A stretch of 64,000 nt of DNA from Bacteroidaceae bacterium (GTDB lineage: Bacteria > Bacteroidota > Bacteroidia > Bacteroidales > Bacteroidaceae): NCBI GenBank assembly GCA_017552435.1, contig JAFZPZ010000015.1, forward strand, positions 1-64,000, in the 5' to 3' direction. The notes beneath the pieces were generated by a model that saw nothing but the letters and a program-made list of their open reading frames with translations, did not search any database and was not told the origin of the DNA. Positions 1 through 64,000 of this stretch are shown in pieces (position 1 is the first letter of the stretch; every line of letters starts with the position of its first letter). Made by a program: the position numbers and the translations under genes.

Positions 1-325
1 CGAGCTGAAGAGCGGCGACAAGACCGGCCCTGCCGTGAAGACCATCAAGTTGCTGGCACAATCGACCGGCGAGTTCACGCGCGACGAACTGAAGAAGGAC
101 GCCCGCCTGAGCTGGACCGACAAGGCCCGTGCCGAGATTGCAGCAGCCAAGGGAGGAGCCTCAGCCGAGACTTCCGGAAGCGGCAGCACCACTGGCGGCA
201 GTTCTACTGGTGGCAACACCGGAGGATCAACCGGCGGCAATGAAGGCGGTGGCACCGGCGGTAACACCGGAGACAACGGCGGTGATGATGGTGGCGGTGA
301 TGGCCCCATCGGAGACGCAGAGTAA
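1..325 (+). CDS. HU-like DNA-binding protein, C-terminal part (partial)
   Basis: The reading frame is open from the window edge to a TAA at 323-325, so the start lies outside. The visible 107 residues begin with a basic segment (ELKSGDKTGPAVKTIK) and a helical Lys/Arg-rich stretch, followed by about 45 residues of almost only Gly, Ser, Thr, Asn and Asp that end in GPIGDAE. Bacteroidales HU-type proteins often carry such low-complexity tails, and a smalltalk gene follows, a usual neighbour of this HU class. The family call rests on context and composition, because the conserved HU core is not in the window. A 48-base piece coding an almost identical tail (GDDDGGNGPIGDAE) lies on the minus strand at 10625-10672. 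Confidence 0.55.
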   Translation, partial: ELKSGDKTGPAVKTIKLLAQSTGEFTRDELKKDARLSWTDKARAEIAAAKGGASAETSGSGSTTGGSSTGGNTGGSTGGNEGGGTGGNTGDNGGDDGGGDGPIGDAE

Positions 326-352
326 AGGATGTGCCCGAAAGGGCACTCCTTT
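324..352 (+). terminator. Hairpin terminator after the HU-like gene
   Basis: GTGCCC (331-336) and GGGCAC (341-346) enclose a GAAA tetraloop. The stem is extended by AAAGGA (324-329) pairing with TCCTTT (347-352) across one bulged T. It starts inside the stop codon of the HU-like gene. Confidence 0.7.
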
Positions 353-445
353 ACTCAATTCAAAATTCAAAATAACTAAATTCAAAATTTAAAGTCGCGG
401 AACAATATTACCCCAAACGACTACTCCGCGACATCCGCAACTAAC

Positions 446-508
446 ATTGCGCCTTTCCGCTAAAGCGTGTAAGAACAATCGCGCCTTTGTGCTAAAGCAT
501 CAAAGAAC
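446..508 (+). repeat. Imperfect tandem duplication of about 31 bp
   Basis: Positions 446-476 and 477-508 are two diverged copies sharing GCGCCTTT, GCTAAAGC and AAGAAC in the same order. They sit directly before the smalltalk gene, in the gap left after the HU-like terminator. Function unknown. Confidence 0.6.
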
Positions 509-534
509 GACAAAACAACTAAACGACTAAAAAG

Positions 535-645
535 ATGAACAAATCCAAGATTATCGAGCTTGCGGTGAAGATGCTAGTAGCCGCACTCACAGCATTCCTG
601 ACTGCTCTGACAACCACCTCGTGTATGGGCAAAGGTCCATTCTAG
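535..645 (+). CDS. Smalltalk family small protein
   Basis: A 36-residue frame (MNKSKIIELAVKMLVAALTA, then a second hydrophobic stretch, ending TTTSCMGKGPF) with ATG at 535 and TAG at 643-645. It has a charged N-terminus, one hydrophobic helix and a late SCMG. This is the pattern of the Bacteroidales smalltalk proteins: about 35 residues, one membrane-like helix, usually coded next to an HU-like gene and often followed by an N-acetylmuramoyl-L-alanine amidase. Here the HU-like gene is present upstream, but no amidase follows; a strong terminator and an unrelated promoter come next. The role of the family is unknown. The call rests on length, composition and neighbour. Confidence 0.65.
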   Translation: MNKSKIIELAVKMLVAALTAFLTALTTTSCMGKGPF

Positions 646-718
646 GCGGCAGCGGTGCTGCCTAAATGAGAAATGAAAAATTAAAAATGTAGAAAATTAG
701 AAATTAAGAAAATGAATT

Positions 719-761
719 ATCCCTGCTGCGGAAACTATGCGTTCTGTGGCGGGGATTTTTT
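719..761 (+). terminator. Rho-independent terminator after smalltalk gene
   Basis: A 13-bp stem (719-731 with 744-756, including G-U pairs; left arm starts ATCCCTGC, right arm ends GGCGGGGAT) is followed by a run of six T at 756-761. It separates the HU/smalltalk unit from the glycosidase genes. Confidence 0.8.
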
Positions 762-811
762 GTATGTTGAATACAAAATTGGACGGTAAAAAGACAGAAT
801 GTTGAGTAGGA

Positions 812-843
812 TTTGATTACCTCGAAAAGAATTCGTATCTTTA
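812..843 (+). promoter_or_regulatory. Bacteroidota-type promoter of the GH130 operon
   Basis: TTTG at 812-815, a 20-bp spacer, and TATCTTTA at 836-843, close to the TAnnTTTG consensus. Transcription would start near 847. That argues for the ATG at 923 as the start of the next gene rather than the GTG at 854. Confidence 0.65.
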
Positions 844-922
844 CGCCGCAATAGTGCAAAAAAGACTAAAAAAACCTTTATACAAGGGCTCAATCAATTA
901 CTTTTCATCCTTCCTGTCAAAA

Positions 923-3421
923 ATGTATCGAAAAATCTCAACCATCATCCTGTTGCTGGCCGTAGGCATATTGATTGCTCCTGCACAGAGCGCTTCTACA
1001 CTCATCACACAGAACCCGCCAATAGCCGACAAGAGCAATGCTCCTGAATGGGCCTGGACGGGTTGGCAGCGGCCAGACGGCATCAATCCAGTTATTGCTC
1101 CCAGAGCGGAATCGGAGTTCTTGTGTCCGATGCAGAAACGCCCAATGAAATGGGAGGAGAGTGACACGTTTAACCCTGCCGCTACGGTCATCAACGGCAA
1201 GGTGGTGGTGCTGTACCGTGCCGAGGACAATTCGGCCACGGGTATCGGTGCCCGCACCTCCAGGATAGGCTATGCCATCAGCGACGACGGCCTTCACTTC
1301 ACGCGTCGCGACGCGCCTGTGCTCTTCCCTGATGCCGGCGATGGCGAGGCTGAGAACGAATGCCCGGGTGGCTGCGAAGACCCTCGCGTCTGTATGACGG
1401 AAGGCGGCGTCTATGTGATGATGTACACACAATGGAACCGCAAGCAGGCACGTCTGGGTGTTGCCACATCGCGCGACCTCGTCACATGGACCAAGCACGG
1501 TTCGCCGTTTGCCCAAGCTTACGGAGGCAAGTTCGCCCGTATCTTTTCCAAGTCGGCCAGCATTGTCACCAAGATGAAAGGTGATCAGCTGGTAGCAGCG
1601 AAGATCAACGGCAAGTATTGGATGTACTGGGGCGAGCAGTTTGTCAATGTGGCCACCTCCGACGACCTCATCCACTGGACTCCCATGGTGGACGGCAATG
1701 GCGACCTGCTGAGAGTCATCGAGCCGCGCAAGGGCTATTTCGACAGCCAGCTGACTGAATGCGGGCCACCTGCCATCCTTACCAAGCATGGCATCCTGTT
1801 GATGTACAACGGCAAGAACCGCGGCGATGCGCAAGGCGACAAGCGTTACACGCCCAACTCCTATTGTGCCGGACAGGTGCTGTTCTCCGACAACGATCCC
1901 TCCAAAGTTCTTGGCCGCCTGGACATTCCCTTTTTCATCCCTGAGGCTTCCTTCGAGCGGAGTGGCCAGTATCCATCCGGTACCGTGTTTATCGAAGGCC
2001 TCGTGCCTCACGATGGCAAGTGGTTTCTCTACTATGGCTGTGCCGACTCGCGCGTCAGCGTGGCCTTGTGCCCCATGGAGGCACAGCGCATCGCGCCTTT
2101 CCGCAAGGGCGACCGCGTGGCATTCGTTGGTAACAGCATCACGGACGGCGGCCATTATCATTCGAACATCTGGCTCTACTACATGACCCATTTCCCCACT
2201 ATGCGTGTGTGGATGGACAACTGCGGCATTGGAGGCGACACCAGCCACGAGATCCTGCGGCGGCTGGAAGGGGATGTCATGCAACGCAAGCCCACCGTCG
2301 TCACCCTCACTTTCGGCATGAACGATACGGGCTACTACGAGTTCAACGGCGACAATCCCCAAGCCCATGCTGACAGTCGGGTGGCGCGCGCCTCAGCGTG
2401 TTTCGATACCATACAACACCGCCTCCTAGATCACCCTGAGATGCGAAAGATTATGATTGGCACATCGCCCTACGACGACACCTCGCGCTTCAACAACGAT
2501 GTCTTCCGCAACAAAAATGCTGCCATGCAGTGCATCGTCAGCCTCCAGGAAAAGGCAGCAAAAAACAACGGGTGGGACTTCGTGGACTTCAATGCCCCGA
2601 TGACTGCCATAAACCGCGAATTCCAACAGCGCGACTCGACATTTACCCTCTGCGGCAGCGACCGTGTACACCCGGACAACGACGGACACATGGTGATGGC
2701 CTATCTCTTCCTGAAGGCACAGGGGCTGGTTGGGCAAAAAGTGGCCGACGTCTGCATCGACGCATCCACGCGTAAGGTGCTGCGCAGCGGCAACTGCAAG
2801 CTCTCTGCCGTGAAGGGCGATGCCAGCTGCCTCACCTTCGATTACCTGGCTCAGTCGCTGCCATACCCCCTCGACCGCATTGCTCACGGATGGGGCTTCA
2901 ACCGTCCGCAGGAGGATGTCCTCAAGGTGCTGCCCTCGCTGCCCGAAGAACTGAGTGACGAACGGCTTGCAGTGCAGGGACTTGAAGGACGCTATTGTCT
3001 GACTATTGACGATGTGTGTCTCGACACCCTCGATGCCAGCCAGTTGGCTGTCGGCGTGAACCTTGCCCGCTATCACCTGGCTCCCCAATACCAGCAGGCA
3101 CTGACCGTTATGGCGTTGAACGAACGGCGCTGGGATATAGAACAGAGTCTTCGTCAATGGGCTTGGATTCGCTACAACTTCCTGCTCGAACGCGGTTTAG
3201 AGAATGCTACAAATGCCGAAATCGAGTCCATCTTCTGGAAAGCGTGCGAGAACGATGCCTGGCTGAACGGCCGCAAGGACACCTATATGAAAATGATTCA
3301 TCCCGAGGTGCGGCAAGCCGAAGAAGAACGCCTGCGAGCCATCGTGGACAAGATCTATGAGGTGAACCGACCCGTCCGCCGCCACATAGCGCTGACCCGC
3401 ATTGTGTCGCCGCGTATTTGA
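923..3421 (+). CDS. Exported GH130-type glycosidase/phosphorylase fused to an SGNH hydrolase
   Basis: 832 residues with a signal peptide (MYRKISTIILLLAVGILIAP). Residues about 35-390 form a five-bladed-propeller-type GH130 module: WEESDTFNPA, the C-EDPR motif (E152-R155) and ECGPPAIL are visible. GH130 enzymes act on beta-mannosides, as phosphorylases or hydrolases. Residues about 395-650 form an SGNH/GDSL esterase module with all blocks: GNSITDG (Ser405), GIGGDTS, GMND and DRVHPD (Asp580, His583). Such modules usually remove acetyl groups from glycans. The last 180 residues are helical, as in larger Bacteroides SGNH esterases. One polypeptide thus joins glycosidic cleavage and probable deacetylation. 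It is the first gene of a plus-strand run of exported glycan enzymes. The start at 923 was chosen because the upstream GTG at 854 lies at the predicted transcript start and lacks a signal peptide there. Substrate not determinable. Confidence 0.8.
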   Translation: MYRKISTIILLLAVGILIAPAQSASTLITQNPPIADKSNAPEWAWTGWQRPDGINPVIAPRAESEFLCPMQKRPMKWEESDTFNPAATVINGKVVVLYRAEDNSATGIGARTSRIGYAISDDGLHFTRRDAPVLFPDAGDGEAENECPGGCEDPRVCMTEGGVYVMMYTQWNRKQARLGVATSRDLVTWTKHGSPFAQAYGGKFARIFSKSASIVTKMKGDQLVAAKINGKYWMYWGEQFVNVATSDDLIHWTPMVDGNGDLLRVIEPRKGYFDSQLTECGPPAILTKHGILLMYNGKNRGDAQGDKRYTPNSYCAGQVLFSDNDPSKVLGRLDIPFFIPEASFERSGQYPSGTVFIEGLVPHDGKWFLYYGCADSRVSVALCPMEAQRIAPFRKGDRVAFVGNSITDGGHYHSNIWLYYMTHFPTMRVWMDNCGIGGDTSHEILRRLEGDVMQRKPTVVTLTFGMNDTGYYEFNGDNPQAHADSRVARASACFDTIQHRLLDHPEMRKIMIGTSPYDDTSRFNNDVFRNKNAAMQCIVSLQEKAAKNNGWDFVDFNAPMTAINREFQQRDSTFTLCGSDRVHPDNDGHMVMAYLFLKAQGLVGQKVADVCIDASTRKVLRSGNCKLSAVKGDASCLTFDYLAQSLPYPLDRIAHGWGFNRPQEDVLKVLPSLPEELSDERLAVQGLEGRYCLTIDDVCLDTLDASQLAVGVNLARYHLAPQYQQALTVMALNERRWDIEQSLRQWAWIRYNFLLERGLENATNAEIESIFWKACENDAWLNGRKDTYMKMIHPEVRQAEEERLRAIVDKIYEVNRPVRRHIALTRIVSPRI

Positions 3422-3462
3422 ATCCCTGACGATTGTCCTCTTCTTAAATTTGTCACAAAATC

Positions 3463-6282
3463 ATGAAGTACATTAAACTGTTTTTCTGCCTGCTGGCCAC
3501 GATGAGTATGTCTGCTCAGAACGTGACAGTAAAGGATACAGTGATGACTACTTATCCTTTCGGAGACCCGAATCCCATCCCTCAGGTGAAACGTAACTGC
3601 TATCCTTATTGCAACTTCGAGCAGTTCGCCACTACACCTGTACAGCAGGCGTGGAAGATGGTGGTGCTTGAGAATCCTTACCTCAGAGTGAAAATCTTCC
3701 CTGAGATAGGCGGAAAAGTGTGGTCGGTGTTCGATAAAACCGAAGGAAAAGAGATGTTCTACGACAATAATGCCGTAAAGTTCCGTGATATTGCCATGAG
3801 AGGTCCCTGGACCAGTGGCGGCATTGAATTCAACTATGGTGTCATCGGTCATGCACCCTCGTGTGCCCATCCTGTCGATTGGAGAACTGAGAAGAAGGCG
3901 GACGGCAGTGTCAGTTGCTATATTGGCGTCCTTGAGATGACAAGCCACAGCCGTTGGTGTGTGGAGATAAACCTGCCAAAGGATGCCGTGTGGCTGCGTA
4001 CTACCTCCACCTGGTATAACCTCACGGGCTGCTATCAGCCTTATTATTCGTGGACGAATTCCGGCGTAACGTCGGCTAATGATTTGGTATTGGTTTATCC
4101 CGGCTCACAAGCCATCGGGCATGAGGGAGAACATCTTTCGTATCCCGTGGACGGTCGGGGTCTCGACATTTCCCGCTATGCCAATCAGGCGGGATTGCCC
4201 GCCATTTCGTATCATGTTGTGGGAACACGCAAGCCCTTCTTCGGGGCTTATTATGAGAAGAGCGACTGGGGTATGCTGCACTATGCCATGCGCGACGAGA
4301 AACTGGGACGCAAGTATTTCGCATGGTCGCGCGATGATGACGGTCTGATCTGGGTAGATTTGCTTACAGATTGTGGCGTTCAGTACGTGGAGATGCAGGG
4401 AGGACGACTCTATAACCAGAATATGGAAAGAAGTTCCCGGGAATCTTCATTCCGGCAACTGCTCTTCGCACCATTCGGCACCGATGAATGGACCGAGTAC
4501 TGGTTGCCATATAGCGGAATCGGTGTGCCAGACGAGGTGACGCTGGATGCTGTGACGGACGTACAGAAGGATGAAAATGGCACACATGTAGGCATCTATC
4601 CGCTCCAGGCAGCCAGCGGCACACTGACAATACTCGATGTCGAGGGAAAGACGCTCTACGCCGCAAAGCAAACTCTGCGTCCTGCTCAGGCTGTGAGGGT
4701 GGACGTGGAAGGCACGCCCGGCAAGGTCCTGATGGATGGTAAAGTGCTTTGGCGGGCAGAGAAGGATACTACCGAACGCCCTCTCAACCGCAATCCGAAA
4801 TTCAACGATTCGACGGCTTCAGCCTGGTTGCTTATGGCACGCGACTATATGGGACTTCGCAAGTATGACGAGGCCGAACAGGCTCTTAACAAAGCTTTGG
4901 AACAAGATTCTGCCTATGTGGATGCCTTGGCCTTGAAGGCACATCTGCTTCTCCTACGCATGCAAAATAAGGAGGCGTGGGACTATGCTTGTCAGGCCCT
5001 CACTATCGACCAATACAATCCCGATGCAGGCTATGTTGCAGGCATGGCAGCTGCGGCACTGGGAAAGGATGAGGAAGCCCTTGACTGCTTTGAGGTGGCA
5101 GCGATTGCCCATAGTGCGCTCAGGTCAGCATGTCATACCGAATTGGCACGTCTGCATAGCCGCCTCGGCAATAGCAGATTGGCTGTGGAATATGCCCGGA
5201 AGGCACTCGTAAGCAATGCACATAACATCACGGCCCTGATGATACTATATAAACAGACAGGGGAGGGAATGGAACAGATTCTTGCCCTTGACCCCCTGAG
5301 TCATTTTGCTGATGCAGAAAAGTTGCTTGCAGGCAATCTTTCAGCAGAGGAATTTGCCCATTCCTTCAAAGAGGAAATTTCCTGGGAGGAGTATCTGGAG
5401 TTGGCCAACTTCTACCACAGTATCCGATTGGACTGTGAAGCCGTGAACATCCTCGCAGCTCTACCCTGCCAGAATGCCCTTACAGCACTGTGGATAGCTT
5501 GGCTGCGTGATGATTCAAATGCTATTGATGCTGCCGAGGGGCAGACGCTGGATTACGTTTTTCCATTCCGTACGGAGTCTGTAGCGCCCCTTGAATGGGC
5601 TTTGGCACACGGCGGACATTGGCAAAGCCGATACCTGCTGGCGTTGCTGAAGGATTATCTCGGTGACAGGAAAGCCGCACAGTCGCTTGTGGCTGCTGAC
5701 GATGCCTCGTATGCCCCTTATTACATTTATCGTTATCAGGCGTTCTCGGGCGATATTGCTGATGTCAGAAAGGCAATTGAGATTGACCCGGAAGCATGGC
5801 GGTATCGTCGTATTCTGGCTATGTCACTCATTGGCAGTGGCAAAGCAGACGAAGCCATTGATATGTTGCAGGCGTTTCGTCCCACCTGTCCGGATAAAAT
5901 GCAGATAGGGGATGCCTTGGTAGATGCCTACGTGGCTGCCGGGCGTTATGAAGAGGCCGAAGCGTTGCTCTCATCACTTGTGATAATGCCATTCGAGGGT
6001 ATGCGTGGAAGCCACGACAAGTACCGTGACATCAAACTCCACCTCGCTGCATCCGCTATCGATTCCGGGGACTACAGAAAGGCTTCCCGTTATATCAAAG
6101 AAGCACAACAATGGCCTCGGAATCTGGGCGTCGGGAAACCTTCGGAGCACTCCATTGACCACGATGTGGAAGCCCAACTGACAGCAGAAATCAAACGCCG
6201 TCGCCATTCCAAGGGACCATTCGAACCCATCCTTCCCAAAATGAAAAGTTTGATGACCCATGATGTACGACTCTTTAACTAA
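3463..6282 (+). CDS. Exported DUF5107 domain / TPR-repeat protein
   Basis: 939 residues with a cleavable signal peptide (MKYIKLFFCLLATMSMSAQ). Residues about 30-340 match the DUF5107 pattern: NPYLRVKIFPEIGGKVWS, GIEFNYG and WTNSG resemble galactose-mutarotase-like sugar-binding folds. From about residue 455 helical TPR units follow (YDEAEQALNKALEQDSAY, then NPDAGYVAGMAAAALGKDEE and later copies) to near the C-terminus. DUF5107-TPR proteins are frequent in Bacteroidota polysaccharide loci; their enzymatic role is not settled, and I do not assign one. The gene starts 41 bp after the GH130-SGNH gene and ends 15 bp before the GH109 gene, so it is almost certainly cotranscribed. A TAAATTTG at 3445-3452 could be an extra -7 box, but its TTTG partner is too far away. 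Confidence 0.8.
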   Translation: MKYIKLFFCLLATMSMSAQNVTVKDTVMTTYPFGDPNPIPQVKRNCYPYCNFEQFATTPVQQAWKMVVLENPYLRVKIFPEIGGKVWSVFDKTEGKEMFYDNNAVKFRDIAMRGPWTSGGIEFNYGVIGHAPSCAHPVDWRTEKKADGSVSCYIGVLEMTSHSRWCVEINLPKDAVWLRTTSTWYNLTGCYQPYYSWTNSGVTSANDLVLVYPGSQAIGHEGEHLSYPVDGRGLDISRYANQAGLPAISYHVVGTRKPFFGAYYEKSDWGMLHYAMRDEKLGRKYFAWSRDDDGLIWVDLLTDCGVQYVEMQGGRLYNQNMERSSRESSFRQLLFAPFGTDEWTEYWLPYSGIGVPDEVTLDAVTDVQKDENGTHVGIYPLQAASGTLTILDVEGKTLYAAKQTLRPAQAVRVDVEGTPGKVLMDGKVLWRAEKDTTERPLNRNPKFNDSTASAWLLMARDYMGLRKYDEAEQALNKALEQDSAYVDALALKAHLLLLRMQNKEAWDYACQALTIDQYNPDAGYVAGMAAAALGKDEEALDCFEVAAIAHSALRSACHTELARLHSRLGNSRLAVEYARKALVSNAHNITALMILYKQTGEGMEQILALDPLSHFADAEKLLAGNLSAEEFAHSFKEEISWEEYLELANFYHSIRLDCEAVNILAALPCQNALTALWIAWLRDDSNAIDAAEGQTLDYVFPFRTESVAPLEWALAHGGHWQSRYLLALLKDYLGDRKAAQSLVAADDASYAPYYIYRYQAFSGDIADVRKAIEIDPEAWRYRRILAMSLIGSGKADEAIDMLQAFRPTCPDKMQIGDALVDAYVAAGRYEEAEALLSSLVIMPFEGMRGSHDKYRDIKLHLAASAIDSGDYRKASRYIKEAQQWPRNLGVGKPSEHSIDHDVEAQLTAEIKRRRHSKGPFEPILPKMKSLMTHDVRLFN

Positions 6283-6297
6283 TTTTTCCCAAAAGAT

Positions 6298-7860
6298 ATG
6301 AAAACAAGACACATTTTAGGCATTGCATTGCTTGCCGTAAGCACATTTATTTGTGCTCAGAGTTTAAGCCCCAGTACAAAATGGCATTGGGACAAAGGAA
6401 CCATCGTCATTGACACCCCTACACGTCCTGCCGGACAACAGTCGGCTTTGGGGCTGACCGCTTCCAAGCTGGAGACTGTAAGGGTAGGATTCGCCGGTCT
6501 GGGCAGCCGTGGCCCTTGGGCTGTGAAAAGGTATTGCCACATACCCGGCGTACAGATTGTTGCCCTCTGCGACTATGAGGAGGAACGTGCCAGAGATGCT
6601 CAGAAATACCTGAGGGAAGCAGGTCTGCCCCCTGCTGAGATCTACAGTGGAAGTACGGGATACGTCGACATGTGTAAGCGAGAGGATATTGACCTGATAT
6701 ACGTGGCTACGGATTGGGACCATCATTTCCCCATAGCCAAGTGTGCCTTGGAAAACGGCAAACATACAGCCATCGAAGTGCCCAGTGTCTTGAATCTGGA
6801 ACAGTGCTGGGAGCTCATTGACCTGAGCGAGAAGAACCGCTTGCATTGTATGATGCTGGAGAACTGTTGCTACGATTATTACGAGATGTGTGCCCTGAAC
6901 ATGGCACAGCACGGCCTCTTTGGCGAAATTATCCGAGCCGAAGGTGCATACATCCATACCTTGAACGAAGCAAACATCTGGAAGGGATACTGGCATAATC
7001 CTGACGGTTCAGACCCGGAAAACCTTCATTGGCGTCTGAAATACAATAAGGAAAACCGTGGCGATATCTATTCTACTCACGGCCTTGGTCCTGTTGCACA
7101 GGTTATGAACATCCATCGTGGCGACCGCATCAAGACCCTTATCGCTATGGATACCGAGAGCTTCTGCGGACGCGAGGGGTATAAGGAAGTTACTGGCAAA
7201 GAATGCGACGACTTCCGTAATGGCGACCACACTACCACGCTCATGCGTACCGAGAAGGGTAAGGTGATAGAAATTCAGCACAACGTAATGAGTCCCCAGC
7301 CCTACAACCGCATGTACAAACTGACGGGCATGACGGGCTTCTGTACCAAATATCCCGACCCGAAGATTTATATCAGCAAGAAGAGCGCCAGCGATATGGG
7401 GCTTGCCGAGATGGCGGGCAAGATATCGGGCCACAACTTCCTTCCGAAGGAGGAATATGATGCCCTGATGAAGCAGTACTACCATCCCATTCTGAAGAAG
7501 TTTGGCGAGTTGGGCCGTGAGTTCGGTCATGGCGGTATGGATTATACGATGGATGCTCGCCTGGTGTATTGTCTGCAGAACGGACTGCCTCTGGATATCG
7601 ATGTCTATGACTTGGCAGAATGGTGTGCTTTATCTGAACTGGGTGCCCTCAGCATGGATAACGGCTGCGCTGCTGTAGCGTTCCCGGACTTCACCCGAGG
7701 CGGTTGGAACGAACAGAAAGGGTTCCGTCATGCATACGCCTCTCCCGAGGATGAGGCTGCCGCTGAGAAAGCAGCACGCGAAAGCACCGCCAGACAGAAG
7801 GAACTGGCGGTGAAGAAGAAACTCTGGGAGAAATATGACAAAAAACTGTCCAGCCGATGA
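6298..7860 (+). CDS. GH109-type Gfo/Idh/MocA protein (alpha-N-acetylgalactosaminidase family)
   Basis: 520 residues with a signal peptide ending about CAQ-SLS. A Rossmann NAD-binding motif with the GH109 variant stands at residues 63-72 (VGFAGLGSRG), followed by CDY and, near residue 160, AIEVPSVLNLEQCWEL; GH109 proteins show EVP where ordinary Gfo/Idh/MocA enzymes have EKP. MMLENCCYDYYE and GHGGMDY also fit GH109. Known members remove terminal alpha-GalNAc by an NAD-dependent redox mechanism in the periplasm or at the outer membrane. It lies between DUF5107-TPR (15 bp) and GH27 (83 bp). The neighbouring GH27 suggests the pair attacks alpha-Gal/alpha-GalNAc ends of one glycan. Other oxidoreductase activity is possible, since the family is broad. 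Confidence 0.78.
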   Translation: MKTRHILGIALLAVSTFICAQSLSPSTKWHWDKGTIVIDTPTRPAGQQSALGLTASKLETVRVGFAGLGSRGPWAVKRYCHIPGVQIVALCDYEEERARDAQKYLREAGLPPAEIYSGSTGYVDMCKREDIDLIYVATDWDHHFPIAKCALENGKHTAIEVPSVLNLEQCWELIDLSEKNRLHCMMLENCCYDYYEMCALNMAQHGLFGEIIRAEGAYIHTLNEANIWKGYWHNPDGSDPENLHWRLKYNKENRGDIYSTHGLGPVAQVMNIHRGDRIKTLIAMDTESFCGREGYKEVTGKECDDFRNGDHTTTLMRTEKGKVIEIQHNVMSPQPYNRMYKLTGMTGFCTKYPDPKIYISKKSASDMGLAEMAGKISGHNFLPKEEYDALMKQYYHPILKKFGELGREFGHGGMDYTMDARLVYCLQNGLPLDIDVYDLAEWCALSELGALSMDNGCAAVAFPDFTRGGWNEQKGFRHAYASPEDEAAAEKAARESTARQKELAVKKKLWEKYDKKLSSR

Positions 7861-7943
7861 GAAAGAACAAAGACATCCCTGTCAGCAAGGCTGTCTGTGT
7901 GCAGTTTTCCCCAATTCGCATTCGATAAAACCACTAATTTGAT

Positions 7944-9587
7944 ATGGATATGAAAAAGTCTATCATCATTGCCGCTGTCCTCATCAGCAGCCTCAGCGGA
8001 TTGTCTGTCAACGCACAGACAACAACAGAGATTCCCGACTACAGTGCCTACATCCTCACGCCGCCTGCTCCCAAGACACCACGTATCAATAGCGCAAAAG
8101 TCTTCGGATCCACTCCCGGAGCTCCTTTCTTCTATTGTATTGCCGCAACGGGTGAACGTCCGATGACCTTCGAGGCCACAGGACTGCCAAAGGGCCTGAA
8201 GCTGGATAAGCAGACTGGTCACATCACAGGAAAAGTGAAGCGTGCCGGCACCTATAAGGTCAAGCTCTATGCCACCAACTCCCTCGGAAAAGCCGAGCGC
8301 GACCTCCGCATCGAGATAGGCAACACCATAGCCCTGACTCCGCCTATGGGCTGGAACTCCTGGAACTGCTGGGGCAGAAGCGTCAGCCAGGAGAAAGTGA
8401 TGAGTTCTGCACGCGCTATGGTCGAGAAAGGACTGGTGAACTACGGATGGACTTACATCAATATCGATGACGGATGGCAGGGCATTCGTGGCGGTAAGCA
8501 CAATGCCATACAGCCCAACGACAAGTTCCCCGCTATGCAGCAACTGGCCGACTCGCTGCACGCCTGGGGCCTGAAGCTGGGCATCTACTCCGGTCCGTGG
8601 GTGGGCACCTACGCAGGGCACGTCGGCAGCTATTCCGATAACTCCGACGGTACCTACGATTGGATTAAAGAGGGCAAGCATGACGAGAACTATCGCTACT
8701 TCCTGCCCGACGATAAGGAAGCCCGCAGACAACACTGGTACCTGGGCATGTATTCCTTCGCAGAGAACGATGCCCGTCAGTGGGCCGACTGGGGGGTCGA
8801 TTACCTGAAATATGACTGGAATCCCAACGACTACTACCATACCATAGAGATGTGGGAAGCCCTGCATGATACGGGTCGTGACATCATCCTCAGCCTTTCC
8901 AACTCGGCGCCCTACGGCTCTGCACCCGTCTGGCTGGAGAAGTCCAACTGCTACCGCACTACGGGTGACATCCGCGACAACTGGGAGAGCTTCTCTAAGA
9001 TTGGCTTCGAGGGACAGGATCTGTGGATTGCCTTCAATCGTCCCGGCCACTGGGCAGATGCTGACATGCTGGTTCTCGGAATGGTTGGTTGGGGACCTAA
9101 CCTGCACTATACCCGCCTGACGCCTGACGAGCAGTACACGCATATCTCCCTCTGGGCATTGCTGGCTTCTCCGATGCTCATCGGGTGTGACATGGCACAG
9201 CTCGACCCATTCACCATCAGCCTGCTTTGTAACAACGAGGTGAACGACATCAACCAAGACCCGCTGGGCATTCAGGCCTATCCTCGCTACAGGAGCAAGG
9301 ACTATGTCACCTACGTCAAGCAGCTGGAGGACGGCTCTATGGCTGTGGGTCTCTTCAACCTCTCAGATAAGCCGCAGACCATTGGTTTCGTGCCTCACTC
9401 CCTCGGCATGCGTGCTCCGCAGACCATCCGCGACGTATGGCGCCAGCAGGACCTCAAGACCATCGATGCCAAGGAACGCTTCGACACCGAAGTGAACCCG
9501 CACGGCGTGGTGCTCCTGAAACTCTATCCCGGCAACCCGCGTCGCCGCATCGTGGAATCAGCACGTGGCGTGGAGCGAAAGATTTGA
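7944..9587 (+). CDS. Exported GH27 alpha-galactosidase-like enzyme
   Basis: 547 residues: signal peptide (cut after VNAQ), an Ig-like N-domain at about 50-125 (GLPKGLKLDKQTGHITG is a typical putative-Ig motif), then a GH27 TIM barrel starting TPPMGWNSWNCWG. The nucleophile is Asp291 in KYDWN and the acid/base Asp342 in TTGDIRDNW; both match clan GH-D enzymes. WADADMLVLG and MLIGCDMAQL also fit. A beta-sandwich C-domain closes the protein. GH27 removes alpha-D-galactose or alpha-GalNAc; the exact specificity cannot be read here. It follows the GH109 gene and precedes MmcQ/YjbR by 6 bp, so the transcript may continue. ATGs at 7944 and 7950 are both possible starts and differ by two residues. 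Confidence 0.88.
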   Translation: MDMKKSIIIAAVLISSLSGLSVNAQTTTEIPDYSAYILTPPAPKTPRINSAKVFGSTPGAPFFYCIAATGERPMTFEATGLPKGLKLDKQTGHITGKVKRAGTYKVKLYATNSLGKAERDLRIEIGNTIALTPPMGWNSWNCWGRSVSQEKVMSSARAMVEKGLVNYGWTYINIDDGWQGIRGGKHNAIQPNDKFPAMQQLADSLHAWGLKLGIYSGPWVGTYAGHVGSYSDNSDGTYDWIKEGKHDENYRYFLPDDKEARRQHWYLGMYSFAENDARQWADWGVDYLKYDWNPNDYYHTIEMWEALHDTGRDIILSLSNSAPYGSAPVWLEKSNCYRTTGDIRDNWESFSKIGFEGQDLWIAFNRPGHWADADMLVLGMVGWGPNLHYTRLTPDEQYTHISLWALLASPMLIGCDMAQLDPFTISLLCNNEVNDINQDPLGIQAYPRYRSKDYVTYVKQLEDGSMAVGLFNLSDKPQTIGFVPHSLGMRAPQTIRDVWRQQDLKTIDAKERFDTEVNPHGVVLLKLYPGNPRRRIVESARGVERKI

Positions 9588-9593
9588 ATCGAT

Positions 9594-9962
9594 ATGAACA
9601 TTGAGCAAGTACGGGAATACACATTGTCACTCCCTGGCGTAACGGAAGACCAGGCATTTGGAGATGACGTTCTCAACTTCCGCCTGGAAGGAAAGATATT
9701 CGTATGCCTTTGGTTGGGTGGTGGCAAGCATGACATGCAGTATTCCGAGCCAAGACTTGCCCTGAAACTGGCACCGGAAAGGAACGAGGAACTCAGGGAA
9801 AGGTTCTCGGCCGTTACACCCGCCTGGCATTGGAACAAGACGCATTGGAGCGACGTGTATTACGAGCAACTGGAAGACTCGCTGGTCAAGGATTGGATTA
9901 GAGAGTCATATCACCTCGTAGCATCAAAACTCCCCAAGATAGTCCGACAAAGGTATATATAA
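9594..9962 (+). CDS. MmcQ/YjbR family protein
   Basis: 122 residues, cytosolic. MNIEQVREYTLSLPGVTEDQ, the central LALKLAPERNEEL and VTPAWHWNKTHWSDV are the standard MmcQ/YjbR signature (CyaY-like fold, possible DNA binding). The length is typical. It starts 6 bp after the GH27 gene, but such genes are common and mobile in order, so a functional link with the glycosidases is not implied. The biochemical role of the family is unknown. Confidence 0.85.
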   Translation: MNIEQVREYTLSLPGVTEDQAFGDDVLNFRLEGKIFVCLWLGGGKHDMQYSEPRLALKLAPERNEELRERFSAVTPAWHWNKTHWSDVYYEQLEDSLVKDWIRESYHLVASKLPKIVRQRYI

Positions 9963-9989
9963 TGAACATATTGATTCTGTCATGTTTGG

Positions 9990-10508
9990 ATGGAAACTGA
10001 AAGACTGATATTACGTCCCTGGCAGGATAGTGATGCCGAGGCGCTCTACAAATATGCCAGCGACCCTGATGTGGGGCCTCGTGCAGGATGGCCGCCACAT
10101 AAAAGTGTGGAGGAGAGTCTGGAGATTATCCGCACCATCTTCGGCAATGACCGCACATGGGCTATCGTATTGAAAGAGACGGGTGAGCCTATCGGTTGTA
10201 TTGGCTATTTCATCTACGGAGAGAGCAACATCAACATCGGCGAGAACGATGTCGAGGCAGGCTACTGGATAGCTAAGCCATATTGGAACCAGGGCATCTG
10301 TACGGAGGCGCTGCGACTGTTGATTGACTACTGCTTCAACGAAAAGAAGTTCCAGACCATCTGGAGCGACTTCTTTGTGGACAATCCTGCTTCTGGCCGC
10401 GTGATGGAGAAATGCGGCTTCCGCGATACGGGCGAAATCAACTACTGCAGCAAACTACAGCTTGGCAGCGACCGTCCCGTGAAAGTTATGAAGTTGGAAC
10501 GAATCTAA
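9990..10508 (+). CDS. GNAT acetyltransferase, RimJ/RimL type
   Basis: 172 residues. TERLILRPW at the N-terminus, PIGCIGYF on beta-4, EAGYWIAKPYWNQGICTEA (acetyl-CoA binding region with the QGICTEA loop) and NPASGRVMEKCGFRDTG are the hallmarks of the Acetyltransf_3 branch that acetylates N-termini or small molecules. It begins 27 bp after MmcQ/YjbR on the same strand. It is followed by a GC-rich hairpin. Substrate unknown. Confidence 0.88.
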   Translation: METERLILRPWQDSDAEALYKYASDPDVGPRAGWPPHKSVEESLEIIRTIFGNDRTWAIVLKETGEPIGCIGYFIYGESNINIGENDVEAGYWIAKPYWNQGICTEALRLLIDYCFNEKKFQTIWSDFFVDNPASGRVMEKCGFRDTGEINYCSKLQLGSDRPVKVMKLERI

Positions 10509-10530
10509 CGGATGGAGAAACCATTATGAA

Positions 10531-10568
10531 ACCGCCGGCACACCCCATCCAAGGAGCCTGCCGGCGGT
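10531..10568 (+). terminator. Strong hairpin after the GNAT gene
   Basis: ACCGCCGGCA (10531-10540) is perfectly complementary to TGCCGGCGGT (10559-10568) with an 18-base loop. The T-rich stretch begins a few bases later (ATTTTTAATTTTT). Probable end of the 0.9-10.5 kb transcript. Confidence 0.65.
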
Positions 10569-10599
10569 TAATCATTTTTAATTTTTGATTTTCAATTCC

Positions 10600-10624
10600 T
10601 CCCCCTAAAGGGGGTCGGGGGGTC
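10600..10624 (-). repeat. GC-rich palindromic repeat, copy 1
   Basis: CCCCCTAAAGGGGG followed by TCGGGGGGTC; in minus orientation it reads as the dispersed element with core CCCCCTTTAGGGGG. It lies directly downstream of the HU-tail remnant. Confidence 0.75.
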
Positions 10625-10672
10625 CTACTCCGCGTCCCCGATTGGGCCATTGCCACCATCATCGTCGCCAGC
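10625..10672 (-). pseudogene. Remnant of an HU-like gene 3' end
   Basis: Read on the minus strand this stretch codes GDDDGGNGPIGDAE and a stop (TAG at 10625-10627). That is nearly the same as the end of the HU-like protein at 1-325 (GDDGGGDGPIGDAE). A stop codon lies directly upstream in frame, so only about 15 codons remain. The codons differ from those of the complete gene, which suggests an old paralogue rather than a recent copy. Confidence 0.6.
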
Positions 10673-10713
10673 CTAACTGTGCTGTTATCACATATCTTTT
10701 CTCGAGCCATAGC

Positions 10714-11048
10714 ATGTTTGTAACGGTTACAAGACCCGTTTTTCTTTTCGGGAAGGTTTTGCAACGATTACAAAGCTCCGTTTTTCTTCTCGGGAAGGTT
10801 TTGTAACGATTACAAAGCTCTGTTTTTCTTCTCGGGAAGGTTTTGTAACGATTACAAAGCTCTGTTTTTCTTCACGGGAAGGTTTTGTAACGATTACAAA
10901 GCTCTGTTTTTCTTTTCGGGAAGGTTTTGCAACGATTACAAAGCTCCGTTTTTCTTTTCGGGAAGGTTTTGTAACGATTACAAAGCTCCGTTTTTCTTCT
11001 CGGCAAGGTTTTGTAACGATTACAATGCTATATTTCTTTTCTCGGGAG
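10714..11048. repeat. Array of about eight 42-bp repeats with a central palindrome
   Basis: Units begin GGTTTTG at 10755, 10797, 10839, 10881, 10923, 10965 and 11007, exactly 42 bp apart, with a diverged first unit at 10714 (41 bp) and a trailing half-unit at 11049. Each unit holds the perfect inverted repeat TTTGTAACGATTACAAA (or a one-base variant) and a second imperfect one, CTTCTCGGGAAG. 42 bp is four helical turns, so all palindromes face the same side of the DNA. The array lies about 200 bp before the nhaA promoter. An open minus-strand frame across it merely translates the repeat into a 14-residue period and is not called as a gene. Confidence 0.9.
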
Positions 11049-11251
11049 GGTTTCGGCGGTGCGCCGAAGGTGAGATTTTTTTCAAATGGTGCAATTGGTA
11101 GCAAGAAAACTTTTTGATTTCCCCTATATTTTAAGGTTTTTCACAATTACCCCTAGGCGGAACTTGCGCTCCTGTAGGTCTTCGTTTGGTGTTCAGGTGG
11201 CAAAGGCGGAGTCCGTATCGCTCGACAATAAAAATAAAAAAACAGTTTTAT

Positions 11252-11282
11252 TTTGTATTTCGCTCGCTTATTCGTAACTTTG
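11252..11282 (+). promoter_or_regulatory. nhaA promoter (cassette with CGCTCGCTTATTCGTA spacer)
   Basis: TTTG at 11252-11255, 19-bp spacer, perfect TAnnTTTG box (TAACTTTG) at 11275-11282, 20 bp before the nhaA ATG. The spacer and -7 box are almost identical to two minus-strand promoters before tkt at 43568-43673. Confidence 0.85.
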
Positions 11283-11302
11283 CAGGCGAATTGTAGTGAA
11301 TA

Positions 11303-12649
11303 ATGGAAAATAATTATCCGTTCATAAGCATGCTGCGCAAGTATGTGAGCAGCAGCGTCCTTCTGGTGATTGCCACCATTGCAGCCCTCATTATTGCCAA
11401 CAGTCCCTGGGGCGACCTCTACCGCAGCTTCTGGGAACTGCCCGTCAGCCTCAGTCTTGGAGACTTCAACATCTACAGCCATGGCGGCCGTGCCATGACG
11501 CTGGGCGAATTCATCAACGACTATCTGATGGCTATCTTCTTCCTCAGTGTCGGACTGGAGATAAAGCGCGAAATACTCTGCGGCGAGCTGTCGAGCATGA
11601 AGAAAGCCTTGGCTCCGATTATCGGGGCGTGCGGCGGCATGATTATACCAGTTGTCGTCTTCTTCCTGATTTGCCCGAAAGACCCGGCTATGGAGCGCGG
11701 TATGGCCATACCGATGGCTACCGACATTGCCTTCTCGCTGGGCTGTCTGAGTATCTTCAGCAAGCGATGCCCGGTAAGCCTGAAGGTATTCCTTGCAGCC
11801 CTTGCCGTTGCCGACGACCTGGGCGGCATCATCGTCATTGCCATCCGCTACACAGAGCACCTGAACCTCTGGTATCTGCTCGCCTCTGCTGGCATCGTTG
11901 CGGTGCTCTGCATCGGTAACTGGCGCGGAGTTCGCACGAAGGCTTTCTACTTCAACACGGGTTTCTTGCTGTGGTTCTGCATGCTGGGCAGCGGCGTCCA
12001 CGCCACCATTGCCGGTGTCGTGCTGGCATTCTGCGTTCCTGCCAACATCCCCAAAGGCACGAAATACTACATCGAGCGCATCCGCCATCAGCTGGAACAC
12101 TTCCCATCTACCGTCGTGACATATACCGACCGCAACAAGCCCGTCGTGCTCAGCGATGAGGAAATAGCCTTGCTAAAGAGCGTGGAATCGGCCAGTGACC
12201 ACCTCATCAGTCCCTTGCAGGACTTGGAGGACATTCTGAAGATGTCCGTCAACTACCACATCATCCCGCTCTTTGCCTTTGCCAATGCTGGCGTCAACCT
12301 GGAGGGAATGAACCTGATGAGCCTCTTCTCGGGTGTCGGTCTGGCCGTCTTCCTGGGCTTGGTTATCGGCAAGTTCTGCGGTGTGCTGAGCTTCTCGTGG
12401 CTGGGCATCAAGCTGGGCTTCATCCAGATGCCCGAGAATGCCAACTGGAAGTCCTTCGCCAGCATCTGCATGCTGTGCGGCATCGGCTTCACCGTCAGCA
12501 TGTTCATGGCATCGCTGAGCTATCCCTCGGCCGAACATGCAGACTTCCTGAACGACGCCAAGCTGGGCATCCTGTGTGGCACCATCACCAGCGCCATCCT
12601 CGGCTGCCTGATGCTGAACCACTTTCTGCCGAAAGAGATTAAGGATTAG
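11303..12649 (+). CDS. nhaA: Na+/H+ antiporter NhaA
   Basis: 448 residues, inner-membrane protein with about 12 helices. The family core is clear: GEFINDYLMAIFFLSVGLEIKRE, MATDIAFSLG (Asp141, equivalent of E. coli Asp133) and AVADDLGG (Asp171-Asp172, the ion-binding aspartate pair). It exchanges two H+ for one Na+ to control pH and sodium. It is about 60 residues longer than E. coli NhaA owing to a hydrophilic loop at about 250-310, common in Bacteroidota. It has its own promoter, and its final codons and stop (GATTAG) are part of a 7-bp tandem repeat. Confidence 0.95.
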   Translation: MENNYPFISMLRKYVSSSVLLVIATIAALIIANSPWGDLYRSFWELPVSLSLGDFNIYSHGGRAMTLGEFINDYLMAIFFLSVGLEIKREILCGELSSMKKALAPIIGACGGMIIPVVVFFLICPKDPAMERGMAIPMATDIAFSLGCLSIFSKRCPVSLKVFLAALAVADDLGGIIVIAIRYTEHLNLWYLLASAGIVAVLCIGNWRGVRTKAFYFNTGFLLWFCMLGSGVHATIAGVVLAFCVPANIPKGTKYYIERIRHQLEHFPSTVVTYTDRNKPVVLSDEEIALLKSVESASDHLISPLQDLEDILKMSVNYHIIPLFAFANAGVNLEGMNLMSLFSGVGLAVFLGLVIGKFCGVLSFSWLGIKLGFIQMPENANWKSFASICMLCGIGFTVSMFMASLSYPSAEHADFLNDAKLGILCGTITSAILGCLMLNHFLPKEIKD

Positions 12650-12675
12650 GGATTAGGGATTAAGGATTAAGGATT
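12637..12675. repeat. 7-bp tandem repeat (GATTAGG type) at the nhaA stop codon
   Basis: Five and a half units of GATTAAG/GATTAGG in register. The nhaA stop codon lies inside the second unit. Confidence 0.85.
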
Positions 12676-12690
12676 TTCGTCTTAACGAAA
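12675..12690. terminator. Weak hairpin between convergent nhaA and GH92
   Basis: TTTCGT CTTA ACGAAA forms a 6-bp stem in the 61-bp gap between the two gene ends. There is no T tract, so this is tentative. Confidence 0.35.
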
Positions 12691-12710
12691 TAACGAATCG
12701 TCGGCTTTAA

Positions 12711-14924
12711 TCATTCCCCAACGATGATGCGAAGTTCCTTTCCTTTTGCCAGGTCTTCATGCTTCACGAACCATCCCTTCAGCGGCTGTCCCCCGACGGT
12801 GATGCTCTTGATGCGTTCGCCTCGGCCTTCCTTGACGATATCGAATGTCTGACCGTTGCCAAGCGTGAAATGGACGCGGTCGAAGAGCGGCACCGTTACG
12901 ATGTACTCGGGGTCTGCCGGCGAATAGGTGTAGATGCCGATGGCGTTGAGCACATACCACGACGACATCTCGCCGGCATCGTCCATTCCTGCGTATGCAA
13001 GTCCTTCCTTACCCATCCCGTAGTATTTATGCATGAGGGTGTTCAGCACGTGCTGCGCCTTCTCCTGTTTGTCGATGAAGTAGTAGGTATAGGGAATGCT
13101 GTGGCCGGGCTGGTTGCCGTGACAATAAGTGCCTAAGTAGCCGGTCAGGTTCCAAGCCTCGTATCCGCCGTTGGGTACGGTGAAGAGCGAGTCGAGCTTC
13201 TGTTCAACGGCCTGTTTCGATGGATAGAGCGCAATCATCCCTTTGGGGTCGTGCGGCGCGAAGAAGAGCGAGTTCCAGGCGTCTGCCTCGCGATACATAT
13301 ATTGATAGTAGGGATAGTTGGGGCGGAAGTCCTCTATCCACAAGCCTTTGCCGTCGCGCAGCACTTTTCCTCGCCAAAAGCCCGTGCTGGGATCGAAGAG
13401 TGTCTTGTAGTTCTGCGAGTGCTGGAGCAGCATCTTTTCGTTCTTCTTGTCCTTCAGTTCGTGGGCCACAAGTGCTGTGGCATAGTCGTCGTAGGCATAC
13501 TCCAACGTCTTTGTTACTGCGCCCTTGTACTCGTCCTCGGTCGGCACATTGGTAGTATCCTTCTCCGAAATCCATCCGCGCTCCAAGTATTCGTTCAAAT
13601 AGGGACGGCCACCGCGACCTGGTACCGTTGCGCTCTTCAGCATCAGGGCATAAGCCCGGCCGAGGTCGAAGTCACGCAGACCGCGCAACCATGACCCAGC
13701 CACAAATGTCGAGGCATGGTCGCCGTGGAAGAACGTAGGCATATAGCCGCCGCGTTTCTCGCCTCGGTCTATGCACGAACGGATGATGTCCGTTGCCACG
13801 TCGGGGGTAACCATGCCCAGCAGGATGAGTTTGTTCCTGTAGGTATCCCAGAAGGAGGGGTTGGTGTAGAAGCGCCAATCGGCCTTCACCACCTGCCCAC
13901 GGTCGTCGCGGTATTCACCGTTCACGTCGCTGCGCAGGTGTGGGAAGAGGAAGGTGCGGTAGAAAGTGGAATAGAGCATCCTGCGCTCTGCCTCGGTGCC
14001 GCCCTCCACCTGAATGTGTCCCAAGATGTCCTCCCAGATTCTGTCGGCGTCGTTTCGTACCTCATCGAAAGACTTGCCAGCCAGCTCTGCCTGCAGATTC
14101 TCTTTTGCGTTCTCGATGCTGACGAAGGAGAAACCGATTTTCACCTCCAAACGTCTCCCTGCCATGAGACCTTCGGACACTTTCTCGTCCCCTCGAGTCA
14201 GGAGACGTGGAATATTGAAACTGACGATTGCCACCGGTTGATCGACGCCTTTCTCCAGTTCAATGCTTGCAATATCCTCCGAGCAGATGGCATAGAAATA
14301 GATACGCCCCTCGCCATCTTGGAAGCCCTCGAAACTGCGACCGTCATCATTTTTCCGTATGTCCCAACGACGCGGTCTGTTGTTGGAACGTGTAATGTCA
14401 ACGAGCAGACTCCACTCGTCGCCCTGACGGAAGGTGTAACGGTGGTAACCGCAGCGCAGGGTGGAAGTCAACTCGGCATCCACACAATAGCGGTCGAGGA
14501 ATACGCGGTAATACCCAGGATGCGCTTCCTCGTTCTCATGACTGAACGAGGAGTAATAGTTGTCGGGCTCCCAGTCTCCCTCCTTGGTTACTGGCAGAAT
14601 GGGCAGGTGTAGCAAGTTCCAATGGCCCTTGCTGGTGTGCGCAAAACCGAAAATGAGGCTGTCCTCGTACTGATAGCCCGAACCGCTGCGGTACATCGTG
14701 ACGGGAGTGAGCTGCACCATCGCATTCGGCAAAGCAGCACCCGGGAACGTCTCTGCTCCCCAGGGACGCTTTTTCTCTGTCCGTATGTAGCCCAGGTCTT
14801 CTGGAGTCCAAAGCGTTGTGGTGCCCATAAACGGATTCACATACTGCGTTACGCCCTGAGCACAGGTGACGGAAGGGCCAAGTACCGAGAGGACGATACT
14901 GATAATAAAGAGGCAAGTTCTCAT
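12711..14924 (-). CDS. Exported GH92 alpha-mannosidase
   Basis: 737 residues with a signal peptide (MRTCLFIISIVLSVLGPSVTCAQ). The GH92 N-domain shows QYVNPFMGT and FPGAALPNAMVQLTP; the catalytic domain has MLYSTFYRTFLFPHL, FHGDHASTFVAGSWLRGL and GMDDAGEMSSWYVLNAIG, the Asp-rich loop that binds calcium and supplies the general base in this inverting family. GH92 trims alpha-mannose from N-glycans or yeast mannan. It diverges from the GDPD gene across a 224-bp region with promoters on both strands and converges on nhaA. A second GH92 of the same length but different sequence is coded at 26851-29064. Confidence 0.93.
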   Translation of the reverse strand: MRTCLFIISIVLSVLGPSVTCAQGVTQYVNPFMGTTTLWTPEDLGYIRTEKKRPWGAETFPGAALPNAMVQLTPVTMYRSGSGYQYEDSLIFGFAHTSKGHWNLLHLPILPVTKEGDWEPDNYYSSFSHENEEAHPGYYRVFLDRYCVDAELTSTLRCGYHRYTFRQGDEWSLLVDITRSNNRPRRWDIRKNDDGRSFEGFQDGEGRIYFYAICSEDIASIELEKGVDQPVAIVSFNIPRLLTRGDEKVSEGLMAGRRLEVKIGFSFVSIENAKENLQAELAGKSFDEVRNDADRIWEDILGHIQVEGGTEAERRMLYSTFYRTFLFPHLRSDVNGEYRDDRGQVVKADWRFYTNPSFWDTYRNKLILLGMVTPDVATDIIRSCIDRGEKRGGYMPTFFHGDHASTFVAGSWLRGLRDFDLGRAYALMLKSATVPGRGGRPYLNEYLERGWISEKDTTNVPTEDEYKGAVTKTLEYAYDDYATALVAHELKDKKNEKMLLQHSQNYKTLFDPSTGFWRGKVLRDGKGLWIEDFRPNYPYYQYMYREADAWNSLFFAPHDPKGMIALYPSKQAVEQKLDSLFTVPNGGYEAWNLTGYLGTYCHGNQPGHSIPYTYYFIDKQEKAQHVLNTLMHKYYGMGKEGLAYAGMDDAGEMSSWYVLNAIGIYTYSPADPEYIVTVPLFDRVHFTLGNGQTFDIVKEGRGERIKSITVGGQPLKGWFVKHEDLAKGKELRIIVGE

Positions 14925-14966
14925 TTGTCTAATTATATTATGGAGTGAGAATAATGTTTCTGCTCA

Positions 14967-15000
14967 CAAAGTTACACATTTTCCACCATACTATGACAAA
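14967..15000 (-). promoter_or_regulatory. Promoter of the GH92 gene
   Basis: On the minus strand TAACTTTG (14967-14974) is a perfect -7 box, about 40 bp before the GH92 ATG. The nearest TTTG (14997-15000) is 22 bp away, slightly longer than usual. Confidence 0.55.
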
Positions 15001-15074
15001 AAACTCATAGTTTTGCATAAAATTGGCACATAAAAGTCAATTTTGGAAAATAAATTCAGCGTAAAGTCACTTTT

Positions 15075-15097
15075 TTCGTGTAAAAATATTTCACGAA
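15075..15097. promoter_or_regulatory. Inverted repeat in the GDPD promoter
   Basis: TTCGTG (15075-15080) and CACGAA (15092-15097) flank an 11-bp AT spacer and overlap the place of the -33 element. Possible operator. Confidence 0.35.
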
Positions 15098-15110
15098 ACA
15101 TAAAATATCG

Positions 15111-15118
15111 TAAATTTG
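15111..15118 (+). promoter_or_regulatory. -7 box of the GDPD gene
   Basis: TAAATTTG fits TAnnTTTG, 30 bp before the ATG at 15149. The -33 position holds only TTTC (15089-15092). Confidence 0.55.
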
Positions 15119-15148
15119 CATCAAGAACCTTAAATTTAATCGGAAAAT

Positions 15149-15907
15149 ATGTTTAAACATTTTACCTTGTTTCTTTTTGCCCTTTGTTCCCTTAGTGCCT
15201 TGTCGCAACCGCACGTTGTGGCACATCGCGGCTACTGGCGTGCCGATGGCAGCGCCCAGAACTCCATCACTTCGTTCCAGAAGGCTGCCAGCATAGGCTG
15301 TTGGGGCAGTGAGTTCGATGTATGGTTGACAGCAGACGGTGTGCCTGTCGTCTTCCATGATGCAAACGTAAACGGTATCCGTATCGAAGACACCACCTAT
15401 GCTACGCTTATGAATATCCAGCTGAAGAATGGCGAGTTCATCCCCACTCTGCAGCAATACTTGCAAGAAGCCCTGCGATGGCCCGACATACGTTTGATTT
15501 TCGAAGTCAAACCGCATCGCAATGCCAAACGCGATGCTCTGGCTTCAGAAATGTCGGTGGAACTGATAAACATGCTTGGGCTTGCTTCTCGCACCGACTA
15601 TATCTCCTTCAGCAAGAATGCCTGCAAACGCCTTCACGAACTGGCACCCGATGCCAAGATTGCCTATCTGTCTGGCGACTTGGCGCCTCAAGAAGTCAAG
15701 GAAATGGGACTGACTGGTATCGACTACAGCATAGGCACCTTCGACAAGCATCCGGAATGGCCACTCGAAGCGAAGAATCTGGGGCTGGAGGTGAATGTGT
15801 GGACCGTTGACGGCGAGGAAGCGCTCGGCCGCTTCGCCAAAATGCCAGGCATAGACATCATTACCACCAACGACCCGGAAATATTGTTCAATGTAATCAA
15901 GAAATGA
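15149..15907 (+). CDS. Exported glycerophosphodiester phosphodiesterase family protein
   Basis: 252 residues with a signal peptide. The GDPD TIM barrel is shown by HRG (His26-Gly28), E55-F-D57 (metal-binding EFD), LTADGVPVVFHD (His70, catalytic) and IFEVKPH. The C-terminal NVWTVDGEE and DIITTNDPE are also typical. It hydrolyses glycerophosphodiesters to glycerol-3-phosphate and an alcohol; the exported location suggests use of external phospholipid breakdown products. Length is normal. The small AraC-type gene starts 32 bp downstream and is likely in the same transcript. Confidence 0.92.
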   Translation: MFKHFTLFLFALCSLSALSQPHVVAHRGYWRADGSAQNSITSFQKAASIGCWGSEFDVWLTADGVPVVFHDANVNGIRIEDTTYATLMNIQLKNGEFIPTLQQYLQEALRWPDIRLIFEVKPHRNAKRDALASEMSVELINMLGLASRTDYISFSKNACKRLHELAPDAKIAYLSGDLAPQEVKEMGLTGIDYSIGTFDKHPEWPLEAKNLGLEVNVWTVDGEEALGRFAKMPGIDIITTNDPEILFNVIKK

Positions 15908-15939
15908 GCTTTTAACACTTAACCTTATTCATCAATATT

Positions 15940-16383
15940 ATGGCAAAGTACAATATTGTCCCCAAAAAGGAGAAAGTCACGACTCGTTCTTATCGGAATT
16001 CGGTTACCCCATCTGTCGTTGAAGACATTTCGAAGAAAATCATCATGAAGCTGATGATCGAGCAGAAATACCGCGACCCCAAATACTCCGCAAGACGTCT
16101 TGCTAATGACATTGGAGCCAACATGCGCCACCTCAGTGCGGTCATCAATATGCGTTTCCAGCTGAATTACGCACAACTGGTCGGCGAGATGCGTATCCAC
16201 GAGGCAAAATACATGCTCCAGGACAGCCATTTTGTCGATATGACGATGGAGGACATTGCCATTAATGTCGGCTTTACCAACCGCCAAAGCTTTTATGCCG
16301 CTTTCTACAGACTATGTGGAATTACACCGCGCGAATACAAGCTGGCGCATATGATAATCGAGCCGGACGCTGAGGACGAATAG
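15940..16383 (+). CDS. AraC-type DNA-binding domain protein without sensor domain
   Basis: 147 residues. After about 35 basic residues comes a complete AraC/XylS double helix-turn-helix: SARRLANDIGANMRHLSAVI (first HTH) and MEDIAINVGFTNRQSFYAAFYRLCGITPREYK (second HTH and the family signature). There is no ligand-binding or membrane domain. It is a cytosolic regulator, presumably acting alone or with a separate sensor. It lies between GDPD and the M49 peptidase gene (9 bp to its ATG), so it may be translated from the same mRNA. Its targets are unknown. Confidence 0.85.
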   Translation: MAKYNIVPKKEKVTTRSYRNSVTPSVVEDISKKIIMKLMIEQKYRDPKYSARRLANDIGANMRHLSAVINMRFQLNYAQLVGEMRIHEAKYMLQDSHFVDMTMEDIAINVGFTNRQSFYAAFYRLCGITPREYKLAHMIIEPDAEDE

Positions 16384-16392
16384 TCATTGACC

Positions 16393-18321
16393 ATGATTCA
16401 ATCCTTCGTCACACTGCAAGAACGCTTTGCCGACCTGCAGTTGCTTCGTTATGAGGTGCCGGAATTCAATCTCCTGCCACTTCGGCAGAAACTCTTGGTC
16501 TATTATCTGGCAGAAGCAGCACTCATGGGTCGAGATATTCTCTGGGACCAGAACAGCAACCAGGGTCTGTGCCTGCGCAAGACGCTGGAGTCCATCTATA
16601 CTCAATACAACGGGCCAAAGGACGATGCAGACTGGCAGGCTTTTGTCGTATATCTGAAGCGTGTCTGGTTTGCCAACGGGATTCATCACCACTACAGCTG
16701 TCTGAAGTTTGAGCCGGGCTTCAGTCGCAAATTCTTCATTGAAAGACTACAGTCAATGGACTATAGTCAAAAGGCAATAGACGAACTGGTCGAGATAGTC
16801 TTCAATCCCGAAGTAATGCCGAAACGCATCAATCAGGCAGACGGCGAAGACCTCTTGCTCACGTCCTCGTGCAACTATTACGCAGAGGGTATTACCCAAG
16901 CAGAAGCAGAAGCGTTTTACGCCAACCTCAAAAAGGAAGCAGACCCCGAAAGGCCACCGATGTTTGGCTTGAACAGTCGCTTGGAGCGAGCCGACGACGG
17001 AACACTCTTCGAAAATGTCTGGCGAAGCCAAGGTCTTTATGGAAAAGCGATTGACTGCATCTGCGACATGCTATGCCAAGCACGACAATATGCCGAGAAC
17101 ACGCGGCAACAAGCCGTCATTGACAAGCTTGTGGAGTTCTACCGAAACGGTGACCTGAAGACATTCGACGAATACGCCATCCTCTGGGTTGGAGAGACGG
17201 CAGGCGAGATTGACTTCACCAACGGCTTTACTGAGGTTTATGGCGACCCCCTCGGTCTGAAAGCAAGTTGGGAAGGCTATGTCAACATCACAGACCACGA
17301 AGCGACCCGCAGAGCAAAAGCCCTAAGCGACAACGCACAATGGTTTGAAGACCATTCACCTGTAGATTCCCGTTTCAAGAAAAAAGAATGTCGAGGCGTG
17401 AGTGCAAAGGTCATCAGCGCCGCCATACTGGGAGGTGATTTGTACCCAAGCAGTGCCATCGGCATCAATCTGCCAAACAGCGACTGGATCAGGGCCGAAT
17501 ACGGCAGCAAGAGTGTAACTATAGCCAACCTGACTCATGCTTACAATATTGCCGCCAAGGGCAGCGGCATGCGGCAGGAATTCGTCATCGATGATGCCAC
17601 CAGGCAACTTCTTGACAAATACGGAGACATCTGCGATAATCTTCACACCGACCTCCATGAGTGTCTGGGGCACGGAAGCGGCATACTCCTGCCTGGGGTC
17701 GATGCCGATGCTCTTCGTTCCTACGGCAGCACACTCGAAGAAGCACGTGCCGACCTCTTCGGCCTCTATTACATTGCCGACCCGAAGCTCATCGAACTTG
17801 GTTTGTTGCCCGACAAGGAAGCATACAAGTCGCAGTACTACAGTTACCTGATGAATGGATTGCTGACGCAGATGGTTCGTATAGAAGAAGGTTGCCAGAT
17901 AGAAGAAGCACACATGCGGAACCGCGCCCTCATTTCCCGCTGGACACTTACTAACTACCCACAAGCTATTCAGATTGTCGTAGCAGGTGGCAAGCATTAT
18001 GTTCACATAACCGACTATACATTGCTGCGAAAGGCTTTCGGAGAGTTGCTTGCTGAGGTTCAACGTATCAAGAGTGAAGGAGACTTCGAAGCAGCACGCC
18101 AATTGGTGGAACAATACGGCATTAAACTCGACGCCAAGTTGCATCATGAGATTCGTGAACGCTATCAGCGGCTCAATCTGGCACCCTATAAGGGATTCAT
18201 CAATCCGAGGTATGAACTTGTCCGCAACACGGACGGGACCGTTATTGACGTCAGCATCTCCTACGACGAATCATACGACCAGCAAATGCTTCGTTACAGC
18301 CGACAATACAGCACATTATGA
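16393..18321 (+). CDS. Dipeptidyl-peptidase III (M49) family metallopeptidase
   Basis: 642 residues, no signal peptide, cytosolic. The zinc motif of M49 is HECLGH (His422-Glu423, His427) and the second zinc motif EEARAD at about 449-454. Bacteroidetes DPP III enzymes remove dipeptides from the N-terminus of short peptides, and the length fits. The ATG at 16393 was chosen over the TTG two codons upstream. The stop codon overlaps the start of the next gene (ATGA), which points to translational coupling with the AlkD-like gene. Members are sometimes misannotated as dihydrofolate reductase; nothing here supports that. Confidence 0.9.
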   Translation: MIQSFVTLQERFADLQLLRYEVPEFNLLPLRQKLLVYYLAEAALMGRDILWDQNSNQGLCLRKTLESIYTQYNGPKDDADWQAFVVYLKRVWFANGIHHHYSCLKFEPGFSRKFFIERLQSMDYSQKAIDELVEIVFNPEVMPKRINQADGEDLLLTSSCNYYAEGITQAEAEAFYANLKKEADPERPPMFGLNSRLERADDGTLFENVWRSQGLYGKAIDCICDMLCQARQYAENTRQQAVIDKLVEFYRNGDLKTFDEYAILWVGETAGEIDFTNGFTEVYGDPLGLKASWEGYVNITDHEATRRAKALSDNAQWFEDHSPVDSRFKKKECRGVSAKVISAAILGGDLYPSSAIGINLPNSDWIRAEYGSKSVTIANLTHAYNIAAKGSGMRQEFVIDDATRQLLDKYGDICDNLHTDLHECLGHGSGILLPGVDADALRSYGSTLEEARADLFGLYYIADPKLIELGLLPDKEAYKSQYYSYLMNGLLTQMVRIEEGCQIEEAHMRNRALISRWTLTNYPQAIQIVVAGGKHYVHITDYTLLRKAFGELLAEVQRIKSEGDFEAARQLVEQYGIKLDAKLHHEIRERYQRLNLAPYKGFINPRYELVRNTDGTVIDVSISYDESYDQQMLRYSRQYSTL

Positions 18322-18878
18322 ATATCACGGAACTGGAACGCGACATCAAGAAAGAGCTGCGAGCAAGTATGAATGGCATCCTTTCTGCCCGAATGAGAGA
18401 GGCAGGTATGCCTTTCCGACTCATCTTCGGGGTTGAGTTACCAAGACTACAAAACATAGCCAAAGAGTTCCCCTGCGATGCAAATCTTGCCAATCATCTC
18501 TGGGAGCAGAAAATCCGTGAAACAAGGCTACTTGCCATCATGCTCATGCCTCCCGAAGCATTCACCATGGAAACAGCAAATGCTTGGGCAGAGACAATAC
18601 TTACTGCTGAAGAAGCACAAATCATGGCCATGCTGCTACTGTCAAAGACAAAGCATGCCAAAGAGATTAGTATGAAATGGCTTGAAACAGGCGAACCACT
18701 CCCTTGTACCTGCGCCTGTCTCTGTCTGCACCATTTGCTCGTGCAGGATGTCCTGTTTAGCAAAGGTGAAAAACAATTCATTATCGAATATTCATCCCAT
18801 ATGATTCCCACAGCAAATCTGCACCTGAGAAAAGCTATTCAGACGCTCACAGATACTCTCAACAGAAAAAAAGATTAA
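18318..18878 (+). CDS. AlkD-like DNA alkylation repair (HEAT-like) protein
   Basis: 186 residues, shorter than B. cereus AlkD (about 237). SMNGILSARMREAGMPFRLIFGVELPRL and the helical pattern WEQKIRETRLLAIMLMPPEAF match the small Bacteroidales branch of the AlkD superfamily, made of HEAT-like repeats that wrap around DNA and excise alkylated bases. The usual catalytic Trp/Asp pocket cannot be confirmed by eye, so glycosylase activity is inferred only. The start ATG overlaps the stop of the M49 gene by 4 bases. Confidence 0.7.
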   Translation: MNITELERDIKKELRASMNGILSARMREAGMPFRLIFGVELPRLQNIAKEFPCDANLANHLWEQKIRETRLLAIMLMPPEAFTMETANAWAETILTAEEAQIMAMLLLSKTKHAKEISMKWLETGEPLPCTCACLCLHHLLVQDVLFSKGEKQFIIEYSSHMIPTANLHLRKAIQTLTDTLNRKKD

Positions 18879-18880
18879 AA

Positions 18881-18908
18881 TAATTCTTAATTCATAACTC
18901 ATAATTCT
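18881..18908. repeat. 7-bp tandem repeat (TAATTCA type)
   Basis: Four units TAATTCT, TAATTCA, TAACTCA, TAATTCT directly after the AlkD-like gene and before the -7 box of the Fur-like gene. Confidence 0.8.
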
Positions 18909-18919
18909 TATTTTATTCG

Positions 18920-18927
18920 TATCTTTG
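18920..18927 (+). promoter_or_regulatory. -7 box of the Fur-like gene and purA
   Basis: TATCTTTG fits TAnnTTTG. The predicted start of transcription is only about 7 bp before the ATG at 18938, so the leader is very short. No TTTG at -33. Confidence 0.55.
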
Positions 18928-18937
18928 CACTTTGGTT

Positions 18938-19423
18938 ATGAAGAAACAAGAGCCACTTGCATCCTTGCGCGACCGTTTGACGCAGTACATGAAAGAGAAA
19001 TCTATGCGCAAGACCCCTGAACGCTACGAGATATTACGAGTGGCAGGGCTGGCGAACGGCATCTTCAACATTGATGAACTGATGCTTCTCATGCAAAAAC
19101 ACGGAAAGTTTCAAGTGAGTCGCTCGACACTCTTCAATACGATGGAATTGTTTTTTAATGCGGGACTGGTCAACAGACATTTAGTGGCCACAGCAGCGCA
19201 CTATGAGTTGCGGACAGACAGAAACCCAAAAGCTTACGTTATCTGCCGCCAATGCAACACCATCACCCGAGTTTCAACCAGTACAGCAAAACTCGCTTTG
19301 CAGAATCTCATTGTCCGGTACTTCAATATCGAGGACAAAATTCTCTATATGTACGGCGTGTGCCGAAATTGCCAAGCAAAGAATAGGGAAGAGGCGAAGA
19401 AAAATAAGATATCAAGAAATTAA
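18938..19423 (+). CDS. Fur family transcriptional regulator
   Basis: 161 residues. The N-terminal winged helix is RKTPERYEILRVAGLANGIF to VSRSTLFNTMELFFNAGLV; the C-terminal part has two zinc CxxC pairs (CRQC and CRNC). This is the Fur/PerR/Zur fold. The usual metal-sensing HHDH cluster is not visible, so the sensed signal is unclear; the protein may respond to zinc or be a divergent member. ATG 18938 was chosen since it follows the promoter. purA starts 13 bp downstream, so the regulator and adenylosuccinate synthase share a transcript, an arrangement repeated in Bacteroidales genomes as far as I recall. Confidence 0.82.
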   Translation: MKKQEPLASLRDRLTQYMKEKSMRKTPERYEILRVAGLANGIFNIDELMLLMQKHGKFQVSRSTLFNTMELFFNAGLVNRHLVATAAHYELRTDRNPKAYVICRQCNTITRVSTSTAKLALQNLIVRYFNIEDKILYMYGVCRNCQAKNREEAKKNKISRN

Positions 19424-19436
19424 GAGAATAAGAAAT

Positions 19437-20705
19437 ATGGGAAAAGGAAAAGTTGATGCCTTGCTCGGCATCGTCTTCGGCGACGAAGGAAAAGGTAAAG
19501 TCGTAGATGTTTTTACACCGAGATATGACATTGTAGCACGCTTCGCGGGTGGCCCCAATGCCGGACATACGATTATCTTCGAAGGAAAGAAATTTGTTCT
19601 CCGCAGCATTCCTAGCGGTATCTTCGACGAAGGAAAGCTCAATATCATAGGCAATGGTTGTGTCATTGCTCCAGATCTTTTCATGCAGGAAGCACGCGAA
19701 CTGGAAGAAGCTGGTTATGACCTCAAAAGTCGTCTGCATATCAGCAAGCGCGCACATCTTATCCTTCCTACGCACAGAGTCTTGGATCGTGCCTACGAAG
19801 CAGCTAAAGGCAAGAACAGGGTTGGCACGACAGGCAAGGGCATTGGCCCCACCTACAGCGAGAAAGCCAGCAGGACAGGCCTTCGTGTAGGCGATATTCT
19901 CGAGAACTTCGAGGAAAAGTACAACACACTCAAGGCACGACATGAGCAAACCCTTCGCGACCTCAATTATACCGACTACGACATCACAGAAGAAGAAAAG
20001 TTGTGGATGCAAGGCATCGACTTCATGCACCAGTTCCCCCTTACCGACACAGAGATTGAACTGGGCAAAGCATTACAGGAAGGTAAAAATGTACTTGCCG
20101 AAGGTGCACAAGGAACAATGCTCGACATCGATCACGGAACCTATCCTTATGTTTCTTCCTCCAATACCGTAAGCGGCGGCGTATGTACCGGTCTTGGTGT
20201 TGCTCCCAATGCGATTGGCGAGGTGTTCGGCATTTTCAAAGCTTATTCAACCCGTGTCGGCAGTGGTCCTTTCCCTGTAGAACTCTTCGACGAGACAGGC
20301 GACAAGATTCGAGAAATAGGACATGAGTACGGTGCTGTGACAGGTCGCAACCGTCGTTGCGGATGGCTCGATCTCGTTGCCCTTCGCTATGCTATCATGA
20401 TTAATGGTGTCACACAGCTCATTATGATGAAGAGCGATGTACTTGACTCATTTGCCGAAATCAAAGTCTGCACCAAGTACACCAAAGGTGGCGTCACTAC
20501 CGATGAGATGCCATATAACACTGAGGGTTGGGAAGCTGTATATGAGACATTGCCAGGATGGCAGACCGACCTCACACAGATGACCAGCGAGAGCCAGTTC
20601 CCGAAAGAACTCAAGGACTATATCGCTTATATTGAAAAGGCAACCGGAACACCTATTACCATTGTCAGCGTTGGTCCCGACAGAGCACAGACAATCACAA
20701 GATAG
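19437..20705 (+). CDS. purA: Adenylosuccinate synthase
   Basis: 422 residues starting MGKGKVDALLGIVFGDEGKGK. The GTP-binding P-loop GDEGKGK, GGPNAGHTI and NRRCGWLDLVALRYA are diagnostic. It makes adenylosuccinate from IMP, aspartate and GTP in AMP synthesis. The frame is open 78 codons further upstream across the Fur-like gene, but the ATG at 19437 gives the family N-terminus. The TPR gene starts 9 bp after its stop. Confidence 0.97.
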   Translation: MGKGKVDALLGIVFGDEGKGKVVDVFTPRYDIVARFAGGPNAGHTIIFEGKKFVLRSIPSGIFDEGKLNIIGNGCVIAPDLFMQEARELEEAGYDLKSRLHISKRAHLILPTHRVLDRAYEAAKGKNRVGTTGKGIGPTYSEKASRTGLRVGDILENFEEKYNTLKARHEQTLRDLNYTDYDITEEEKLWMQGIDFMHQFPLTDTEIELGKALQEGKNVLAEGAQGTMLDIDHGTYPYVSSSNTVSGGVCTGLGVAPNAIGEVFGIFKAYSTRVGSGPFPVELFDETGDKIREIGHEYGAVTGRNRRCGWLDLVALRYAIMINGVTQLIMMKSDVLDSFAEIKVCTKYTKGGVTTDEMPYNTEGWEAVYETLPGWQTDLTQMTSESQFPKELKDYIAYIEKATGTPITIVSVGPDRAQTITR

Positions 20706-20714
20706 AGTGCAAGA

Positions 20715-21575
20715 ATGAAGAATGCCCGTCTTCTTCTGGCCGTAGTCTGTTCCTGGCTTTGTTTAGGTGCGGGTGGGAGTCTGTTTCCCGTCGGTGCTCA
20801 TGCTCAGACGTATGAGCAGAATGTTCGCTCTATCATCGAAGCTTTAGCTGCCGACTCGCTAGAGAAGGCCGAGGGAATAATTCAACAAACTCTTCTTCTC
20901 GATCCTGAGAGGAAGTCCAATGCCATACTCTATCAGTACTTGGGCGAAATCTATCAGCGCAGCGGACAGAGCGAACGTGCCTTAGAGACTTACAGAAAAG
21001 GCATTGATCTCTCTCCAACTTCACTCGACCTTTTACTGAGTCGTGCTTCTCTTTACCTGAAGATGAACAATACCGAACGAGCCTTAACCGATTACGACAA
21101 GGTCCTTGAACTCTCTCCTAATGAAGCAGAAGCCCTATTTTTCCGCGCATACCTTCATTCCCAACTACGACACAATAAAGAAGCTCGAGCTGACTACAAT
21201 CGTCTACTCAAACTTAATCCCATGCATGAAGAGGCACGCCTCGGATTAGCCATTCTAAACAGCAAAGACGGCCGTCCGCGAGAAGCTATGGAGCAACTCG
21301 ATGCCCTTATACAACTTTATCCGACACATGCCCAACATTACCTGGCTCGCTGTGGTTTGTATGAGCAACGTAAAGAATACGAGGAAGCCCAGAAGGATGT
21401 CGAAAGAGCCCTTGAACTCGAACCTGAGAATCCTGAATGCTACCTCACTCGTGCTTCACTCTATATTGCCATGAAGAAGAAACGTCTTGCCCGTCAGGAT
21501 TGTCAAACAGCTATCAAATTAGGCGCAACAGGAGAACAAGTTGCACCGTTATTGAGTGAGACAACAACCCCTTAG
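20715..21575 (+). CDS. Exported TPR-repeat protein
   Basis: 286 residues, signal peptide ending VGAHAQ. About seven TPR units follow: YQYLGEIYQRSGQSERALETYRKGIDLSP, LLLSRASLYLKMNNTERALTDYDKVLELSP and so on to the end. TPR superhelices hold partner proteins; the periplasmic location suggests an envelope role. It is 9 bp after purA. Its stop overlaps the end of the convergent TIM-barrel gene by 4 bases. Partner unknown. Confidence 0.85.
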   Translation: MKNARLLLAVVCSWLCLGAGGSLFPVGAHAQTYEQNVRSIIEALAADSLEKAEGIIQQTLLLDPERKSNAILYQYLGEIYQRSGQSERALETYRKGIDLSPTSLDLLLSRASLYLKMNNTERALTDYDKVLELSPNEAEALFFRAYLHSQLRHNKEARADYNRLLKLNPMHEEARLGLAILNSKDGRPREAMEQLDALIQLYPTHAQHYLARCGLYEQRKEYEEAQKDVERALELEPENPECYLTRASLYIAMKKKRLARQDCQTAIKLGATGEQVAPLLSETTTP

Positions 21576-22465
21576 CGAGTAGTTTGCTGTACGGCTTTGA
21601 AGTAACCGACGCTTTCGGCAATGCCAATGAAAGGATCGCTCATGTCCTTCTCATACTCCAAACTTACAGAACCTTTGTAACCTACTTTCCGCAGCATCTT
21701 GATGAATAGCGGGAAATTGATGATACCACGCCCTAACTCGGCAGCCTTTCCAGCTTTTGTCGGCGCAGTGACATCTTTCAGGTGAATGTCGAATACGCGT
21801 TTGTTGTATCGTTTAAGGTCGCTTATCGAGTCACTGCCGTAGCGCAGGTTATGTCCGATGTCGAGACACATCCCCATCCGGGCATCACGATCCTTGACGT
21901 CATTCCAAATAGAAGTCGCATCGGGATAAAGCGTCATATCGGGGCCGTGCAAGTGGATAGCATAACGGATGTTTGTCTCCTTAACTTTCTGCTCAACGCG
22001 GTCAAGCACCTCTTTGTTGGGGGTGGTATCGCCCCAGGTACCAGGAACACCCACCACCAGATCTACACCAACCCGTTGAGCATAAGCAAATGCCTTATCG
22101 ACTGCTGTCACATCTTTCATATAGATGGGGCCCACAGCATAACCAATCACGTTTGCTGCAGAGAGTTTTGCCTTGAAAGCCGCAATCTGCTCGGTATCAG
22201 CATCCAGAGGCAGGTGAAAGTCCTTGATGCATAGATAATGTACATCTATCTTTTGCATAAACGCGAGCGTAGTGTCAAGGTCGAACTTGTTGAAGGTATA
22301 GCCTGCCATCCCCAAATGGAAATCATCTTCCACCACTGGAGTTTTGATGGTTGAATTACGACTCTTTTGAGGCTTTAGTTCATCTCCCAAAAGTGTAAGC
22401 TGCGAGGGCGTTGCCAACAGTGCTGCACTGGCTAGACCTGTTCTTAGGAATGTTCTACGTTTCAT
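21572..22465 (-). CDS. Exported sugar phosphate isomerase/epimerase-like TIM-barrel protein
   Basis: 297 residues with a twin-arginine-like leader (MKRRTFLRTGLASAALLATP). The AP-endonuclease-2/xylose-isomerase-like barrel shows YAVGPIYMKD, GMCLDIGHNLRYG, VFDIHLKDVTAPTK and SVSLEYE; the metal ligands of this fold are the D/H/E residues in these strands. Tat export is typical of secreted members of the clan in Bacteroidota, where several act on sugars or 3-keto sugars. The substrate cannot be named. It is convergent with the TPR gene and divergent from the TIR-like operon. Confidence 0.8.
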   Translation of the reverse strand: MKRRTFLRTGLASAALLATPSQLTLLGDELKPQKSRNSTIKTPVVEDDFHLGMAGYTFNKFDLDTTLAFMQKIDVHYLCIKDFHLPLDADTEQIAAFKAKLSAANVIGYAVGPIYMKDVTAVDKAFAYAQRVGVDLVVGVPGTWGDTTPNKEVLDRVEQKVKETNIRYAIHLHGPDMTLYPDATSIWNDVKDRDARMGMCLDIGHNLRYGSDSISDLKRYNKRVFDIHLKDVTAPTKAGKAAELGRGIINFPLFIKMLRKVGYKGSVSLEYEKDMSDPFIGIAESVGYFKAVQQTTR

Positions 22466-22500
22466 AATTTAATGTTTTTGTTCACAAAAATATAAAAAAA

Positions 22501-22530
22501 CTATGAACTATGAATTATAAATTATGAACT
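22501..22530. repeat. 7-bp tandem repeat (CTATGAA type)
   Basis: Four units CTATGAA, CTATGAA, TTATAAA, TTATGAA just upstream of the TIR-like operon promoter. Confidence 0.85.
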
Positions 22531-22536
22531 TTTTTG

Positions 22537-22544
22537 TATCTTTG
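22537..22544 (+). promoter_or_regulatory. -7 box of the TIR-like/ATPase/DUF4435 operon
   Basis: TATCTTTG; transcription predicted near 22548, 12 bp before the ATG at 22560. An in-frame ATG at 22524 is upstream of this and is therefore not used. The -33 TTTG is absent, so the promoter may need an activator. Confidence 0.55.
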
Positions 22545-22559
22545 CACAAAAAGTACACA

Positions 22560-23087
22560 ATGAATACCAATAAAACATACGTTGCATACGATGCAACCGG
22601 CGTACTTGACCACGAGAACAGCAACCTGCGAACTTTCAAGCAGCTGAATGAGTGGCAGCGGATACATCCCGAACGCTTCCGTTTCGTGAACATAGATGAG
22701 ATCTATTTCTCGTCTGAACATGATGACTTGATTGACAGTACACTCAAGACTCATCTTCTTTCTATCATGGCTCAGGCCGACAACCTCCTGGTAATCATCT
22801 CTCCTTTCACAAACGTGGAGAGTCCCATCCTGAACTGGCAAATCAGCAGGGCTGTCAACCGCTTCCATCTGCCGGTCATCATTGCATATGTCAGCAAGGA
22901 GCAACTTAGCGACCACTCGGTAGAGGACAATTGGCATCGTCTGCCAAACAAGATACGCAAATATATTGGGCGCGACAGTGCCCGCATGTGCCACATCCCC
23001 CTCACGCAGGACAAACTGGAACGCGCGCTCAGTACCTTCTCGGTGGGTGCTGGTACATATCCATGGAACTCAACAACAATATTCTGA
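22560..23087 (+). CDS. TIR-like (ThsB/DUF1863-type) domain protein
   Basis: 175 residues, cytosolic. The fold pattern of the TIR-like clan is visible: first strand KTYVAYD (5-11), a long helix with KQLNEWQRIHPERF, strand FRFVNIDEI, helix LKTHLLSIMAQAD, strand NLLVIISPFT (75-84), then SPILNWQISRAVNRFHLPVIIAYVS (88-112). In ThsB-type proteins the catalytic Glu lies in the segment W-x-x-E-I after the fourth strand; here the same place reads W93-Q94-I95, so the Glu is Gln. NADase activity is thus doubtful and a sensing or scaffold role more likely. It is the first gene of an operon with an ABC/SMC-like ATPase (4-bp gap) and a DUF4435 protein. The domain assignment is by motif pattern, not by a search. 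Confidence 0.65.
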   Translation: MNTNKTYVAYDATGVLDHENSNLRTFKQLNEWQRIHPERFRFVNIDEIYFSSEHDDLIDSTLKTHLLSIMAQADNLLVIISPFTNVESPILNWQISRAVNRFHLPVIIAYVSKEQLSDHSVEDNWHRLPNKIRKYIGRDSARMCHIPLTQDKLERALSTFSVGAGTYPWNSTTIF

Positions 23088-23091
23088 AATT

Positions 23092-23901
23092 ATGAACGGA
23101 CAATACATTGAACGCATAGAGATAGAGGCTCTCTGGAACGGACGCAAGCACATTTGCTGGGACCTGCAGCCTGGCGTCAACATCCTGAGCGGCGTTAACG
23201 GTGTGGGCAAGAGCACCATCCTGAACCGTGTCATCATGCACCTGTTGGACATTGACAAGGAAGTACGCAGAAACGACGGTGTACACCTTACTATCTTCCC
23301 TCACGAAGCAAAGTCTGTCGATTTCGAGGTCATTCGCTCCTTCGACCGTCCTATGCTCTCCAGCGACCTGATGAACAAAGTTACCGAAACCCAGTTACAA
23401 ACAGAGCTTGACTTGCATATCTATCATCTACAACGCAAATGGCTCGACTATCAGGTCAACCTTTCCAACCGTATGGTGGAACTCTTTACCAGTCAAGATC
23501 CTGAGGCTGCTGCAAAAGTACAGGAGCTTGCAGGCGAGAAAGCACATTTCCAAGACATCATCGATGACCTCTTCATCGATACAGGCAAGACCATCAAACG
23601 TGACCAAAACGAGATTTATTTCGACTCCTACGGCGAGACGATTTCAGCATACAAACTTTCCAGCGGCGAGAAGCAGATGCTCATCATTCTGCTTACCGTC
23701 CTTGTACAGAACAAGCGCCCCTTTGTTCTATTCATGGATGAGCCCGAGGTCAGCTTGCATGTTGAGTGGCAGCAACGACTGATTGACCTCTTAATTGATC
23801 TCAATCCGAACGTTCAGATTATTCTCACTACCCATAGCCCCGCAGTCATAATGAACGGCTGGAGCGACCGCGTCACAGACGTGGAAGACATTGAAGTGTA
23901 A
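23092..23901 (+). CDS. AriA/OLD-type ABC ATPase
   Basis: 269 residues. Walker A GVNGVGKST (34-42), ABC signature LSSGEKQ (189-195), Walker B FVLFMDEPE (Asp216, Glu217) and the switch His248 in LTTHSP form a complete ABC/SMC-like ATPase head. Residues about 105-170 form a long helical insertion (LQTELDLHIYHLQRKWLDYQ onward). This matches the ATPases of OLD and PARIS (AriA) type, although it is shorter than the AriA proteins I know. It lies between the TIR-like gene (4 bp upstream) and the DUF4435 gene (stop and start overlap by one base, TAATG). In PARIS the ATPase assembles as a cage that holds the DUF4435 nuclease until phage proteins trigger release. By analogy it is the sensor or scaffold here. 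Confidence 0.8.
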   Translation: MNGQYIERIEIEALWNGRKHICWDLQPGVNILSGVNGVGKSTILNRVIMHLLDIDKEVRRNDGVHLTIFPHEAKSVDFEVIRSFDRPMLSSDLMNKVTETQLQTELDLHIYHLQRKWLDYQVNLSNRMVELFTSQDPEAAAKVQELAGEKAHFQDIIDDLFIDTGKTIKRDQNEIYFDSYGETISAYKLSSGEKQMLIILLTVLVQNKRPFVLFMDEPEVSLHVEWQQRLIDLLIDLNPNVQIILTTHSPAVIMNGWSDRVTDVEDIEV

Positions 23902-24917
23902 TGGCAAAGCGACTGCAGGAACACCTCAACTCCAACTACATCGAACTCGCATCACGGCTTCGACCCAAGAATGCGGTGCGAAAAGTTGTGGCCTATGTCG
24001 AGAGCTACGATGACGTCTTCTTCTGGCGTTCCGTCCTGCAGGACTTCGAAACCGACAAACTTCGCTTCGAAGTCATGTTGCCCTCGCGCCGCACACTTAG
24101 CAAGGGGAAAAAGGCTGCCCTCATGAATCGTCTAGGACCCTCTCTTGGCGACTTTATGATTGCCTGCGTAGACGCCGACTACGACTACCTCATGCAGGGT
24201 GCCACCGAGGTAAGCCGCACACTCCTGTCATCACCCTACATCATGCACACTTATGCCTATGCTATCGAGAACTACCAGTGTTACGCTCCATCCCTGCATA
24301 CAGCTTGTGTCATGAGTACCCTTAATGACCGCGACATTTTCTCTATCGAGGCATTCATCGAGCAGTTCAGCCTCATCATCTGGCCGCTCTTCGTTTGGAG
24401 CATCTGGGCACACCGATACGGACAAGCCAACATCTACAGCATCACCGACTTCGCACAGACAATCACATTCCACGACATCAATCCCTGGCACCCGGAAAAT
24501 GCTCTAGAGCACTTAAAACAAAGAGTTAACAAACAAGTAGCTTGGCTGCAACGGAAATTCCCCAAAGCAAAGGACTCCTACCTGAAACTGAGAAAGGCCC
24601 TACAGGAAGAACTCAATATTCGTCCAGCCGAGACATATCTCTATATACAGGGGCATGCCCTCATGGATGGCGTTGTGTTGCCTTTGCTAAATCCTGTCTG
24701 CAACATTCTGCGACGAGAGAGAGAGAAAGAGATTACGCAACTTGCCGTGCACAATTGTCAGAAGCAGAACGAGCTATCCGGCTATCGGCACAGCCAGTCA
24801 CCTATCGATCTAATGCTACGCAAGGGAACAGCTTTCAAGCAGAGCCCTCCCTATCAGCTTCTACGTGCCGATATCGAACGGCTTGCTGAAAGAATCAGCA
24901 AGCACCTTCCTGCTTGA
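23901..24917 (+). CDS. DUF4435 (TOPRIM-like, AriB-type) protein
   Basis: 338 residues. VVAYVESYDDVFFW (Glu34) and DFMIACVDADYDYLM (Asp91, Asp93) are the Glu and DxD metal-binding residues of the TOPRIM fold as found in DUF4435 and the OLD nuclease. The rest is helical, with a pair of Trp-rich segments at about 160-175. In PARIS the DUF4435 partner AriB is a toxic nuclease released on activation. Here the DUF4435 gene overlaps the ATPase gene by one base, so both are made in a fixed ratio. The last 23 bases overlap the convergent pfkB gene. The function in this host (phage defence or a housekeeping role) is inferred from the pair architecture only. Confidence 0.78.
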   Translation: MAKRLQEHLNSNYIELASRLRPKNAVRKVVAYVESYDDVFFWRSVLQDFETDKLRFEVMLPSRRTLSKGKKAALMNRLGPSLGDFMIACVDADYDYLMQGATEVSRTLLSSPYIMHTYAYAIENYQCYAPSLHTACVMSTLNDRDIFSIEAFIEQFSLIIWPLFVWSIWAHRYGQANIYSITDFAQTITFHDINPWHPENALEHLKQRVNKQVAWLQRKFPKAKDSYLKLRKALQEELNIRPAETYLYIQGHALMDGVVLPLLNPVCNILRREREKEITQLAVHNCQKQNELSGYRHSQSPIDLMLRKGTAFKQSPPYQLLRADIERLAERISKHLPA

Positions 24918-26094
24918 GATATTGCCCGTAAAGTTCCTGAAGGTAGGACTGCTTTTCACCCTCTTTCCCTTCGAGGTAAGTTCCACCGTAATAGAAGCAG
25001 GCAAACCCACCAGAGACAATGCCCCAACGACAAGCCTCCTTCAAATCAAGTTTTGACAATTGGCAATTGATAATTGACAATTGACGGGCCAAGGAACCGA
25101 TGACGCCACCTGCGAAGTTGTCGCCACAACCCGTACTGTCGCCCTTCTTGCCCTGTTTTAGGGCCTCGCCTACTGCAGCAGAGACAGGCATCGTTTGTTC
25201 TGGCACTTTGCCAAAGAGAGGACTGTCGGCCCAGAGGCTGACGTTTCGGGCTCCATTGGTAACGAGTACTGCACCCGTTCCCTTCTCGCGGAAGAAAGAT
25301 ATTGCGGAAGTGATATCGACACATCCGCTCAGGCGGAGCGCTTCTTCATGATCCACAATGAGCAAGTCAATGAAGCGATAGCTCTCGTCACTGTCACCCA
25401 TCGGCCAGCGTTGTTCCGGGTGTTCCTTCTCATTGATGAAGTCATAGACGGTATTGACAACGGTGATGCTGCCTTTCGACTTGGCCCGCTTGAGCATAGC
25501 GCTCAATCCCTGATGAATGCGGGGAACAAGGGCTGTGCCGCCGAAGACGCATATTTCGCTGTTGTAGAAGCTGTCATCTACCTCTTCTGGCAAATAGTGC
25601 CACGATGCGCCGATGGTGTTTACAAAAGTGCGCTCTCCGTGTCTGTTGTCGTAATTGGGATCGGACAGCACACTGGTCGAGGCTGTCTCGCTTCCTTTCT
25701 GTATGCGATAATGGCTTAAATCGACAGGCGTCTGACGCAATTTCTTCAGCAGGTCCTCTCCCACTTCGTCATCTCCACTGCAGCCATAGAAACTGACCTT
25801 GCTCTCTTCCCATGCCAATTGTGCGGCGTTTATGAGAGCAACGATGCAAGGGCCGCCGATGTTCTCTTTGTCAGCCTTGCGCCCACTAGTGAGCAGCGGC
25901 AAGATATCCGACGAGAAAGACTGACCGGCAAAGTGTTCCAGTTCTTCTTCAAATGTCAGTTTGCCAGGCTCCAGTCCGCCGTCTCCAGCCTTCTTGCTCA
26001 GATACTTGCGGAAACTTTCCGATTGGAAATCAATATTATCGTAAATGCGGTCCATGAGGCAGCAGCCTACACCGCTGATTCTTATCTTTTTCAT
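24895..26094 (-). CDS. PfkB family carbohydrate kinase
   Basis: 399 residues from the ATG at 26094 (MKKIRISGVGCCLMDRIYDN). The PfkB/ribokinase signatures are GGPCIVALINAAQLAW (N-terminal glycine pair) and the C-terminal GDSTGCGDNFAGGV, where the Asp is the catalytic base. It phosphorylates a sugar or nucleoside; its place beside a D-lyxose/mannose isomerase and a class II aldolase suggests fructokinase or a related ketose kinase. Residues coded by 25053-25085 (RQLSIINCQLSKL) come from a 7-bp tandem repeat inside the gene, and the start codon itself lies in another such array. In-frame upstream codons exist to 26145 but only translate that repeat. It shares 23 bp with the DUF4435 gene end. Confidence 0.85.
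   Translation of the reverse strand: MKKIRISGVGCCLMDRIYDNIDFQSESFRKYLSKKAGDGGLEPGKLTFEEELEHFAGQSFSSDILPLLTSGRKADKENIGGPCIVALINAAQLAWEESKVSFYGCSGDDEVGEDLLKKLRQTPVDLSHYRIQKGSETASTSVLSDPNYDNRHGERTFVNTIGASWHYLPEEVDDSFYNSEICVFGGTALVPRIHQGLSAMLKRAKSKGSITVVNTVYDFINEKEHPEQRWPMGDSDESYRFIDLLIVDHEEALRLSGCVDITSAISFFREKGTGAVLVTNGARNVSLWADSPLFGKVPEQTMPVSAAVGEALKQGKKGDSTGCGDNFAGGVIGSLARQLSIINCQLSKLDLKEACRWGIVSGGFACFYYGGTYLEGKEGEKQSYLQELYGQYLKQEGAC
25053..25085. repeat. 7-bp tandem repeat (TTGACAA type) inside pfkB
   Basis: Nearly five units TTGACAA, TTGGCAA, TTGATAA, TTGACAA, TTGAC within the coding region of the PfkB kinase. The tract looks like the noncoding arrays elsewhere but stays in frame. Confidence 0.85.
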
Positions 26095-26119
26095 TGAGCA
26101 TTGAACATTGAGCATTGAG
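26092..26119. repeat. 7-bp tandem repeat (CATTGAG) at the pfkB start
   Basis: Four units CATTGAG/CATTGAA; the first CAT is the complement of the pfkB start codon. Confidence 0.85.
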
Positions 26120-26145
26120 TGCGGTAGCAAATTCTCACTCTTCAC

Positions 26146-26823
26146 TTAGCCGAGGAACTTCCCGTAGTCGGAGCAGAGGAGGTGCAGAGGTGCTTCATCT
26201 TCTTCGATTTCAGGGAAGCGGCCAACGGGTTCGTAGAAGCGGTTGTCGGTGTTGTCGTCGTTGCACTGGCTTACTTCACCCACCATCACTTTGCCCTTGC
26301 CTGGTTCACCGTAGAAGCGGTGATAGAGGTACTGTTCCATGCAGATGCTCTGTCCGGGTTTCAGGATGACGCGACCGCCGGGTTCCATCTCGTGCTCTAT
26401 GCCGTCGATGCGGTAGTGCACGGGCGTCTTGGCAAACTGTTCGTCCTTATCGGCATTGTAGAGTTCGATGACCAGGTTGCCGCCACCGCGATTGATGATG
26501 TCCTCCATCTTCGACCAGTGGAAGTGCATCGGGGTCTCCTGGTTCTCCTCCACAATCATAATCTTCTCGGCGTAGGGTTTCTTATCCACGCCGTACTTGC
26601 CGTTGCGGATGGTGAAGAGGAAGAGGCCGCGTTTCAGGAAGTCGCCCGAGCCGAAGTCGGTGATGTCCCAGCCCAGCATGCGTTCGGTGATGTAACCCAC
26701 CTTGTCTTTGTTGGCCTTCCAGTCGGCCAGACTCCAGTTAGCCCATTCAGGCAGGATGAACTGCTTGGAGGCCAGAAACTTCTCGGCCTCGCGGATGATT
26801 TGGTTAATTTCGCTTCTTTTCAT
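26146..26823 (-). CDS. D-lyxose ketol-isomerase family protein
   Basis: 225 residues, cytosolic cupin-type isomerase. MHFHWSKMEDIINRGGG carries the His, His and Glu metal ligands, and QYLYHRFYG the last His. ITDFGSGDFLKRGLFLFTIRNG is typical of the family (EC 5.3.1.15). Such enzymes interconvert D-lyxose/D-xylulose and also D-mannose/D-fructose. It sits between GH92 upstream (27 bp) and pfkB downstream (51 bp), so use of mannose released by GH92 is the natural reading: mannose to fructose, then phosphorylation. Confidence 0.88.
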   Translation of the reverse strand: MKRSEINQIIREAEKFLASKQFILPEWANWSLADWKANKDKVGYITERMLGWDITDFGSGDFLKRGLFLFTIRNGKYGVDKKPYAEKIMIVEENQETPMHFHWSKMEDIINRGGGNLVIELYNADKDEQFAKTPVHYRIDGIEHEMEPGGRVILKPGQSICMEQYLYHRFYGEPGKGKVMVGEVSQCNDDNTDNRFYEPVGRFPEIEEDEAPLHLLCSDYGKFLG

Positions 26824-26850
26824 ATTGTTTGAGGGTTTGAGGTTATTAGG

Positions 26851-29064
26851 TTATAATGTTATCTCCGATGGTGGTGCAGCTTCGGGAGCAGAGCCCCAAG
26901 TCTTGTTGGGTTGGCATCCCATCGTCAGTTCCAAGATTCCGCCTGCCATCAGCTCTTCGTGGGTGAACCAAGGTTTGTCGAGCGTCTTCCCGTTGAGGCG
27001 AGCGCTCTGTATGAACTTGTTCTCCTGCGAAAGATTCTTGGCTTTGACTGTAAACGTCTTCCCATTAGGCAGGTGGAGGGTCGTCTTCTCGAAGAAGGGA
27101 CTGCCGATGGCATAGGTCGTGGTGCCTGGCGTGACGGGGAAGAAGCCCATCATCGTGAATACCACGAATGCCGACATGCCGCCGCCGTCCTCATCGCCAG
27201 GCATACCCAGATAGCTGTCGATGAAATAGGTGTCGATGAGGCTGTGCAGGTATTTCTGGGCCTTCCATGGCGAGCCGACGTAGTCATATAAATAAGGTAT
27301 ATGGAAACTGGGTTCGTTGCCCATCTGGAACATGCCCATCAGTCCTGTGGCGTCGGGCAGCACGTTGTAAAAGCGGAACTTCGGGGTGCCAATGCCCATA
27401 TGGAAGAGTTCGTCCAGCTTGGCTTCGGCCTTCTCGCGTCCGCCCATCAAGCCTATCAGGCCCTTCAGATCGTGCTTTACGTCCCAGTTGAAGATGTAGG
27501 CGTTGTTCTCGGTGAAGTAGGCGCGCCCGTCGTGCATGGGGTTGAAGGGCTCCACCCACTCGCCGTTGGCATCCTTGGGCCACATCATGCTGTGGTCCTC
27601 GCGGAACACGTTGCGGTAGAACTTCGAACGCTCTGTGAAGAGTTGTTCGTCTTCCGTCTTGCCCAGCATCTGTGCAATCTTGGCGATGCACCAGTCGGAG
27701 TAGCTGTTGACGGTCGTAAGGGAAACGGCTTGTCGACGCTCCCAGTTGGTATCGACCTGCGGCACCGTCTCTGGCTCTCCCGGACGGAGTGCGGGGAAGT
27801 AGCCGTGCTCGGTGTAGAACGAGTCGAGGGGTGTGGCAGGTCCACTGTACCAGGGAAGCAGACTGCGCTCCAGCGAGTTTTTGCGGAAGCCCTCGTAGGC
27901 GGTCTCCATATCGAAGCGGAGTCCTTTCTGCCAGGCATCCCACATCCAGACAGCCGTGAAGTTACCCGTCATGCCGGCCCATTCGCCCGAGGTAAGGGCA
28001 AAGCGAGGCATCACACCACTCTCCTTGTACATCTCGATGAAGGAGTTGATCTTCTGCACCTCCATCTCTGGGTTGAGGATGGTCTGCAGTGGTTCCAAGG
28101 CGATGTGGGTATCCCACACCCAGTTATCGACGTAGAACGGCTCGTCGCTCTCGTGCACCTGGCGGTCCCAAGCGCTGAAGAACCGGCCGTACTCGTTGAT
28201 ATCCACCATACGCTCCGAGCAACGGTAGAGGGCGGTGTAGAAGGTGCGCATGTGGGCATCTGTGCCGCCGCTTACCTCAATCTGTCCCAGTCGCTTCTCC
28301 CATGTCTTCTTGGCGTCCTTCTTTACGCGGTCGAAGTCGAACGCCGGAATCTCTTGCTTCATGTTGTCCCGAGCCTGCTCCACGCTGATGTAGGAGATGC
28401 CGTAGCGCATTGTCACCGTGCGGGCACCCTCGTCGGCTGTGAGCATGAGGTGCTTCGTGTCCTCGCCGGGATAATGGATGTCGTGCATGTCGCAGTCGAA
28501 TTCGGCATAGAGGTAGGCCGTCATGTTCTCCTTACACTCGAAAGGTCCGAACTCGGCTGTACCTGTGACGACACGGTTCCCCTCGTGGTCGTAGAAGCCG
28601 ATGGGAGTACGGCTGCGAAAGCGCATGGTATGCTGTCCATCACCGTTGAAGGTCATGCGGACGATGCTGCTCTTCTTGGCCGGAGCAAACTCGAACATCA
28701 CGCCGTCCAGTTGGGCACGGTAATAATATGGATGCGTCTCGTCGTTGTTGCAGACGCCGGGTGCGGACCACACACTCTCGGGGTCGGGCGTGCAGAAAGG
28801 CATGAAGCCAAATACCCAGTGCCGACGGTGGTTGGGCATCTGCAGGGCGAAGTCGTCGAGCCAGTCGTCGAGCATGCTGTTTCGCAGGGGAACGAAACGC
28901 AGCATCTCGTTTGGCAGGTGCATTGTCTGCCTGGTGGTTTCCAGCAGGACGCTCACACCGCCGATGGTGGGGTCAACATATTCGGTCAGGGGTTTCCTGG
29001 AGTCACCCCCGCAGGCAAGCATCGTCAGGCATAGACCCAGGCTTATGAATAGTTTAGAGTTCAT
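26851..29064 (-). CDS. GH92 alpha-mannosidase-like lipoprotein
   Basis: 737 residues with a lipoprotein signal (MNSKLFISLGLCLTMLACGG, lipid on Cys18). The GH92 framework is visible: TEYVDPTIGG, TFYTALYRCSERM, WVWDTHIALEPLQTI and, in place of the usual GNDDxGxMSAW, GMPGDEDGGGMSAFVVF. The loop thus holds Asp-Glu-Asp-Gly-Gly, a departure from the first GH92 in this window, and the aromatic residue after MSA is Phe instead of Trp. This may alter metal binding or specificity. The gene lies in an operon with aldolase (112 bp upstream) and D-lyxose isomerase (27 bp downstream). An outer-membrane lipoprotein location is expected. Confidence 0.85.
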   Translation of the reverse strand: MNSKLFISLGLCLTMLACGGDSRKPLTEYVDPTIGGVSVLLETTRQTMHLPNEMLRFVPLRNSMLDDWLDDFALQMPNHRRHWVFGFMPFCTPDPESVWSAPGVCNNDETHPYYYRAQLDGVMFEFAPAKKSSIVRMTFNGDGQHTMRFRSRTPIGFYDHEGNRVVTGTAEFGPFECKENMTAYLYAEFDCDMHDIHYPGEDTKHLMLTADEGARTVTMRYGISYISVEQARDNMKQEIPAFDFDRVKKDAKKTWEKRLGQIEVSGGTDAHMRTFYTALYRCSERMVDINEYGRFFSAWDRQVHESDEPFYVDNWVWDTHIALEPLQTILNPEMEVQKINSFIEMYKESGVMPRFALTSGEWAGMTGNFTAVWMWDAWQKGLRFDMETAYEGFRKNSLERSLLPWYSGPATPLDSFYTEHGYFPALRPGEPETVPQVDTNWERRQAVSLTTVNSYSDWCIAKIAQMLGKTEDEQLFTERSKFYRNVFREDHSMMWPKDANGEWVEPFNPMHDGRAYFTENNAYIFNWDVKHDLKGLIGLMGGREKAEAKLDELFHMGIGTPKFRFYNVLPDATGLMGMFQMGNEPSFHIPYLYDYVGSPWKAQKYLHSLIDTYFIDSYLGMPGDEDGGGMSAFVVFTMMGFFPVTPGTTTYAIGSPFFEKTTLHLPNGKTFTVKAKNLSQENKFIQSARLNGKTLDKPWFTHEELMAGGILELTMGCQPNKTWGSAPEAAPPSEITL

Positions 29065-29066
29065 AG

Positions 29067-29122
29067 TCGTTTAGTTGTTTGGTCGTTTGGTCGTTTAGTT
29101 GTTTAGTCGTTTGGTCGTTTGG
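29067..29122. repeat. 8-bp tandem repeat (TCGTTTGG)
   Basis: Seven units of TCGTTTAG/TTGTTTGG/TCGTTTGG, strictly 8 bp apart, in the gap between the aldolase and GH92 genes. Different in period from the 7-bp family. Confidence 0.85.
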
Positions 29123-29176
29123 GAGGAGTTAACTTCTTTAACTTTGTTAACTTCCATAATTATTAATTTTTCACTT

Positions 29177-30016
29177 TTAATTTTTAATTCTGTCGTTGCT
29201 CTCGAACAGCATCATATGCTCTTTCACCACTTCCCGCGAAGCGTCTATCATCACCTGTTTCAGGGGCACATATTCTTCGTCGGGTTTCTGGGTCAAACGT
29301 TCGTTGATGCGCTTCATGATGCCGCGCTGGATAGCTGTAGCGACGTTTATCTTGCAGATGCCGTTGTGGATGCAGGCCTTGAAGTCCTCCACGCTGGTGC
29401 CGCTGCCGCCGTGCAGGACGAGGGGCAGGCGGTTGGCCTCGTGAATCTCGATGAGGCGCCGGATGTTCAGTTGCGGCGTGTGGACATAGTGCCCATGCAG
29501 GTTACCGATGGCGATGGCCAGCGCGTCGATGCCCGTAGCTTGTACGAAGCGCACCGACTCCTCCACATCGGTGAAGACATCGGCCGTATCCACGCCTGAG
29601 TTGCCCACCTTGCCCAGTTCGGCCTCCACATCCACGCCAGCAGCCTTGGCGATACGCGTCACCTGGCTGGTGACGGCCACATTCTCCTCGAATGGGAGCG
29701 CCGCACCGTCGAACATCACAGAGGTAAAGCCCAACCGTATGGCTCGGACGCAGGTCTCCAGGCTCTGCCCGTGGTCCAGATGCACACAAACCGGTACCGA
29801 TGCCCGCTTGGCGGCTTCCAAATAGAGCGGCGCCATCATCTCCATCGGAGCTTCCGGGAACTGCACCTCGGCCAGTTGCAGAATGATGGGAGAACGCAGC
29901 TCTTCGGCAGCCTCCAGGGCGCCCATCACGTTCTCCAGACTCAGACAATTGAATGCCCCTACGGCATAGTGTCGTTTGTTGGCATCCTTCAGTATTTCAC
30001 TCAGAGTTACTAACAT
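29177..30016 (-). CDS. Class II ketose-bisphosphate aldolase
   Basis: 279 residues. VGAFNCLSLENVMGALEAAEE, VPVCVHLDHGQSLETC (catalytic Asp and zinc His in HLDHG), VEAELGKVG, LAIAIGNLHGHY and LVLHGGSGT (zinc His) are the class II fructose/tagatose-bisphosphate aldolase motifs. It cleaves a ketose-1,6-bisphosphate or ketose-1-phosphate to dihydroxyacetone phosphate and an aldehyde. It is the first gene of the minus-strand operon aldolase-GH92-isomerase-PfkB, matching a path from released mannose to triose phosphates. The specific sugar cannot be decided from the sequence. Confidence 0.88.
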   Translation of the reverse strand: MLVTLSEILKDANKRHYAVGAFNCLSLENVMGALEAAEELRSPIILQLAEVQFPEAPMEMMAPLYLEAAKRASVPVCVHLDHGQSLETCVRAIRLGFTSVMFDGAALPFEENVAVTSQVTRIAKAAGVDVEAELGKVGNSGVDTADVFTDVEESVRFVQATGIDALAIAIGNLHGHYVHTPQLNIRRLIEIHEANRLPLVLHGGSGTSVEDFKACIHNGICKINVATAIQRGIMKRINERLTQKPDEEYVPLKQVMIDASREVVKEHMMLFESNDRIKN

Positions 30017-30044
30017 ATTGCGTCATTTTATGGTATTGATACTG

Positions 30045-30052
30045 CAAAATTA
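30045..30052 (-). promoter_or_regulatory. -7 box of the aldolase operon
   Basis: Minus-strand TAATTTTG fits TAnnTTTG, 29 bp before the aldolase ATG. No clear -33 TTTG. Confidence 0.5.
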
Positions 30053-30109
30053 TAAAATCCTTTTCATATATTGAACTAAAACGCTCAATTTTTACACAAT
30101 AAATTGCAC

Positions 30110-30125
30110 TTAATGACGTCATGAA
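30110..30125. promoter_or_regulatory. Palindrome around TGACGTCA between divergent promoters
   Basis: ATGACGTCAT (30113-30122) is perfectly palindromic and extends to TT/AA on both sides with one mismatch per arm. It lies between the -7 boxes of the aldolase operon and the DUF3667 gene, a fitting place for a regulator site. Confidence 0.4.
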
Positions 30126-30137
30126 GAGAAAAAAATG

Positions 30138-30145
30138 TAACTTTG
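30138..30145 (+). promoter_or_regulatory. -7 box of the DUF3667 gene
   Basis: TAACTTTG, 26 bp before the ATG at 30171; no TTTG at -33. Confidence 0.5.
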
Positions 30146-30170
30146 TACCTGTCACTGTAAGGTTAGTACT

Positions 30171-31016
30171 ATGAAAGCTAGGATCAAGAGCTTGAAACGA
30201 AGCATAAAGGAGAGAGAACAGAGTCCTTTCACCTACGAATTCAAGGACGAGGAAGTACACAGGTGCCTGAACTGCGACCATGAGTTCACGGGAAACTACT
30301 GCCCCTACTGCTCGCAATCCGCCGATACGAAGCGTATCACGTGGCGGAGCGTCCCGAAAGGTTTTTTGGAGTTGTGGGGATTCAACAATGCGCGTTCCGT
30401 ACCGGGCACGTTATGGCAGCTCACCTATCGCCCGGGATACCTCATCCTGGACTATCTGCGGGGACATCGCGTGGCGTGCTATCCCCCCATCAAGCTGCTG
30501 GTGGTGGTAGCCCTCATCACGGGCCTCATGCACCTTTACGTCATCCCGGAAAACGAGGATAATGTCAAGATAGAGGTCGAGGCGGACAAGATAGCTCCGG
30601 GTGAAGAGAGTCCATGGGAACAGGACTTTGCCGACAAGGTAGATGCGGTTGACGACTGGTGCGACAGGAACGAAGGATGGGCTATGCTGGCCATTTGCTC
30701 GCTGCTGATACTGCCCACCTGGCTTCTGTACCGCCATTCGCGGCGCATTCCCAAGCACACGGTGCCGGAGGGGTTCTACATTCAGGTCCTCATGTGTCCG
30801 CTGTTGCTGATTATCTCGATACTCAGCGACATAGACGACATTTTTGTCCTGCTCATACCAATCTACTATTACTACAGCTACCGCCAGCTCTTCGGCTATG
30901 GCATCTGGGGGACCTTCTGGCGGCTGTTCTTGTGCTTCATCATCGCCACCATTGGTTTCCTGCTTCTTATCGCTGCTATTTATGTCGCATACCGGATTTA
31001 CTTACAATTTACTTAA
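30171..31016 (+). CDS. DUF3667 membrane protein
   Basis: 281 residues. A zinc-ribbon-like N-terminus CLNC-(8)-GNYCPYCSQ at about residues 32-50 is the DUF3667 mark, followed by the conserved WRSVPKGFLELWG and RPGYLILDYLRGHRVACYPPIKLL. About four membrane helices follow (from about 105, 170, 200 and 255), so it is an inner-membrane protein with a cytosolic zinc ribbon. The role of the family is unknown. It is transcribed divergently from the aldolase operon and ends 43 bp before the convergent AraC regulator. Confidence 0.85.
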   Translation: MKARIKSLKRSIKEREQSPFTYEFKDEEVHRCLNCDHEFTGNYCPYCSQSADTKRITWRSVPKGFLELWGFNNARSVPGTLWQLTYRPGYLILDYLRGHRVACYPPIKLLVVVALITGLMHLYVIPENEDNVKIEVEADKIAPGEESPWEQDFADKVDAVDDWCDRNEGWAMLAICSLLILPTWLLYRHSRRIPKHTVPEGFYIQVLMCPLLLIISILSDIDDIFVLLIPIYYYYSYRQLFGYGIWGTFWRLFLCFIIATIGFLLLIAAIYVAYRIYLQFT

Positions 31017-31059
31017 AAGGGACCTGCGCGTGGGATGGAAAAGTAGCGAAAATATCTGG

Positions 31060-32184
31060 CTATTGGCGGCGATATGTGCTGGGGGATGATTTGCCCTGCG
31101 AGGCGAAGGCTTTGGCCATGGATGCCTGAGAAGTGAAGCCGCAGTGGGCGGCTATTTCGTTCAGACGCCAGTCTGGGTGCTGGGTGATGAGGGAGATGGC
31201 GTGGCGCACGCGATGCTGGTTGATCATGTCGTAGAAAGATGTGTAGCCGCTGCGCTTGATAGCCTCCAGCAGATAGTTGGAATTGGTGCTGAGCCGGTGG
31301 ATGAAGACTTCACTGGTGATGTGCATCGCGGTGTAGATGCGCTTTTCTTCCATCAGCTCCTTCAACCGGTTGGCCAGCTCTTCGCACCGCGCGTCGCTGA
31401 GGTGGCGGGGGCTTTCCGCGTTCTCGGAACTGTCAGAATTCTCGGTTATATCAGTATAATCCGGATATTCCGGGATAATCCTGACCTTGCGCCAGGGGTT
31501 GAGCGTGATGACACAGAACCATACGCTGGCACAGGAGAAGATCAGGTCGCGCCCGAACTTCACCCACGGCTCGTTGGCCAGGAAGTTGAAGGCCAACAGT
31601 ACAAGTATGAGCGTGGGCACCCACTTGATGATGTTGGCGAAGCGCACGGGGAAGTCGTCGCTGTCGGCGTAGCAGTTCTCGTTGGCTTGCTGCACCGCAC
31701 GTCCTATCTTCAGCGCCATCCGGACGTTCTCCCAAAAGTAGGTAGCAAAGACAAGGATAACGGCAACGCGCATCCCTATGCGCCAGGCTGGGGAAAAGTG
31801 GACGAGGCCCACGGCCTGCAGGAACAGTGGGGTGAGTGCGATGATTGTGGGGTAAACAAACCAGTAGTCGCGGAAGGGGTGGTGCCGCTCGGGAAAGAAA
31901 TAGAGTTCGCACATCACAAGCATCTGGATGGAGAAGAACAGCAGGGCGAAAGCGTTGGCGAAAAGCAGCGCATCGGGGTTGCCAATCTGCACCAGGTAGG
32001 TCAGTTCGAAGACCTGTAGCAGGTAGATGATGCCCACAGCCCGCTGCGCCGGGAACAGCTTGCGGAAATGCTCGCGATAGGCCTCGGGTTTGTAGTACCA
32101 CTTCAGAAGCCAACCGTACAGGTGGGTGACGATGAAGGTCAGGTTGGCCGCAAAGAAAAGCAGGTGGGTGGTAGAGTAGGGCAT
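31060..32184 (-). CDS. Membrane-anchored AraC family regulator
   Basis: 374 residues. The first 240 hold six or seven hydrophobic helices (starting HLLFFAANLTFIVTHLYGWL), then an acidic linker (YTDITENSDSSENAES) and a C-terminal AraC DNA-binding domain: HRLSTNSNYLLEAIKRSGYTSFYDMINQHRV (first HTH) and RLNEIAAHCGFTSQASMAKAFASQGKSSPSTYRR (second HTH). Such 7TM-AraC proteins are frequent in Bacteroidota and are thought to sense a signal in the membrane. The TonB receptor gene lies upstream on the same strand (26 bp), so the two are probably in one transcript with the receptor first. Confidence 0.85.
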   Translation of the reverse strand: MPYSTTHLLFFAANLTFIVTHLYGWLLKWYYKPEAYREHFRKLFPAQRAVGIIYLLQVFELTYLVQIGNPDALLFANAFALLFFSIQMLVMCELYFFPERHHPFRDYWFVYPTIIALTPLFLQAVGLVHFSPAWRIGMRVAVILVFATYFWENVRMALKIGRAVQQANENCYADSDDFPVRFANIIKWVPTLILVLLAFNFLANEPWVKFGRDLIFSCASVWFCVITLNPWRKVRIIPEYPDYTDITENSDSSENAESPRHLSDARCEELANRLKELMEEKRIYTAMHITSEVFIHRLSTNSNYLLEAIKRSGYTSFYDMINQHRVRHAISLITQHPDWRLNEIAAHCGFTSQASMAKAFASQGKSSPSTYRRQ

Positions 32185-32210
32185 AGAGTGTGGGTTTTCT
32201 CGTTCAGGAA

Positions 32211-34610
32211 TCAGAGTTCAATCAACACTCGTGCATTTATCATGCGGCCGGTCAGGTAGTTGGGTACGGCGTACTGGCGGTTGCTGATGTCGGTTATCCA
32301 ATAGTAGCTGCTGACGTTGTTGAGGCCGAAGATATTGAAGCAGTCCAACCCGAGCCAGATGTTGCGCAGATACTTCGCACGGCGCAGGTGGTGGTCTTCG
32401 TTGTCGATGAGGCGGTAGTTCATGCCGATGTCGAAACGGCGGTAGGCCGGAGCCCTGAAGACATTGCGTTCGAGGCCCGTGTGGGGCGGTCCGAAGGGCA
32501 GTCCGTCGGCAAATGTAGCCTTCAGGTTCATTTTCCATCGGGTTGTTCCTGGGAAGTAGTCGCTGAAGAAGAGGTTGATGTTGTAGCGCTGGTCGGTGGG
32601 CTGCGGAATCGTTTGGCCGTTCAGGTTCATCTTGGCCCTCATCAGACCGAAACTGATCCACGAGTCGGTGCCGGGCACGAACTCGCCATATACCTTGAAG
32701 TCGGCTCCCACAACATAACCCGTCGCACAGTTGTTGCCATAATAGACAATCTTCAGGTTATTTACATTGTAGGGGTTCATCTTCCACTGGGCCTTGTAAT
32801 AGAGCTCGGTGGTGAACTTGAAGGGTCGTTCGGCAATCTTGAACTTATACTCCATACCGGCCACAACCTGGAAGGATCGCTGGGACTTGATGTTCTGGTT
32901 CAGCTGGACGGTGGTATTGCCCGCCACGGTGACGGTGTCGCGTAGTTCCTTGTAGAAGGGGCGCTGGTCGTAGAGACCTGCAGCGAGGCGGAATGTGAAG
33001 TTGTCGTTGGAAGCTGGCACGAACCCGATGCTGGCGCGGGGGCTGAAGAGCCACTCCTTGTTCCATCCCCAATAGCTGAGGCGCATACCGTAGTTGAGAC
33101 TGAGTATGCCCATACGGCTCTCCTTGCGGTATGTGTCCTGGGCATAAAATTCAAAGTGATTGGCATCGATGGAGTTCTTGGCGCGCATGTTGTAGATGAC
33201 CTGCAGCTCGGTACCTGTGTGCGGCACGCTGTAGCCGCTGCTGTCGCGGTACTCCCATTCGTTCGCGTTCTCGCGCACCTTCTCGTGCTTCCAGCCGATG
33301 CCTGTCTGCATCTGATGGTAGCCCTTCTTCAGTTCATAGTCGAGCTTGAGGGCCTGGACGGAGCTGTAGAGGAAGTTGCGGGCGTGCTCCATGTAGGTAC
33401 CCACGCCAAGCTCTTTGCCGCCATTCGTCTCGTTGAGCCAGTACTCTCCCCGTATGTCGTAGGTCTCCTTCTCGCGGTTGTTGAAAGCCGAAGCGGTGAG
33501 GCTGATGGCTCCGGTCTTCCCGAACCGTCGGGCTGCGCGAACGGTGCCGAAGAGCGTTTGAAACTGGTCCTCTTCTTTGCCATCGAAATAAACCTTGAAG
33601 CTCTTCGCGTCGTCCCGCGTTCCGAAGTTCGTCTCGCGGTCGGTAGGGGTAAAGTTGTAGTTGTTGCGATTGATATAGACGATGGCATCGAAGGTCCAGT
33701 CCCGCGAGGGAGCCCAGCGCAGATAGGCCTGGTAGTCAAGGAAGTTGGGCTTGTACTCGCCCTTCGTCTCCAGGCTGCCGAACAGGTACTGGTTGGTCTT
33801 GTAGCGTAATCCGTTGCTGAAGGAGAACTTCCTGTTACCGTAGCCCACATAGACGTTCGCTCCGAGCAGGCTTGCAGCAACAGAAGACTCGAAGCGCTCG
33901 GGATGGGCGTAGGTAATGTCGAGCACGCTGGACATCTTGTCGCCGTATTTAGCCTCGAATCCGCCCGCCGAGAAGTTAATCTTCTCCACCATGTCGCTGT
34001 TGATGACGGAGAGGCCCTCCTGCTGTCCGCTGCTGATGAGCATGGGACGATAGACCTCGACGCCGTTGATATAGACACAGTTCTCGTCGAACGAGCCGCC
34101 GCGCACATTGTATTGGCTGCTCAGCTCGTTGTGTGTGCTGACACCTGCCTGGGTCGCCACCAGTTCCTCGACAGCATTGCCCGAAGTGCTGGGCATGCGC
34201 TTCAGGTCTTTTTTGTTAAGTTCCTGCATCGAGCCCATCTGTCGGCGTGTCTCTGCAACAGTCACCTCGGCCATATCCTTGCCGCTTTCGCGCATCACGA
34301 TGTTTAGCGTCAGGTTACCCTTGGGATTCTTCAGTACACGCTTGCGCGTGTCGTAGCCTATCATGCTGTAAACGACAACCACACTGTCGGCAGTAGAGAA
34401 GGATAAACTGTATGTGCCATCCAACGCGGCTGTCGTGCCGATGGGCTGTCCCTCGATGCGTACCTGACATAGAGCAACAGGGTCTTGGCTCTCGTCCACT
34501 ACCTTTCCTTTCAGATGCACCTTGGCCGTGTCGGCCTGCTGCTCATCCTGAGCTGATATGTTCATTATACCCCAAAACAGGGGTAAAATGAATATAAAGA
34601 AACGTTTCAT
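32211..34610 (-). CDS. TonB-dependent receptor
   Basis: 799 residues with a signal peptide (MKRFFIFILPLFWGIMNISAQ). Domain order: carboxypeptidase-D-regulatory-like beta-sandwich (VHLKGKVVDESQDPVALCQV, about 30-115), plug (MPSTSGNAVEELVATQAGVS, NVRGGSFDENCVYINGVEVY), and a 22-strand barrel ending in an aromatic-poor RMINARVLIEL. Outer-membrane active transport of an unknown substrate. There is no SusD-like partner next to it, which argues against a classic glycan SusCD pair. ATG 34610 was chosen; upstream in-frame codons only translate a 7-bp repeat region. It is followed by the membrane AraC gene. Confidence 0.88.
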   Translation of the reverse strand: MKRFFIFILPLFWGIMNISAQDEQQADTAKVHLKGKVVDESQDPVALCQVRIEGQPIGTTAALDGTYSLSFSTADSVVVVYSMIGYDTRKRVLKNPKGNLTLNIVMRESGKDMAEVTVAETRRQMGSMQELNKKDLKRMPSTSGNAVEELVATQAGVSTHNELSSQYNVRGGSFDENCVYINGVEVYRPMLISSGQQEGLSVINSDMVEKINFSAGGFEAKYGDKMSSVLDITYAHPERFESSVAASLLGANVYVGYGNRKFSFSNGLRYKTNQYLFGSLETKGEYKPNFLDYQAYLRWAPSRDWTFDAIVYINRNNYNFTPTDRETNFGTRDDAKSFKVYFDGKEEDQFQTLFGTVRAARRFGKTGAISLTASAFNNREKETYDIRGEYWLNETNGGKELGVGTYMEHARNFLYSSVQALKLDYELKKGYHQMQTGIGWKHEKVRENANEWEYRDSSGYSVPHTGTELQVIYNMRAKNSIDANHFEFYAQDTYRKESRMGILSLNYGMRLSYWGWNKEWLFSPRASIGFVPASNDNFTFRLAAGLYDQRPFYKELRDTVTVAGNTTVQLNQNIKSQRSFQVVAGMEYKFKIAERPFKFTTELYYKAQWKMNPYNVNNLKIVYYGNNCATGYVVGADFKVYGEFVPGTDSWISFGLMRAKMNLNGQTIPQPTDQRYNINLFFSDYFPGTTRWKMNLKATFADGLPFGPPHTGLERNVFRAPAYRRFDIGMNYRLIDNEDHHLRRAKYLRNIWLGLDCFNIFGLNNVSSYYWITDISNRQYAVPNYLTGRMINARVLIEL

Positions 34611-34651
34611 CTTATATAATAACGAGAAAAGTGCCGATTTATTGTGAGAAA

Positions 34652-34682
34652 GTTCATAATTCATAGTCCATAGTTCATAGTT
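34652..34682. repeat. 7-bp tandem repeat (GTTCATA type)
   Basis: Four units GTTCATA, ATTCATA, GTCCATA, GTTCATA in the divergent region between the TonB receptor and the nitroreductase gene. Confidence 0.85.
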
Positions 34683-34688
34683 TTTTTG

Positions 34689-34696
34689 TACTTTTG
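34689..34696 (+). promoter_or_regulatory. -7 box of the nitroreductase gene
   Basis: TACTTTTG fits TAnnTTTG, about 22 bp before the ATG at 34719. The 7-bp array occupies the -33 region. Confidence 0.55.
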
Positions 34697-34718
34697 CCCC
34701 AAAATTATTCAATAATCA

Positions 34719-35249
34719 ATGAAATTTAGTGAATTGATAATGACAAGGCGCAGTATGCGCCAATTTACGGACGAACTCCTGAACGGTGACGATGTCAAAC
34801 TGTTGCTCAGGGCCGGACTGATGGCTCCGAGCAGCAAAGGCCTGCACAGTTATGAGTTCGTGGTAGTAGAAGACAAAGAAACGCTCGCAGCTCTGAGCCA
34901 GTGCAAGCAGGTTGGTTCCGACTTCCTGGGTGGCGCTCCGCTGGCTATCGTAGTGCTTGCCGACCCAGCCGTCAGCGATGTGTGGGTGGAAGATGCCTCG
35001 GTTGCTGCAACCCATATCCTGCTGCAGGCAGAAGACCTCGGACTGGGTGCCTGCTGGATACAGGTGCGTAACAGATTCGCTGCCGACGGACGTCCAACAG
35101 AAGAGATTGTGAAGTCCCTGCTCGGTATCCCCGAAGACCGTGGCGTGGTGTGCATCATTGCCGTCGGTCACAAGGGTATGGAACGCAAACCTCAGAACGA
35201 AGACCGTCTGAAATGGGAAAAAGTACACATTGGCCGTTTGGGAGATTAG
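34719..35249 (+). CDS. Nitroreductase family protein
   Basis: 176 residues. MTRRSMRQF (FMN-phosphate-binding RRSxRxF), LMAPSSKGLHSYEFVVV, the helix DASVAATHILLQAEDLGLGACWIQV and LLGIPEDRGVVCIIAVGHKG are the nitroreductase-fold motifs. It binds FMN and reduces quinones, nitro compounds or other acceptors with NAD(P)H. Length is typical. kdsC starts 50 bp downstream. Confidence 0.92.
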   Translation: MKFSELIMTRRSMRQFTDELLNGDDVKLLLRAGLMAPSSKGLHSYEFVVVEDKETLAALSQCKQVGSDFLGGAPLAIVVLADPAVSDVWVEDASVAATHILLQAEDLGLGACWIQVRNRFAADGRPTEEIVKSLLGIPEDRGVVCIIAVGHKGMERKPQNEDRLKWEKVHIGRLGD

Positions 35250-35299
35250 TCGTTTAGAAGAATTACTAATATCCCCAAACCACCAAACGACTAAGAAAA

Positions 35300-35818
35300 G
35301 TGATTAACTACGATCTGACAAAGATAAAGGCTCTTGTTTTCGATGTGGATGGTGTGCTCAGTGCAGAGACCATCCAAATGAACGACGAAGGAGTACTCAT
35401 GCGTTCTGTGAACACGAAGGACGGTTATGTTCTGCGGCTCGCAGTAACAATGGGGCTGCATGTGGCTATCATAACTGGGGCACGGGAAGAAGCCATCCGT
35501 CGTCGCTATGAAGGCCTACGCATCTACGATGTTTTCCTGGGAAGTTCTGTCAAGACTGACAGTCTGAAGAAGTTGCTCGAGAAATACAATCTGTCGGCAG
35601 ACGAGGTGCTCTATATGGGTGACGATATTCCCGATTATGAGGTGATGAAGCAAGTGGGACTGCCCTGCTGCCCTGCCGATGCAGCTCCGGAGATCAGGGA
35701 AATCAGTCGTTACGTCAGTCACCGAAATGGCGGCTACGGATGCGTCCGTGATGTCATAGAGCAAGTTCTCAAGGCTCAGGGCAAATGGATGGCAAACAAG
35801 GAAGCATTTAGCTGGTAA
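35300..35818 (+). CDS. kdsC: 3-deoxy-D-manno-octulosonate 8-phosphate phosphatase
   Basis: 172 residues, HAD superfamily C0 type. LVFDVDGVLS holds the catalytic Asp pair, AIITGAREEAIRRR the second motif, and YMGDDIPDYEVMKQVGLPCCPADA the third, as in KdsC tetramers. It releases Kdo from Kdo-8-phosphate for lipopolysaccharide core. The start is a GTG at 35300; no in-frame ATG precedes the HAD motif. maf follows 43 bp downstream after a GC-rich palindrome. Confidence 0.9.
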   Translation: MINYDLTKIKALVFDVDGVLSAETIQMNDEGVLMRSVNTKDGYVLRLAVTMGLHVAIITGAREEAIRRRYEGLRIYDVFLGSSVKTDSLKKLLEKYNLSADEVLYMGDDIPDYEVMKQVGLPCCPADAAPEIREISRYVSHRNGGYGCVRDVIEQVLKAQGKWMANKEAFSW

Positions 35819-35844
35819 GACCCCCTAACCCCCTTTAGGGGGAA
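35819..35844 (+). repeat. GC-rich palindromic repeat, copy 2
   Basis: A full copy with core CCCCCTTTAGGGGG preceded by GACCCCCTAA, directly after the kdsC stop codon. Confidence 0.85.
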
Positions 35845-35861
35845 TAATGTTTGAATGTTCA

Positions 35862-36473
35862 ATGAGAATAGTATTAGCAAGCAACTCACCTCGGCGCAGG
35901 GAACTGCTCTCCGGACTTGGCCTGGAATATGAGGTCCGAACCCTTCAGGGCCTCGATGAGTCCTATCCCGACGGACTTTCGATGGAGGAAATACCACAGT
36001 ACATCAGCCGGAAGAAAGCTGCGGCATACATGCTTGAGGAAGACGAGTTGCTCATCACAGCCGATACCATAGTCTGGCTCGATGGAGAGGTCCTGGGCAA
36101 ACCTGCCGACGAGGAAGAGGCCAGACAGATGCTTCGCAAACTCTCGGGCAAAACGCATCAGGTCATTACGGGTGTTACTTTAACGTACAATGAACAATGT
36201 ACAATGAACAATGAAAATAAGCAGCATTCCTTTGCCTCCGTCAGTCAGGTCACTTTCGCTCAGCTCTCCGATGCCGAGATCGATTACTATGTCACTCATT
36301 ATCATCCTTTAGATAAGGCTGGAGCTTACGGCATTCAGGAATGGATAGGCTACATCGGTGTTACTTGCATCGAGGGCTCCTATTTCAATGTGATGGGCCT
36401 TCCCGTGCAACGGCTCTATACCGAAATGAAGAAACTAAATTTAGACCCCCTAATCCCCTTTAGGGGGAAATAA
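35862..36473 (+). CDS. maf: Maf family nucleotide pyrophosphatase
   Basis: 203 residues starting MRIVLASNSPRRRELLSGLG, the Maf signature with the Ser-Arg-Arg substrate loop; ITADTIVWLDGEVLGKP has the catalytic Asp. Maf proteins hydrolyse dTTP/UTP or modified nucleotides. Two oddities: residues coded by 36187-36214 (YNEQCTMNNEN) come from a 7-bp tandem repeat inserted in the loop before the conserved QVTFAQLSDAEIDYYV, and the last residues (LDPLIPFRGK) and stop are made by a GC-rich palindromic repeat. The upstream ATG at 35847 would add five residues and is less likely. Confidence 0.92.
   Translation: MRIVLASNSPRRRELLSGLGLEYEVRTLQGLDESYPDGLSMEEIPQYISRKKAAAYMLEEDELLITADTIVWLDGEVLGKPADEEEARQMLRKLSGKTHQVITGVTLTYNEQCTMNNENKQHSFASVSQVTFAQLSDAEIDYYVTHYHPLDKAGAYGIQEWIGYIGVTCIEGSYFNVMGLPVQRLYTEMKKLNLDPLIPFRGK
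36187..36214. repeat. 7-bp tandem repeat (ACAATGA) inside maf
   Basis: Four exact-register units ACAATGA, ACAATGT, ACAATGA, ACAATGA inside the maf coding region. Confidence 0.85.
36444..36469 (+). repeat. GC-rich palindromic repeat, copy 3
   Basis: GACCCCCTAATCCCC then TTTAGGGGG; it codes the C-terminal residues of Maf. Confidence 0.85.
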
Positions 36474-36502
36474 AGGGGGACAAACAAATACATTAAACAC
36501 CT

Positions 36503-37129
36503 ATGAATAATATTATTAAAAAAATTGTATTTTTCCCCCTAAAGGGAGTGGGAGGGGCTCTTGTTTTGCTATTTGTCTGTTTTGCTTGCTCAAAGAACGA
36601 CTACAGTTCCTATTGCCCCACTTGGTACGGTTTTTCCTATAAAACAGGCAGCTACCCCAATTATGTTCAGGGCCGTCCTGGCAGTAATATCTACTTAAAT
36701 GCCGGTGACTCGGTTCATATTACAGCCTGTCAGAAAGAACGTGGTCACCTCATCAATGGGACTTTCTATACATGGACTCTTTGTATAGATACACTCGACA
36801 CAAAAAATACTGAAGACCCCGATGATGATGAACTTGTTCATGCCAACATCGTATTTAACCAGCATACTAACTACGATGGTTATGCCGACGGAGCAAACGA
36901 CCCCGTTTGCCACATGCTCATCCCCGAAAGTGCGCGACCCAATTCGTTGGGCAAACCCGACACTGTCAAGTTCGTTGCGCGCTATATCTATAGCGGTCAG
37001 GGCGTTTCTATCGATAATGGAAACATCGTTGAGAACACATCCTACAATGGTCGTATTACACCACAGAGCGGTCCTACCGCAGGCGGTGCTACCGGGAACT
37101 TCTATTTCAGAGTAAATACAAATTATTAA
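36503..37129 (+). CDS. Predicted lipoprotein of unknown function
   Basis: 208 residues. The N-terminus is MNNIIKKIVFFPLKGVGGAL, then LVLLFVCFACSKND with a lipobox (Cys at about 30). The PLKGVGG part is coded by a GC-rich palindromic repeat (36533-36558) lying in the signal peptide. The mature part has no motif I recognise: it starts YSSYCPTWYGF, contains an acidic segment TEDPDDDE and ends NFYFRVNTNY, likely beta-rich. It lies 29 bp after maf and converges on the MBL hydrolase gene. Function unknown. Confidence 0.65.
   Translation: MNNIIKKIVFFPLKGVGGALVLLFVCFACSKNDYSSYCPTWYGFSYKTGSYPNYVQGRPGSNIYLNAGDSVHITACQKERGHLINGTFYTWTLCIDTLDTKNTEDPDDDELVHANIVFNQHTNYDGYADGANDPVCHMLIPESARPNSLGKPDTVKFVARYIYSGQGVSIDNGNIVENTSYNGRITPQSGPTAGGATGNFYFRVNTNY
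36533..36558 (-). repeat. GC-rich palindromic repeat, copy 4
   Basis: CCCCCTAAAGGGAG followed by TGGGAGGGGCTC, inside the signal-peptide codons of the lipoprotein gene. Confidence 0.75.
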
Positions 37130-37156
37130 GGGAAATCCTTGCAGCAAAGGCATACG

Positions 37157-37918
37157 TCAGACCTCAAGCACTAGGCCGTCGTAGGCATAGTGGAAACCCT
37201 CGGGAAGTTTTTCTTCCTCAACGGCATGTAGGCCTAAGTGGTGGCTCATGTGGATGAAGTAGGTGGGCACTGTGCCGAGACTTTGGCTGAAGGCGATGGC
37301 TTGTTCCACGGTCTGGTGCGTGAGGTGCGGGGTGTGTCGCAACGCCCCGACAATGAGCAATCGGATGCCTTGGAGCAAAGGCAGCGAAGAATCGAAAAGA
37401 CCCGTCATGTCGGTGAGGTAGGCCACATCCCCAATGCGATACCCCAAAATGGGCAGCTTCCCATGCATCACGCGCAAGGCTGTGACCGAAAGCGAACCGA
37501 ACTGCATGCGGTCGCCCTCCTTTATCTCGTGCAATTCCAACTTAGGAACGCCTGGATAGCTGTTCCGTACCAAACAATAAGGGAGCCGCTGCCGTAGGTG
37601 TTCGCAAGCATAGTCATCGGCATAAAGAGGCAGTGTGCGGTCGAAAGTAAACGGACGGAGGTCGTCAATGCCACCCACATGGTCGTAGTGCTCGTGGGTG
37701 ATGAGGACGGCATCCAATGGATTCCGCATCCCGATGCGTAACATCTGTTCGCGAAAATCGGGGCCACAGTCCAACAGAAGGCGCGTGTCGCCCTCCTCGA
37801 AGAAAGCAGAAGCTCGTAGGCGGCGGTCGCGAGGATCGCTGCTGGTACAAACCTCACACTGGCATCCTATAATAGGAACGCCGATGCTAGTGCCTGTTCC
37901 GAGGAAAGTTATCTTCAT
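37157..37918 (-). CDS. MBL-fold metallohydrolase (PhnP-like)
   Basis: 253 residues. ITFLGTGTSIGVPIIGCQCEVC at the start (with a Cys pair as in PhnP-type enzymes) and THEHYDHVGG (HxHxDH zinc motif) identify it; later zinc ligands are in MHGKLP, LTDMTG and MSHHLG. It likely hydrolyses a phosphodiester; the PhnP-like branch acts on cyclic phosphates, but the exact substrate is unknown. The start codon overlaps the murB stop by 4 bases on the minus strand, so the two are translationally coupled. Confidence 0.88.
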   Translation of the reverse strand: MKITFLGTGTSIGVPIIGCQCEVCTSSDPRDRRLRASAFFEEGDTRLLLDCGPDFREQMLRIGMRNPLDAVLITHEHYDHVGGIDDLRPFTFDRTLPLYADDYACEHLRQRLPYCLVRNSYPGVPKLELHEIKEGDRMQFGSLSVTALRVMHGKLPILGYRIGDVAYLTDMTGLFDSSLPLLQGIRLLIVGALRHTPHLTHQTVEQAIAFSQSLGTVPTYFIHMSHHLGLHAVEEEKLPEGFHYAYDGLVLEV

Positions 37919-38922
37919 ATAAAGTTTACCTCAGGTTCCAACTCTATGCCGAATTTGTCGGCGACATCGCTTCTGATGGCTTCGCAGAGTCTTTGTATGT
38001 CTTTGCCCGTTGCTCCGCCTTTGTTGACGATGACGAGAGCCTGACGGTCGTGAACGGCAGCAGGGCCGAGGCTCTTTCCCTTCCAGCCTGCCTGCTCGAT
38101 GAGCCATCCTGCCGCCAATTTTACCTTCCCTTTTTCTTCTGTAGGAAAATTCGGCATGGTTGGGTGCTCGGAGAGCAACTGCTCGACATTCTGTTGCGAT
38201 ACAATGGGGTTCTTGAAGAAACTGCCAGCATTGCCTTGCACAGCAGGATCGGGCAACTTGGCTCGGCGAATATCGATGATGATCTGGCGCAACTGCATAG
38301 CTGTGAGAGAGTTTTCTGTCAGCCCGGTCTGTTCAACGGTCTTGATTAGACCTCCGTACTGGAGCTTAGGCACAAAATGCTTGCTGAGGTGGAATGTAAC
38401 GCGAGTGATAGCGTATTTGCCCCACAATTCTTCTTTGAAGATGCTCTGGCGGTAACCATATTTGCAGTCGGCACACTTCCATGAGTGTTCTGTGCTGTCA
38501 GTCAAGCTGATGCCTTTTACTTCTTCAATCACATCGCAGGCCTCCACACCGTATGCACCGATGTTTTGCACAGCAGCAGCTCCTATCTGGCCTGGGATGA
38601 GTGAAAGGTTCTCCATTCCGTACCATCCTCGACGGATTGCCTGGGCGATGAAGTCGTCGCATATTTCGCCTGCACCGACTTCCACTAGTATCTCGTCGGC
38701 TGTTTCGTGCTTTATGGCAATTCCCTTTATCTCGGATTTGAGGACGATACCTGGGTAATCGCCAAGGAAAAGGAGGTTGCTGCCACAGCCGATATGGAGC
38801 ACAGGCAGGCCTGGATACTGGTTCCGGATGCGTGTCAGAGCCTCGCGAAGGGTTTGCTCCGAGTCGTAAGTGATGAGTTCGCGACAACGCGCATCAATGC
38901 CAAATGTGTTCTCAATTCTCAT
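37915..38922 (-). CDS. murB: UDP-N-acetylmuramate dehydrogenase
   Basis: 335 residues, FAD enzyme of peptidoglycan synthesis that reduces UDP-GlcNAc-enolpyruvate with NADPH. GCGSNLLF (FAD pyrophosphate loop), LSLIPGQIGAAAVQNIGAYG, the type I loop GYRQSIFK and GNAGSFFKNP (catalytic Ser) are all visible, as is the C-terminal EPEVNFI with the conserved Glu. It overlaps the DUF4348 gene by 11 bp upstream and the MBL gene by 4 bp downstream, giving a tight three-gene operon. Confidence 0.97.
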   Translation of the reverse strand: MRIENTFGIDARCRELITYDSEQTLREALTRIRNQYPGLPVLHIGCGSNLLFLGDYPGIVLKSEIKGIAIKHETADEILVEVGAGEICDDFIAQAIRRGWYGMENLSLIPGQIGAAAVQNIGAYGVEACDVIEEVKGISLTDSTEHSWKCADCKYGYRQSIFKEELWGKYAITRVTFHLSKHFVPKLQYGGLIKTVEQTGLTENSLTAMQLRQIIIDIRRAKLPDPAVQGNAGSFFKNPIVSQQNVEQLLSEHPTMPNFPTEEKGKVKLAAGWLIEQAGWKGKSLGPAAVHDRQALVIVNKGGATGKDIQRLCEAIRSDVADKFGIELEPEVNFI

Positions 38923-39769
38923 ATCTCGTAAGGCGCCAAGTACCTCTTTCTTTGGTAAATGTAAAGACTTCCTGCAGGCCGTTCGAAAGGCCGCTTTTGC
39001 GCAGTACTATTTTCTGCCCGCCGTAGCTTTGCCCTTTGCGAATGTTTGAAATGATGCCGCCGGGAACTTCTGGGCAGAAGGTCTGCCATTGGTTGGCATC
39101 GATGATGCCGTTGATGCTTCCATCTCCGTCTTCGGGATCTTGAATGGCAATATGTAGCGGGTTTGCGATGGATTGTGTCTGGAAGATACTGTCGTTGCAG
39201 AATTGTGCATAGAAACTGAGGAAATCGCCGAGGTCGTCATCCTCGAATGTTGCTTCGCGAATGGCATCCAGTTGCCAATGTCCTTGCTCTCGCAGGAAAT
39301 GAAAATTGCGGATAGTGCCGTCGTTGAGGTTGATGCGCTGCAGGCTGACAATAGTGTCTTCTTCCGACTCCTCTTCGTCTTCTTCCAGCATCTGCGAGGT
39401 ACTGCCGTAGAGTGTGGTGAAGTATTCGCCGGAGAGGAAACCAAACTCGAAATCAGGATCGAACTCTTCGAGCATTTCAGCCGGTCGTGTTGTGTGTTCC
39501 AGACGTAAAGGCTTTACTGTACGTTCGCGGCGCAAAGTGCGGCTGTGGAGATAGGCAAAGAGAAAATCATTGAAAACTCCGTCCAGAGCAGGACTTTCTT
39601 CTTGACTCAGGGAGAGCTCCTCTTTTTCCTGAACCAGCGTGTCGGCAGGTTCAGTTTCTTCATACTCTGCCTCATGCTCCTTGTTCCCTGTCCCTTGTTC
39701 GCTTCCTCCGCAGGAAAGTATGGCGGCAACTGTCACAGCAAACCCAATAACTTTACACTTAATGCTCAT
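38912..39769 (-). CDS. DUF4348 domain lipoprotein
   Basis: 285 residues, lipoprotein signal (VTVAAILSCGG, Cys20). A 45-residue Glu-rich linker follows, then a globular domain starting DGVFNDFLFAYLHSRTLRRERTVKPL and ending FTFTKERGTWRLTRYEN, which fits the Bacteroidales family DUF4348. A very acidic patch (LEEDEEESEEDT) lies in the middle. It is the first gene of the operon with murB and the MBL hydrolase. Function unknown; an outer-membrane or periplasmic role is expected. Confidence 0.72.
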   Translation of the reverse strand: MSIKCKVIGFAVTVAAILSCGGSEQGTGNKEHEAEYEETEPADTLVQEKEELSLSQEESPALDGVFNDFLFAYLHSRTLRRERTVKPLRLEHTTRPAEMLEEFDPDFEFGFLSGEYFTTLYGSTSQMLEEDEEESEEDTIVSLQRINLNDGTIRNFHFLREQGHWQLDAIREATFEDDDLGDFLSFYAQFCNDSIFQTQSIANPLHIAIQDPEDGDGSINGIIDANQWQTFCPEVPGGIISNIRKGQSYGGQKIVLRKSGLSNGLQEVFTFTKERGTWRLTRYEN

Positions 39770-39811
39770 TCTGCATCATAATGTCTAAAAATCGCACAAA
39801 GATACAAAAAA

Positions 39812-39842
39812 GTTCATAGTTCATAGTTCATAGTTCATAGTT
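39812..39842. repeat. 7-bp tandem repeat (GTTCATA), four perfect units
   Basis: Four identical units in the divergent region between the DUF4348 lipoprotein and pheS. Confidence 0.9.
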
Positions 39843-39900
39843 ATTTTATATTTCCTGTATTTTTTTCATTTTTCATTTTCCTTTTTTCATTTATTTATTG

Positions 39901-39908
39901 TACTTTTG
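39901..39908 (+). promoter_or_regulatory. -7 box of pheS
   Basis: TACTTTTG fits TAnnTTTG, 29 bp before the pheS ATG. No TTTG at -33. Confidence 0.55.
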
Positions 39909-39937
39909 CACCCGAAAACGGAAATAACGGCATTTTT

Positions 39938-40960
39938 ATGATACAAAGAATAGAACAATTGATGCAGGAAATTGCTGCTCTTCAGGCAAAAAACGCCCAG
40001 GAGGCAGAAGCCCTGCGCATCAAGTATCTGAGCAAGAAGGGTGAAATTTCTCAGTTGATGAATGATTTCAGAAGCGTGCCTGCAGAAATGAAGAAAGAGG
40101 TAGGCATGAAAATCAACGAGCTCAAGACCTTTGCCCAGGAAAAGATAAACGCTCTGAAGGACAGTGCCGGAGAGAGTGCTGTCACAGGTGCCGCTGCCAT
40201 CGATCTGACCCGCACTCCGTATCCCATTGCCTTGGGTTCGCGTCATCCCCTCACAATCGTCAAGAATGAAATCGTCGATATTTTCAGCCGTTTGGGCTTC
40301 ACACTTGCTGAAGGTCCGGAGGTGGAGGATGACTGGCACGTCTATAGCAGCCTTAACTTTGCCGACGACCATCCTGCCCGCGACATGCAGGACACATTCT
40401 TCGTGGAGTCGCACCCCGACATCATCCTGCGCAGCCACACCAGTAGCGTGCAGTCTCGTGTGATGGAGAAGACGCAGCCGCCCATTCGCATCCTTTGCCC
40501 AGGCCGCGTTTATCGTAACGAAGCCGTTAGTGCCCGCGCTCATTGCTTCTTCCATCAGATTGAGGGACTCTACATCGACAAGGGCGTCAGCTTTACCGAT
40601 CTGAAGCAGGTTCTGCTGTTGTTCGCGCAAGAACTCTTTGGCTCGGACACCAAGATACGCCTTCGTCCCAGCTATTTCCCCTTCACAGAACCCTCTGCCG
40701 AGATGGATGTCAGCTGCACAATCTGTGGCGGCAAAGGCTGTTCGATGTGTAAAGGTTCTGGCTGGCTCGAGATTCTCGGCTGCGGTATGGTTGACCCTGC
40801 TGTGCTTGATGCAAACGGCATAGACAGCAGCATCTATACGGGTTATGCCTTTGGAATGGGCATAGAGCGCATCACCAACCTGAAGTATCAGGTGAAAGAC
40901 CTGCGCATGTTCAGCGAGAACGACGTCCGCTTCCTCGACGAGTTCGTCAGCGCAAGGTAA
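39938..40960 (+). CDS. pheS: Phenylalanine-tRNA ligase alpha subunit
   Basis: 340 residues. N-terminal coiled coil (about 1-85), then the class II synthetase core: FTLAEGPEVEDDWHVY, motif 2 FHQIEGLYID and motif 3 GYAFGMGIERI. A CxxC pair set (CTICGGKGCSMCKG) in the insertion is a Bacteroidota feature that looks like a zinc knuckle. It charges tRNA-Phe with the beta subunit, which is not in this window. It ends at a strong bidirectional terminator. Confidence 0.97.
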   Translation: MIQRIEQLMQEIAALQAKNAQEAEALRIKYLSKKGEISQLMNDFRSVPAEMKKEVGMKINELKTFAQEKINALKDSAGESAVTGAAAIDLTRTPYPIALGSRHPLTIVKNEIVDIFSRLGFTLAEGPEVEDDWHVYSSLNFADDHPARDMQDTFFVESHPDIILRSHTSSVQSRVMEKTQPPIRILCPGRVYRNEAVSARAHCFFHQIEGLYIDKGVSFTDLKQVLLLFAQELFGSDTKIRLRPSYFPFTEPSAEMDVSCTICGGKGCSMCKGSGWLEILGCGMVDPAVLDANGIDSSIYTGYAFGMGIERITNLKYQVKDLRMFSENDVRFLDEFVSAR

Positions 40961-40977
40961 TCATAAAATATATAATG

Positions 40978-41010
40978 AGAGAGCCCGAGGTCGTGAACTT
41001 CGGGCTCTCT
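40978..41010. terminator. Bidirectional terminator between pheS and rpiB
   Basis: AGAGAGCCCGA (40978-40988) is perfectly complementary to TCGGGCTCTCT (41000-41010), 11-bp stem and 11-base loop, in the gap between convergent genes. Confidence 0.85.
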
Positions 41011-41031
41011 TCGTTATGTTGGCTGTGTTCT

Positions 41032-41472
41032 TTATTGGACAGGAATCTTTGCGATGCGGCGTGCGTGGCGGCCGCCCTCGAAGTCTGTGGCGAAGAACTC
41101 GTCCATAATCTTTGCTGCCATATCAGTTTCGATGAAGCGACCGGGCATCACGAGCACGTTGGCATCGTTGTGCTGACGGATGAGGTGGGCGATTTCGGGA
41201 ATCCAGCATAGTCCGGCACGGATGCTCTGATGCTTGTTCAGCGTCATGTTGATGCCTTCGCCCGAGCCGCAGATAGCGATGCCGGGATAGACCTCGCCCT
41301 CTTCGATGCCGCGAGCCAGAGCATGACCGAAGTCCGAGTAGTCGCAGCTCTCCTCGCTGTAAGTACCGTAATCCTTGTAGGCGATACCCTTTTCCTCGAG
41401 ATATTGCTTTACGAATTGCTTCAAGGCAAAACCGGCATGATCGCTGGCTATGCCCACTATTTTAACATCCAT
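41032..41472 (-). CDS. rpiB: Ribose-5-phosphate isomerase B
   Basis: 146 residues. ASDHAGFALKQ, the YPGIAICGSGEGINMTLNKH loop (Cys as catalytic base) and NDANVLVMPGRFI are the RpiB/LacAB signatures. It interconverts ribose-5-phosphate and ribulose-5-phosphate. It follows tkt on the same strand with a 34-bp gap, so both enzymes of the nonoxidative pentose phosphate pathway are cotranscribed. Confidence 0.96.
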   Translation of the reverse strand: MDVKIVGIASDHAGFALKQFVKQYLEEKGIAYKDYGTYSEESCDYSDFGHALARGIEEGEVYPGIAICGSGEGINMTLNKHQSIRAGLCWIPEIAHLIRQHNDANVLVMPGRFIETDMAAKIMDEFFATDFEGGRHARRIAKIPVQ

Positions 41473-41507
41473 AACTATGAACTATGAATTATAAACTATG
41501 AACTAGT
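41473..41507. repeat. 7-bp tandem repeat (AACTATG) between tkt and rpiB
   Basis: Five units AACTATG, AACTATG, AATTATA, AACTATG, AACTAGT filling the gap between the two genes. Confidence 0.88.
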
Positions 41508-43531
41508 CAAAGCATTTCTTTGACCTGTGTATAGACATTCTCTGCAGTGTAGCCGAGCTTTTCGTCGAGGACCTTGTAGGGAGCGGAGAAGCCGAAGCTT
41601 TCGAGGCCCCAGATCTTGCTCTCGGGAGCGGCACCGATGAGGAAGCCTTGCAGGTTCACGGGCAGGCCGGCGGTCATACCGAACACTTTGGCACCGGCGG
41701 GCACTACGCTCTGCTGGTAAGCAAGAGGTTGGTTGCGGAAGACGCCCTCGCTGGGAACGCTGACGATGCGCACCTTTACGCCATCTTTGCGGAGCAACTC
41801 GGCACCGGCAACGAGAGTGCTGACCTCAGAACCTGTGGCAACCAGAACCACATCGGGATTTGCATCGCTGCCGGCCACAACGTAACCGCCCTTGCGAGCC
41901 TGTTCGTAGTCGTTGCCTTCGGGCAGGTTCTGGATGTTCTGACGGCTGAGGATGAGGGCAGTCGGGGTTTTCATATTCTCCATCGCCATCGCCCAGGCCG
42001 TGGTGGTCTCCTTGGCATCTGCGGGTCGCAGCACGAGGCAGGAGTTCTGGCCGTGATGGTTCTTCAGCTTCTCCATCAGGCGGATCTGAGCCTCCTGTTC
42101 GACGGGCTCGTGGGTAGGACCGTCCTCACCGACACGGAAGGCATCGTGCGTCCAGATGAACTTCACGGGCAGTTCCATCAGGGCTGCCATACGGACGGCG
42201 GGTTTCATGTAGTCGCTGAAGACGAAGAATGTGCCGCAAGCGGGGATGACGCCGCCGTGCAGCGACATACCGATGCAGCAGCAAGCCATCGTCAGCTCGG
42301 CCACGCCAGCCTGGAAGAATGCGCCCGAGAAGTCACCGGCCTGGAAGGCTTGGGTCTTCTTCAGGAAGCCGTCGGTCTTATCGCTGTTGCTGAGGTCGGC
42401 ACTGGCGCAAACCATGTTGGGCACCTGATCGGCCAGTACGGAGAGGCAGGCGGCGCTGGCAGAACGCGTAGCGTCGTTATCCTTCTGCACGCACTTGCTC
42501 CAGTCAATCTTCGGAGCCTTGCAGCTGAACCATTCGGCCTGCTGTGCGGCCTTCTCGGGATTGGCAGCAGCCCAAGCCTTTTCTTCTTCGTAACGGGCAG
42601 CAGCTAATTTCTTCAGCTCTTCTGCACGACGGGCATAGAGCTCCTTCACGTCGGGGAATATCTGGAAAGGATTCTCGGGGTCGCCACCCAGGTTCTTGAC
42701 GGTGTTCTTGTAGGCATCGCCGCCGAGGGGAGCACCGTGCGTCTTGCAGTTGCGCTCGTAGCTCGAGCCGTCGTCCTTCAGGGCACCCTTGCCCATGATG
42801 CACTTGCCGATGATGAGGGCGGGCTTGCCCTTCACGGCCTTGGCCTTCTCGATGGCTGTGCGGATCTGAGCGGCATCGTTGCCGTTGATTTCCTGTACGT
42901 CCCAACCCAGGGCGCGATACTTGGCAGCCGTGTCTTCGTTCATGACCACCTTGGTCTCGGTGGAGAGCTGGATGTCGTTCGAGTCGTAGAACATCACCAG
43001 GTTGTCCAGGCCCAGTGTGCCGGCAATGCGGGCTGCACCTTGGGAAATTTCCTCCTGCACGCCACCGTCGCTGATGTAGGCGTAGATGGTCTCCTTCGCG
43101 AAGGTCGGGTTGCCGGTGTGGGCAGCCAGGAATTTGGCAGCGATGGCGGCACCTACGGCAAAGCAATGACCCTGGCCGAGGGGACCACTGGTGTTCTCCA
43201 CACCGCGTGTGATGTCGAACTCAGGATGACCCGTTGTGGGCGAGCCCCACTGACGCAGGTTGGCCAGTTCGTCGAGGCTGTATTTGCCGATGAGGCACAG
43301 CTGGCTGTAGAGCATGGGAGCCATGTGGCCCGGGTCGAGGAAGAAGCGGTCGCGACCCACCCAAGTGGGATTCTCGGGGTCGTACTGCAGATACTCACTG
43401 TAAAGGACATTGATGAAGTCGGCGCCACCCATAGCACCGCCGGGATGTCCACTCTTTGCCTTTTCTACGGCACTTGCAGCCAGGATTCGGATGTTGTCGG
43501 CTGCATGATTCATTAGTTGAATGCTGTTCAT
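41507..43531 (-). CDS. tkt: Transketolase
   Basis: 674 residues, full length. AVEKAKSGHPGGAMGGADF, the thiamine-diphosphate motif (GDGGVQEE region: AYISDGGVQEEISQGAA) and the C-terminal THDAFRVGEDGPTHEPVEQ are diagnostic. It transfers two-carbon units between sugar phosphates. It is the first gene of a tkt-rpiB operon and is preceded on the minus strand by two nearly identical promoters at 43568-43599 and 43643-43673. Confidence 0.97.
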   Translation of the reverse strand: MNSIQLMNHAADNIRILAASAVEKAKSGHPGGAMGGADFINVLYSEYLQYDPENPTWVGRDRFFLDPGHMAPMLYSQLCLIGKYSLDELANLRQWGSPTTGHPEFDITRGVENTSGPLGQGHCFAVGAAIAAKFLAAHTGNPTFAKETIYAYISDGGVQEEISQGAARIAGTLGLDNLVMFYDSNDIQLSTETKVVMNEDTAAKYRALGWDVQEINGNDAAQIRTAIEKAKAVKGKPALIIGKCIMGKGALKDDGSSYERNCKTHGAPLGGDAYKNTVKNLGGDPENPFQIFPDVKELYARRAEELKKLAAARYEEEKAWAAANPEKAAQQAEWFSCKAPKIDWSKCVQKDNDATRSASAACLSVLADQVPNMVCASADLSNSDKTDGFLKKTQAFQAGDFSGAFFQAGVAELTMACCCIGMSLHGGVIPACGTFFVFSDYMKPAVRMAALMELPVKFIWTHDAFRVGEDGPTHEPVEQEAQIRLMEKLKNHHGQNSCLVLRPADAKETTTAWAMAMENMKTPTALILSRQNIQNLPEGNDYEQARKGGYVVAGSDANPDVVLVATGSEVSTLVAGAELLRKDGVKVRIVSVPSEGVFRNQPLAYQQSVVPAGAKVFGMTAGLPVNLQGFLIGAAPESKIWGLESFGFSAPYKVLDEKLGYTAENVYTQVKEML

Positions 43532-43567
43532 GGAAACAAAATATTATATATATGTTTTAATTTCTGA

Positions 43568-43599
43568 CAAAGGTACGAATAAGCGAGCAAAAAACCAAA
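43568..43599 (-). promoter_or_regulatory. Proximal tkt promoter
   Basis: On the minus strand: TTTG (43596-43599), 20-bp spacer ending GCTCGCTTATTCG, and TACCTTTG (43568-43575). The start of transcription would be about 33 bp before the tkt ATG. Confidence 0.8.
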
Positions 43600-43619
43600 T
43601 ATATTTGAACTTTTTCGAG

Positions 43620-43633
43620 CGAAAGTACTTTCG
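43620..43633. promoter_or_regulatory. 14-bp perfect palindrome between the two tkt promoters
   Basis: CGAAAGTACTTTCG. Its place between two tandem promoters suits a regulator binding site. Confidence 0.4.
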
Positions 43634-43642
43634 GCCGCAGGT

Positions 43643-43673
43643 CAAAGGTACGAATAAGCGAGCGAAATACAAA
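43643..43673 (-). promoter_or_regulatory. Distal tkt promoter (cassette copy)
   Basis: Minus strand: TTTG (43670-43673), 19-bp spacer with CGCTCGCTTATTCG, TACCTTTG (43643-43650). It matches the nhaA promoter in about 29 of 31 positions. Confidence 0.75.
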
Positions 43674-44168
43674 GGAAAAACTCAAGTTTTGATAAAGAAG
43701 TGGATAAAAAGTTCCTGATGTCTTCAGATGGCAAGCCTCGCCGCTACCGCAAGGCCTCTCTTTCAGAGAGCGAGATCATGACCATCCTGATAGCGTTCCA
43801 GTTCGGCTCATTCCGCAATTTCAAGCACTACTACCTGTTCTACATCAGGTAGCATCTAAGGTCGTATTTCCCCGATGCCGTGTCCTACAACCGCTTCGTG
43901 GAGTTGGAGAGCCGGGTGTTCTTCCAGATGATGTTCTTCCTCAACCTCTCCGCCTTCGGCAAGTGCTCGGGCATCAGTTTCGTGGACCATCAACGACATG
44001 CTCAAGAACACCGCACAGCTCGCGCACTCAAGGCACAGGTCTGTCAACAACTTCATCATGAACATGGTTGCGACATTGGCTGCATATTGCTTCTTTGACA
44101 ATAAACCGCAGGCCTTGGACGAGTACTATATTGAGGACACTAAGACAGGAATCCGCACAATCCGATAA
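43670..44168 (+). pseudogene. Decayed IS982-family transposase
   Basis: The first part reads RYRKASLSESEIMTILIAFQ, RNFKHYYLFYIR, a stop (TAG at 43849-43851), then SYFPDAVSYNRFVELESRVF to SGISFVD, the N-terminal half of an IS982 transposase. At about 43985 the frame shifts and continues directly with INDMLKNTAQLAHSRHRSVN to AAYCFFDNKP, the C-terminal end of the same family. About 150 residues with most of the catalytic core are missing, so the copy is dead: nonsense codon, internal deletion and frameshift. No intact terminal repeats or target duplication were seen. Confidence 0.8.
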
Positions 44169-44184
44169 CATGCCTTTATTACTC

Positions 44185-44222
44185 AATAACATGCCTTTGT
44201 CAGCAAATAAGGGCATGTTATT
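44185..44222. repeat. Inverted repeat with ATAACATGCC arms
   Basis: AATAACATGCC (44185-44195) pairs with GGCATGTTATT (44212-44222); a further direct copy of ATAACATGCCTTT starts at about 44165, inside the end of the transposase remnant. It may be a former IS end or a terminator of the OmpA gene. Confidence 0.6.
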
Positions 44223-44245
44223 GGTGCGAAAATTATTCTTGCACG

Positions 44246-44265
44246 TTGCAAAAGCCGTTTTGCAA
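44246..44265 (-). terminator. Hairpin downstream of the OmpA-like gene
   Basis: TTGCAAAA GCCG TTTTGCAA, a perfect 8-bp stem with a 4-base loop, 12 bp beyond the stop codon of the minus-strand OmpA-like gene. Confidence 0.55.
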
Positions 44266-44276
44266 AAGCATGCAAT

Positions 44277-45554
44277 TTATTTCTTTATGAACTCCACGCG
44301 GCGGTTCTTGGCGCGGCCTTCCTCGCTCTTGTTGTCGGCGACGGGTTCGTGCGAGCCTTTGCCTACGGCTTTCAGGTTGAAGCCGTCAACGCCAAGCCCT
44401 TCGAGCGCCTTGACGATGGCCTCGGCTCGCTGCTGCGAGAGGGGGTCGTTCACGGCATCGGAGCCTTGGTTGTCGGTGTGGCCCTGCACCTCGAAGCGGG
44501 CGCTGGGGTTCTTCTTCATGTATTCGGCCACCTTCATAATCTCGATCATGGACTCCTGCTTCAGCGTTGCCTTGCCGGTGTCGAAGAGGATGTTGTTGGT
44601 TACGAACTTGCCGGTCTCGGCGATGGCCTTCTCGACGGCGGTCATCGACTGCGCGTTACGGTCGTACAGCTCTACGCCGCCCTTGGCGAGGCGCACGTTG
44701 GTGATGTAGTCGATGTGGTCCTCCCAGAATTCTGTCCTGACGGAGAACCAGTCCATTGCCTTGGCGTTGGGGATGTTGATGTAGCGCTTGTTGTTGACGT
44801 ATGCCTTCAGTGCGCGTTTGTTGAACGAGAGGGCGAAGTGGTTCCAGTCGTTCTCCTCGATGCTGCCCTCCAGGCTGGCATTTCCCTCTATGACTTCGCT
44901 GCCGGTGGGCTTGACGATATTCCAGCTGATGTTGTCCTTGCCGAAGACAATATCGCTCCAAGATTCGCCGTCCTCTGTTTTCAGCAGCAGGTGGTAGCCG
45001 GATGTCTTGTCCTCCTCGCCGGTGACGAAGAAGTCGAACTCGAGGGTGAAGACTTCGGGCAGGTACTTCCGGCCTTCGTCCTCCAGCAGCGGGGTGATTT
45101 CCGTGTCGCTGCCGTGTTCGAACTTGATGGCTGCCTTGCCGTTCATCTTTGCCACCTCGGCATTGTTCTCGATGAGGTCCCACTTGGATGGGAACTCGCC
45201 CATCTGCTCGCCCTTCAGGTCGTCCTCGAAGATGACGGCGGTTCCGGGCACGAAGTCGCTCTTCACGGCCTCGCCCTGAGCGGTCTTCTTGGCAGCAGCT
45301 TTTTCGGCAGTGGCTTCTTCGGACTCGTCCTCGGTCTCAGCCTCCTTGGCATCTGTCTTTTTCTTTGTGGTTTTCTTCGGGTCGAGGACACGGTCGGCAG
45401 CCTCGCCTACGGTACGGTCCACCTTGTTTTCGATTTTTCCTTTGGCCTGATCAATCGCACGTTGGCCCAAATCTTTCAAAAAACCTTGTGCATCAGCTTT
45501 GACCGAGCACAGAATGGCAATCACGAGAATTGCCAGTAGTTTTGTCGTTCGCAT
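44277..45554 (-). CDS. OmpA-family outer-membrane/periplasmic protein
   Basis: 425 residues with a signal peptide (MRTTKLLAILVIAILCSVKADA). A charged Lys/Glu/Ala-rich segment (40-95), then a beta-sandwich resembling a LamG/concanavalin-like domain (about 105-290: YLPEVFTLEFDFFVTGEED, NDWNHFALSFNKRALKAYVN), then a C-terminal OmpA peptidoglycan-binding domain (NNILFDTGKATLKQESM, FEVQGHTDNQGSDAVNDPLS, KSEEGRAKNRRVEF). It lacks an OmpA barrel, so it is a periplasmic or lipid-free wall-binding protein. The nanA-like gene lies 22 bp upstream on the same strand. Confidence 0.88.
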   Translation of the reverse strand: MRTTKLLAILVIAILCSVKADAQGFLKDLGQRAIDQAKGKIENKVDRTVGEAADRVLDPKKTTKKKTDAKEAETEDESEEATAEKAAAKKTAQGEAVKSDFVPGTAVIFEDDLKGEQMGEFPSKWDLIENNAEVAKMNGKAAIKFEHGSDTEITPLLEDEGRKYLPEVFTLEFDFFVTGEEDKTSGYHLLLKTEDGESWSDIVFGKDNISWNIVKPTGSEVIEGNASLEGSIEENDWNHFALSFNKRALKAYVNNKRYINIPNAKAMDWFSVRTEFWEDHIDYITNVRLAKGGVELYDRNAQSMTAVEKAIAETGKFVTNNILFDTGKATLKQESMIEIMKVAEYMKKNPSARFEVQGHTDNQGSDAVNDPLSQQRAEAIVKALEGLGVDGFNLKAVGKGSHEPVADNKSEEGRAKNRRVEFIKK

Positions 45555-45576
45555 AATAATGTCTATTGTAAATTAC

Positions 45577-46494
45577 CTAAAATTCGTTGCAATGCTGGAA
45601 GAAGCCTATCTCGTCGAGTTCCTTGCGGAGCTGGGTTTCCTCCTCGAGGGTGATGTTCTGGAAGGGTGTGCGGTTGGGACCGAGGTCGAGGCCGATGAGC
45701 TTCATGATGCGCTTGCCGCCGACGATGTTGCCGCGGAAGTGGCAGATGATGTTGATGACCTCCTGGCTGTAGTTCTGCAGGGCGCGGGCTGCCTCCAGGT
45801 CGCCACGGTTCCAGGCGTCGATGATGCCCACCAGATTCTTGCCGTTATAATTGGTGGTTCCGCCGATGCCGCCACGCGCTCCGCCCATTGCCAGACAGGG
45901 CAGGATGGTCTCGTCCTGACCGTGCAGCATGTCGTACTTGCCGTCCTTGTAGAGCCGGCACTGGTTGTACTCGTACATGCTCTCGAAGGTGTACTTGATG
46001 CCTGCGAAGTTGGGTACACGCCCATCGACAGCCTCCAGGAGCTTCACCATAGGCAGGAAGGCACCGTTGAAGGCCGGGATGTGGTAGTAGTAGAAGGGCA
46101 GGTCAGGTGCGCCAGAGGCAATCTCCTCGATGTACTTCACCAGTTCCTCGATGCGTCCGATTTTCGGGAACGGCGGCGCCATCGCACCGATGCCCCAGGC
46201 ACCGATTTTCTGTGCATGTTCGGCCAGACGGTGACTCTCGCGCACACAGCAGCTGCCAACGTGCACGATGACCTTGAAGCCTGCGGGAGCTGCCGCCATC
46301 CATGCCTCGGCCAGCTGGATGCGCTCCTCGGGGGTCAGCATGTAGCCTTCGCCGCTGGAGCCGTTGATGAACACGCCCTTCAGCCCGTTCTTCTGCAGCA
46401 TCTTGGCATAGGCAGGAATTGGTTCCAGATTTACATCGCCATTCTCGTAGAAAGGAGTGAACGGCGCATCAATAAGTCCGATGATTTTTTCCAT
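45577..46494 (-). CDS. nanA: Dihydrodipicolinate synthase/N-acetylneuraminate lyase family aldolase
   Basis: 305 residues. DAPFTPFYENGDVN, GSSGEGYMLTPEER (GxxGE substrate loop), FYYYHIPAF (catalytic Tyr) and GIKYTFESM (Schiff-base Lys) place it in the class I DHDPS/NAL family. The YYYHIP and the STGE-to-SSGEGYML variant fit sialate lyases of Bacteroidales, which split N-acetylneuraminate to ManNAc and pyruvate. No other sialic-acid gene is adjacent, so the symbol is provisional. Alternative ATG at 46500. It is divergent from rpsA and followed by the OmpA-like gene. Confidence 0.78.
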   Translation of the reverse strand: MEKIIGLIDAPFTPFYENGDVNLEPIPAYAKMLQKNGLKGVFINGSSGEGYMLTPEERIQLAEAWMAAAPAGFKVIVHVGSCCVRESHRLAEHAQKIGAWGIGAMAPPFPKIGRIEELVKYIEEIASGAPDLPFYYYHIPAFNGAFLPMVKLLEAVDGRVPNFAGIKYTFESMYEYNQCRLYKDGKYDMLHGQDETILPCLAMGGARGGIGGTTNYNGKNLVGIIDAWNRGDLEAARALQNYSQEVINIICHFRGNIVGGKRIMKLIGLDLGPNRTPFQNITLEEETQLRKELDEIGFFQHCNEF

Positions 46495-46676
46495 AATCAT
46501 ATTTTTCAATTTTCGTGGATGCACCACGGCGCAATTTTAGTCGCGGAGCATTTACCATTTAGACGTTTTCGAGAGCAAATGTAGCAATTTTTTTTGAATT
46601 AAGTGCATCCGAAGGGGATATAAAAGTTAAAATATCATAAAAAACGGCCCTTGTTTTATTTATTATAATGTGTAGA

Positions 46677-46708
46677 TTTGCCCAGTTTTAAGAATTGTTG
46701 TACTTTTG
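46677..46708 (+). promoter_or_regulatory. rpsA promoter
   Basis: TTTG at 46677-46680, 20-bp spacer, TACTTTTG at 46701-46708. Leader of about 60 bases before the rpsA ATG, which is long for this window and may hold an S1 autoregulatory site. Confidence 0.8.
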
Positions 46709-46773
46709 CGTCCGCGTTTATCGTTAAGCGCCAGTGTTTATTAATTTTTTTATTAACTCTTTAATTAATCTGT

Positions 46774-48570
46774 ATGGCAGATTTCAAAAATGTTGTTCCT
46801 CTGGAAGACTTCGATTGGGAAGCATACGAACAGGGTGATAGCAACACAACTGTGAGCCGTGAGGCTCAGACAGAGGCCTATGAAGGTTCTCTGAACAAGG
46901 TAAGTGACCACGATGTAGTTGACGGTACCGTCATCTCGATGAACAAGCGCGAGGTGGTGGTTAACATCGGCTTCAAGAGCGATGGTATCATACCTATGAG
47001 CGAATTCCGCTACAACCCCGACCTGAAGGTTGGTGATACTGTAGAGGTTTACGTGGAAAATCAAGAAGACAAGAAGGGTCAGCTCATTCTTTCCCACAAG
47101 AAGGCACGTGCTTCCCGCTCTTGGGACCGTGTGAATGAGGCCCTCAACAACGAGGAAATCATCAAGGGTTACGTGAAGTGCCGCACTAAGGGCGGTATGA
47201 TCGTTGACGTCTTTGGCATCGAGGCATTCCTGCCCGGCAGCCAGATCGACGTTAAGCCCATCCGTGACTACGATATCTTCGTAGGTAAGACAATGGAGTT
47301 CAAGGTTGTCAAGATCAACCAGGACTACCGCAATGTCGTTGTCAGCCACAAGGCTCTCATCGAAGCAGAGCTCGAGGCTCAGAAGAAGGAAATCATCAGC
47401 AAGCTCGAAAAGGGTCAGGTTCTGGAAGGCGTTGTCAAGAACATCACCAACTATGGCGTATTCATCGACCTTGGTGGCGTAGACGGTCTCATCCACATCA
47501 CCGACCTGAGCTGGGGCCGCGTCAGCGATCCGAAGGAAATTGTTGAGCTCGACCAGAAGATCAACGTCGTTATTCTCGACTTCGACGACGAGAAGAAGCG
47601 CATTGCCCTTGGTCTGAAGCAGCTCACTCCTCATCCTTGGGATGCTCTCGATCCCAACCTGAAGGTGGGCGACCACGTGAAGGGTAAGGTTGTCGTGATG
47701 GCCGACTACGGTGCATTCATCGAGATTGCTCCCGGTGTGGAAGGCCTGATCCACGTCAGCGAAATGTCATGGAGCCAGCACCTGCGCAGTGCTCAGGACT
47801 TCATGAAGGTTGGCGACGAGGTAGAGGCAGTCATCCTCACCCTGGACCGCGAGGAGCGCAAGATGTCTCTCGGCATCAAGCAGCTCAAGGACGATCCCTG
47901 GGAGAACATCGAAGAGCGTTATCCTATTGGCAGCAAGCACACTGCTAAGGTTCGCAACTTCACCAACTTCGGCATCTTCGTCGAAATTGAGGAAGGCGTT
48001 GACGGACTCATCCACATCAGCGACCTCAGCTGGACAAAGAAGATCAAGCACCCCAGCGAGTTCACTCAGATTGGTGCTGAAATCGAGGTTTGCGTGCTCG
48101 AGATTGACAAGACCAACCGTCGCCTCTCTCTCGGTCACAAGCAGCTCGAGGAGAATCCTTGGGATGTATTCGAGACCGTCTTCACATTGGACAGCATTCA
48201 CGAAGGTACCATCGTTGATATGCTCGACAAGGGCGCAGTCATCCAGCTCGAGTACGGCGTGGAAGGCTTTGCTACTCCCAAGCACCTCGTTAAGGAAGAC
48301 GGCAGCCAGGCTCAGAAGGGCGAGAAGCTGCAGTTCAAGGTGATTGAGTTCAACAAGGAGAGCAAGCGCATCATCCTCTCTCACAGCCGCATCTACGAAG
48401 ATGTACAGCGTGCAGAAGCTCGTGAGGCTCGCGAAGCCAAGAAGGCTACTCGCAAGGCCGCTCCGAAGGAAGAAGCTCCCGCTATCCAGAACCAGGCTGC
48501 CAGCACAACACTGGGCGACTTCGATGCCCTGGCAGAACTGAAGGCTAAGATGAAGTCAGGCGAGGAGTAA
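46774..48570 (+). CDS. rpsA: 30S ribosomal protein S1
   Basis: 598 residues, six S1 RNA-binding repeats after a 40-residue acidic N-terminus. Typical repeats: VVNIGFKSDGIIPMSEF, GMIVDVFGIEAFLPGSQID, NYGVFIDLGGVDGLIHITDLSW, DYGAFIEIAPGVEGLIHVSEMSW, NFGIFVEIEEGVDGLIHISDLSW and the diverged last one. S1 brings mRNA to the ribosome; in Bacteroidota, where Shine-Dalgarno sites are rare, it is thought to be central in initiation. The C-terminal tail is Lys/Ala-rich (EAREAKKATRKAAPKEEAP). Codon use is strongly biased, as for a highly expressed gene. Confidence 0.96.
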   Translation: MADFKNVVPLEDFDWEAYEQGDSNTTVSREAQTEAYEGSLNKVSDHDVVDGTVISMNKREVVVNIGFKSDGIIPMSEFRYNPDLKVGDTVEVYVENQEDKKGQLILSHKKARASRSWDRVNEALNNEEIIKGYVKCRTKGGMIVDVFGIEAFLPGSQIDVKPIRDYDIFVGKTMEFKVVKINQDYRNVVVSHKALIEAELEAQKKEIISKLEKGQVLEGVVKNITNYGVFIDLGGVDGLIHITDLSWGRVSDPKEIVELDQKINVVILDFDDEKKRIALGLKQLTPHPWDALDPNLKVGDHVKGKVVVMADYGAFIEIAPGVEGLIHVSEMSWSQHLRSAQDFMKVGDEVEAVILTLDREERKMSLGIKQLKDDPWENIEERYPIGSKHTAKVRNFTNFGIFVEIEEGVDGLIHISDLSWTKKIKHPSEFTQIGAEIEVCVLEIDKTNRRLSLGHKQLEENPWDVFETVFTLDSIHEGTIVDMLDKGAVIQLEYGVEGFATPKHLVKEDGSQAQKGEKLQFKVIEFNKESKRIILSHSRIYEDVQRAEAREAREAKKATRKAAPKEEAPAIQNQAASTTLGDFDALAELKAKMKSGEE

Positions 48571-48583
48571 AAACCCTCTCTGG

Positions 48584-48618
48584 TAATTCATAATTGACAA
48601 TCCACAATTCATAATTCC
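48584..48618. repeat. 7-bp tandem repeat (TAATTCA type)
   Basis: Five units TAATTCA, TAATTGA, CAATCCA, CAATTCA, TAATTCC between rpsA and RNase Z. Confidence 0.82.
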
Positions 48619-48640
48619 GGAGAAGGATTTTTTCGGGGTT

Positions 48641-49591
48641 ATGGGTTGTGGATTAATTTTAATTTCGAAATTTTTAATTTTGAATTTTGATTTAAACATC
48701 CTCGGTTGCGGCTCGGCAAAGCCCTCAAAGCGTCACCAGCCTTCTTCGCAGATACTGAATGTGCGGGGCAAGTATTTCTTGATTGACTGTGGTGAAGGAG
48801 CTCAGACACAGATGCAGTTGATGGGGCTCTCGATGGCCAACATCGGGCACATCTTCATCAGCCACAATCATGGTGACCATGTTTTCGGTTTGCCCGGGTT
48901 GATAGGCACGATGGACTTGCTGGGGCGAACAGCAGAGCTGCACATACACGGACCGCAGCAAGTGGGCGAACTGCTCGACTTCCTGATACGAACCTACTAT
49001 GCGGACATCAGGTACGAGGTAATCTTCCATCTTGTGGATGAGAAACTTCATACCCTTATATATGAGGATCGCAGCATTACGGTTCATAGCATCCCCCTGC
49101 AGCATCGGGTTCCCTCTGTAGGTTATCTGTTCCGCGAGAAGCCGCGCTTGCCCCATATCCGGCGGGAGATGATTGATGCCTACCAGATTCCCGTCAGTCA
49201 GATAAACAACATCAAGGCCGGTGCATCCTGGACGACAGAAGACGGTACTGTCATCCCTCATGAACGCCTTACTACGCCGGCAGCACCACCTCGCTCGTAT
49301 GCCTATTGCTCAGACACAGTCTACCTGCCGGAACTGGCGGATATTCTCAGGGGCGTTTCGTTGCTTTATCACGAGGCCACCTATATGCACGAGCGTGCAC
49401 TTCGGGCAGAGCAGACCAGGCACACCACATCCGTTCAGGCTGCCACGCTTGCCCGCGATGCCGGGGTGGAGCGCCTCTGTATCGGTCATTTCAGCGCTGC
49501 CATCAAAGATGAAGCAGCCCTCCTGTGCGAAGCACAAAGCATCTTCCCCAATACCATCCTTGCGAAAGAAGGCCTCATTATTAATATTTAG
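48641..49591 (+). CDS. rnz: Ribonuclease Z
   Basis: 316 residues. LNILGCGSAKPSKRHQPSSQIL and FLIDCGEGAQTQM at the N-terminus, HNHGDHVFGLPG (HxHxDH), the RNase Z exosite-region residues and SDTVYLPEL, LYHEATYMHERA and IGHFSA complete the tRNase Z metal site. It cuts the 3' trailer of tRNA precursors. The start is uncertain: ATG 48641 gives a stretch (ISKFLILNF) that is just the translation of an AT-rich repeat, whereas a TTG at 48680 would give MNFDLNILGCGSA, nearer to family N-termini. Confidence 0.92.
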   Translation: MGCGLILISKFLILNFDLNILGCGSAKPSKRHQPSSQILNVRGKYFLIDCGEGAQTQMQLMGLSMANIGHIFISHNHGDHVFGLPGLIGTMDLLGRTAELHIHGPQQVGELLDFLIRTYYADIRYEVIFHLVDEKLHTLIYEDRSITVHSIPLQHRVPSVGYLFREKPRLPHIRREMIDAYQIPVSQINNIKAGASWTTEDGTVIPHERLTTPAAPPRSYAYCSDTVYLPELADILRGVSLLYHEATYMHERALRAEQTRHTTSVQAATLARDAGVERLCIGHFSAAIKDEAALLCEAQSIFPNTILAKEGLIINI

Positions 49592-49790
49592 GCAGTCGGT
49601 AGGGGGATTTTTATTCTTCTGTTTTTCTGTTTGGCATTCAATTTGTATTATGTTTTTGTGGGCGAGCATGCTGAGAAAAAACTATGCAAAGGAATGTAAA
49701 AAACGATTCTGCTCAGTTTAAGAACCGTTAATTAAAAGGCGAAATAGTGAAAAGGTTAAAAAGAAAGAACGACTATTGATAGCTTCTTCA

Positions 49791-49798
49791 TATTTTTG
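49791..49798 (+). promoter_or_regulatory. -7 box of the HtrA gene
   Basis: TATTTTTG fits TAnnTTTG, about 70 bp before the ATG. No -33 TTTG in register; an alternative sigma factor could be involved for a stress protease. Confidence 0.45.
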
Positions 49799-49866
49799 CA
49801 TCAGATTCGATGAATGAAAAGAAGTTAATCACTTAGATACTTAAACTCTATAACTCTAAATAAGCT

Positions 49867-51366
49867 ATGAAACAGACGACAAAGAATTGGTTAGGTGCAG
49901 TTGCCCTTGTTTTGGGCAGCAGCGCAGTTACCGGTGCAGTTGTGAGAGGCACTGCACCCAGCAATAACCCCGTGATGGAACAACCCGCCGCAGTGATGCC
50001 GGCTTCTGTGGCAGCGCCCGCAGGACTCGTGGATTTGACTTCCGCAGCCGAGAGTGCAGTAGGTTCTGTCGTATATATTAAGGTAACGCAGACAGGCAAG
50101 ACGCAAAGGGTGCAGATCCAGCAGAGCCCGTTTGATGATTTCTTCAACGACTTCTTCGGCTTTGGCGGCAGAGGCCAGCAGCCTCAGCAGCGCGAATACA
50201 AGCAGCCAGACCGTCATGCAGCCGGCAGTGGTGTGATTATCTCGAACGACGGCTACATCGTGACAAACAATCATGTGGTGGGCGATGCCGACGAGATTGA
50301 AGTGAAGCTGAACGACAATCGCGAGTTCAAGGGTCGCATCATCGGTTGTGATCCCACTACCGACTTGGCCCTCATCAAGATAGATGCCAAGGACCTGCCT
50401 GCCATCAAGATTGGCAACAGCGACGACCTGAAGCTTGGACAATGGGTGCTGGCAGTAGGCAATCCTTTCAACCTGACAAGCACCGTGACAGCAGGTATCG
50501 TGAGCGCTAAGGCTCGCTCGCTCGGAGCAAACGGCATCGAGAGCTTCATCCAGACCGATGCTGCCATCAATAGCGGCAACTCCGGTGGCGCCCTTGTCAA
50601 TGAAAAAGGCGAGCTGGTGGGCATCAATGCAATGCTCTACAGTCAGACGGGCAGCTATAGCGGCTACGGCTTCGCCATTCCTACAAGTATTATGAATAAG
50701 GTGGTGGCCGACCTGAAGGTCTATGGCACCGTACAGAGGGCTATCCTAGGCGTTCAGGGCATCGATGTGTCGAACTGGATTGACAGCGAGAAGGCTAAGG
50801 GCAACGATCCCGACCTCGATGTCGTGGAAGGCGTTTATATTGACAAGGTAACCGATGCCAGCGCTGCAGAAGAGGCAGGTCTGGAGAAGGGTGACGTTGT
50901 GACCGAATTTGACGGAAAACGTGTCAGCAAGATGTCAGAGTTGCAGGAAGCCATTGCCCAGCATCGTCCGGGCGACAAAGTGAGCCTCACCTACAAGCGC
51001 GGCAAAAAAGAGCACAAGATAAATGTTACCTTGCGCAATACCCAGGGAACAACGAAGGTGATGGAAGAAGTTGATCTCGACCAGATGGGCGTATCCCTGA
51101 AGCCACTCAGCGAAGAAGACATGAAATCGCTTGGCATTAACTACGGTCTTGTCATCAATGCAATCCGCAACGGCAAGATGAAGCAGGCCGGAGCAAGCAA
51201 GGGTACCATCATCCTGCAAGTCAACGACCAGAAGATGCAGACAGTTGAAGATTGGGAGGAGGCTGTGAAGAGCGCTAACCAAAGCACCGACCGCACTCTC
51301 TGGATAAAGGCTATCACGCCGAGCGGACGTAAGGTCAGCTTTGTGATAGAGTTGGATGAAAACTAG
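49867..51366 (+). CDS. Do-like periplasmic serine protease (HtrA/DegQ)
   Basis: 499 residues with an N-terminal membrane/signal segment (KNWLGAVALVLGSSAVTGAVV). The trypsin-like domain has the catalytic triad His136 (VTNNHVV), Asp166 (TTDLALIKI) and Ser239 (GNSGGALVN). Two PDZ domains follow (about 295-385 and 400-495). It degrades or chaperones misfolded envelope proteins. A Gln/Arg-rich loop near 75-90 (GRGQQPQQREYKQP) is the LA-loop region. It has its own transcript with a terminator at 51438-51470. Confidence 0.95.
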   Translation: MKQTTKNWLGAVALVLGSSAVTGAVVRGTAPSNNPVMEQPAAVMPASVAAPAGLVDLTSAAESAVGSVVYIKVTQTGKTQRVQIQQSPFDDFFNDFFGFGGRGQQPQQREYKQPDRHAAGSGVIISNDGYIVTNNHVVGDADEIEVKLNDNREFKGRIIGCDPTTDLALIKIDAKDLPAIKIGNSDDLKLGQWVLAVGNPFNLTSTVTAGIVSAKARSLGANGIESFIQTDAAINSGNSGGALVNEKGELVGINAMLYSQTGSYSGYGFAIPTSIMNKVVADLKVYGTVQRAILGVQGIDVSNWIDSEKAKGNDPDLDVVEGVYIDKVTDASAAEEAGLEKGDVVTEFDGKRVSKMSELQEAIAQHRPGDKVSLTYKRGKKEHKINVTLRNTQGTTKVMEEVDLDQMGVSLKPLSEEDMKSLGINYGLVINAIRNGKMKQAGASKGTIILQVNDQKMQTVEDWEEAVKSANQSTDRTLWIKAITPSGRKVSFVIELDEN

Positions 51367-51392
51367 GATCCCTCGGCTCCCTTTAGGGGGAG
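51367..51392 (+). repeat. GC-rich palindromic repeat, copy 5
   Basis: GATCCCTCGGCTCCCTTTAGG and GGGA, adjacent to the stop codon of the HtrA gene. Confidence 0.75.
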
Positions 51393-51437
51393 AAATGAAA
51401 AATCAAAAAATAAAAGTGAATAATTAAAAAATGAAAG

Positions 51438-51470
51438 TTCCCTGAATCCTTTGTGGGTTCGGGGAATTTT
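51438..51470 (+). terminator. Terminator of the HtrA gene overlapping the next promoter
   Basis: TTCCCTGAATCC (51438-51449) pairs over 12 bp with GGGTTCGGGGAA (51455-51466); the loop is TTTGT and TTTT follows. The loop holds the TTTG of the next promoter. Confidence 0.7.
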
Positions 51471-51480
51471 CGTATTTTTG
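51450..51480 (+). promoter_or_regulatory. Promoter of the small exported protein / kinase / peptidase / PqqD genes
   Basis: TTTG at 51450-51453 (in the terminator loop), 19-bp spacer, TATTTTTG at 51473-51480; ATG at 51503. Confidence 0.75.
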
Positions 51481-51502
51481 TCCCGCGAAAAGTATATAGA
51501 TA

Positions 51503-51943
51503 ATGAAAATAGCGAAGGTTATAATATGCCTTGGCCTGCTCTGTGTGGCTGCCATAGGTCCTGCCCAAGCCAAGAAGCGTCACGTCCAACAGAAGTCAGT
51601 CTATATGGTTGGCGTGGGTACATCTCTAATCGACTCAATGGTCTTCATCACAGATATGCACCGTGTTGAAGGTATCTCGATTGAAACCAAAAAGAATCTC
51701 TTGATGGACAGACAGCTCTATTCTTTCCAGTTGCAGAAATATTTGGATGAGGCATACAAAGGCGGCCCATATATTACCGCCGTCTTTTTTGGCACCAAAC
51801 GGAAAAAGATGGAGCGTTGCTACCTTTCCTTGCACAAACGTTATGTCAACAGCAAGGAGCTGCATATGATTCTGGTTGACCAAAGCCAGTTCCGTTTCAA
51901 GGCAGAGACATTTATAGAAGACGCATTGATTACAGAGGATTGA
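51503..51943 (+). CDS. Small exported protein of unknown function
   Basis: 146 residues with a signal peptide (MKIAKVIICLGLLCVAAIGPAQA). The mature part is basic at first (KKRHVQQKS) and then alpha/beta: VYMVGVGTSLIDSMVFITDMH, a helix LLMDRQLYSFQLQKYLDEAYK, and ITAVFFGTKRKKMERCYLSLHKRY. No catalytic motif is recognised. It begins an apparent operon: the HprK-like kinase gene starts only 3 bp after its stop, followed by a signal-peptidase-like protein and PqqD. A role as partner of that set is possible but unproven. Confidence 0.7.
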   Translation: MKIAKVIICLGLLCVAAIGPAQAKKRHVQQKSVYMVGVGTSLIDSMVFITDMHRVEGISIETKKNLLMDRQLYSFQLQKYLDEAYKGGPYITAVFFGTKRKKMERCYLSLHKRYVNSKELHMILVDQSQFRFKAETFIEDALITED

Positions 51944-51946
51944 ACG

Positions 51947-52828
51947 ATGAATTACTATAAGATAGGAGGACATACTGTGTCCATCTGTTTTGCCGATGAA
52001 GCAAACGACGACCGGCTCATCCCCTCCTTTGCCCCGTTCCGCCTAGAAGAAACACCCGACGAGGTGCTCTTCACGATGACAGTCGATGACCGTCTGGATT
52101 GGCAGGAAGACGGAGATGAGATAGGCCAGTTCGACTGTGGCGGGTGCAATCACGGCGTCTATCGAATGGCCGACGGTGGCTATCAGTATGCTGTTCACGA
52201 CATTCACGATGTGCTCTGCAGCCGTATGCGCAGCAATGCCGATTTCTCTGTATGCCAGATGTCGCTCTTTGGAGAGACATGGTCGCAGCGCAACTACGGG
52301 CTGAATAACGCCCTGATGATGGCATACGCCTTTGCTGCAGCCTGCACAGGGACAATGCTCATGCACGCCTCTGTGATTCGATGCGAGGGTAAGGGCTACC
52401 TGATGACCGCCCCAAGCGGAACAGGCAAAAGCACACATACGCGCCTCTGGTACGACAATATCCCAGGATGCGACCTCATGAACGATGACAATCCTGTGGT
52501 GCGAATCATCGATGGTCAGGCTATCGTCTTCGGTAGTCCCTGGAGCGGCAAGACACGTTGCTACCGCAATATTCAGGCTCCCGTCGGAGGTATCGTCCGC
52601 ATCCAACAGCGGAAGAAGAACACTATCCGGAAACTCAGTACGGTCGAGGCATTCTGTAACCTGCTCCCTGCAATGAGCAATATGAAGTGGGATGAGCGCG
52701 TCTATAAAGGTATCTGTGACGGCATCGGCGAACTCATCCGCCTTGTGGGTATGTACGAACTGGGCTGCCTGCCCAATGCAGAGGCCGCTATCCTATGTCA
52801 CGATACTTTATTTGGAATTAGGGATTAA
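51947..52828 (+). CDS. HprK-like serine kinase-related protein
   Basis: 293 residues. A P-loop APSGTGKSTHTRLW at about 146-158 and MNDDNPVVRI, FGSPWSGKTRCYRN belong to the HPr-kinase/PEP-carboxykinase-like fold found beside PqqD genes. The N-terminal 120 residues are a beta-rich domain of its own. Such HprK-like proteins accompany ribosomal-peptide clusters (for example some lasso-peptide loci) where they phosphorylate peptide or act in maturation. Here the neighbours are an S24/S26-like peptidase and PqqD. The stop codon lies in a 7-bp repeat. Confidence 0.8.
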   Translation: MNYYKIGGHTVSICFADEANDDRLIPSFAPFRLEETPDEVLFTMTVDDRLDWQEDGDEIGQFDCGGCNHGVYRMADGGYQYAVHDIHDVLCSRMRSNADFSVCQMSLFGETWSQRNYGLNNALMMAYAFAAACTGTMLMHASVIRCEGKGYLMTAPSGTGKSTHTRLWYDNIPGCDLMNDDNPVVRIIDGQAIVFGSPWSGKTRCYRNIQAPVGGIVRIQQRKKNTIRKLSTVEAFCNLLPAMSNMKWDERVYKGICDGIGELIRLVGMYELGCLPNAEAAILCHDTLFGIRD

Positions 52829-52855
52829 AGATTAGAGATTAGAAATTAGAAAATA
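52814..52855. repeat. 7-bp tandem repeat (GAGATTA type) at the kinase stop
   Basis: Six units GGAATTA, GGGATTA, AAGATTA, GAGATTA, GAAATTA, GAAAATA covering the stop codon of the HprK-like gene and reaching the peptidase start. Confidence 0.85.
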
Positions 52856-52858
52856 GGG

Positions 52859-53398
52859 GTGAATAGCTCTTTGAAAACTATAATTAAACGACTGACTCGG
52901 GCTTTGCTGACGCCTTGGCGCAGACGCTATCGCAGGCGTAATGGAACAGTATCCAATCAGCCTCGCCACGAACTGCCCAACGATGCCTGGCTTGGCGAGG
53001 TGTCCCAGATGTTGCGCGAGGACAAGCCGTATGCTATCTATGTCAAGGGCTACAGCATGCGCCCTTTCATTGAGCATACCCGTGACCGCGTCTTTCTGGA
53101 GAAGCGCGACAGTTATGATGTCGGCGATGCAGTCCTGGCTCAGATTGCTCCCGGGCACTATGTTCTGCACCGCATCATCGAGAAACAGGGCGACAAGCTC
53201 ACCCTGCAGGGCGACGGCAACATCCGCGGGGTAGAATACTGCAAGGAGCAGGATGTGAGCGGAGTTGTCACACAATACGTTCGTCCGAATCGCATCATCC
53301 CGGCCGACGACCCAAAACTTGTGCGACGCATCAGCTTGTGGCGAAAATTGAGACCAATTCGGAGATATCTGCTGTTTGTCTATAAAGCGGTCATATAG
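52859..53398 (+). CDS. S24/S26 signal-peptidase-like protein
   Basis: 179 residues, start GTG at 52859. YAIYVKGYSMRPFIEHTRDRVFLEK has the catalytic-Ser motif G-x-SM of the LexA/signal-peptidase superfamily; DAVLAQIAPGHYVLHRIIEKQGDKLTLQGDGN has the typical beta strands, with Arg of LHRI where signal peptidases show (R/K)V. A clear general-base Lys is not evident in the usual place, so it may be a degenerate or unusual peptidase. There is no strong N-terminal membrane helix; the N-terminus is basic (KRLTRALLTPWRRRYRRR). It lies between the HprK-like kinase and PqqD. Confidence 0.75.
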   Translation: MNSSLKTIIKRLTRALLTPWRRRYRRRNGTVSNQPRHELPNDAWLGEVSQMLREDKPYAIYVKGYSMRPFIEHTRDRVFLEKRDSYDVGDAVLAQIAPGHYVLHRIIEKQGDKLTLQGDGNIRGVEYCKEQDVSGVVTQYVRPNRIIPADDPKLVRRISLWRKLRPIRRYLLFVYKAVI

Positions 53399-53422
53399 AC
53401 CCCTTGGCCCCCTTAGGGGGAA
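53398..53422 (+). repeat. GC-rich palindromic repeat, copy 6
   Basis: GACCCCTTGGCCCCC then TTAGGGGG; it starts in the last base of the peptidase stop codon. Confidence 0.78.
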
Positions 53423-53459
53423 CAATTCAAAATTAATAAATTCAAAATTCAAAAATAAA

Positions 53460-53729
53460 ATGAGAATAAAGAAAGGATTTGAACTTCGCGAAGTGTGCGG
53501 CGAGTACATTATTGTGGCTTACGGCAAAGAGAATATCGATTTTAATAAAGTCATCAGTCTCAACGAATCTGCCTCTTTTCTTTGGAAGGCTATTGCAGAT
53601 AAGAATTTCACAGCAGACACCTTATCCTCGTTGTTGTGTGCAGAGTATGAGGTGGATGCAGAAACTGCCCAGAGAGACGCTCAGGCTCTGCTCGAGGAGT
53701 GGACGAAGGTGGGACTGGTTTCGGATTAG
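53460..53729 (+). CDS. PqqD-family peptide-binding protein
   Basis: 89 residues starting MRIKKGFELREVCGEYIIVA. DFNKVISLNESASFLWKAI and the helix AQRDAQALLEEWTKVGLV are the PqqD signature (winged-helix RRE fold). PqqD proteins bind the leader of a ribosomal peptide and bring it to a modifying enzyme. The gene ends in a 7-bp repeat and is followed 17 bp later by the TRIC/T9SS fusion gene. No precursor peptide or radical-SAM enzyme is visible in the window, so the peptide partner is unknown. Confidence 0.88.
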   Translation: MRIKKGFELREVCGEYIIVAYGKENIDFNKVISLNESASFLWKAIADKNFTADTLSSLLCAEYEVDAETAQRDAQALLEEWTKVGLVSD

Positions 53730-53744
53730 AGATTAGAGATTAGG
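53724..53744. repeat. 7-bp tandem repeat (GATTAGA) at the pqqD stop
   Basis: Three units GATTAGA, GATTAGA, GATTAGG; the PqqD stop codon TAG is in the first. Confidence 0.8.
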
Positions 53745-53746
53745 GG

Positions 53747-55696
53747 ATGTTTGATTGGTTCATCCATATTCTGCAGGATATGGGCAACACGCTTCGGTTG
53801 CCTGTAACGTTCATCATCATCGAGTTCATTGGCACCTTTGCCTTTGCTATCTCGGGTGTACGTCTGTCCAGTACCAAGCAATTCGACATCTTCGGAGCTT
53901 GGATCGTGGGTATGGCCACAGCTATCGGAGGCGGAACGATTCGCGACCTCATGCTGGGTCTCAATCCCTTCTGGATGACAAACGGAAGCTATTTCATCTG
54001 CTGTGCTCTGGCGGTGCTGGCTGTCAGTATGTTCGGCAAATACATCATTCATCACAACTACACCTGGTTCATCTTCGATACCATTGGACTTGCTCTCTTC
54101 AATGTTATCGGTATCGAGAAGACATTGGCTTTGGGTCATCCTTTCTGGGTGGCCATTACGATGGGTGCTGTTACAGGTGCTGGCGGCGGTATCATCCGCG
54201 ATGTCCTGATGAATGATGTTCCGCTCATCTTCCGGAGCGAGATCTATGCCCTTGCCTGTGTGGCGGGAGGCGTGGCATACGTCGTTTGTCTCGGGCTTGG
54301 TCTCAGTGTGGAAATCAGCGCCCTGCTCAGCGCCTTTAGCGTCATCCTCATACGCATCCTGGCAGTCAAGTTCCATTGGCAACTGCCTGTGCTGAAAGGT
54401 GAAGAAGCCTCCTCCGACTCCTCCAAGGGAGGAGGGAATATCCTCCGCGTTATTATCTTCTTCCTGCTCTTTCAATGTTCAATGTTCAATGTTCAATGTT
54501 CAATGGCTCACGCCCAGACTCAGCAAATCTTCGCGGGAAATGTGCGAACACTCACTCTGACCGTTGACGACGACCCGACTTTGCCGCCCTATATGCCCCT
54601 CGGAGGCAGGCAGCACATCGACATCGAATGGGACGAGATGAGCCACGACTACAAACGCTACATCTATCACATAGACCATTGCGACTGGGATTGGCAACCT
54701 ACGGACGGTATCTTCGAGAGCGACTTTCTGGAAGGACTCAACGACCAGCTCATCGAGGACTTCGAGAAGAGTTTCAATACGATGCAGATTTATACGCACT
54801 ATCGTCTGCGTATCCCCAACAAAGAACTCCGTCTCCGCCTGAGCGGCAATTATCGTCTCCGCATCTACGAGGAAGATGCCGACAGGGACGAAGACCCTCC
54901 TGTGCTCGAAGCCCGCTTCTGCATCTATGAGAAGGCGGCAGGCATCATTACGCAGCTGAACAGCAATACCGACATCGATTTCAACAGCCGTCACCAGCAG
55001 ATGACGCTCTCCGTCGGTTTTGGCTCGCTTTCTGTCTTCGACCCGCAGCGCGAACTCAAGGTCATCGTGATGCAGAACCGCCGCTGGGACACTCGTATAG
55101 AGAATCTCGTGCCCAATGTCCGGAAAGCTACTGGGATAGAGTTCACTCACAACCGTCAGCTCATCTTCCCGGGAGGCAACGAGTACCATCGCTTCGAAAT
55201 CCTCGATGTGCATCGCACGGCAACCGGAGTGGACCGCATCGAATGGTTCGAGCCATACTATCATGCTACGCTCTTTGCAGCTCAACCCGACAGAGCCTAT
55301 AGCTATTCCGAGGACCAGAACGGTGTCTTTGTCGTGCGTAGTGCTGATGACATAGACGATGCAACGACTGCCGAATATATCGTCGTTCACTTCTTCCTGA
55401 AAAGTCCCCGGCTTCCGGGCGGCGATGTCTATGTGAGCGGGCAGTGGTCGGGGCAGACCTTCAATCCCGATTGCCGCATGGAGTACGATGACATCAATCA
55501 GGAATATCATGCAGCCATCCTGTTGAAGCAGGGCTACTACAGCTACGAATACATCCAGCAGGACGGACTTACGACGCGCACGATGGGTAGCTTCTTCGAG
55601 ACCGAGAACGAATACCAGGTGTTGGTCTATTATCGCGGACAGGGAGCGCGCTATGACCGTCTGGCAGCTTACACCATCGTCCACAATGCGAGGTGA
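53747..55696 (+). CDS. TRIC/UPF0126 channel fused in frame to a type IX secretion plug (DUF5103) protein
   Basis: 649 residues, one uninterrupted frame. Residues 1-215 are a complete UPF0126/TRIC-type membrane protein: two repeats of GTFAFAISG..., GMATAIGGGTIRDLMLG and AVTGAGGGIIRDVLMNDVP, seven membrane helices. Residues about 216-260 are a seam: KGEEASSDSSKGGGN (a GC-rich palindromic repeat), RVIIFFLLF (signal-peptide-like), then QCSMFNVQCSM (five 7-bp units) and AHAQ, a cleavage-like site. From about 262 to 649 is the whole T9SS plug module (DUF5103): YIYHIDHCDWDWQPTDG, FNTMQIYTHYRLRIPN, VIVMQNRRWDTRIENL, FPGGNEYHRFEI, and VSGQWSG. Normally these are two genes, the second with its own signal peptide. 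Either a fused membrane-anchored protein is made, or signal peptidase cuts at AHAQ and frees the plug domain. No ATG exists that would give the plug domain its own signal peptide. Confidence 0.8.
   Translation: MFDWFIHILQDMGNTLRLPVTFIIIEFIGTFAFAISGVRLSSTKQFDIFGAWIVGMATAIGGGTIRDLMLGLNPFWMTNGSYFICCALAVLAVSMFGKYIIHHNYTWFIFDTIGLALFNVIGIEKTLALGHPFWVAITMGAVTGAGGGIIRDVLMNDVPLIFRSEIYALACVAGGVAYVVCLGLGLSVEISALLSAFSVILIRILAVKFHWQLPVLKGEEASSDSSKGGGNILRVIIFFLLFQCSMFNVQCSMAHAQTQQIFAGNVRTLTLTVDDDPTLPPYMPLGGRQHIDIEWDEMSHDYKRYIYHIDHCDWDWQPTDGIFESDFLEGLNDQLIEDFEKSFNTMQIYTHYRLRIPNKELRLRLSGNYRLRIYEEDADRDEDPPVLEARFCIYEKAAGIITQLNSNTDIDFNSRHQQMTLSVGFGSLSVFDPQRELKVIVMQNRRWDTRIENLVPNVRKATGIEFTHNRQLIFPGGNEYHRFEILDVHRTATGVDRIEWFEPYYHATLFAAQPDRAYSYSEDQNGVFVVRSADDIDDATTAEYIVVHFFLKSPRLPGGDVYVSGQWSGQTFNPDCRMEYDDINQEYHAAILLKQGYYSYEYIQQDGLTTRTMGSFFETENEYQVLVYYRGQGARYDRLAAYTIVHNAR
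54409..54436 (+). repeat. GC-rich palindromic repeat, copy 7 (diverged)
   Basis: CCTCCTCCGACTCCTCC then AAGGGAGGAGGG, in frame within the seam of the TRIC/T9SS-plug gene. Confidence 0.65.
54471..54505. repeat. Five perfect 7-bp units (TTCAATG) in the TRIC/T9SS seam
   Basis: Exactly five TTCAATG copies inside coding sequence. Loss or gain of one copy would shift the frame and separate channel and plug domains. Confidence 0.92.
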
Positions 55697-55697
55697 A

Positions 55698-55722
55698 GAC
55701 CCCCTGACCCTTTATGGGGGAA
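55698..55722 (+). repeat. GC-rich palindromic repeat, copy 8
   Basis: GACCCCCTGACCC then TTTATGGGGG, just after the stop codon of the fusion gene. Confidence 0.78.
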
Positions 55723-55748
55723 TTAAATAGTAAATAGTTAAATCGTAA

Positions 55749-56999
55749 ATGAGAAAGCCTCTTCTTTGGATTCCGAGCCTCTATCTCGGTGAATCGTTGC
55801 CCTACGCGGCTGTGATGCTGATGTCCCTTGTCCTCTATCAGGAGATGGGTCTGAGCGATACGCAGATTACGCTCTATACAGGATGGCTCGGGCTTCCATG
55901 GGTCATCAAACCGTTGTGGAGTCCTATCGTCGATGGCATCAGGACGAAGCGATGGTGGATTCTCGCCATGCAGCTGACAATCGGAGCATCGTTGGCTCTG
56001 CTTGCTTTCACATTACCTACAAACTTCTGGTTGCAGTGCTCGCTGGCTCTCTTCATGCTTGTTGCTTTCGGAAGTGCCACACACGACATCTGTGCCGATG
56101 GTTTCTACATTCTTGGCCTTGAGAACAAGGAGCAGGAACTCTATGTCGGTCTCCGCAACACCTTCTACCGTATTGGAATGGTGCTGGGGCAGGGAGGCCT
56201 GGTCATGCTGGCTGGCTTGTTGCAGGAGAGTGGAGCCTCCATACCCATTTCCTGGAGTGTTACCTTCCTGGCTGTTGCAGGCCTGATGTTAATGCTTTTT
56301 GCCTATCATTGGCGGATGCTGCCAACGCCCTCCTCTGATTCTCCCAAAGGGGAGAAACTTTCTGTCTTCGAGGACTTTTTTCTTACCCTTAAGGTCTTCC
56401 TGACGAAGCCGCACCTCATAACCGCCTTGCTTTTTATCCTGCTTTTCCGCTTGCCGGAGGGATTGCTCACCAAGATTATACCGCTTTTCCTGAAGCGGAC
56501 AGTAGAAGAGGGTGGCTTGGCTCTGACGGATGTGCAGTATGGTTTTGTTTATGGCACATTGGGTGTAATCGGACTGCTTGGTGGCGGCATCGTGGGCGGT
56601 TGGCTTGTCTCGAGATACAGCCTCAGACGTATGCTTTGGCCGCTTGTGCTCTGCATCACCTTGCCGGACATCGTCTATGTCTATCTCAGCATTTATGGAA
56701 GCGAGAGCCTGTCGCTCATCGCCGCCTGTGTCTTTATCGAGCAGGTCGGCTACGGCTTGGGCTTCACGGCATACACCCTCTACCTTGTCAGCTTCTCGCA
56801 CGGCGAACGCAGTACCTCCGTATTCTCAATTTGTACTGCTTTCCAGTATCTTGGCGGTGTGATGCTGCCAGGAATGGTGAGCGGCTGGATATCGGACAGC
56901 TTGGGCTACAGCCAGTTCTTTATTGCCGTGATGGGCTTCTGCCTCGTTACCTTCGCTGTTACAGCAATGTTGAAACTGCCGGAAGAAAAGACCCCCTAA
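55749..56999 (+). CDS. AmpG-like muropeptide permease (MFS)
   Basis: 416 residues with about 12 membrane helices. SLYLGESLPYAAVMLMSLVLYQEMGLSDTQI and PWVIKPLWSPIVDGIRTKRWWI are typical of the AmpG/SLC33 branch, which imports anhydro-muropeptides for wall recycling. The gene after it codes a DUF1460 amidase of wall peptides, which supports that role. The central loop PTPSSDSPKGEKLS is made by a GC-rich repeat (56327-56357), and the last residues and stop (KTP, TAA) by another (56990-57015). Confidence 0.82.
   Translation: MRKPLLWIPSLYLGESLPYAAVMLMSLVLYQEMGLSDTQITLYTGWLGLPWVIKPLWSPIVDGIRTKRWWILAMQLTIGASLALLAFTLPTNFWLQCSLALFMLVAFGSATHDICADGFYILGLENKEQELYVGLRNTFYRIGMVLGQGGLVMLAGLLQESGASIPISWSVTFLAVAGLMLMLFAYHWRMLPTPSSDSPKGEKLSVFEDFFLTLKVFLTKPHLITALLFILLFRLPEGLLTKIIPLFLKRTVEEGGLALTDVQYGFVYGTLGVIGLLGGGIVGGWLVSRYSLRRMLWPLVLCITLPDIVYVYLSIYGSESLSLIAACVFIEQVGYGLGFTAYTLYLVSFSHGERSTSVFSICTAFQYLGGVMLPGMVSGWISDSLGYSQFFIAVMGFCLVTFAVTAMLKLPEEKTP
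56327..56357 (+). repeat. GC-rich palindromic repeat, copy 9 (diverged)
   Basis: GCCCTCCTCTGATTCTCCC then AAAGGGGAGAAA, coding part of the central loop of the permease. Confidence 0.6.
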
Positions 57000-57015
57000 C
57001 CCCCTTTAGGGGCGA
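56990..57015 (+). repeat. GC-rich palindromic repeat, copy 10
   Basis: GACCCCCTAACCCCC then TTTAGGGG; supplies the stop codon of the AmpG-like gene. Confidence 0.82.
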
Positions 57016-57105
57016 CTGGGGACTTTAGAGGAGCCACTGATGTGGCTACGGCCCCACAAAGTGGAGCAAGTTCCCACTTGCGACGGAGGAAAAAAATATT
57101 TCAAG

Positions 57106-57990
57106 ATGAACAGATTTAAGATTATACTATTCTTGCTCCTTGCATCATGCTTCTTTCTCCCCCTAAAGGGGGGTGGGGGGTCTCCTGTCTCCTATTCCCG
57201 CGATGACAGCCTCCGCGTCGTTGAACTTTTAGAAAAAGGCTCAAAAGAACTCCCCCTAAAGGGGGATGGGGGGTCTCTTACTCTCTTTTATGCCCGTCAG
57301 CTCATGGATCTCCCTTATGTGGGGCAGACTTTGGAGATTAACGGCAAGGAGGAGCATCTGGCCATCAACCTGCATAGCCTTGACTGCACGACGCTTGTCG
57401 AGAATGTCTGTGCTTTGGCACTCACCACGAGTCACGGCAGCAAGAGCTGGAAGGACTTCCTCCGTTGGCTGCGGATGCTGCGCTACGATGATGGGAAGAT
57501 CAACGGCTACAGCAGTCGCAACCATTACTTCAGTCAGTGGATTCAGTCGGGAACGCGACAAGGAATGGTTCGCGAGATAGAGGCCGACCGCAGCATCACC
57601 GTCCCCATGAAACTCAGCCTGACCTATATGAGCAGTCATCCCAACTCCTATCCTCTGCTCAAGGTGGATATGGAGGAGCGCAAACTCATTGCCGAGATGG
57701 AGAAACGAGTATCGGGAGCCACCATCCGATACATACCGAAGGAACGGGTAGGGGATAGCCGCGAGGTGCTGAGTTGCATCCATGATGGCGACATCTTGGC
57801 CATTACTACTAACAAGGAGGGTCTCGACATCAGTCATGTCGGTCTTGCTGTTTGGGGAAACGACGGAAAGCTGCACCTGCTCAATGCCAGCAGCATCCAC
57901 AAGAAAGTCGTGCTGGAGTCCATGACCTTGTATGAGTACATGCAGAAGCATCCCTCTCAGACCGGCATCCGCGTCATCCGATTACTTTAA
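57106..57990 (+). CDS. DUF1460 N-acetylmuramoyl-L-alanine amidase-like protein
   Basis: 294 residues with an N-terminal signal (MNRFKIILFLLLASCFF; lipobox-like LASC). The NlpC/P60-like fold of DUF1460 is shown by LHSLDCTTLVENV (Cys94, nucleophile) and LDISHVGLAVW (His244). It cuts the bond between N-acetylmuramic acid and L-Ala in muropeptides, as shown for Bacteroides members. Two GC-rich palindromic repeats lie in frame near the N-terminus (57155-57184 and 57249-57277) and code LPLKGGGGS and LPLKGDGGS, one just after the hydrophobic core of the signal and one in the first helix region. Start chosen at 57106; 22 earlier codons have no signal character. uvrA begins 2 bp after the stop. Confidence 0.85.
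   Translation: MNRFKIILFLLLASCFFLPLKGGGGSPVSYSRDDSLRVVELLEKGSKELPLKGDGGSLTLFYARQLMDLPYVGQTLEINGKEEHLAINLHSLDCTTLVENVCALALTTSHGSKSWKDFLRWLRMLRYDDGKINGYSSRNHYFSQWIQSGTRQGMVREIEADRSITVPMKLSLTYMSSHPNSYPLLKVDMEERKLIAEMEKRVSGATIRYIPKERVGDSREVLSCIHDGDILAITTNKEGLDISHVGLAVWGNDGKLHLLNASSIHKKVVLESMTLYEYMQKHPSQTGIRVIRLL
57155..57184 (-). repeat. GC-rich palindromic repeat, copy 11
   Basis: CCCCCTAAAGGGGGG and TGGGGGGTCTC in the signal region of the DUF1460 gene. Confidence 0.82.
57249..57277 (-). repeat. GC-rich palindromic repeat, copy 12
   Basis: CCCCCTAAAGGGGGATGGGG in the same frame of the same gene, 65 bp downstream of copy 11. Confidence 0.82.
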
Positions 57991-57992
57991 TT

Positions 57993-60869
57993 ATGGAGAA
58001 CAGCATTCAAATAAAGGGGGCACGGGTTAATAACCTGAAGAATATCAGCCTGGAGATACCGCGTGGAAAGCTGGTGGTTATCACAGGCCTGAGCGGCAGC
58101 GGGAAAAGCAGTTTAGCTTTCGATACGCTTTATGCCGAAGGACAGCGCCGATACGTGGAGAGCCTTAGTGCTTACGCCCGTCAGTTCCTGGGGCGCATGA
58201 ATAAACCGGAATGCGACTACATCAAGGGCCTCCCGCCTGCCATCGCCATTGAACAGAAGGTCTCGAGCCGTAATCCGCGTAGTACCGTCGGAACAAGCAC
58301 GGAGATTTACGAGTATCTGCGTCTCCTTTTCGCCCGAGTCGGTCACACTTATAGTCCAGTGAGTGGCAAGGAAGTGAAGCGCCATACAACGGAGGATGCT
58401 GTACAGTGTATGCTCTCCAAACCCCGTGGTACAAAGCTGATGGTGATGTGTCCCATCTGTTGTCCCGAGAACCGCACTCTCTACGAGCAACTGGAAATTT
58501 TCAGAAAGAGTGGATTCGCAAGACTTTTTGTTGATGGCGAAGTAATGCGCATTGAAGATTTCTCCCCCTCTGGGGATTTGAAGGGGGACTGCTTCTTGGT
58601 CATCGACCGTTTGATTGCTGGGAATGATCGTGATACGATAGCCCGTTTGGTCGATTCGTGCGAGACGGCTTTCTACGAGGGGCACGGAACAGCTATCTTG
58701 CAGTTCGTGTCAGACGGCGAGCGTCATATCTTCAGTACGCGCTTCGAGGCTGACGGCATCACCTTTGAGGAACCAACGGACAAACTTTTTGCCTTTAACT
58801 CGCCCATCGGGGCTTGTCCCGAGTGCGAAGGTTTCGGAAAGGTCATTGGTATCGACGAACAGATGGTTATTCCAAACACCGCGCTGAGCGTATATGATGG
58901 CGCTGTGGTCTGCTGGCGCGGAGAGAAGATGATTGAGTGGAAAGAATGGTTCATCCGCATGAATTCCGAGCGCGGCTTCCCCATCTTCAAACCCTACTTC
59001 GAACTGACTCAGCAGGAGAAAGACTGGCTCTGGCACGGTGTCCCATCGGATTGCGTCCGGATGAGGAACGAAAGGTTGGGAGGAGCGGATGTCCTTGTGC
59101 CAGAGAAATGGCAGATTATGCCCGAGGAACGTGAGTGGGGCTTACTCTCCATTGATGCCTTTTTCGAGTACTTACGTCAGGGACAATACAAGATACAGAA
59201 CCGCGTGATGTTGGCGCGCTATCGCGGCAAGACGGTCTGTCCCAAATGCCACGGCAACCGGCTCCGCCCAGAAGCGGAATACGTGAAGGTGGGTGGTCGT
59301 AGTATCACCGAGCTGGTGAACATTTCGGTCAGCGAACTGCTGTCCTGGGTGGAGAACCTCCGTCTCAGCGAGCATGAGGAGAAAATAGCCAAGCGCGTCC
59401 TTACCGAAATCAAGAATAGGCTGCAATACCTGATAGATGTCGGTCTTGGCTACCTGACGCTGAACCGCCCTTCCAATAGCCTCTCCGGCGGCGAGAGCCA
59501 GCGTATCAACCTTGCCACATCCTTGGGCAGCAGCCTTGTGGGCAGTCTCTATATCCTAGACGAACCGAGCATAGGTCTCCACAGTCGCGATACAGAGCGT
59601 CTCATCAAGGTACTGAAGCAATTGCGCGACCTGGGCAACACCGTCATTGTCGTGGAGCACGATGAGGAGATAATCCGCTCTGCTGACTGGCTCATCGACA
59701 TCGGTCCTGAGGCTGGTCGCTTGGGTGGTGAGGTCGTGTATAATGGACCTGCAGAGGGCATCAGCTCGGCAGGAGAAACCTCCCATACGCTCTGCTTCCT
59801 TACCGGCAGCGAAGTAATTCCTTTGCCCATAAGCCGTCGTCGTTCCAGTAGCTATATCGAGGTGAAAGGCGCCAGGGCTAACAACCTGAAGGGCATCGAT
59901 GTGCGTTTTCCATTGGGCGTGATGACCTGTGTGACTGGTGTCAGCGGCAGCGGTAAGAGTAGCCTGGTTCGTGACATATTCTATAATGCCATGAAGCGCC
60001 AACTGGATGAGATATCTGATCGTCCTGGCGAATTCTTGCGTCTCGAAGGCGACACCAGCATGGTGCAGGCCATCGAGTTTGTTGACCAGAACCCCATCGG
60101 TAAGAGTACGCGTTCGAACCCTGTCACCTATGTCAAAGCCTGGGACGAGATAAGGAAACTTTTTGCAGCCCAACCGCTTTCGCAGCAGATGGGCTATACT
60201 GCCGCCTACTTCAGTTTCAATACCGACGGAGGCCGCTGCGATGAATGCAAAGGCGAAGGCACTGTCACCATCGAAATGCAATTCATGGCGGATTTGGTAT
60301 TGCCTTGTGAGAGTTGCCACGGGCAGCGCTTCAAGTCGGAAATTCTGGATGTGCGTTTCCATGGGAAGAATGTCTGCGATGTGCTCGACATGACCATCAA
60401 CCAAGCCATCGAGTTCTTTACGGACCATGGGCAGAAGCGCATCATCGCACTACTAAAGCCCTTGCAGGATGTGGGATTGGGCTATATCAAACTGGGTCAG
60501 TCCTCATCCACACTCTCCGGCGGTGAGAATCAACGTGTCAAGCTTGCCTATTACCTGGGCATGGAGAAACATCAACCTACCATCTTCATCTTTGATGAGC
60601 CAACTACCGGCCTGCACTTCCATGATATCCAGAAATTGCTCGCGGCCTTCGACGCCCTTATTGCCCGAGGCCATACCATCATCATCATCGAGCACAACCT
60701 GGAGATCATCAAATGTGCCGACCATATCATCGACCTTGGTCCTGAAGGTGGCGATGCTGGCGGTAATATCCTGGCGGCAGGTACTCCGGAAGAGGTCGCA
60801 GAATGCAGCGATAGCTATACAGCCAGATTCTTGCGCGAGAAACTTTTGGCTGCAGCAAGGGAATCATAA
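57993..60869 (+). CDS. uvrA: Excinuclease ABC subunit A
   Basis: 958 residues. Two ABC ATPase halves with Walker [20 protein letters not shown] (about 31) and [19 protein letters not shown] (about 650), signature [17 protein letters not shown] and [16 protein letters not shown], and zinc CxxC sets ([24 protein letters not shown]-(18)-CESCHGQR). It is the damage sensor of nucleotide excision repair. An in-frame GC-rich repeat (58560-58589) codes [14 protein letters not shown] in the DNA-binding insertion between the two halves of the first ATPase domain. Start 2 bp after the amidase stop; ends 6 bp into the convergent GHL10 gene. Confidence 0.96.
58560..58589 (-). repeat. GC-rich palindromic repeat, copy 13, inside uvrA
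   Basis: TTCTCCCCCTCTGGGGATTT then GAAGGGGGAC; in frame, coding SPSGDLKGD. Confidence 0.6.
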
Positions 60870-62399
60870 ATTCAGGGGGACACTCTCGTTGCCGTAGCGG
60901 TCGAGGGCTGTGACGGCAAGGTGATAGTCGTGATAATAGGCACCGAGCAGACTGTAGGTGTAACTCGTTTCGTAGGTCACTTTGACAATGTTCTTAGGGT
61001 TGCTGGTATCAACGGGGACCTTTGTGTCGGCATAAATGACATAGCGACAACCCTCCTGCGCTCTCCATTCTATCTGTTCGTTGACACCATTCACGCGACG
61101 GCGTGCCACAAGCAGCGGCATATCGGGCGGTGTCGCATTTTGCCATGTCATAGGTGGCAACAGGGCAGGGTAGGGATAGAAGTTCTGCTGGAGATATGTG
61201 TAGATGCCCTTTGTGTTGTCCGTCAGGAAACGGCTCCGGAAATATGCCTGCCCGTTGAGCCCCCTCTGGCGCAGATAACATAGCTCGCGTTGGATGATGC
61301 CCAACTCCCAGTCTTTCTCTTTTGGAGACAGAAAATAGATACCCAGGCCCGGAGCAATGGGACGGCCGTAGCAGTTTTCTTGCCAATCGACAGCGAAGGG
61401 GTAGAAGTGATCGCCCTGGAAATACATCATTGGCAACAGCATGTCCATGATGCCATCACGCAACCAGCCTTGCGCATCCTGATAAACCGCTCCGTAGGCT
61501 GACCATCCGCGTGCTGAATAGCGACTTAAGTCCTTGAACTTCCCCACTGGCGAACAGCTGACACGCACCCAAGGCTTTATCGCCTTCACGGCTTCATAGG
61601 CCTGCCGCACCATCCTTGTTATGTTGTCTCTGCGCCATGCACGTTTGTCTTTTCTCTTGCCATATTTCTTATAGGAAGCAGGATCGGAGAAAGATTCTGC
61701 GTTCTCGGGATAGCGTATGTAGTCGAAATGTATGCCGTCCACATCGTATTTGCTGACAACCTCCTTGCATAGGGCAGTCAGATAGTCGGCAGAGCCAGGC
61801 AGCCCGGGGTCAAGGTAGTATTGTTCTCCGTGCTTTCGCAACAATTCGGGGTGCGTCTTTAGCAAACTGCGCTTACCCATCTTCTTTGCTACAGCTATCT
61901 TGAAAGCAGGGACGGTAACTAACCAGGCGTGCAGTTCCATACCTCTTCGGTGCGTTTCCTCGATGGCAAAGGCAAGTGGATCATAGCCGGGATCTTGGTC
62001 GTATTGTCCTGTTAGCACGATGTCCCAAGGTTCGATACGGCTCGGATAGATGACAGAACCCCGGATGCGTGTCTGCAGTACCACAGTATTGATGCGGCAA
62101 GCCTGTAGCTGGTCGAGTATTTGGCAGAATTCCTCCTTCTGGCGCTGTCTGCCGGCCTCGTTCGTTGCTTTCGTTGTTGGCCAGTCCAATCCAGAAATCG
62201 TTGTCAACCACACTGCACGTACCTCATGTTTGGGGGCAGACGGAGCAGACAGAAAAAGAAGTCCCTCTCCATCTGCCTTTTTGTGGAGAGTGAGATTTTG
62301 GGGTAGGTAATCGCTTCGTTTATGTAGGTTTTGTGCCCCTATTTCAGAGCATAAAAAAGCCACAACAAGGCTCGCTAATATAGATAATGTATATTTCAT
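60864..62399 (-). CDS. Exported GHL10 (DUF187) glycosidase-like protein
   Basis: 511 residues with a signal peptide (MKYTLSILASLVVAFLCSEIGAQ). The TIM barrel of the glycosyl-hydrolase-like 10 family shows EVRAVWLTTISGLDWP, INTVVLQTRIRGSVIYPS, YDVDGIHFDYIRYP (catalytic-region Asp) and MDMLLPMMYFQGDHFYP; a C-terminal fibronectin-like domain follows (about 420-511). E. coli YngK belongs to the same family, and related enzymes act on denuded glycan strands or exopolysaccharide. The start codon lies about 5 bp from the -7 box, so the mRNA seems leaderless. It overlaps the end of uvrA by 6 bp. Confidence 0.85.
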   Translation of the reverse strand: MKYTLSILASLVVAFLCSEIGAQNLHKRSDYLPQNLTLHKKADGEGLLFLSAPSAPKHEVRAVWLTTISGLDWPTTKATNEAGRQRQKEEFCQILDQLQACRINTVVLQTRIRGSVIYPSRIEPWDIVLTGQYDQDPGYDPLAFAIEETHRRGMELHAWLVTVPAFKIAVAKKMGKRSLLKTHPELLRKHGEQYYLDPGLPGSADYLTALCKEVVSKYDVDGIHFDYIRYPENAESFSDPASYKKYGKRKDKRAWRRDNITRMVRQAYEAVKAIKPWVRVSCSPVGKFKDLSRYSARGWSAYGAVYQDAQGWLRDGIMDMLLPMMYFQGDHFYPFAVDWQENCYGRPIAPGLGIYFLSPKEKDWELGIIQRELCYLRQRGLNGQAYFRSRFLTDNTKGIYTYLQQNFYPYPALLPPMTWQNATPPDMPLLVARRRVNGVNEQIEWRAQEGCRYVIYADTKVPVDTSNPKNIVKVTYETSYTYSLLGAYYHDYHLAVTALDRYGNESVPLNL

Positions 62400-62403
62400 G
62401 GCA

Positions 62404-62411
62404 CAAAGATA
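62404..62411 (-). promoter_or_regulatory. -7 box of the GHL10 gene
   Basis: Minus-strand TATCTTTG, ending five bases before the start codon at 62399. Confidence 0.55.
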
Positions 62412-62417
62412 CAAAAA

Positions 62418-62445
62418 AATGAAGAATGAAGAATGAAGAATGAAG
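62418..62445. repeat. 7-bp tandem repeat (AATGAAG)
   Basis: Four identical units in the divergent region between GHL10 and cstA. Confidence 0.9.
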
Positions 62446-62454
62446 AATTATTTG

Positions 62455-62462
62455 TACCTTTG
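62455..62462 (+). promoter_or_regulatory. -7 box of cstA
   Basis: TACCTTTG, about 54 bp before the GTG start of cstA. The -33 region is occupied by the 7-bp array. Confidence 0.55.
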
Positions 62463-62515
62463 TAGCAAGAAACAGAAATAGTAAACAGTTAATCATTAAA
62501 TAGTAAATTACAGAG

Positions 62516-64000
62516 GTGTTCACATTTTGCATTGCATTGGTCTGTCTGGTACTCGGTTATTTCGCTTATGGCAGTTTTGTTGAGAGAGTGTTCGGTGTAG
62601 ACCCGAACCGAAAAACGCCATGTTATACGAAGCAGGACGGATCCGACTACATCCCCATGCCAACGTGGAAGGTCTATACCGTTCAGTTCCTCAATATCGC
62701 AGGCACTGGCCCTATATTCGGTGCGATGATGGGTGTACTCTACGGACCTGCAGCTTTTCTGTGGATTGTGTTTGGTTGCATCTTGGGTGGAGCCATGCAC
62801 GACTATATGGCCGGTATGATAAGCATCCGACGCGATGGAATGGGACTTCCCGAAATCATTGGTGACGAGCTTGGTAGCGTTTGTCGTTTGGTGATGCGTG
62901 TTGTTACGCTTGTACTGATGATTTGCGTTGGTGCATCATTCGTGCTGATTCCTGCCGGATTGATGGATCAATTGACCCAACGGATGTTCGATATTGCCGA
63001 TACCAACCTGATATGGACGGTTGTAATACTCGTCTTTTACCTGGCCGTTACGGTCTTCTCTATCAATAAGGTTATCGGGACCATCTATCCTGTCTTTGGT
63101 GCGGCATTGCTCATCATGGCGGTGCTCATCGGTTTCGGAATCTTTACGCACGAAGGCAACATCCCCAGCTTTGCTGAAGCTTTCAGCGATCATTATCCTG
63201 TCAGCTACACGCCTCTGTTCCCAGGACTCTTCATCACGATAGCCTGTGGAGCCGTAAGCGGTTTCCATGCGACGCAGAGTCCCATGATGGCGCGTTGCAT
63301 TAAGAACGAGAAGTACGGTCTTCGCTGTTTTTATGGTGCGATGGTAACCGAGGGCGTGGTAGCCCTCATTTGGGCTGCTGCCGCAATGAAGTTCGTCAAT
63401 ATGTTGGACATCGCAGGTGCTACTCCATACGAAAAACTCTACAATGCCATGACGGCCTGCGGAACAGTGAAGATGAATCCAGGCCTGTTGGTTGAGCGGA
63501 TGTGCAACGATTGGTTGGGTAATGCCGGACTTGTTCTGGCAGTGCTGGGCATCGTTGCAGCTCCGATGAGTACTGGCGGCAGTGCTTTCCGTGCAGCCCG
63601 TATGATAGTGGCCGACTTCAGCCATTACGACCAGAAGTCTATCGTGAAGCGTCTTGTGCTCACAACTCCGCTGTTTGCTGTTGCCATTGCGATGTTGAAC
63701 GTCAGCAGTTTCAAGGTGCTATGGCTCTATGTCTCTTGGTTCAATCAGGTCCTGGCTACCTTCACCTTCTTCACTATCGCCCATTTCTTGAAGCATCGCA
63801 CCGACGGCAAGGGCATCTTGCCGGGCTGGTCGTGGCTGATTGCCTATTTCCCCGCCGTATTCATGTGTGCCGTAAGTGCCTGCTTCATCCTGATAGACAA
63901 AGAGAATGGCTTTGGCCTGGATACTACAATAGGTTATGCCATTGGCGGTACCTTTACCGCAATCGTGGCGGTTTGGTTCTTGATAAAGAACATAAGAGGA
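62516..64000 (+). CDS. cstA: Carbon starvation protein CstA (partial at window end)
   Basis: At least 495 residues, still open at the window edge. The start is a GTG (62516) giving MFTFCIALVCLVLGYFAYGSFVERVFG; a stop codon (TAA) lies three codons upstream and no ATG precedes the membrane core. NIAGTGPIFGAMMGVLYGP, GCILGGAMHDYMAGM, ACGAVSGFHATQSPMMARCI and PMSTGGSAFRAARM are the CstA signatures. It is a multi-helix transporter for pyruvate or peptides in starving cells. It is divergent from GHL10. Length is near the smaller CstA branch (about 480-600). Confidence 0.92.
   Translation, partial: MFTFCIALVCLVLGYFAYGSFVERVFGVDPNRKTPCYTKQDGSDYIPMPTWKVYTVQFLNIAGTGPIFGAMMGVLYGPAAFLWIVFGCILGGAMHDYMAGMISIRRDGMGLPEIIGDELGSVCRLVMRVVTLVLMICVGASFVLIPAGLMDQLTQRMFDIADTNLIWTVVILVFYLAVTVFSINKVIGTIYPVFGAALLIMAVLIGFGIFTHEGNIPSFAEAFSDHYPVSYTPLFPGLFITIACGAVSGFHATQSPMMARCIKNEKYGLRCFYGAMVTEGVVALIWAAAAMKFVNMLDIAGATPYEKLYNAMTACGTVKMNPGLLVERMCNDWLGNAGLVLAVLGIVAAPMSTGGSAFRAARMIVADFSHYDQKSIVKRLVLTTPLFAVAIAMLNVSSFKVLWLYVSWFNQVLATFTFFTIAHFLKHRTDGKGILPGWSWLIAYFPAVFMCAVSACFILIDKENGFGLDTTIGYAIGGTFTAIVAVWFLIKNIRG

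Follow-up and report, generated by a model that had tools for sequence, protein, structure and literature searches.

A ThsB-family TIR gene linked to a near-universal AriA-AriB pair of PARIS type in Bacteroidaceae

The closest described system to the locus studied here is PARIS, which in E. coli comprises two genes, an ABC-type ATPase gene (AriA) followed by a DUF4435 Toprim gene (AriB). According to PMC12409363, AriA forms a hexamer that holds AriB, phage proteins such as Ocr free AriB, and the freed AriB dimer cuts tRNAs, an activity abolished by the E26A mutation. PMC9122126 reports PARIS in 5.2% of genomes and its occurrence in P4-like satellites. A second point of reference is Thoeris, in which the TIR protein ThsB uses a catalytic Glu and is accompanied by ThsA; this Glu is E85, and the E85Q mutant is inactive (PMC10022894). 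Finally, OLD nucleases and the Gabija protein GajA share the general logic of an ABC ATPase joined to a Toprim domain.

The window (i.e., the whole stretch of 64,000 nucleotides that was analysed) contains an AriA-AriB pair preceded by a third gene. The parts of the locus are as follows.

22537..22544, + strand: promoter-like -7 element TATCTTTG, a match to the TAnnTTTG-type consensus of Bacteroidota
22560..23087, + strand: ThsB-family TIR protein of 175 aa, probably catalytically dead (family models, fold, Q94)
22839..22841, + strand: codon of TIR Gln94, which corresponds to the catalytic Glu of ThsB (profile alignment, alignment of relatives)
23092..23901, + strand: compact AriA-type ABC/SMC ATPase of 269 aa (PADLOC model, motif residues identical in relatives)
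23901..24917, + strand: AriB-type DUF4435 Toprim protein of 338 aa, putative RNase effector (models, fold, active-site residues)

An earlier note, made from the sequence letters, had described a three-gene locus of a TIR-like protein, an AriA-type ATPase and a DUF4435 protein, and this is confirmed by models and fold. Gene 1 belongs to the ThsB_TIR family, is matched by the PADLOC ThsB model and has the ThsB fold, like EcThsB2 and 3hyn, while genes 2 and 3 match the PADLOC AriA and AriB models. The note's view of the first gene as an addition to a PARIS pair is also supported. E. coli PARIS has two genes, and the linked locus has the TIR in addition. The TIR-AriA-AriB operon was not found in the literature searched by titles and starts of abstracts, which covers neither preprints outside PMC nor most subscription papers, and the same search returned no paper combining DUF4435 and Bacteroides. 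In the literature searched, DUF4435 and TIR occur together only in PMC9122126 and PMC9009780.

As in PARIS, the ABC-type ATPase gene is followed by the DUF4435 Toprim gene, and models, adjacency, fold and catalytic residues all agree. The two frames overlap by 1 bp in the window, and a comparison of 108 genomes (90 from the window's genus, 16 from other genera of the family, and two from another family) placed AriA beside AriB in 106, both misses being in that other family. The gaps range from -4 to 217 bp, with a median of 30 (107 loci in 106 genomes). The ATPase motifs are intact, with AriA residues K40, G192, D216, E217 and H248 identical in 104/104 relatives, and the Toprim Glu and DxD of AriB are present, with E34, D91, D93 and D95 identical in 108/108. 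K68 of AriB (K in 94/108, R in 14/108) stands 34 residues after E34, as K60 follows E26 in E. coli AriB, a correspondence of spacing and not of alignment. The residues taken to correspond to those of E. coli PARIS are thus invariant. We infer that the module works in the manner of PARIS. The AriB fold matches 8v46/8ux9 moderately (rmsd 5.3-5.9, 9-10% identity). A profile search against the sequences of solved structures found no relative, returning two unrelated matches with E above 1; hence, AriB is tied to the solved structures by fold alone.

The main difference within the pair is the size of AriA. The PARIS AriA chain has 464 aa and forms a hexamer with three AriB, whereas AriA here has 269 aa (median of 272 aa in relatives). 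It falls short of the E. coli chain by some 200 residues, so that the hexamer scaffold may not have been kept. In comparison with OLD and GajA, to which the ATPase has a weak match (E about 0.003 for GajA), the proteins here are separate chains, the Toprim is of the DUF4435 type, and the best matches are AriA and AriB. In one genome (G208, locus L100), a second AriA-like frame with 57% identity lies at the locus edge, several genes upstream of AriA-AriB.

Our best explanation, whose chances we regard as evenly balanced, is that the locus is a PARIS-type module, resident and inherited vertically, to which a TIR regulator was added. The main alternative is a housekeeping role, in which AriAB would be a core RNase for stress or translation control, with the TIR sensing a metabolite such as NAD status. 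AriB was found in 379 of 399 family genomes (200/207 of high quality; 28/30 genera; weakest E of 2.5e-40) and in 128 of 139 genomes of the window's genus, including 18/18 of high quality; most of all these genomes are MAGs. It is single-copy in most genomes, and 7/139 genus genomes carry a second, far more distant copy (21-28% identity). The Pfam DUF4435 model, positive in the control Bacteroides ihuae, matched none of the 31 AriB-negative genomes (20 from the family set and 11 from the genus set). These include single-contig, 99%-complete genomes of another genus (g3), where 4/33 genomes lack AriB. Since some 99%-complete genomes lack the pair, it is core yet dispensable, not strictly essential.

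The history of the pair appears largely vertical, unlike that of a mobile cassette. In a tree of AriA plus AriB from 104 genomes, the window's genus lies on one side of a branch with support 99, and the rows of three other genera (g9, g13 and g15) group by genus; two genomes in which no AriA was found (G714, G615) and two with truncated AriA (G312, G263) were left out of the AriAB trees. Pairwise AriAB distances correlate with those of PurA, the single housekeeping gene used as control for vertical descent (r 0.74, 41 genomes, permutation p 0.001). The mean distance is 0.37 for AriAB vs 0.15 for PurA, i.e., the pair evolves faster. Among the window's closest relatives, the median dN/dS is 0.077 for TIR, 0.087 for AriA, 0.073 for AriB and 0.042 for PurA (24 genomes, 13 for PurA), values that are rough, with dS near saturation. 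These values indicate that the TIR is under purifying selection, as are AriA and AriB. The fetched flanks of 34/59 genus AriB loci contain trkA, in many cases with dxs, GSCFA and Mur-ligase genes coming next. In the single fetched locus of genus g22, the same neighbours lie beside the pair. The site of the window's own clade lies among sugar genes, unlike this trkA-type site.

Beyond the family, the pair was also sought across the order, from which few genomes were drawn per family and match-free genomes are mostly unlisted, so that per-family denominators are undefined. With the window AriB as query, matches were obtained in 26/295 genomes of the order. Four of these belong to the family; among the remaining 22, identity reaches 35-37% at best, and the weakest match is marginal. 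The Pfam DUF4435 model matches 58/295 order genomes, again four of the family. Six families (f22, f26, f29, f60, f88 and f109) have three matching genomes each, with single open frames of 522-574 aa. The 20 loci fetched beyond the family include 15 long frames, with four to five in three further families (f3, f24 and f105, the last twice). According to the family's AriA model, an AriA-like N-terminal part precedes DUF4435 in 10/15 long frames, and the same model detected no AriA part in the other 5/15, including both f88 loci. The former (L292, L297-L303, L308, L309) are frames of about 520-640 aa with a C-terminal DUF4435, and the latter (L290, L293-L296) are comparable long frames. The long frames look like AriAB fusions. 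Such fused proteins are one polypeptide and only distantly related in sequence (E about 1e-5 to 1e-8 with the AriA model), whereas the chains are separate here. Compact split pairs were found in f4, f59, f106 and f111, at one locus each. Together, these matches hint at, and do not prove, a core status wider than the family.

PARIS is described as patchy and often mobile, by an informal criterion, whereas the pair here is core and vertical. Scans of viral contigs based on the two alignments yielded 79 pattern matches for AriB and 17 for the TIR, and tblastn identified no relative among them. Likewise, tblastn found no AriB in phage records and no TIR in plasmid records. For AriB, plasmid records gave eight matches, six of which are weak (20-22% identity) and lie in Klebsiella and Acinetobacter. 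The one weak match inspected is an ATPase and DUF4435 pair on a 4.4-kb plasmid, which indicates that distant AriB relatives are mobile. The two strong matches come from Bacteroides finegoldii and Phocaeicola massiliensis; the records NZ_OY725943.1 (L287) and OY726067.1 (L289) are filed as plasmids and carry the core AriB. Given that the B. finegoldii record contains meaB, a dipeptidase and a mechanosensitive channel, and is typed as non-mobilizable, it is read as a chromosomal contig; in this species the two genes of the pair bear the annotations 'AAA family ATPase' and 'DUF4435'. The AriB stretch of P. massiliensis has no annotation. A mobile-element reading of the family pair was rejected, since the scans run found no relative in viral contigs or phage records.

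Judged by its sequence, the pair is PARIS by content, with a distribution unlike that described for PARIS. Defence systems are not usually core and vertically inherited, and this weighs against a resident-defence reading. Near-universal and mostly single-copy occurrence, vertical descent and low dN/dS speak for a housekeeping role; trkA-type neighbours, usually with dxs, and the lack of relatives in viral contigs and phage records in the scans run fit it as well. However, the pair is dispensable and evolves faster than PurA, and its characterised relative is anti-phage. We consider a housekeeping role possible, though somewhat doubtful. The caveat of a resident role, raised in the earlier note, thus proved important. 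The note had also held that universal presence and vertical inheritance would count against defence, which applies to the pair and not to the triple, found in 58/139 genus genomes.

The distribution of the TIR is narrower than that of the pair. TIR was detected in 14/201 family genomes, most family genomes having AriB and no detected TIR, and in 77/139 genomes of the genus (undetected in 62/139). By coordinate comparison with contig breaks checked, it lies directly upstream of AriA in 58/77 and elsewhere in 19/77. Hence, AriAB does not need the TIR. Among the 77 named TIR loci, AriA follows on the same strand at a distance of up to 512 bp in 54 and does not in 22, and one locus meets a contig end. 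Order and strand of the triple are kept in 54/54 linked named loci, and the triple itself is not universal (58/139). The outer neighbours vary among lineages. Seventeen of the 19 unlinked genus TIRs (L070-L089, L109) adjoin an M18 aminopeptidase, GH92 or patatin-like gene. Four genomes of genus g2 were found with TIR, none with AriA beside it.

The TIR tree unites the linked copies in a single clade (support 87/84) and places the stand-alone copies outside it, and one change suffices in 88% of bootstrap trees. These values suggest that the TIR probably joined the pair once, within one genus. The linked label requires three changes in the AriAB tree, so some loss or transfer occurred after capture. 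All 77 TIR-positive genus genomes have AriB vs 51/62 TIR-negative ones (Fisher p 8e-5), a difference confounded by phylogeny and completeness, so that the test is given no weight. In the unlinked genomes, TIR distances have r 0.90 with AriAB and r 0.56 with PurA, with nine genomes being too few for this comparison.

The promoter-like element follows the same division. The motif TAnnTTTG, which we take to be the -7 element of the Bacteroidota promoter consensus, is found in the 100 bp before the linked TIR in 51/55 cases (3.4 expected from mononucleotide shuffles). It also precedes unlinked TIRs, with 14/18 in the genus (0.9 expected from shuffles) and 2/4 in g2, or 16/22 altogether. In the 100 bp upstream of AriA, it is found in 0/46 cases behind a linked TIR (1.3 expected from shuffles) and in 39/58 without one (2.7 expected). 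At short TIR-AriA gaps, this absence could mirror coding sequence; at gaps of at least 60 bp, the element is found in 0/19 (2,583 bases). Judged by this consensus match, the promoter that serves all three genes seems to lie with the linked TIR. Even related species differ in the length of the TIR-AriA gap, which runs from a few bases to more than 300, and several gaps (e.g., G266, G245, G285 and G251) hold short tandem-repeat-like sequence.

These data also bear on whether the TIR is an incidental neighbour, i.e., co-transcribed with AriAB and functionally independent of it. In 19 genus genomes the TIR is apart from AriAB, and in the four g2 genomes found with it no AriA adjoins it, which agrees with such independence; vertical inheritance alone can also hold neighbours together. 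Yet order and strand are constant in the 54 linked named loci while the outer neighbours differ, and the linked AriA has no promoter-like element of its own. The presence of AriB in every TIR-positive genome, with the confounding stated above, points the same way. We therefore judge incidental neighbourhood unlikely.

According to a profile alignment, Q94 of the TIR aligns with the Glu of three solved ThsB/TIR chains. The alignment of relatives has 78 rows, 74 from the genus's 77 and four from g2, with G244, G292, G294 and the weak match L015 (genus g28, 29% identity) excluded. The residue at this position, which directly precedes a conserved Ile/Val, is Gln in 76/78; of the two exceptions, L114 has Met and L014, a distant g2 copy, has Glu. 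Two loci from other genera keep the Glu, L014 (G073; KWEVETAI) and L015 (G028; LREEIEYGI), and L015, with Glu at the catalytic place, resembles an ordinary ThsB protein. The patterns used in scanning for TIR relatives include the Gln, and the scan is hence biased to Gln-bearing relatives. The named records with TIR relatives are Bacteroidaceae, Prevotellaceae and Bacteroidales MAGs, many from ruminant gut and some from horse faeces or an unstated source.

Thoeris ThsB thus shares family and TIR fold with gene 1, whereas gene 1 carries Gln where ThsB has its catalytic Glu, has no adjoining ThsA, and is partnered with AriAB. No ThsA-like gene was found either in the operon or in the seven neighbouring genes covered, all of which belong to other families. 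The STALD domain, which we take to be associated with ThsA, was found in 0/139 genus genomes in a search whose control was silent too and which is therefore given no weight. Membership in Thoeris was rejected on the missing catalytic Glu and the missing adjoining ThsA. Given that the Glu is Gln and that E85Q is an inactive ThsB mutant, the TIR is probably not an NADase or other enzyme, although Gln at this position may still allow different chemistry. An active Thoeris-type enzyme or NADase, serving as second effector or signal maker, would fit the clear ThsB family and fold, yet it is highly improbable given the Gln in 76/78 copies, the loss of ThsB activity in E85Q (PMC10022894), and the lack of a ThsA-like gene in the operon and its seven neighbouring genes covered here. 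Of the roles suggested earlier for the added TIR (sensor, regulator or second effector), the last is accordingly unlikely.

The resident PARIS-type module with an added TIR regulator would work as follows. AriA would hold AriB inactive and free it on an infection or stress signal, and the freed AriB would cut tRNAs and stop growth, by analogy with E. coli PARIS. The TIR would consume no NAD+ and would serve as a non-enzymatic sensor or adaptor that gates the release of AriB, with a phage protein, an NAD-derived nucleotide or AriA as candidate ligands. It would be an older stand-alone gene, probably captured once, that on capture supplied its promoter and so tied the expression of AriAB to its own. 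TIR domains are used without NAD chemistry in the adaptors of animal TLRs. The compact AriA may offer a smaller sensing surface, for which the TIR might compensate; this compensation is speculative, given that most family genomes have AriB and no detected TIR. A more specific proposal, tentative and short of an even chance, is that a toxic-RNase pair was domesticated family-wide, with fusions perhaps fixed elsewhere in Bacteroidales, and that one lineage added an enzyme-dead TIR receptor subunit that gates the RNase.

If this proposal is true, surveys that treat PARIS as an acquired, gut-enriched defence partly count a resident gene pair. The family data suggest, and do not prove for the survey data set, that its PARIS signal is largely the core pair. 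Should much of the signal be a vertical core pair, gut enrichment would reflect ancestry and not recent selection. Most family members would then carry a standing toxic RNase with a trigger to be found, and the natural Glu-to-Gln TIR would offer a test case for non-enzymatic bacterial TIR receptors.
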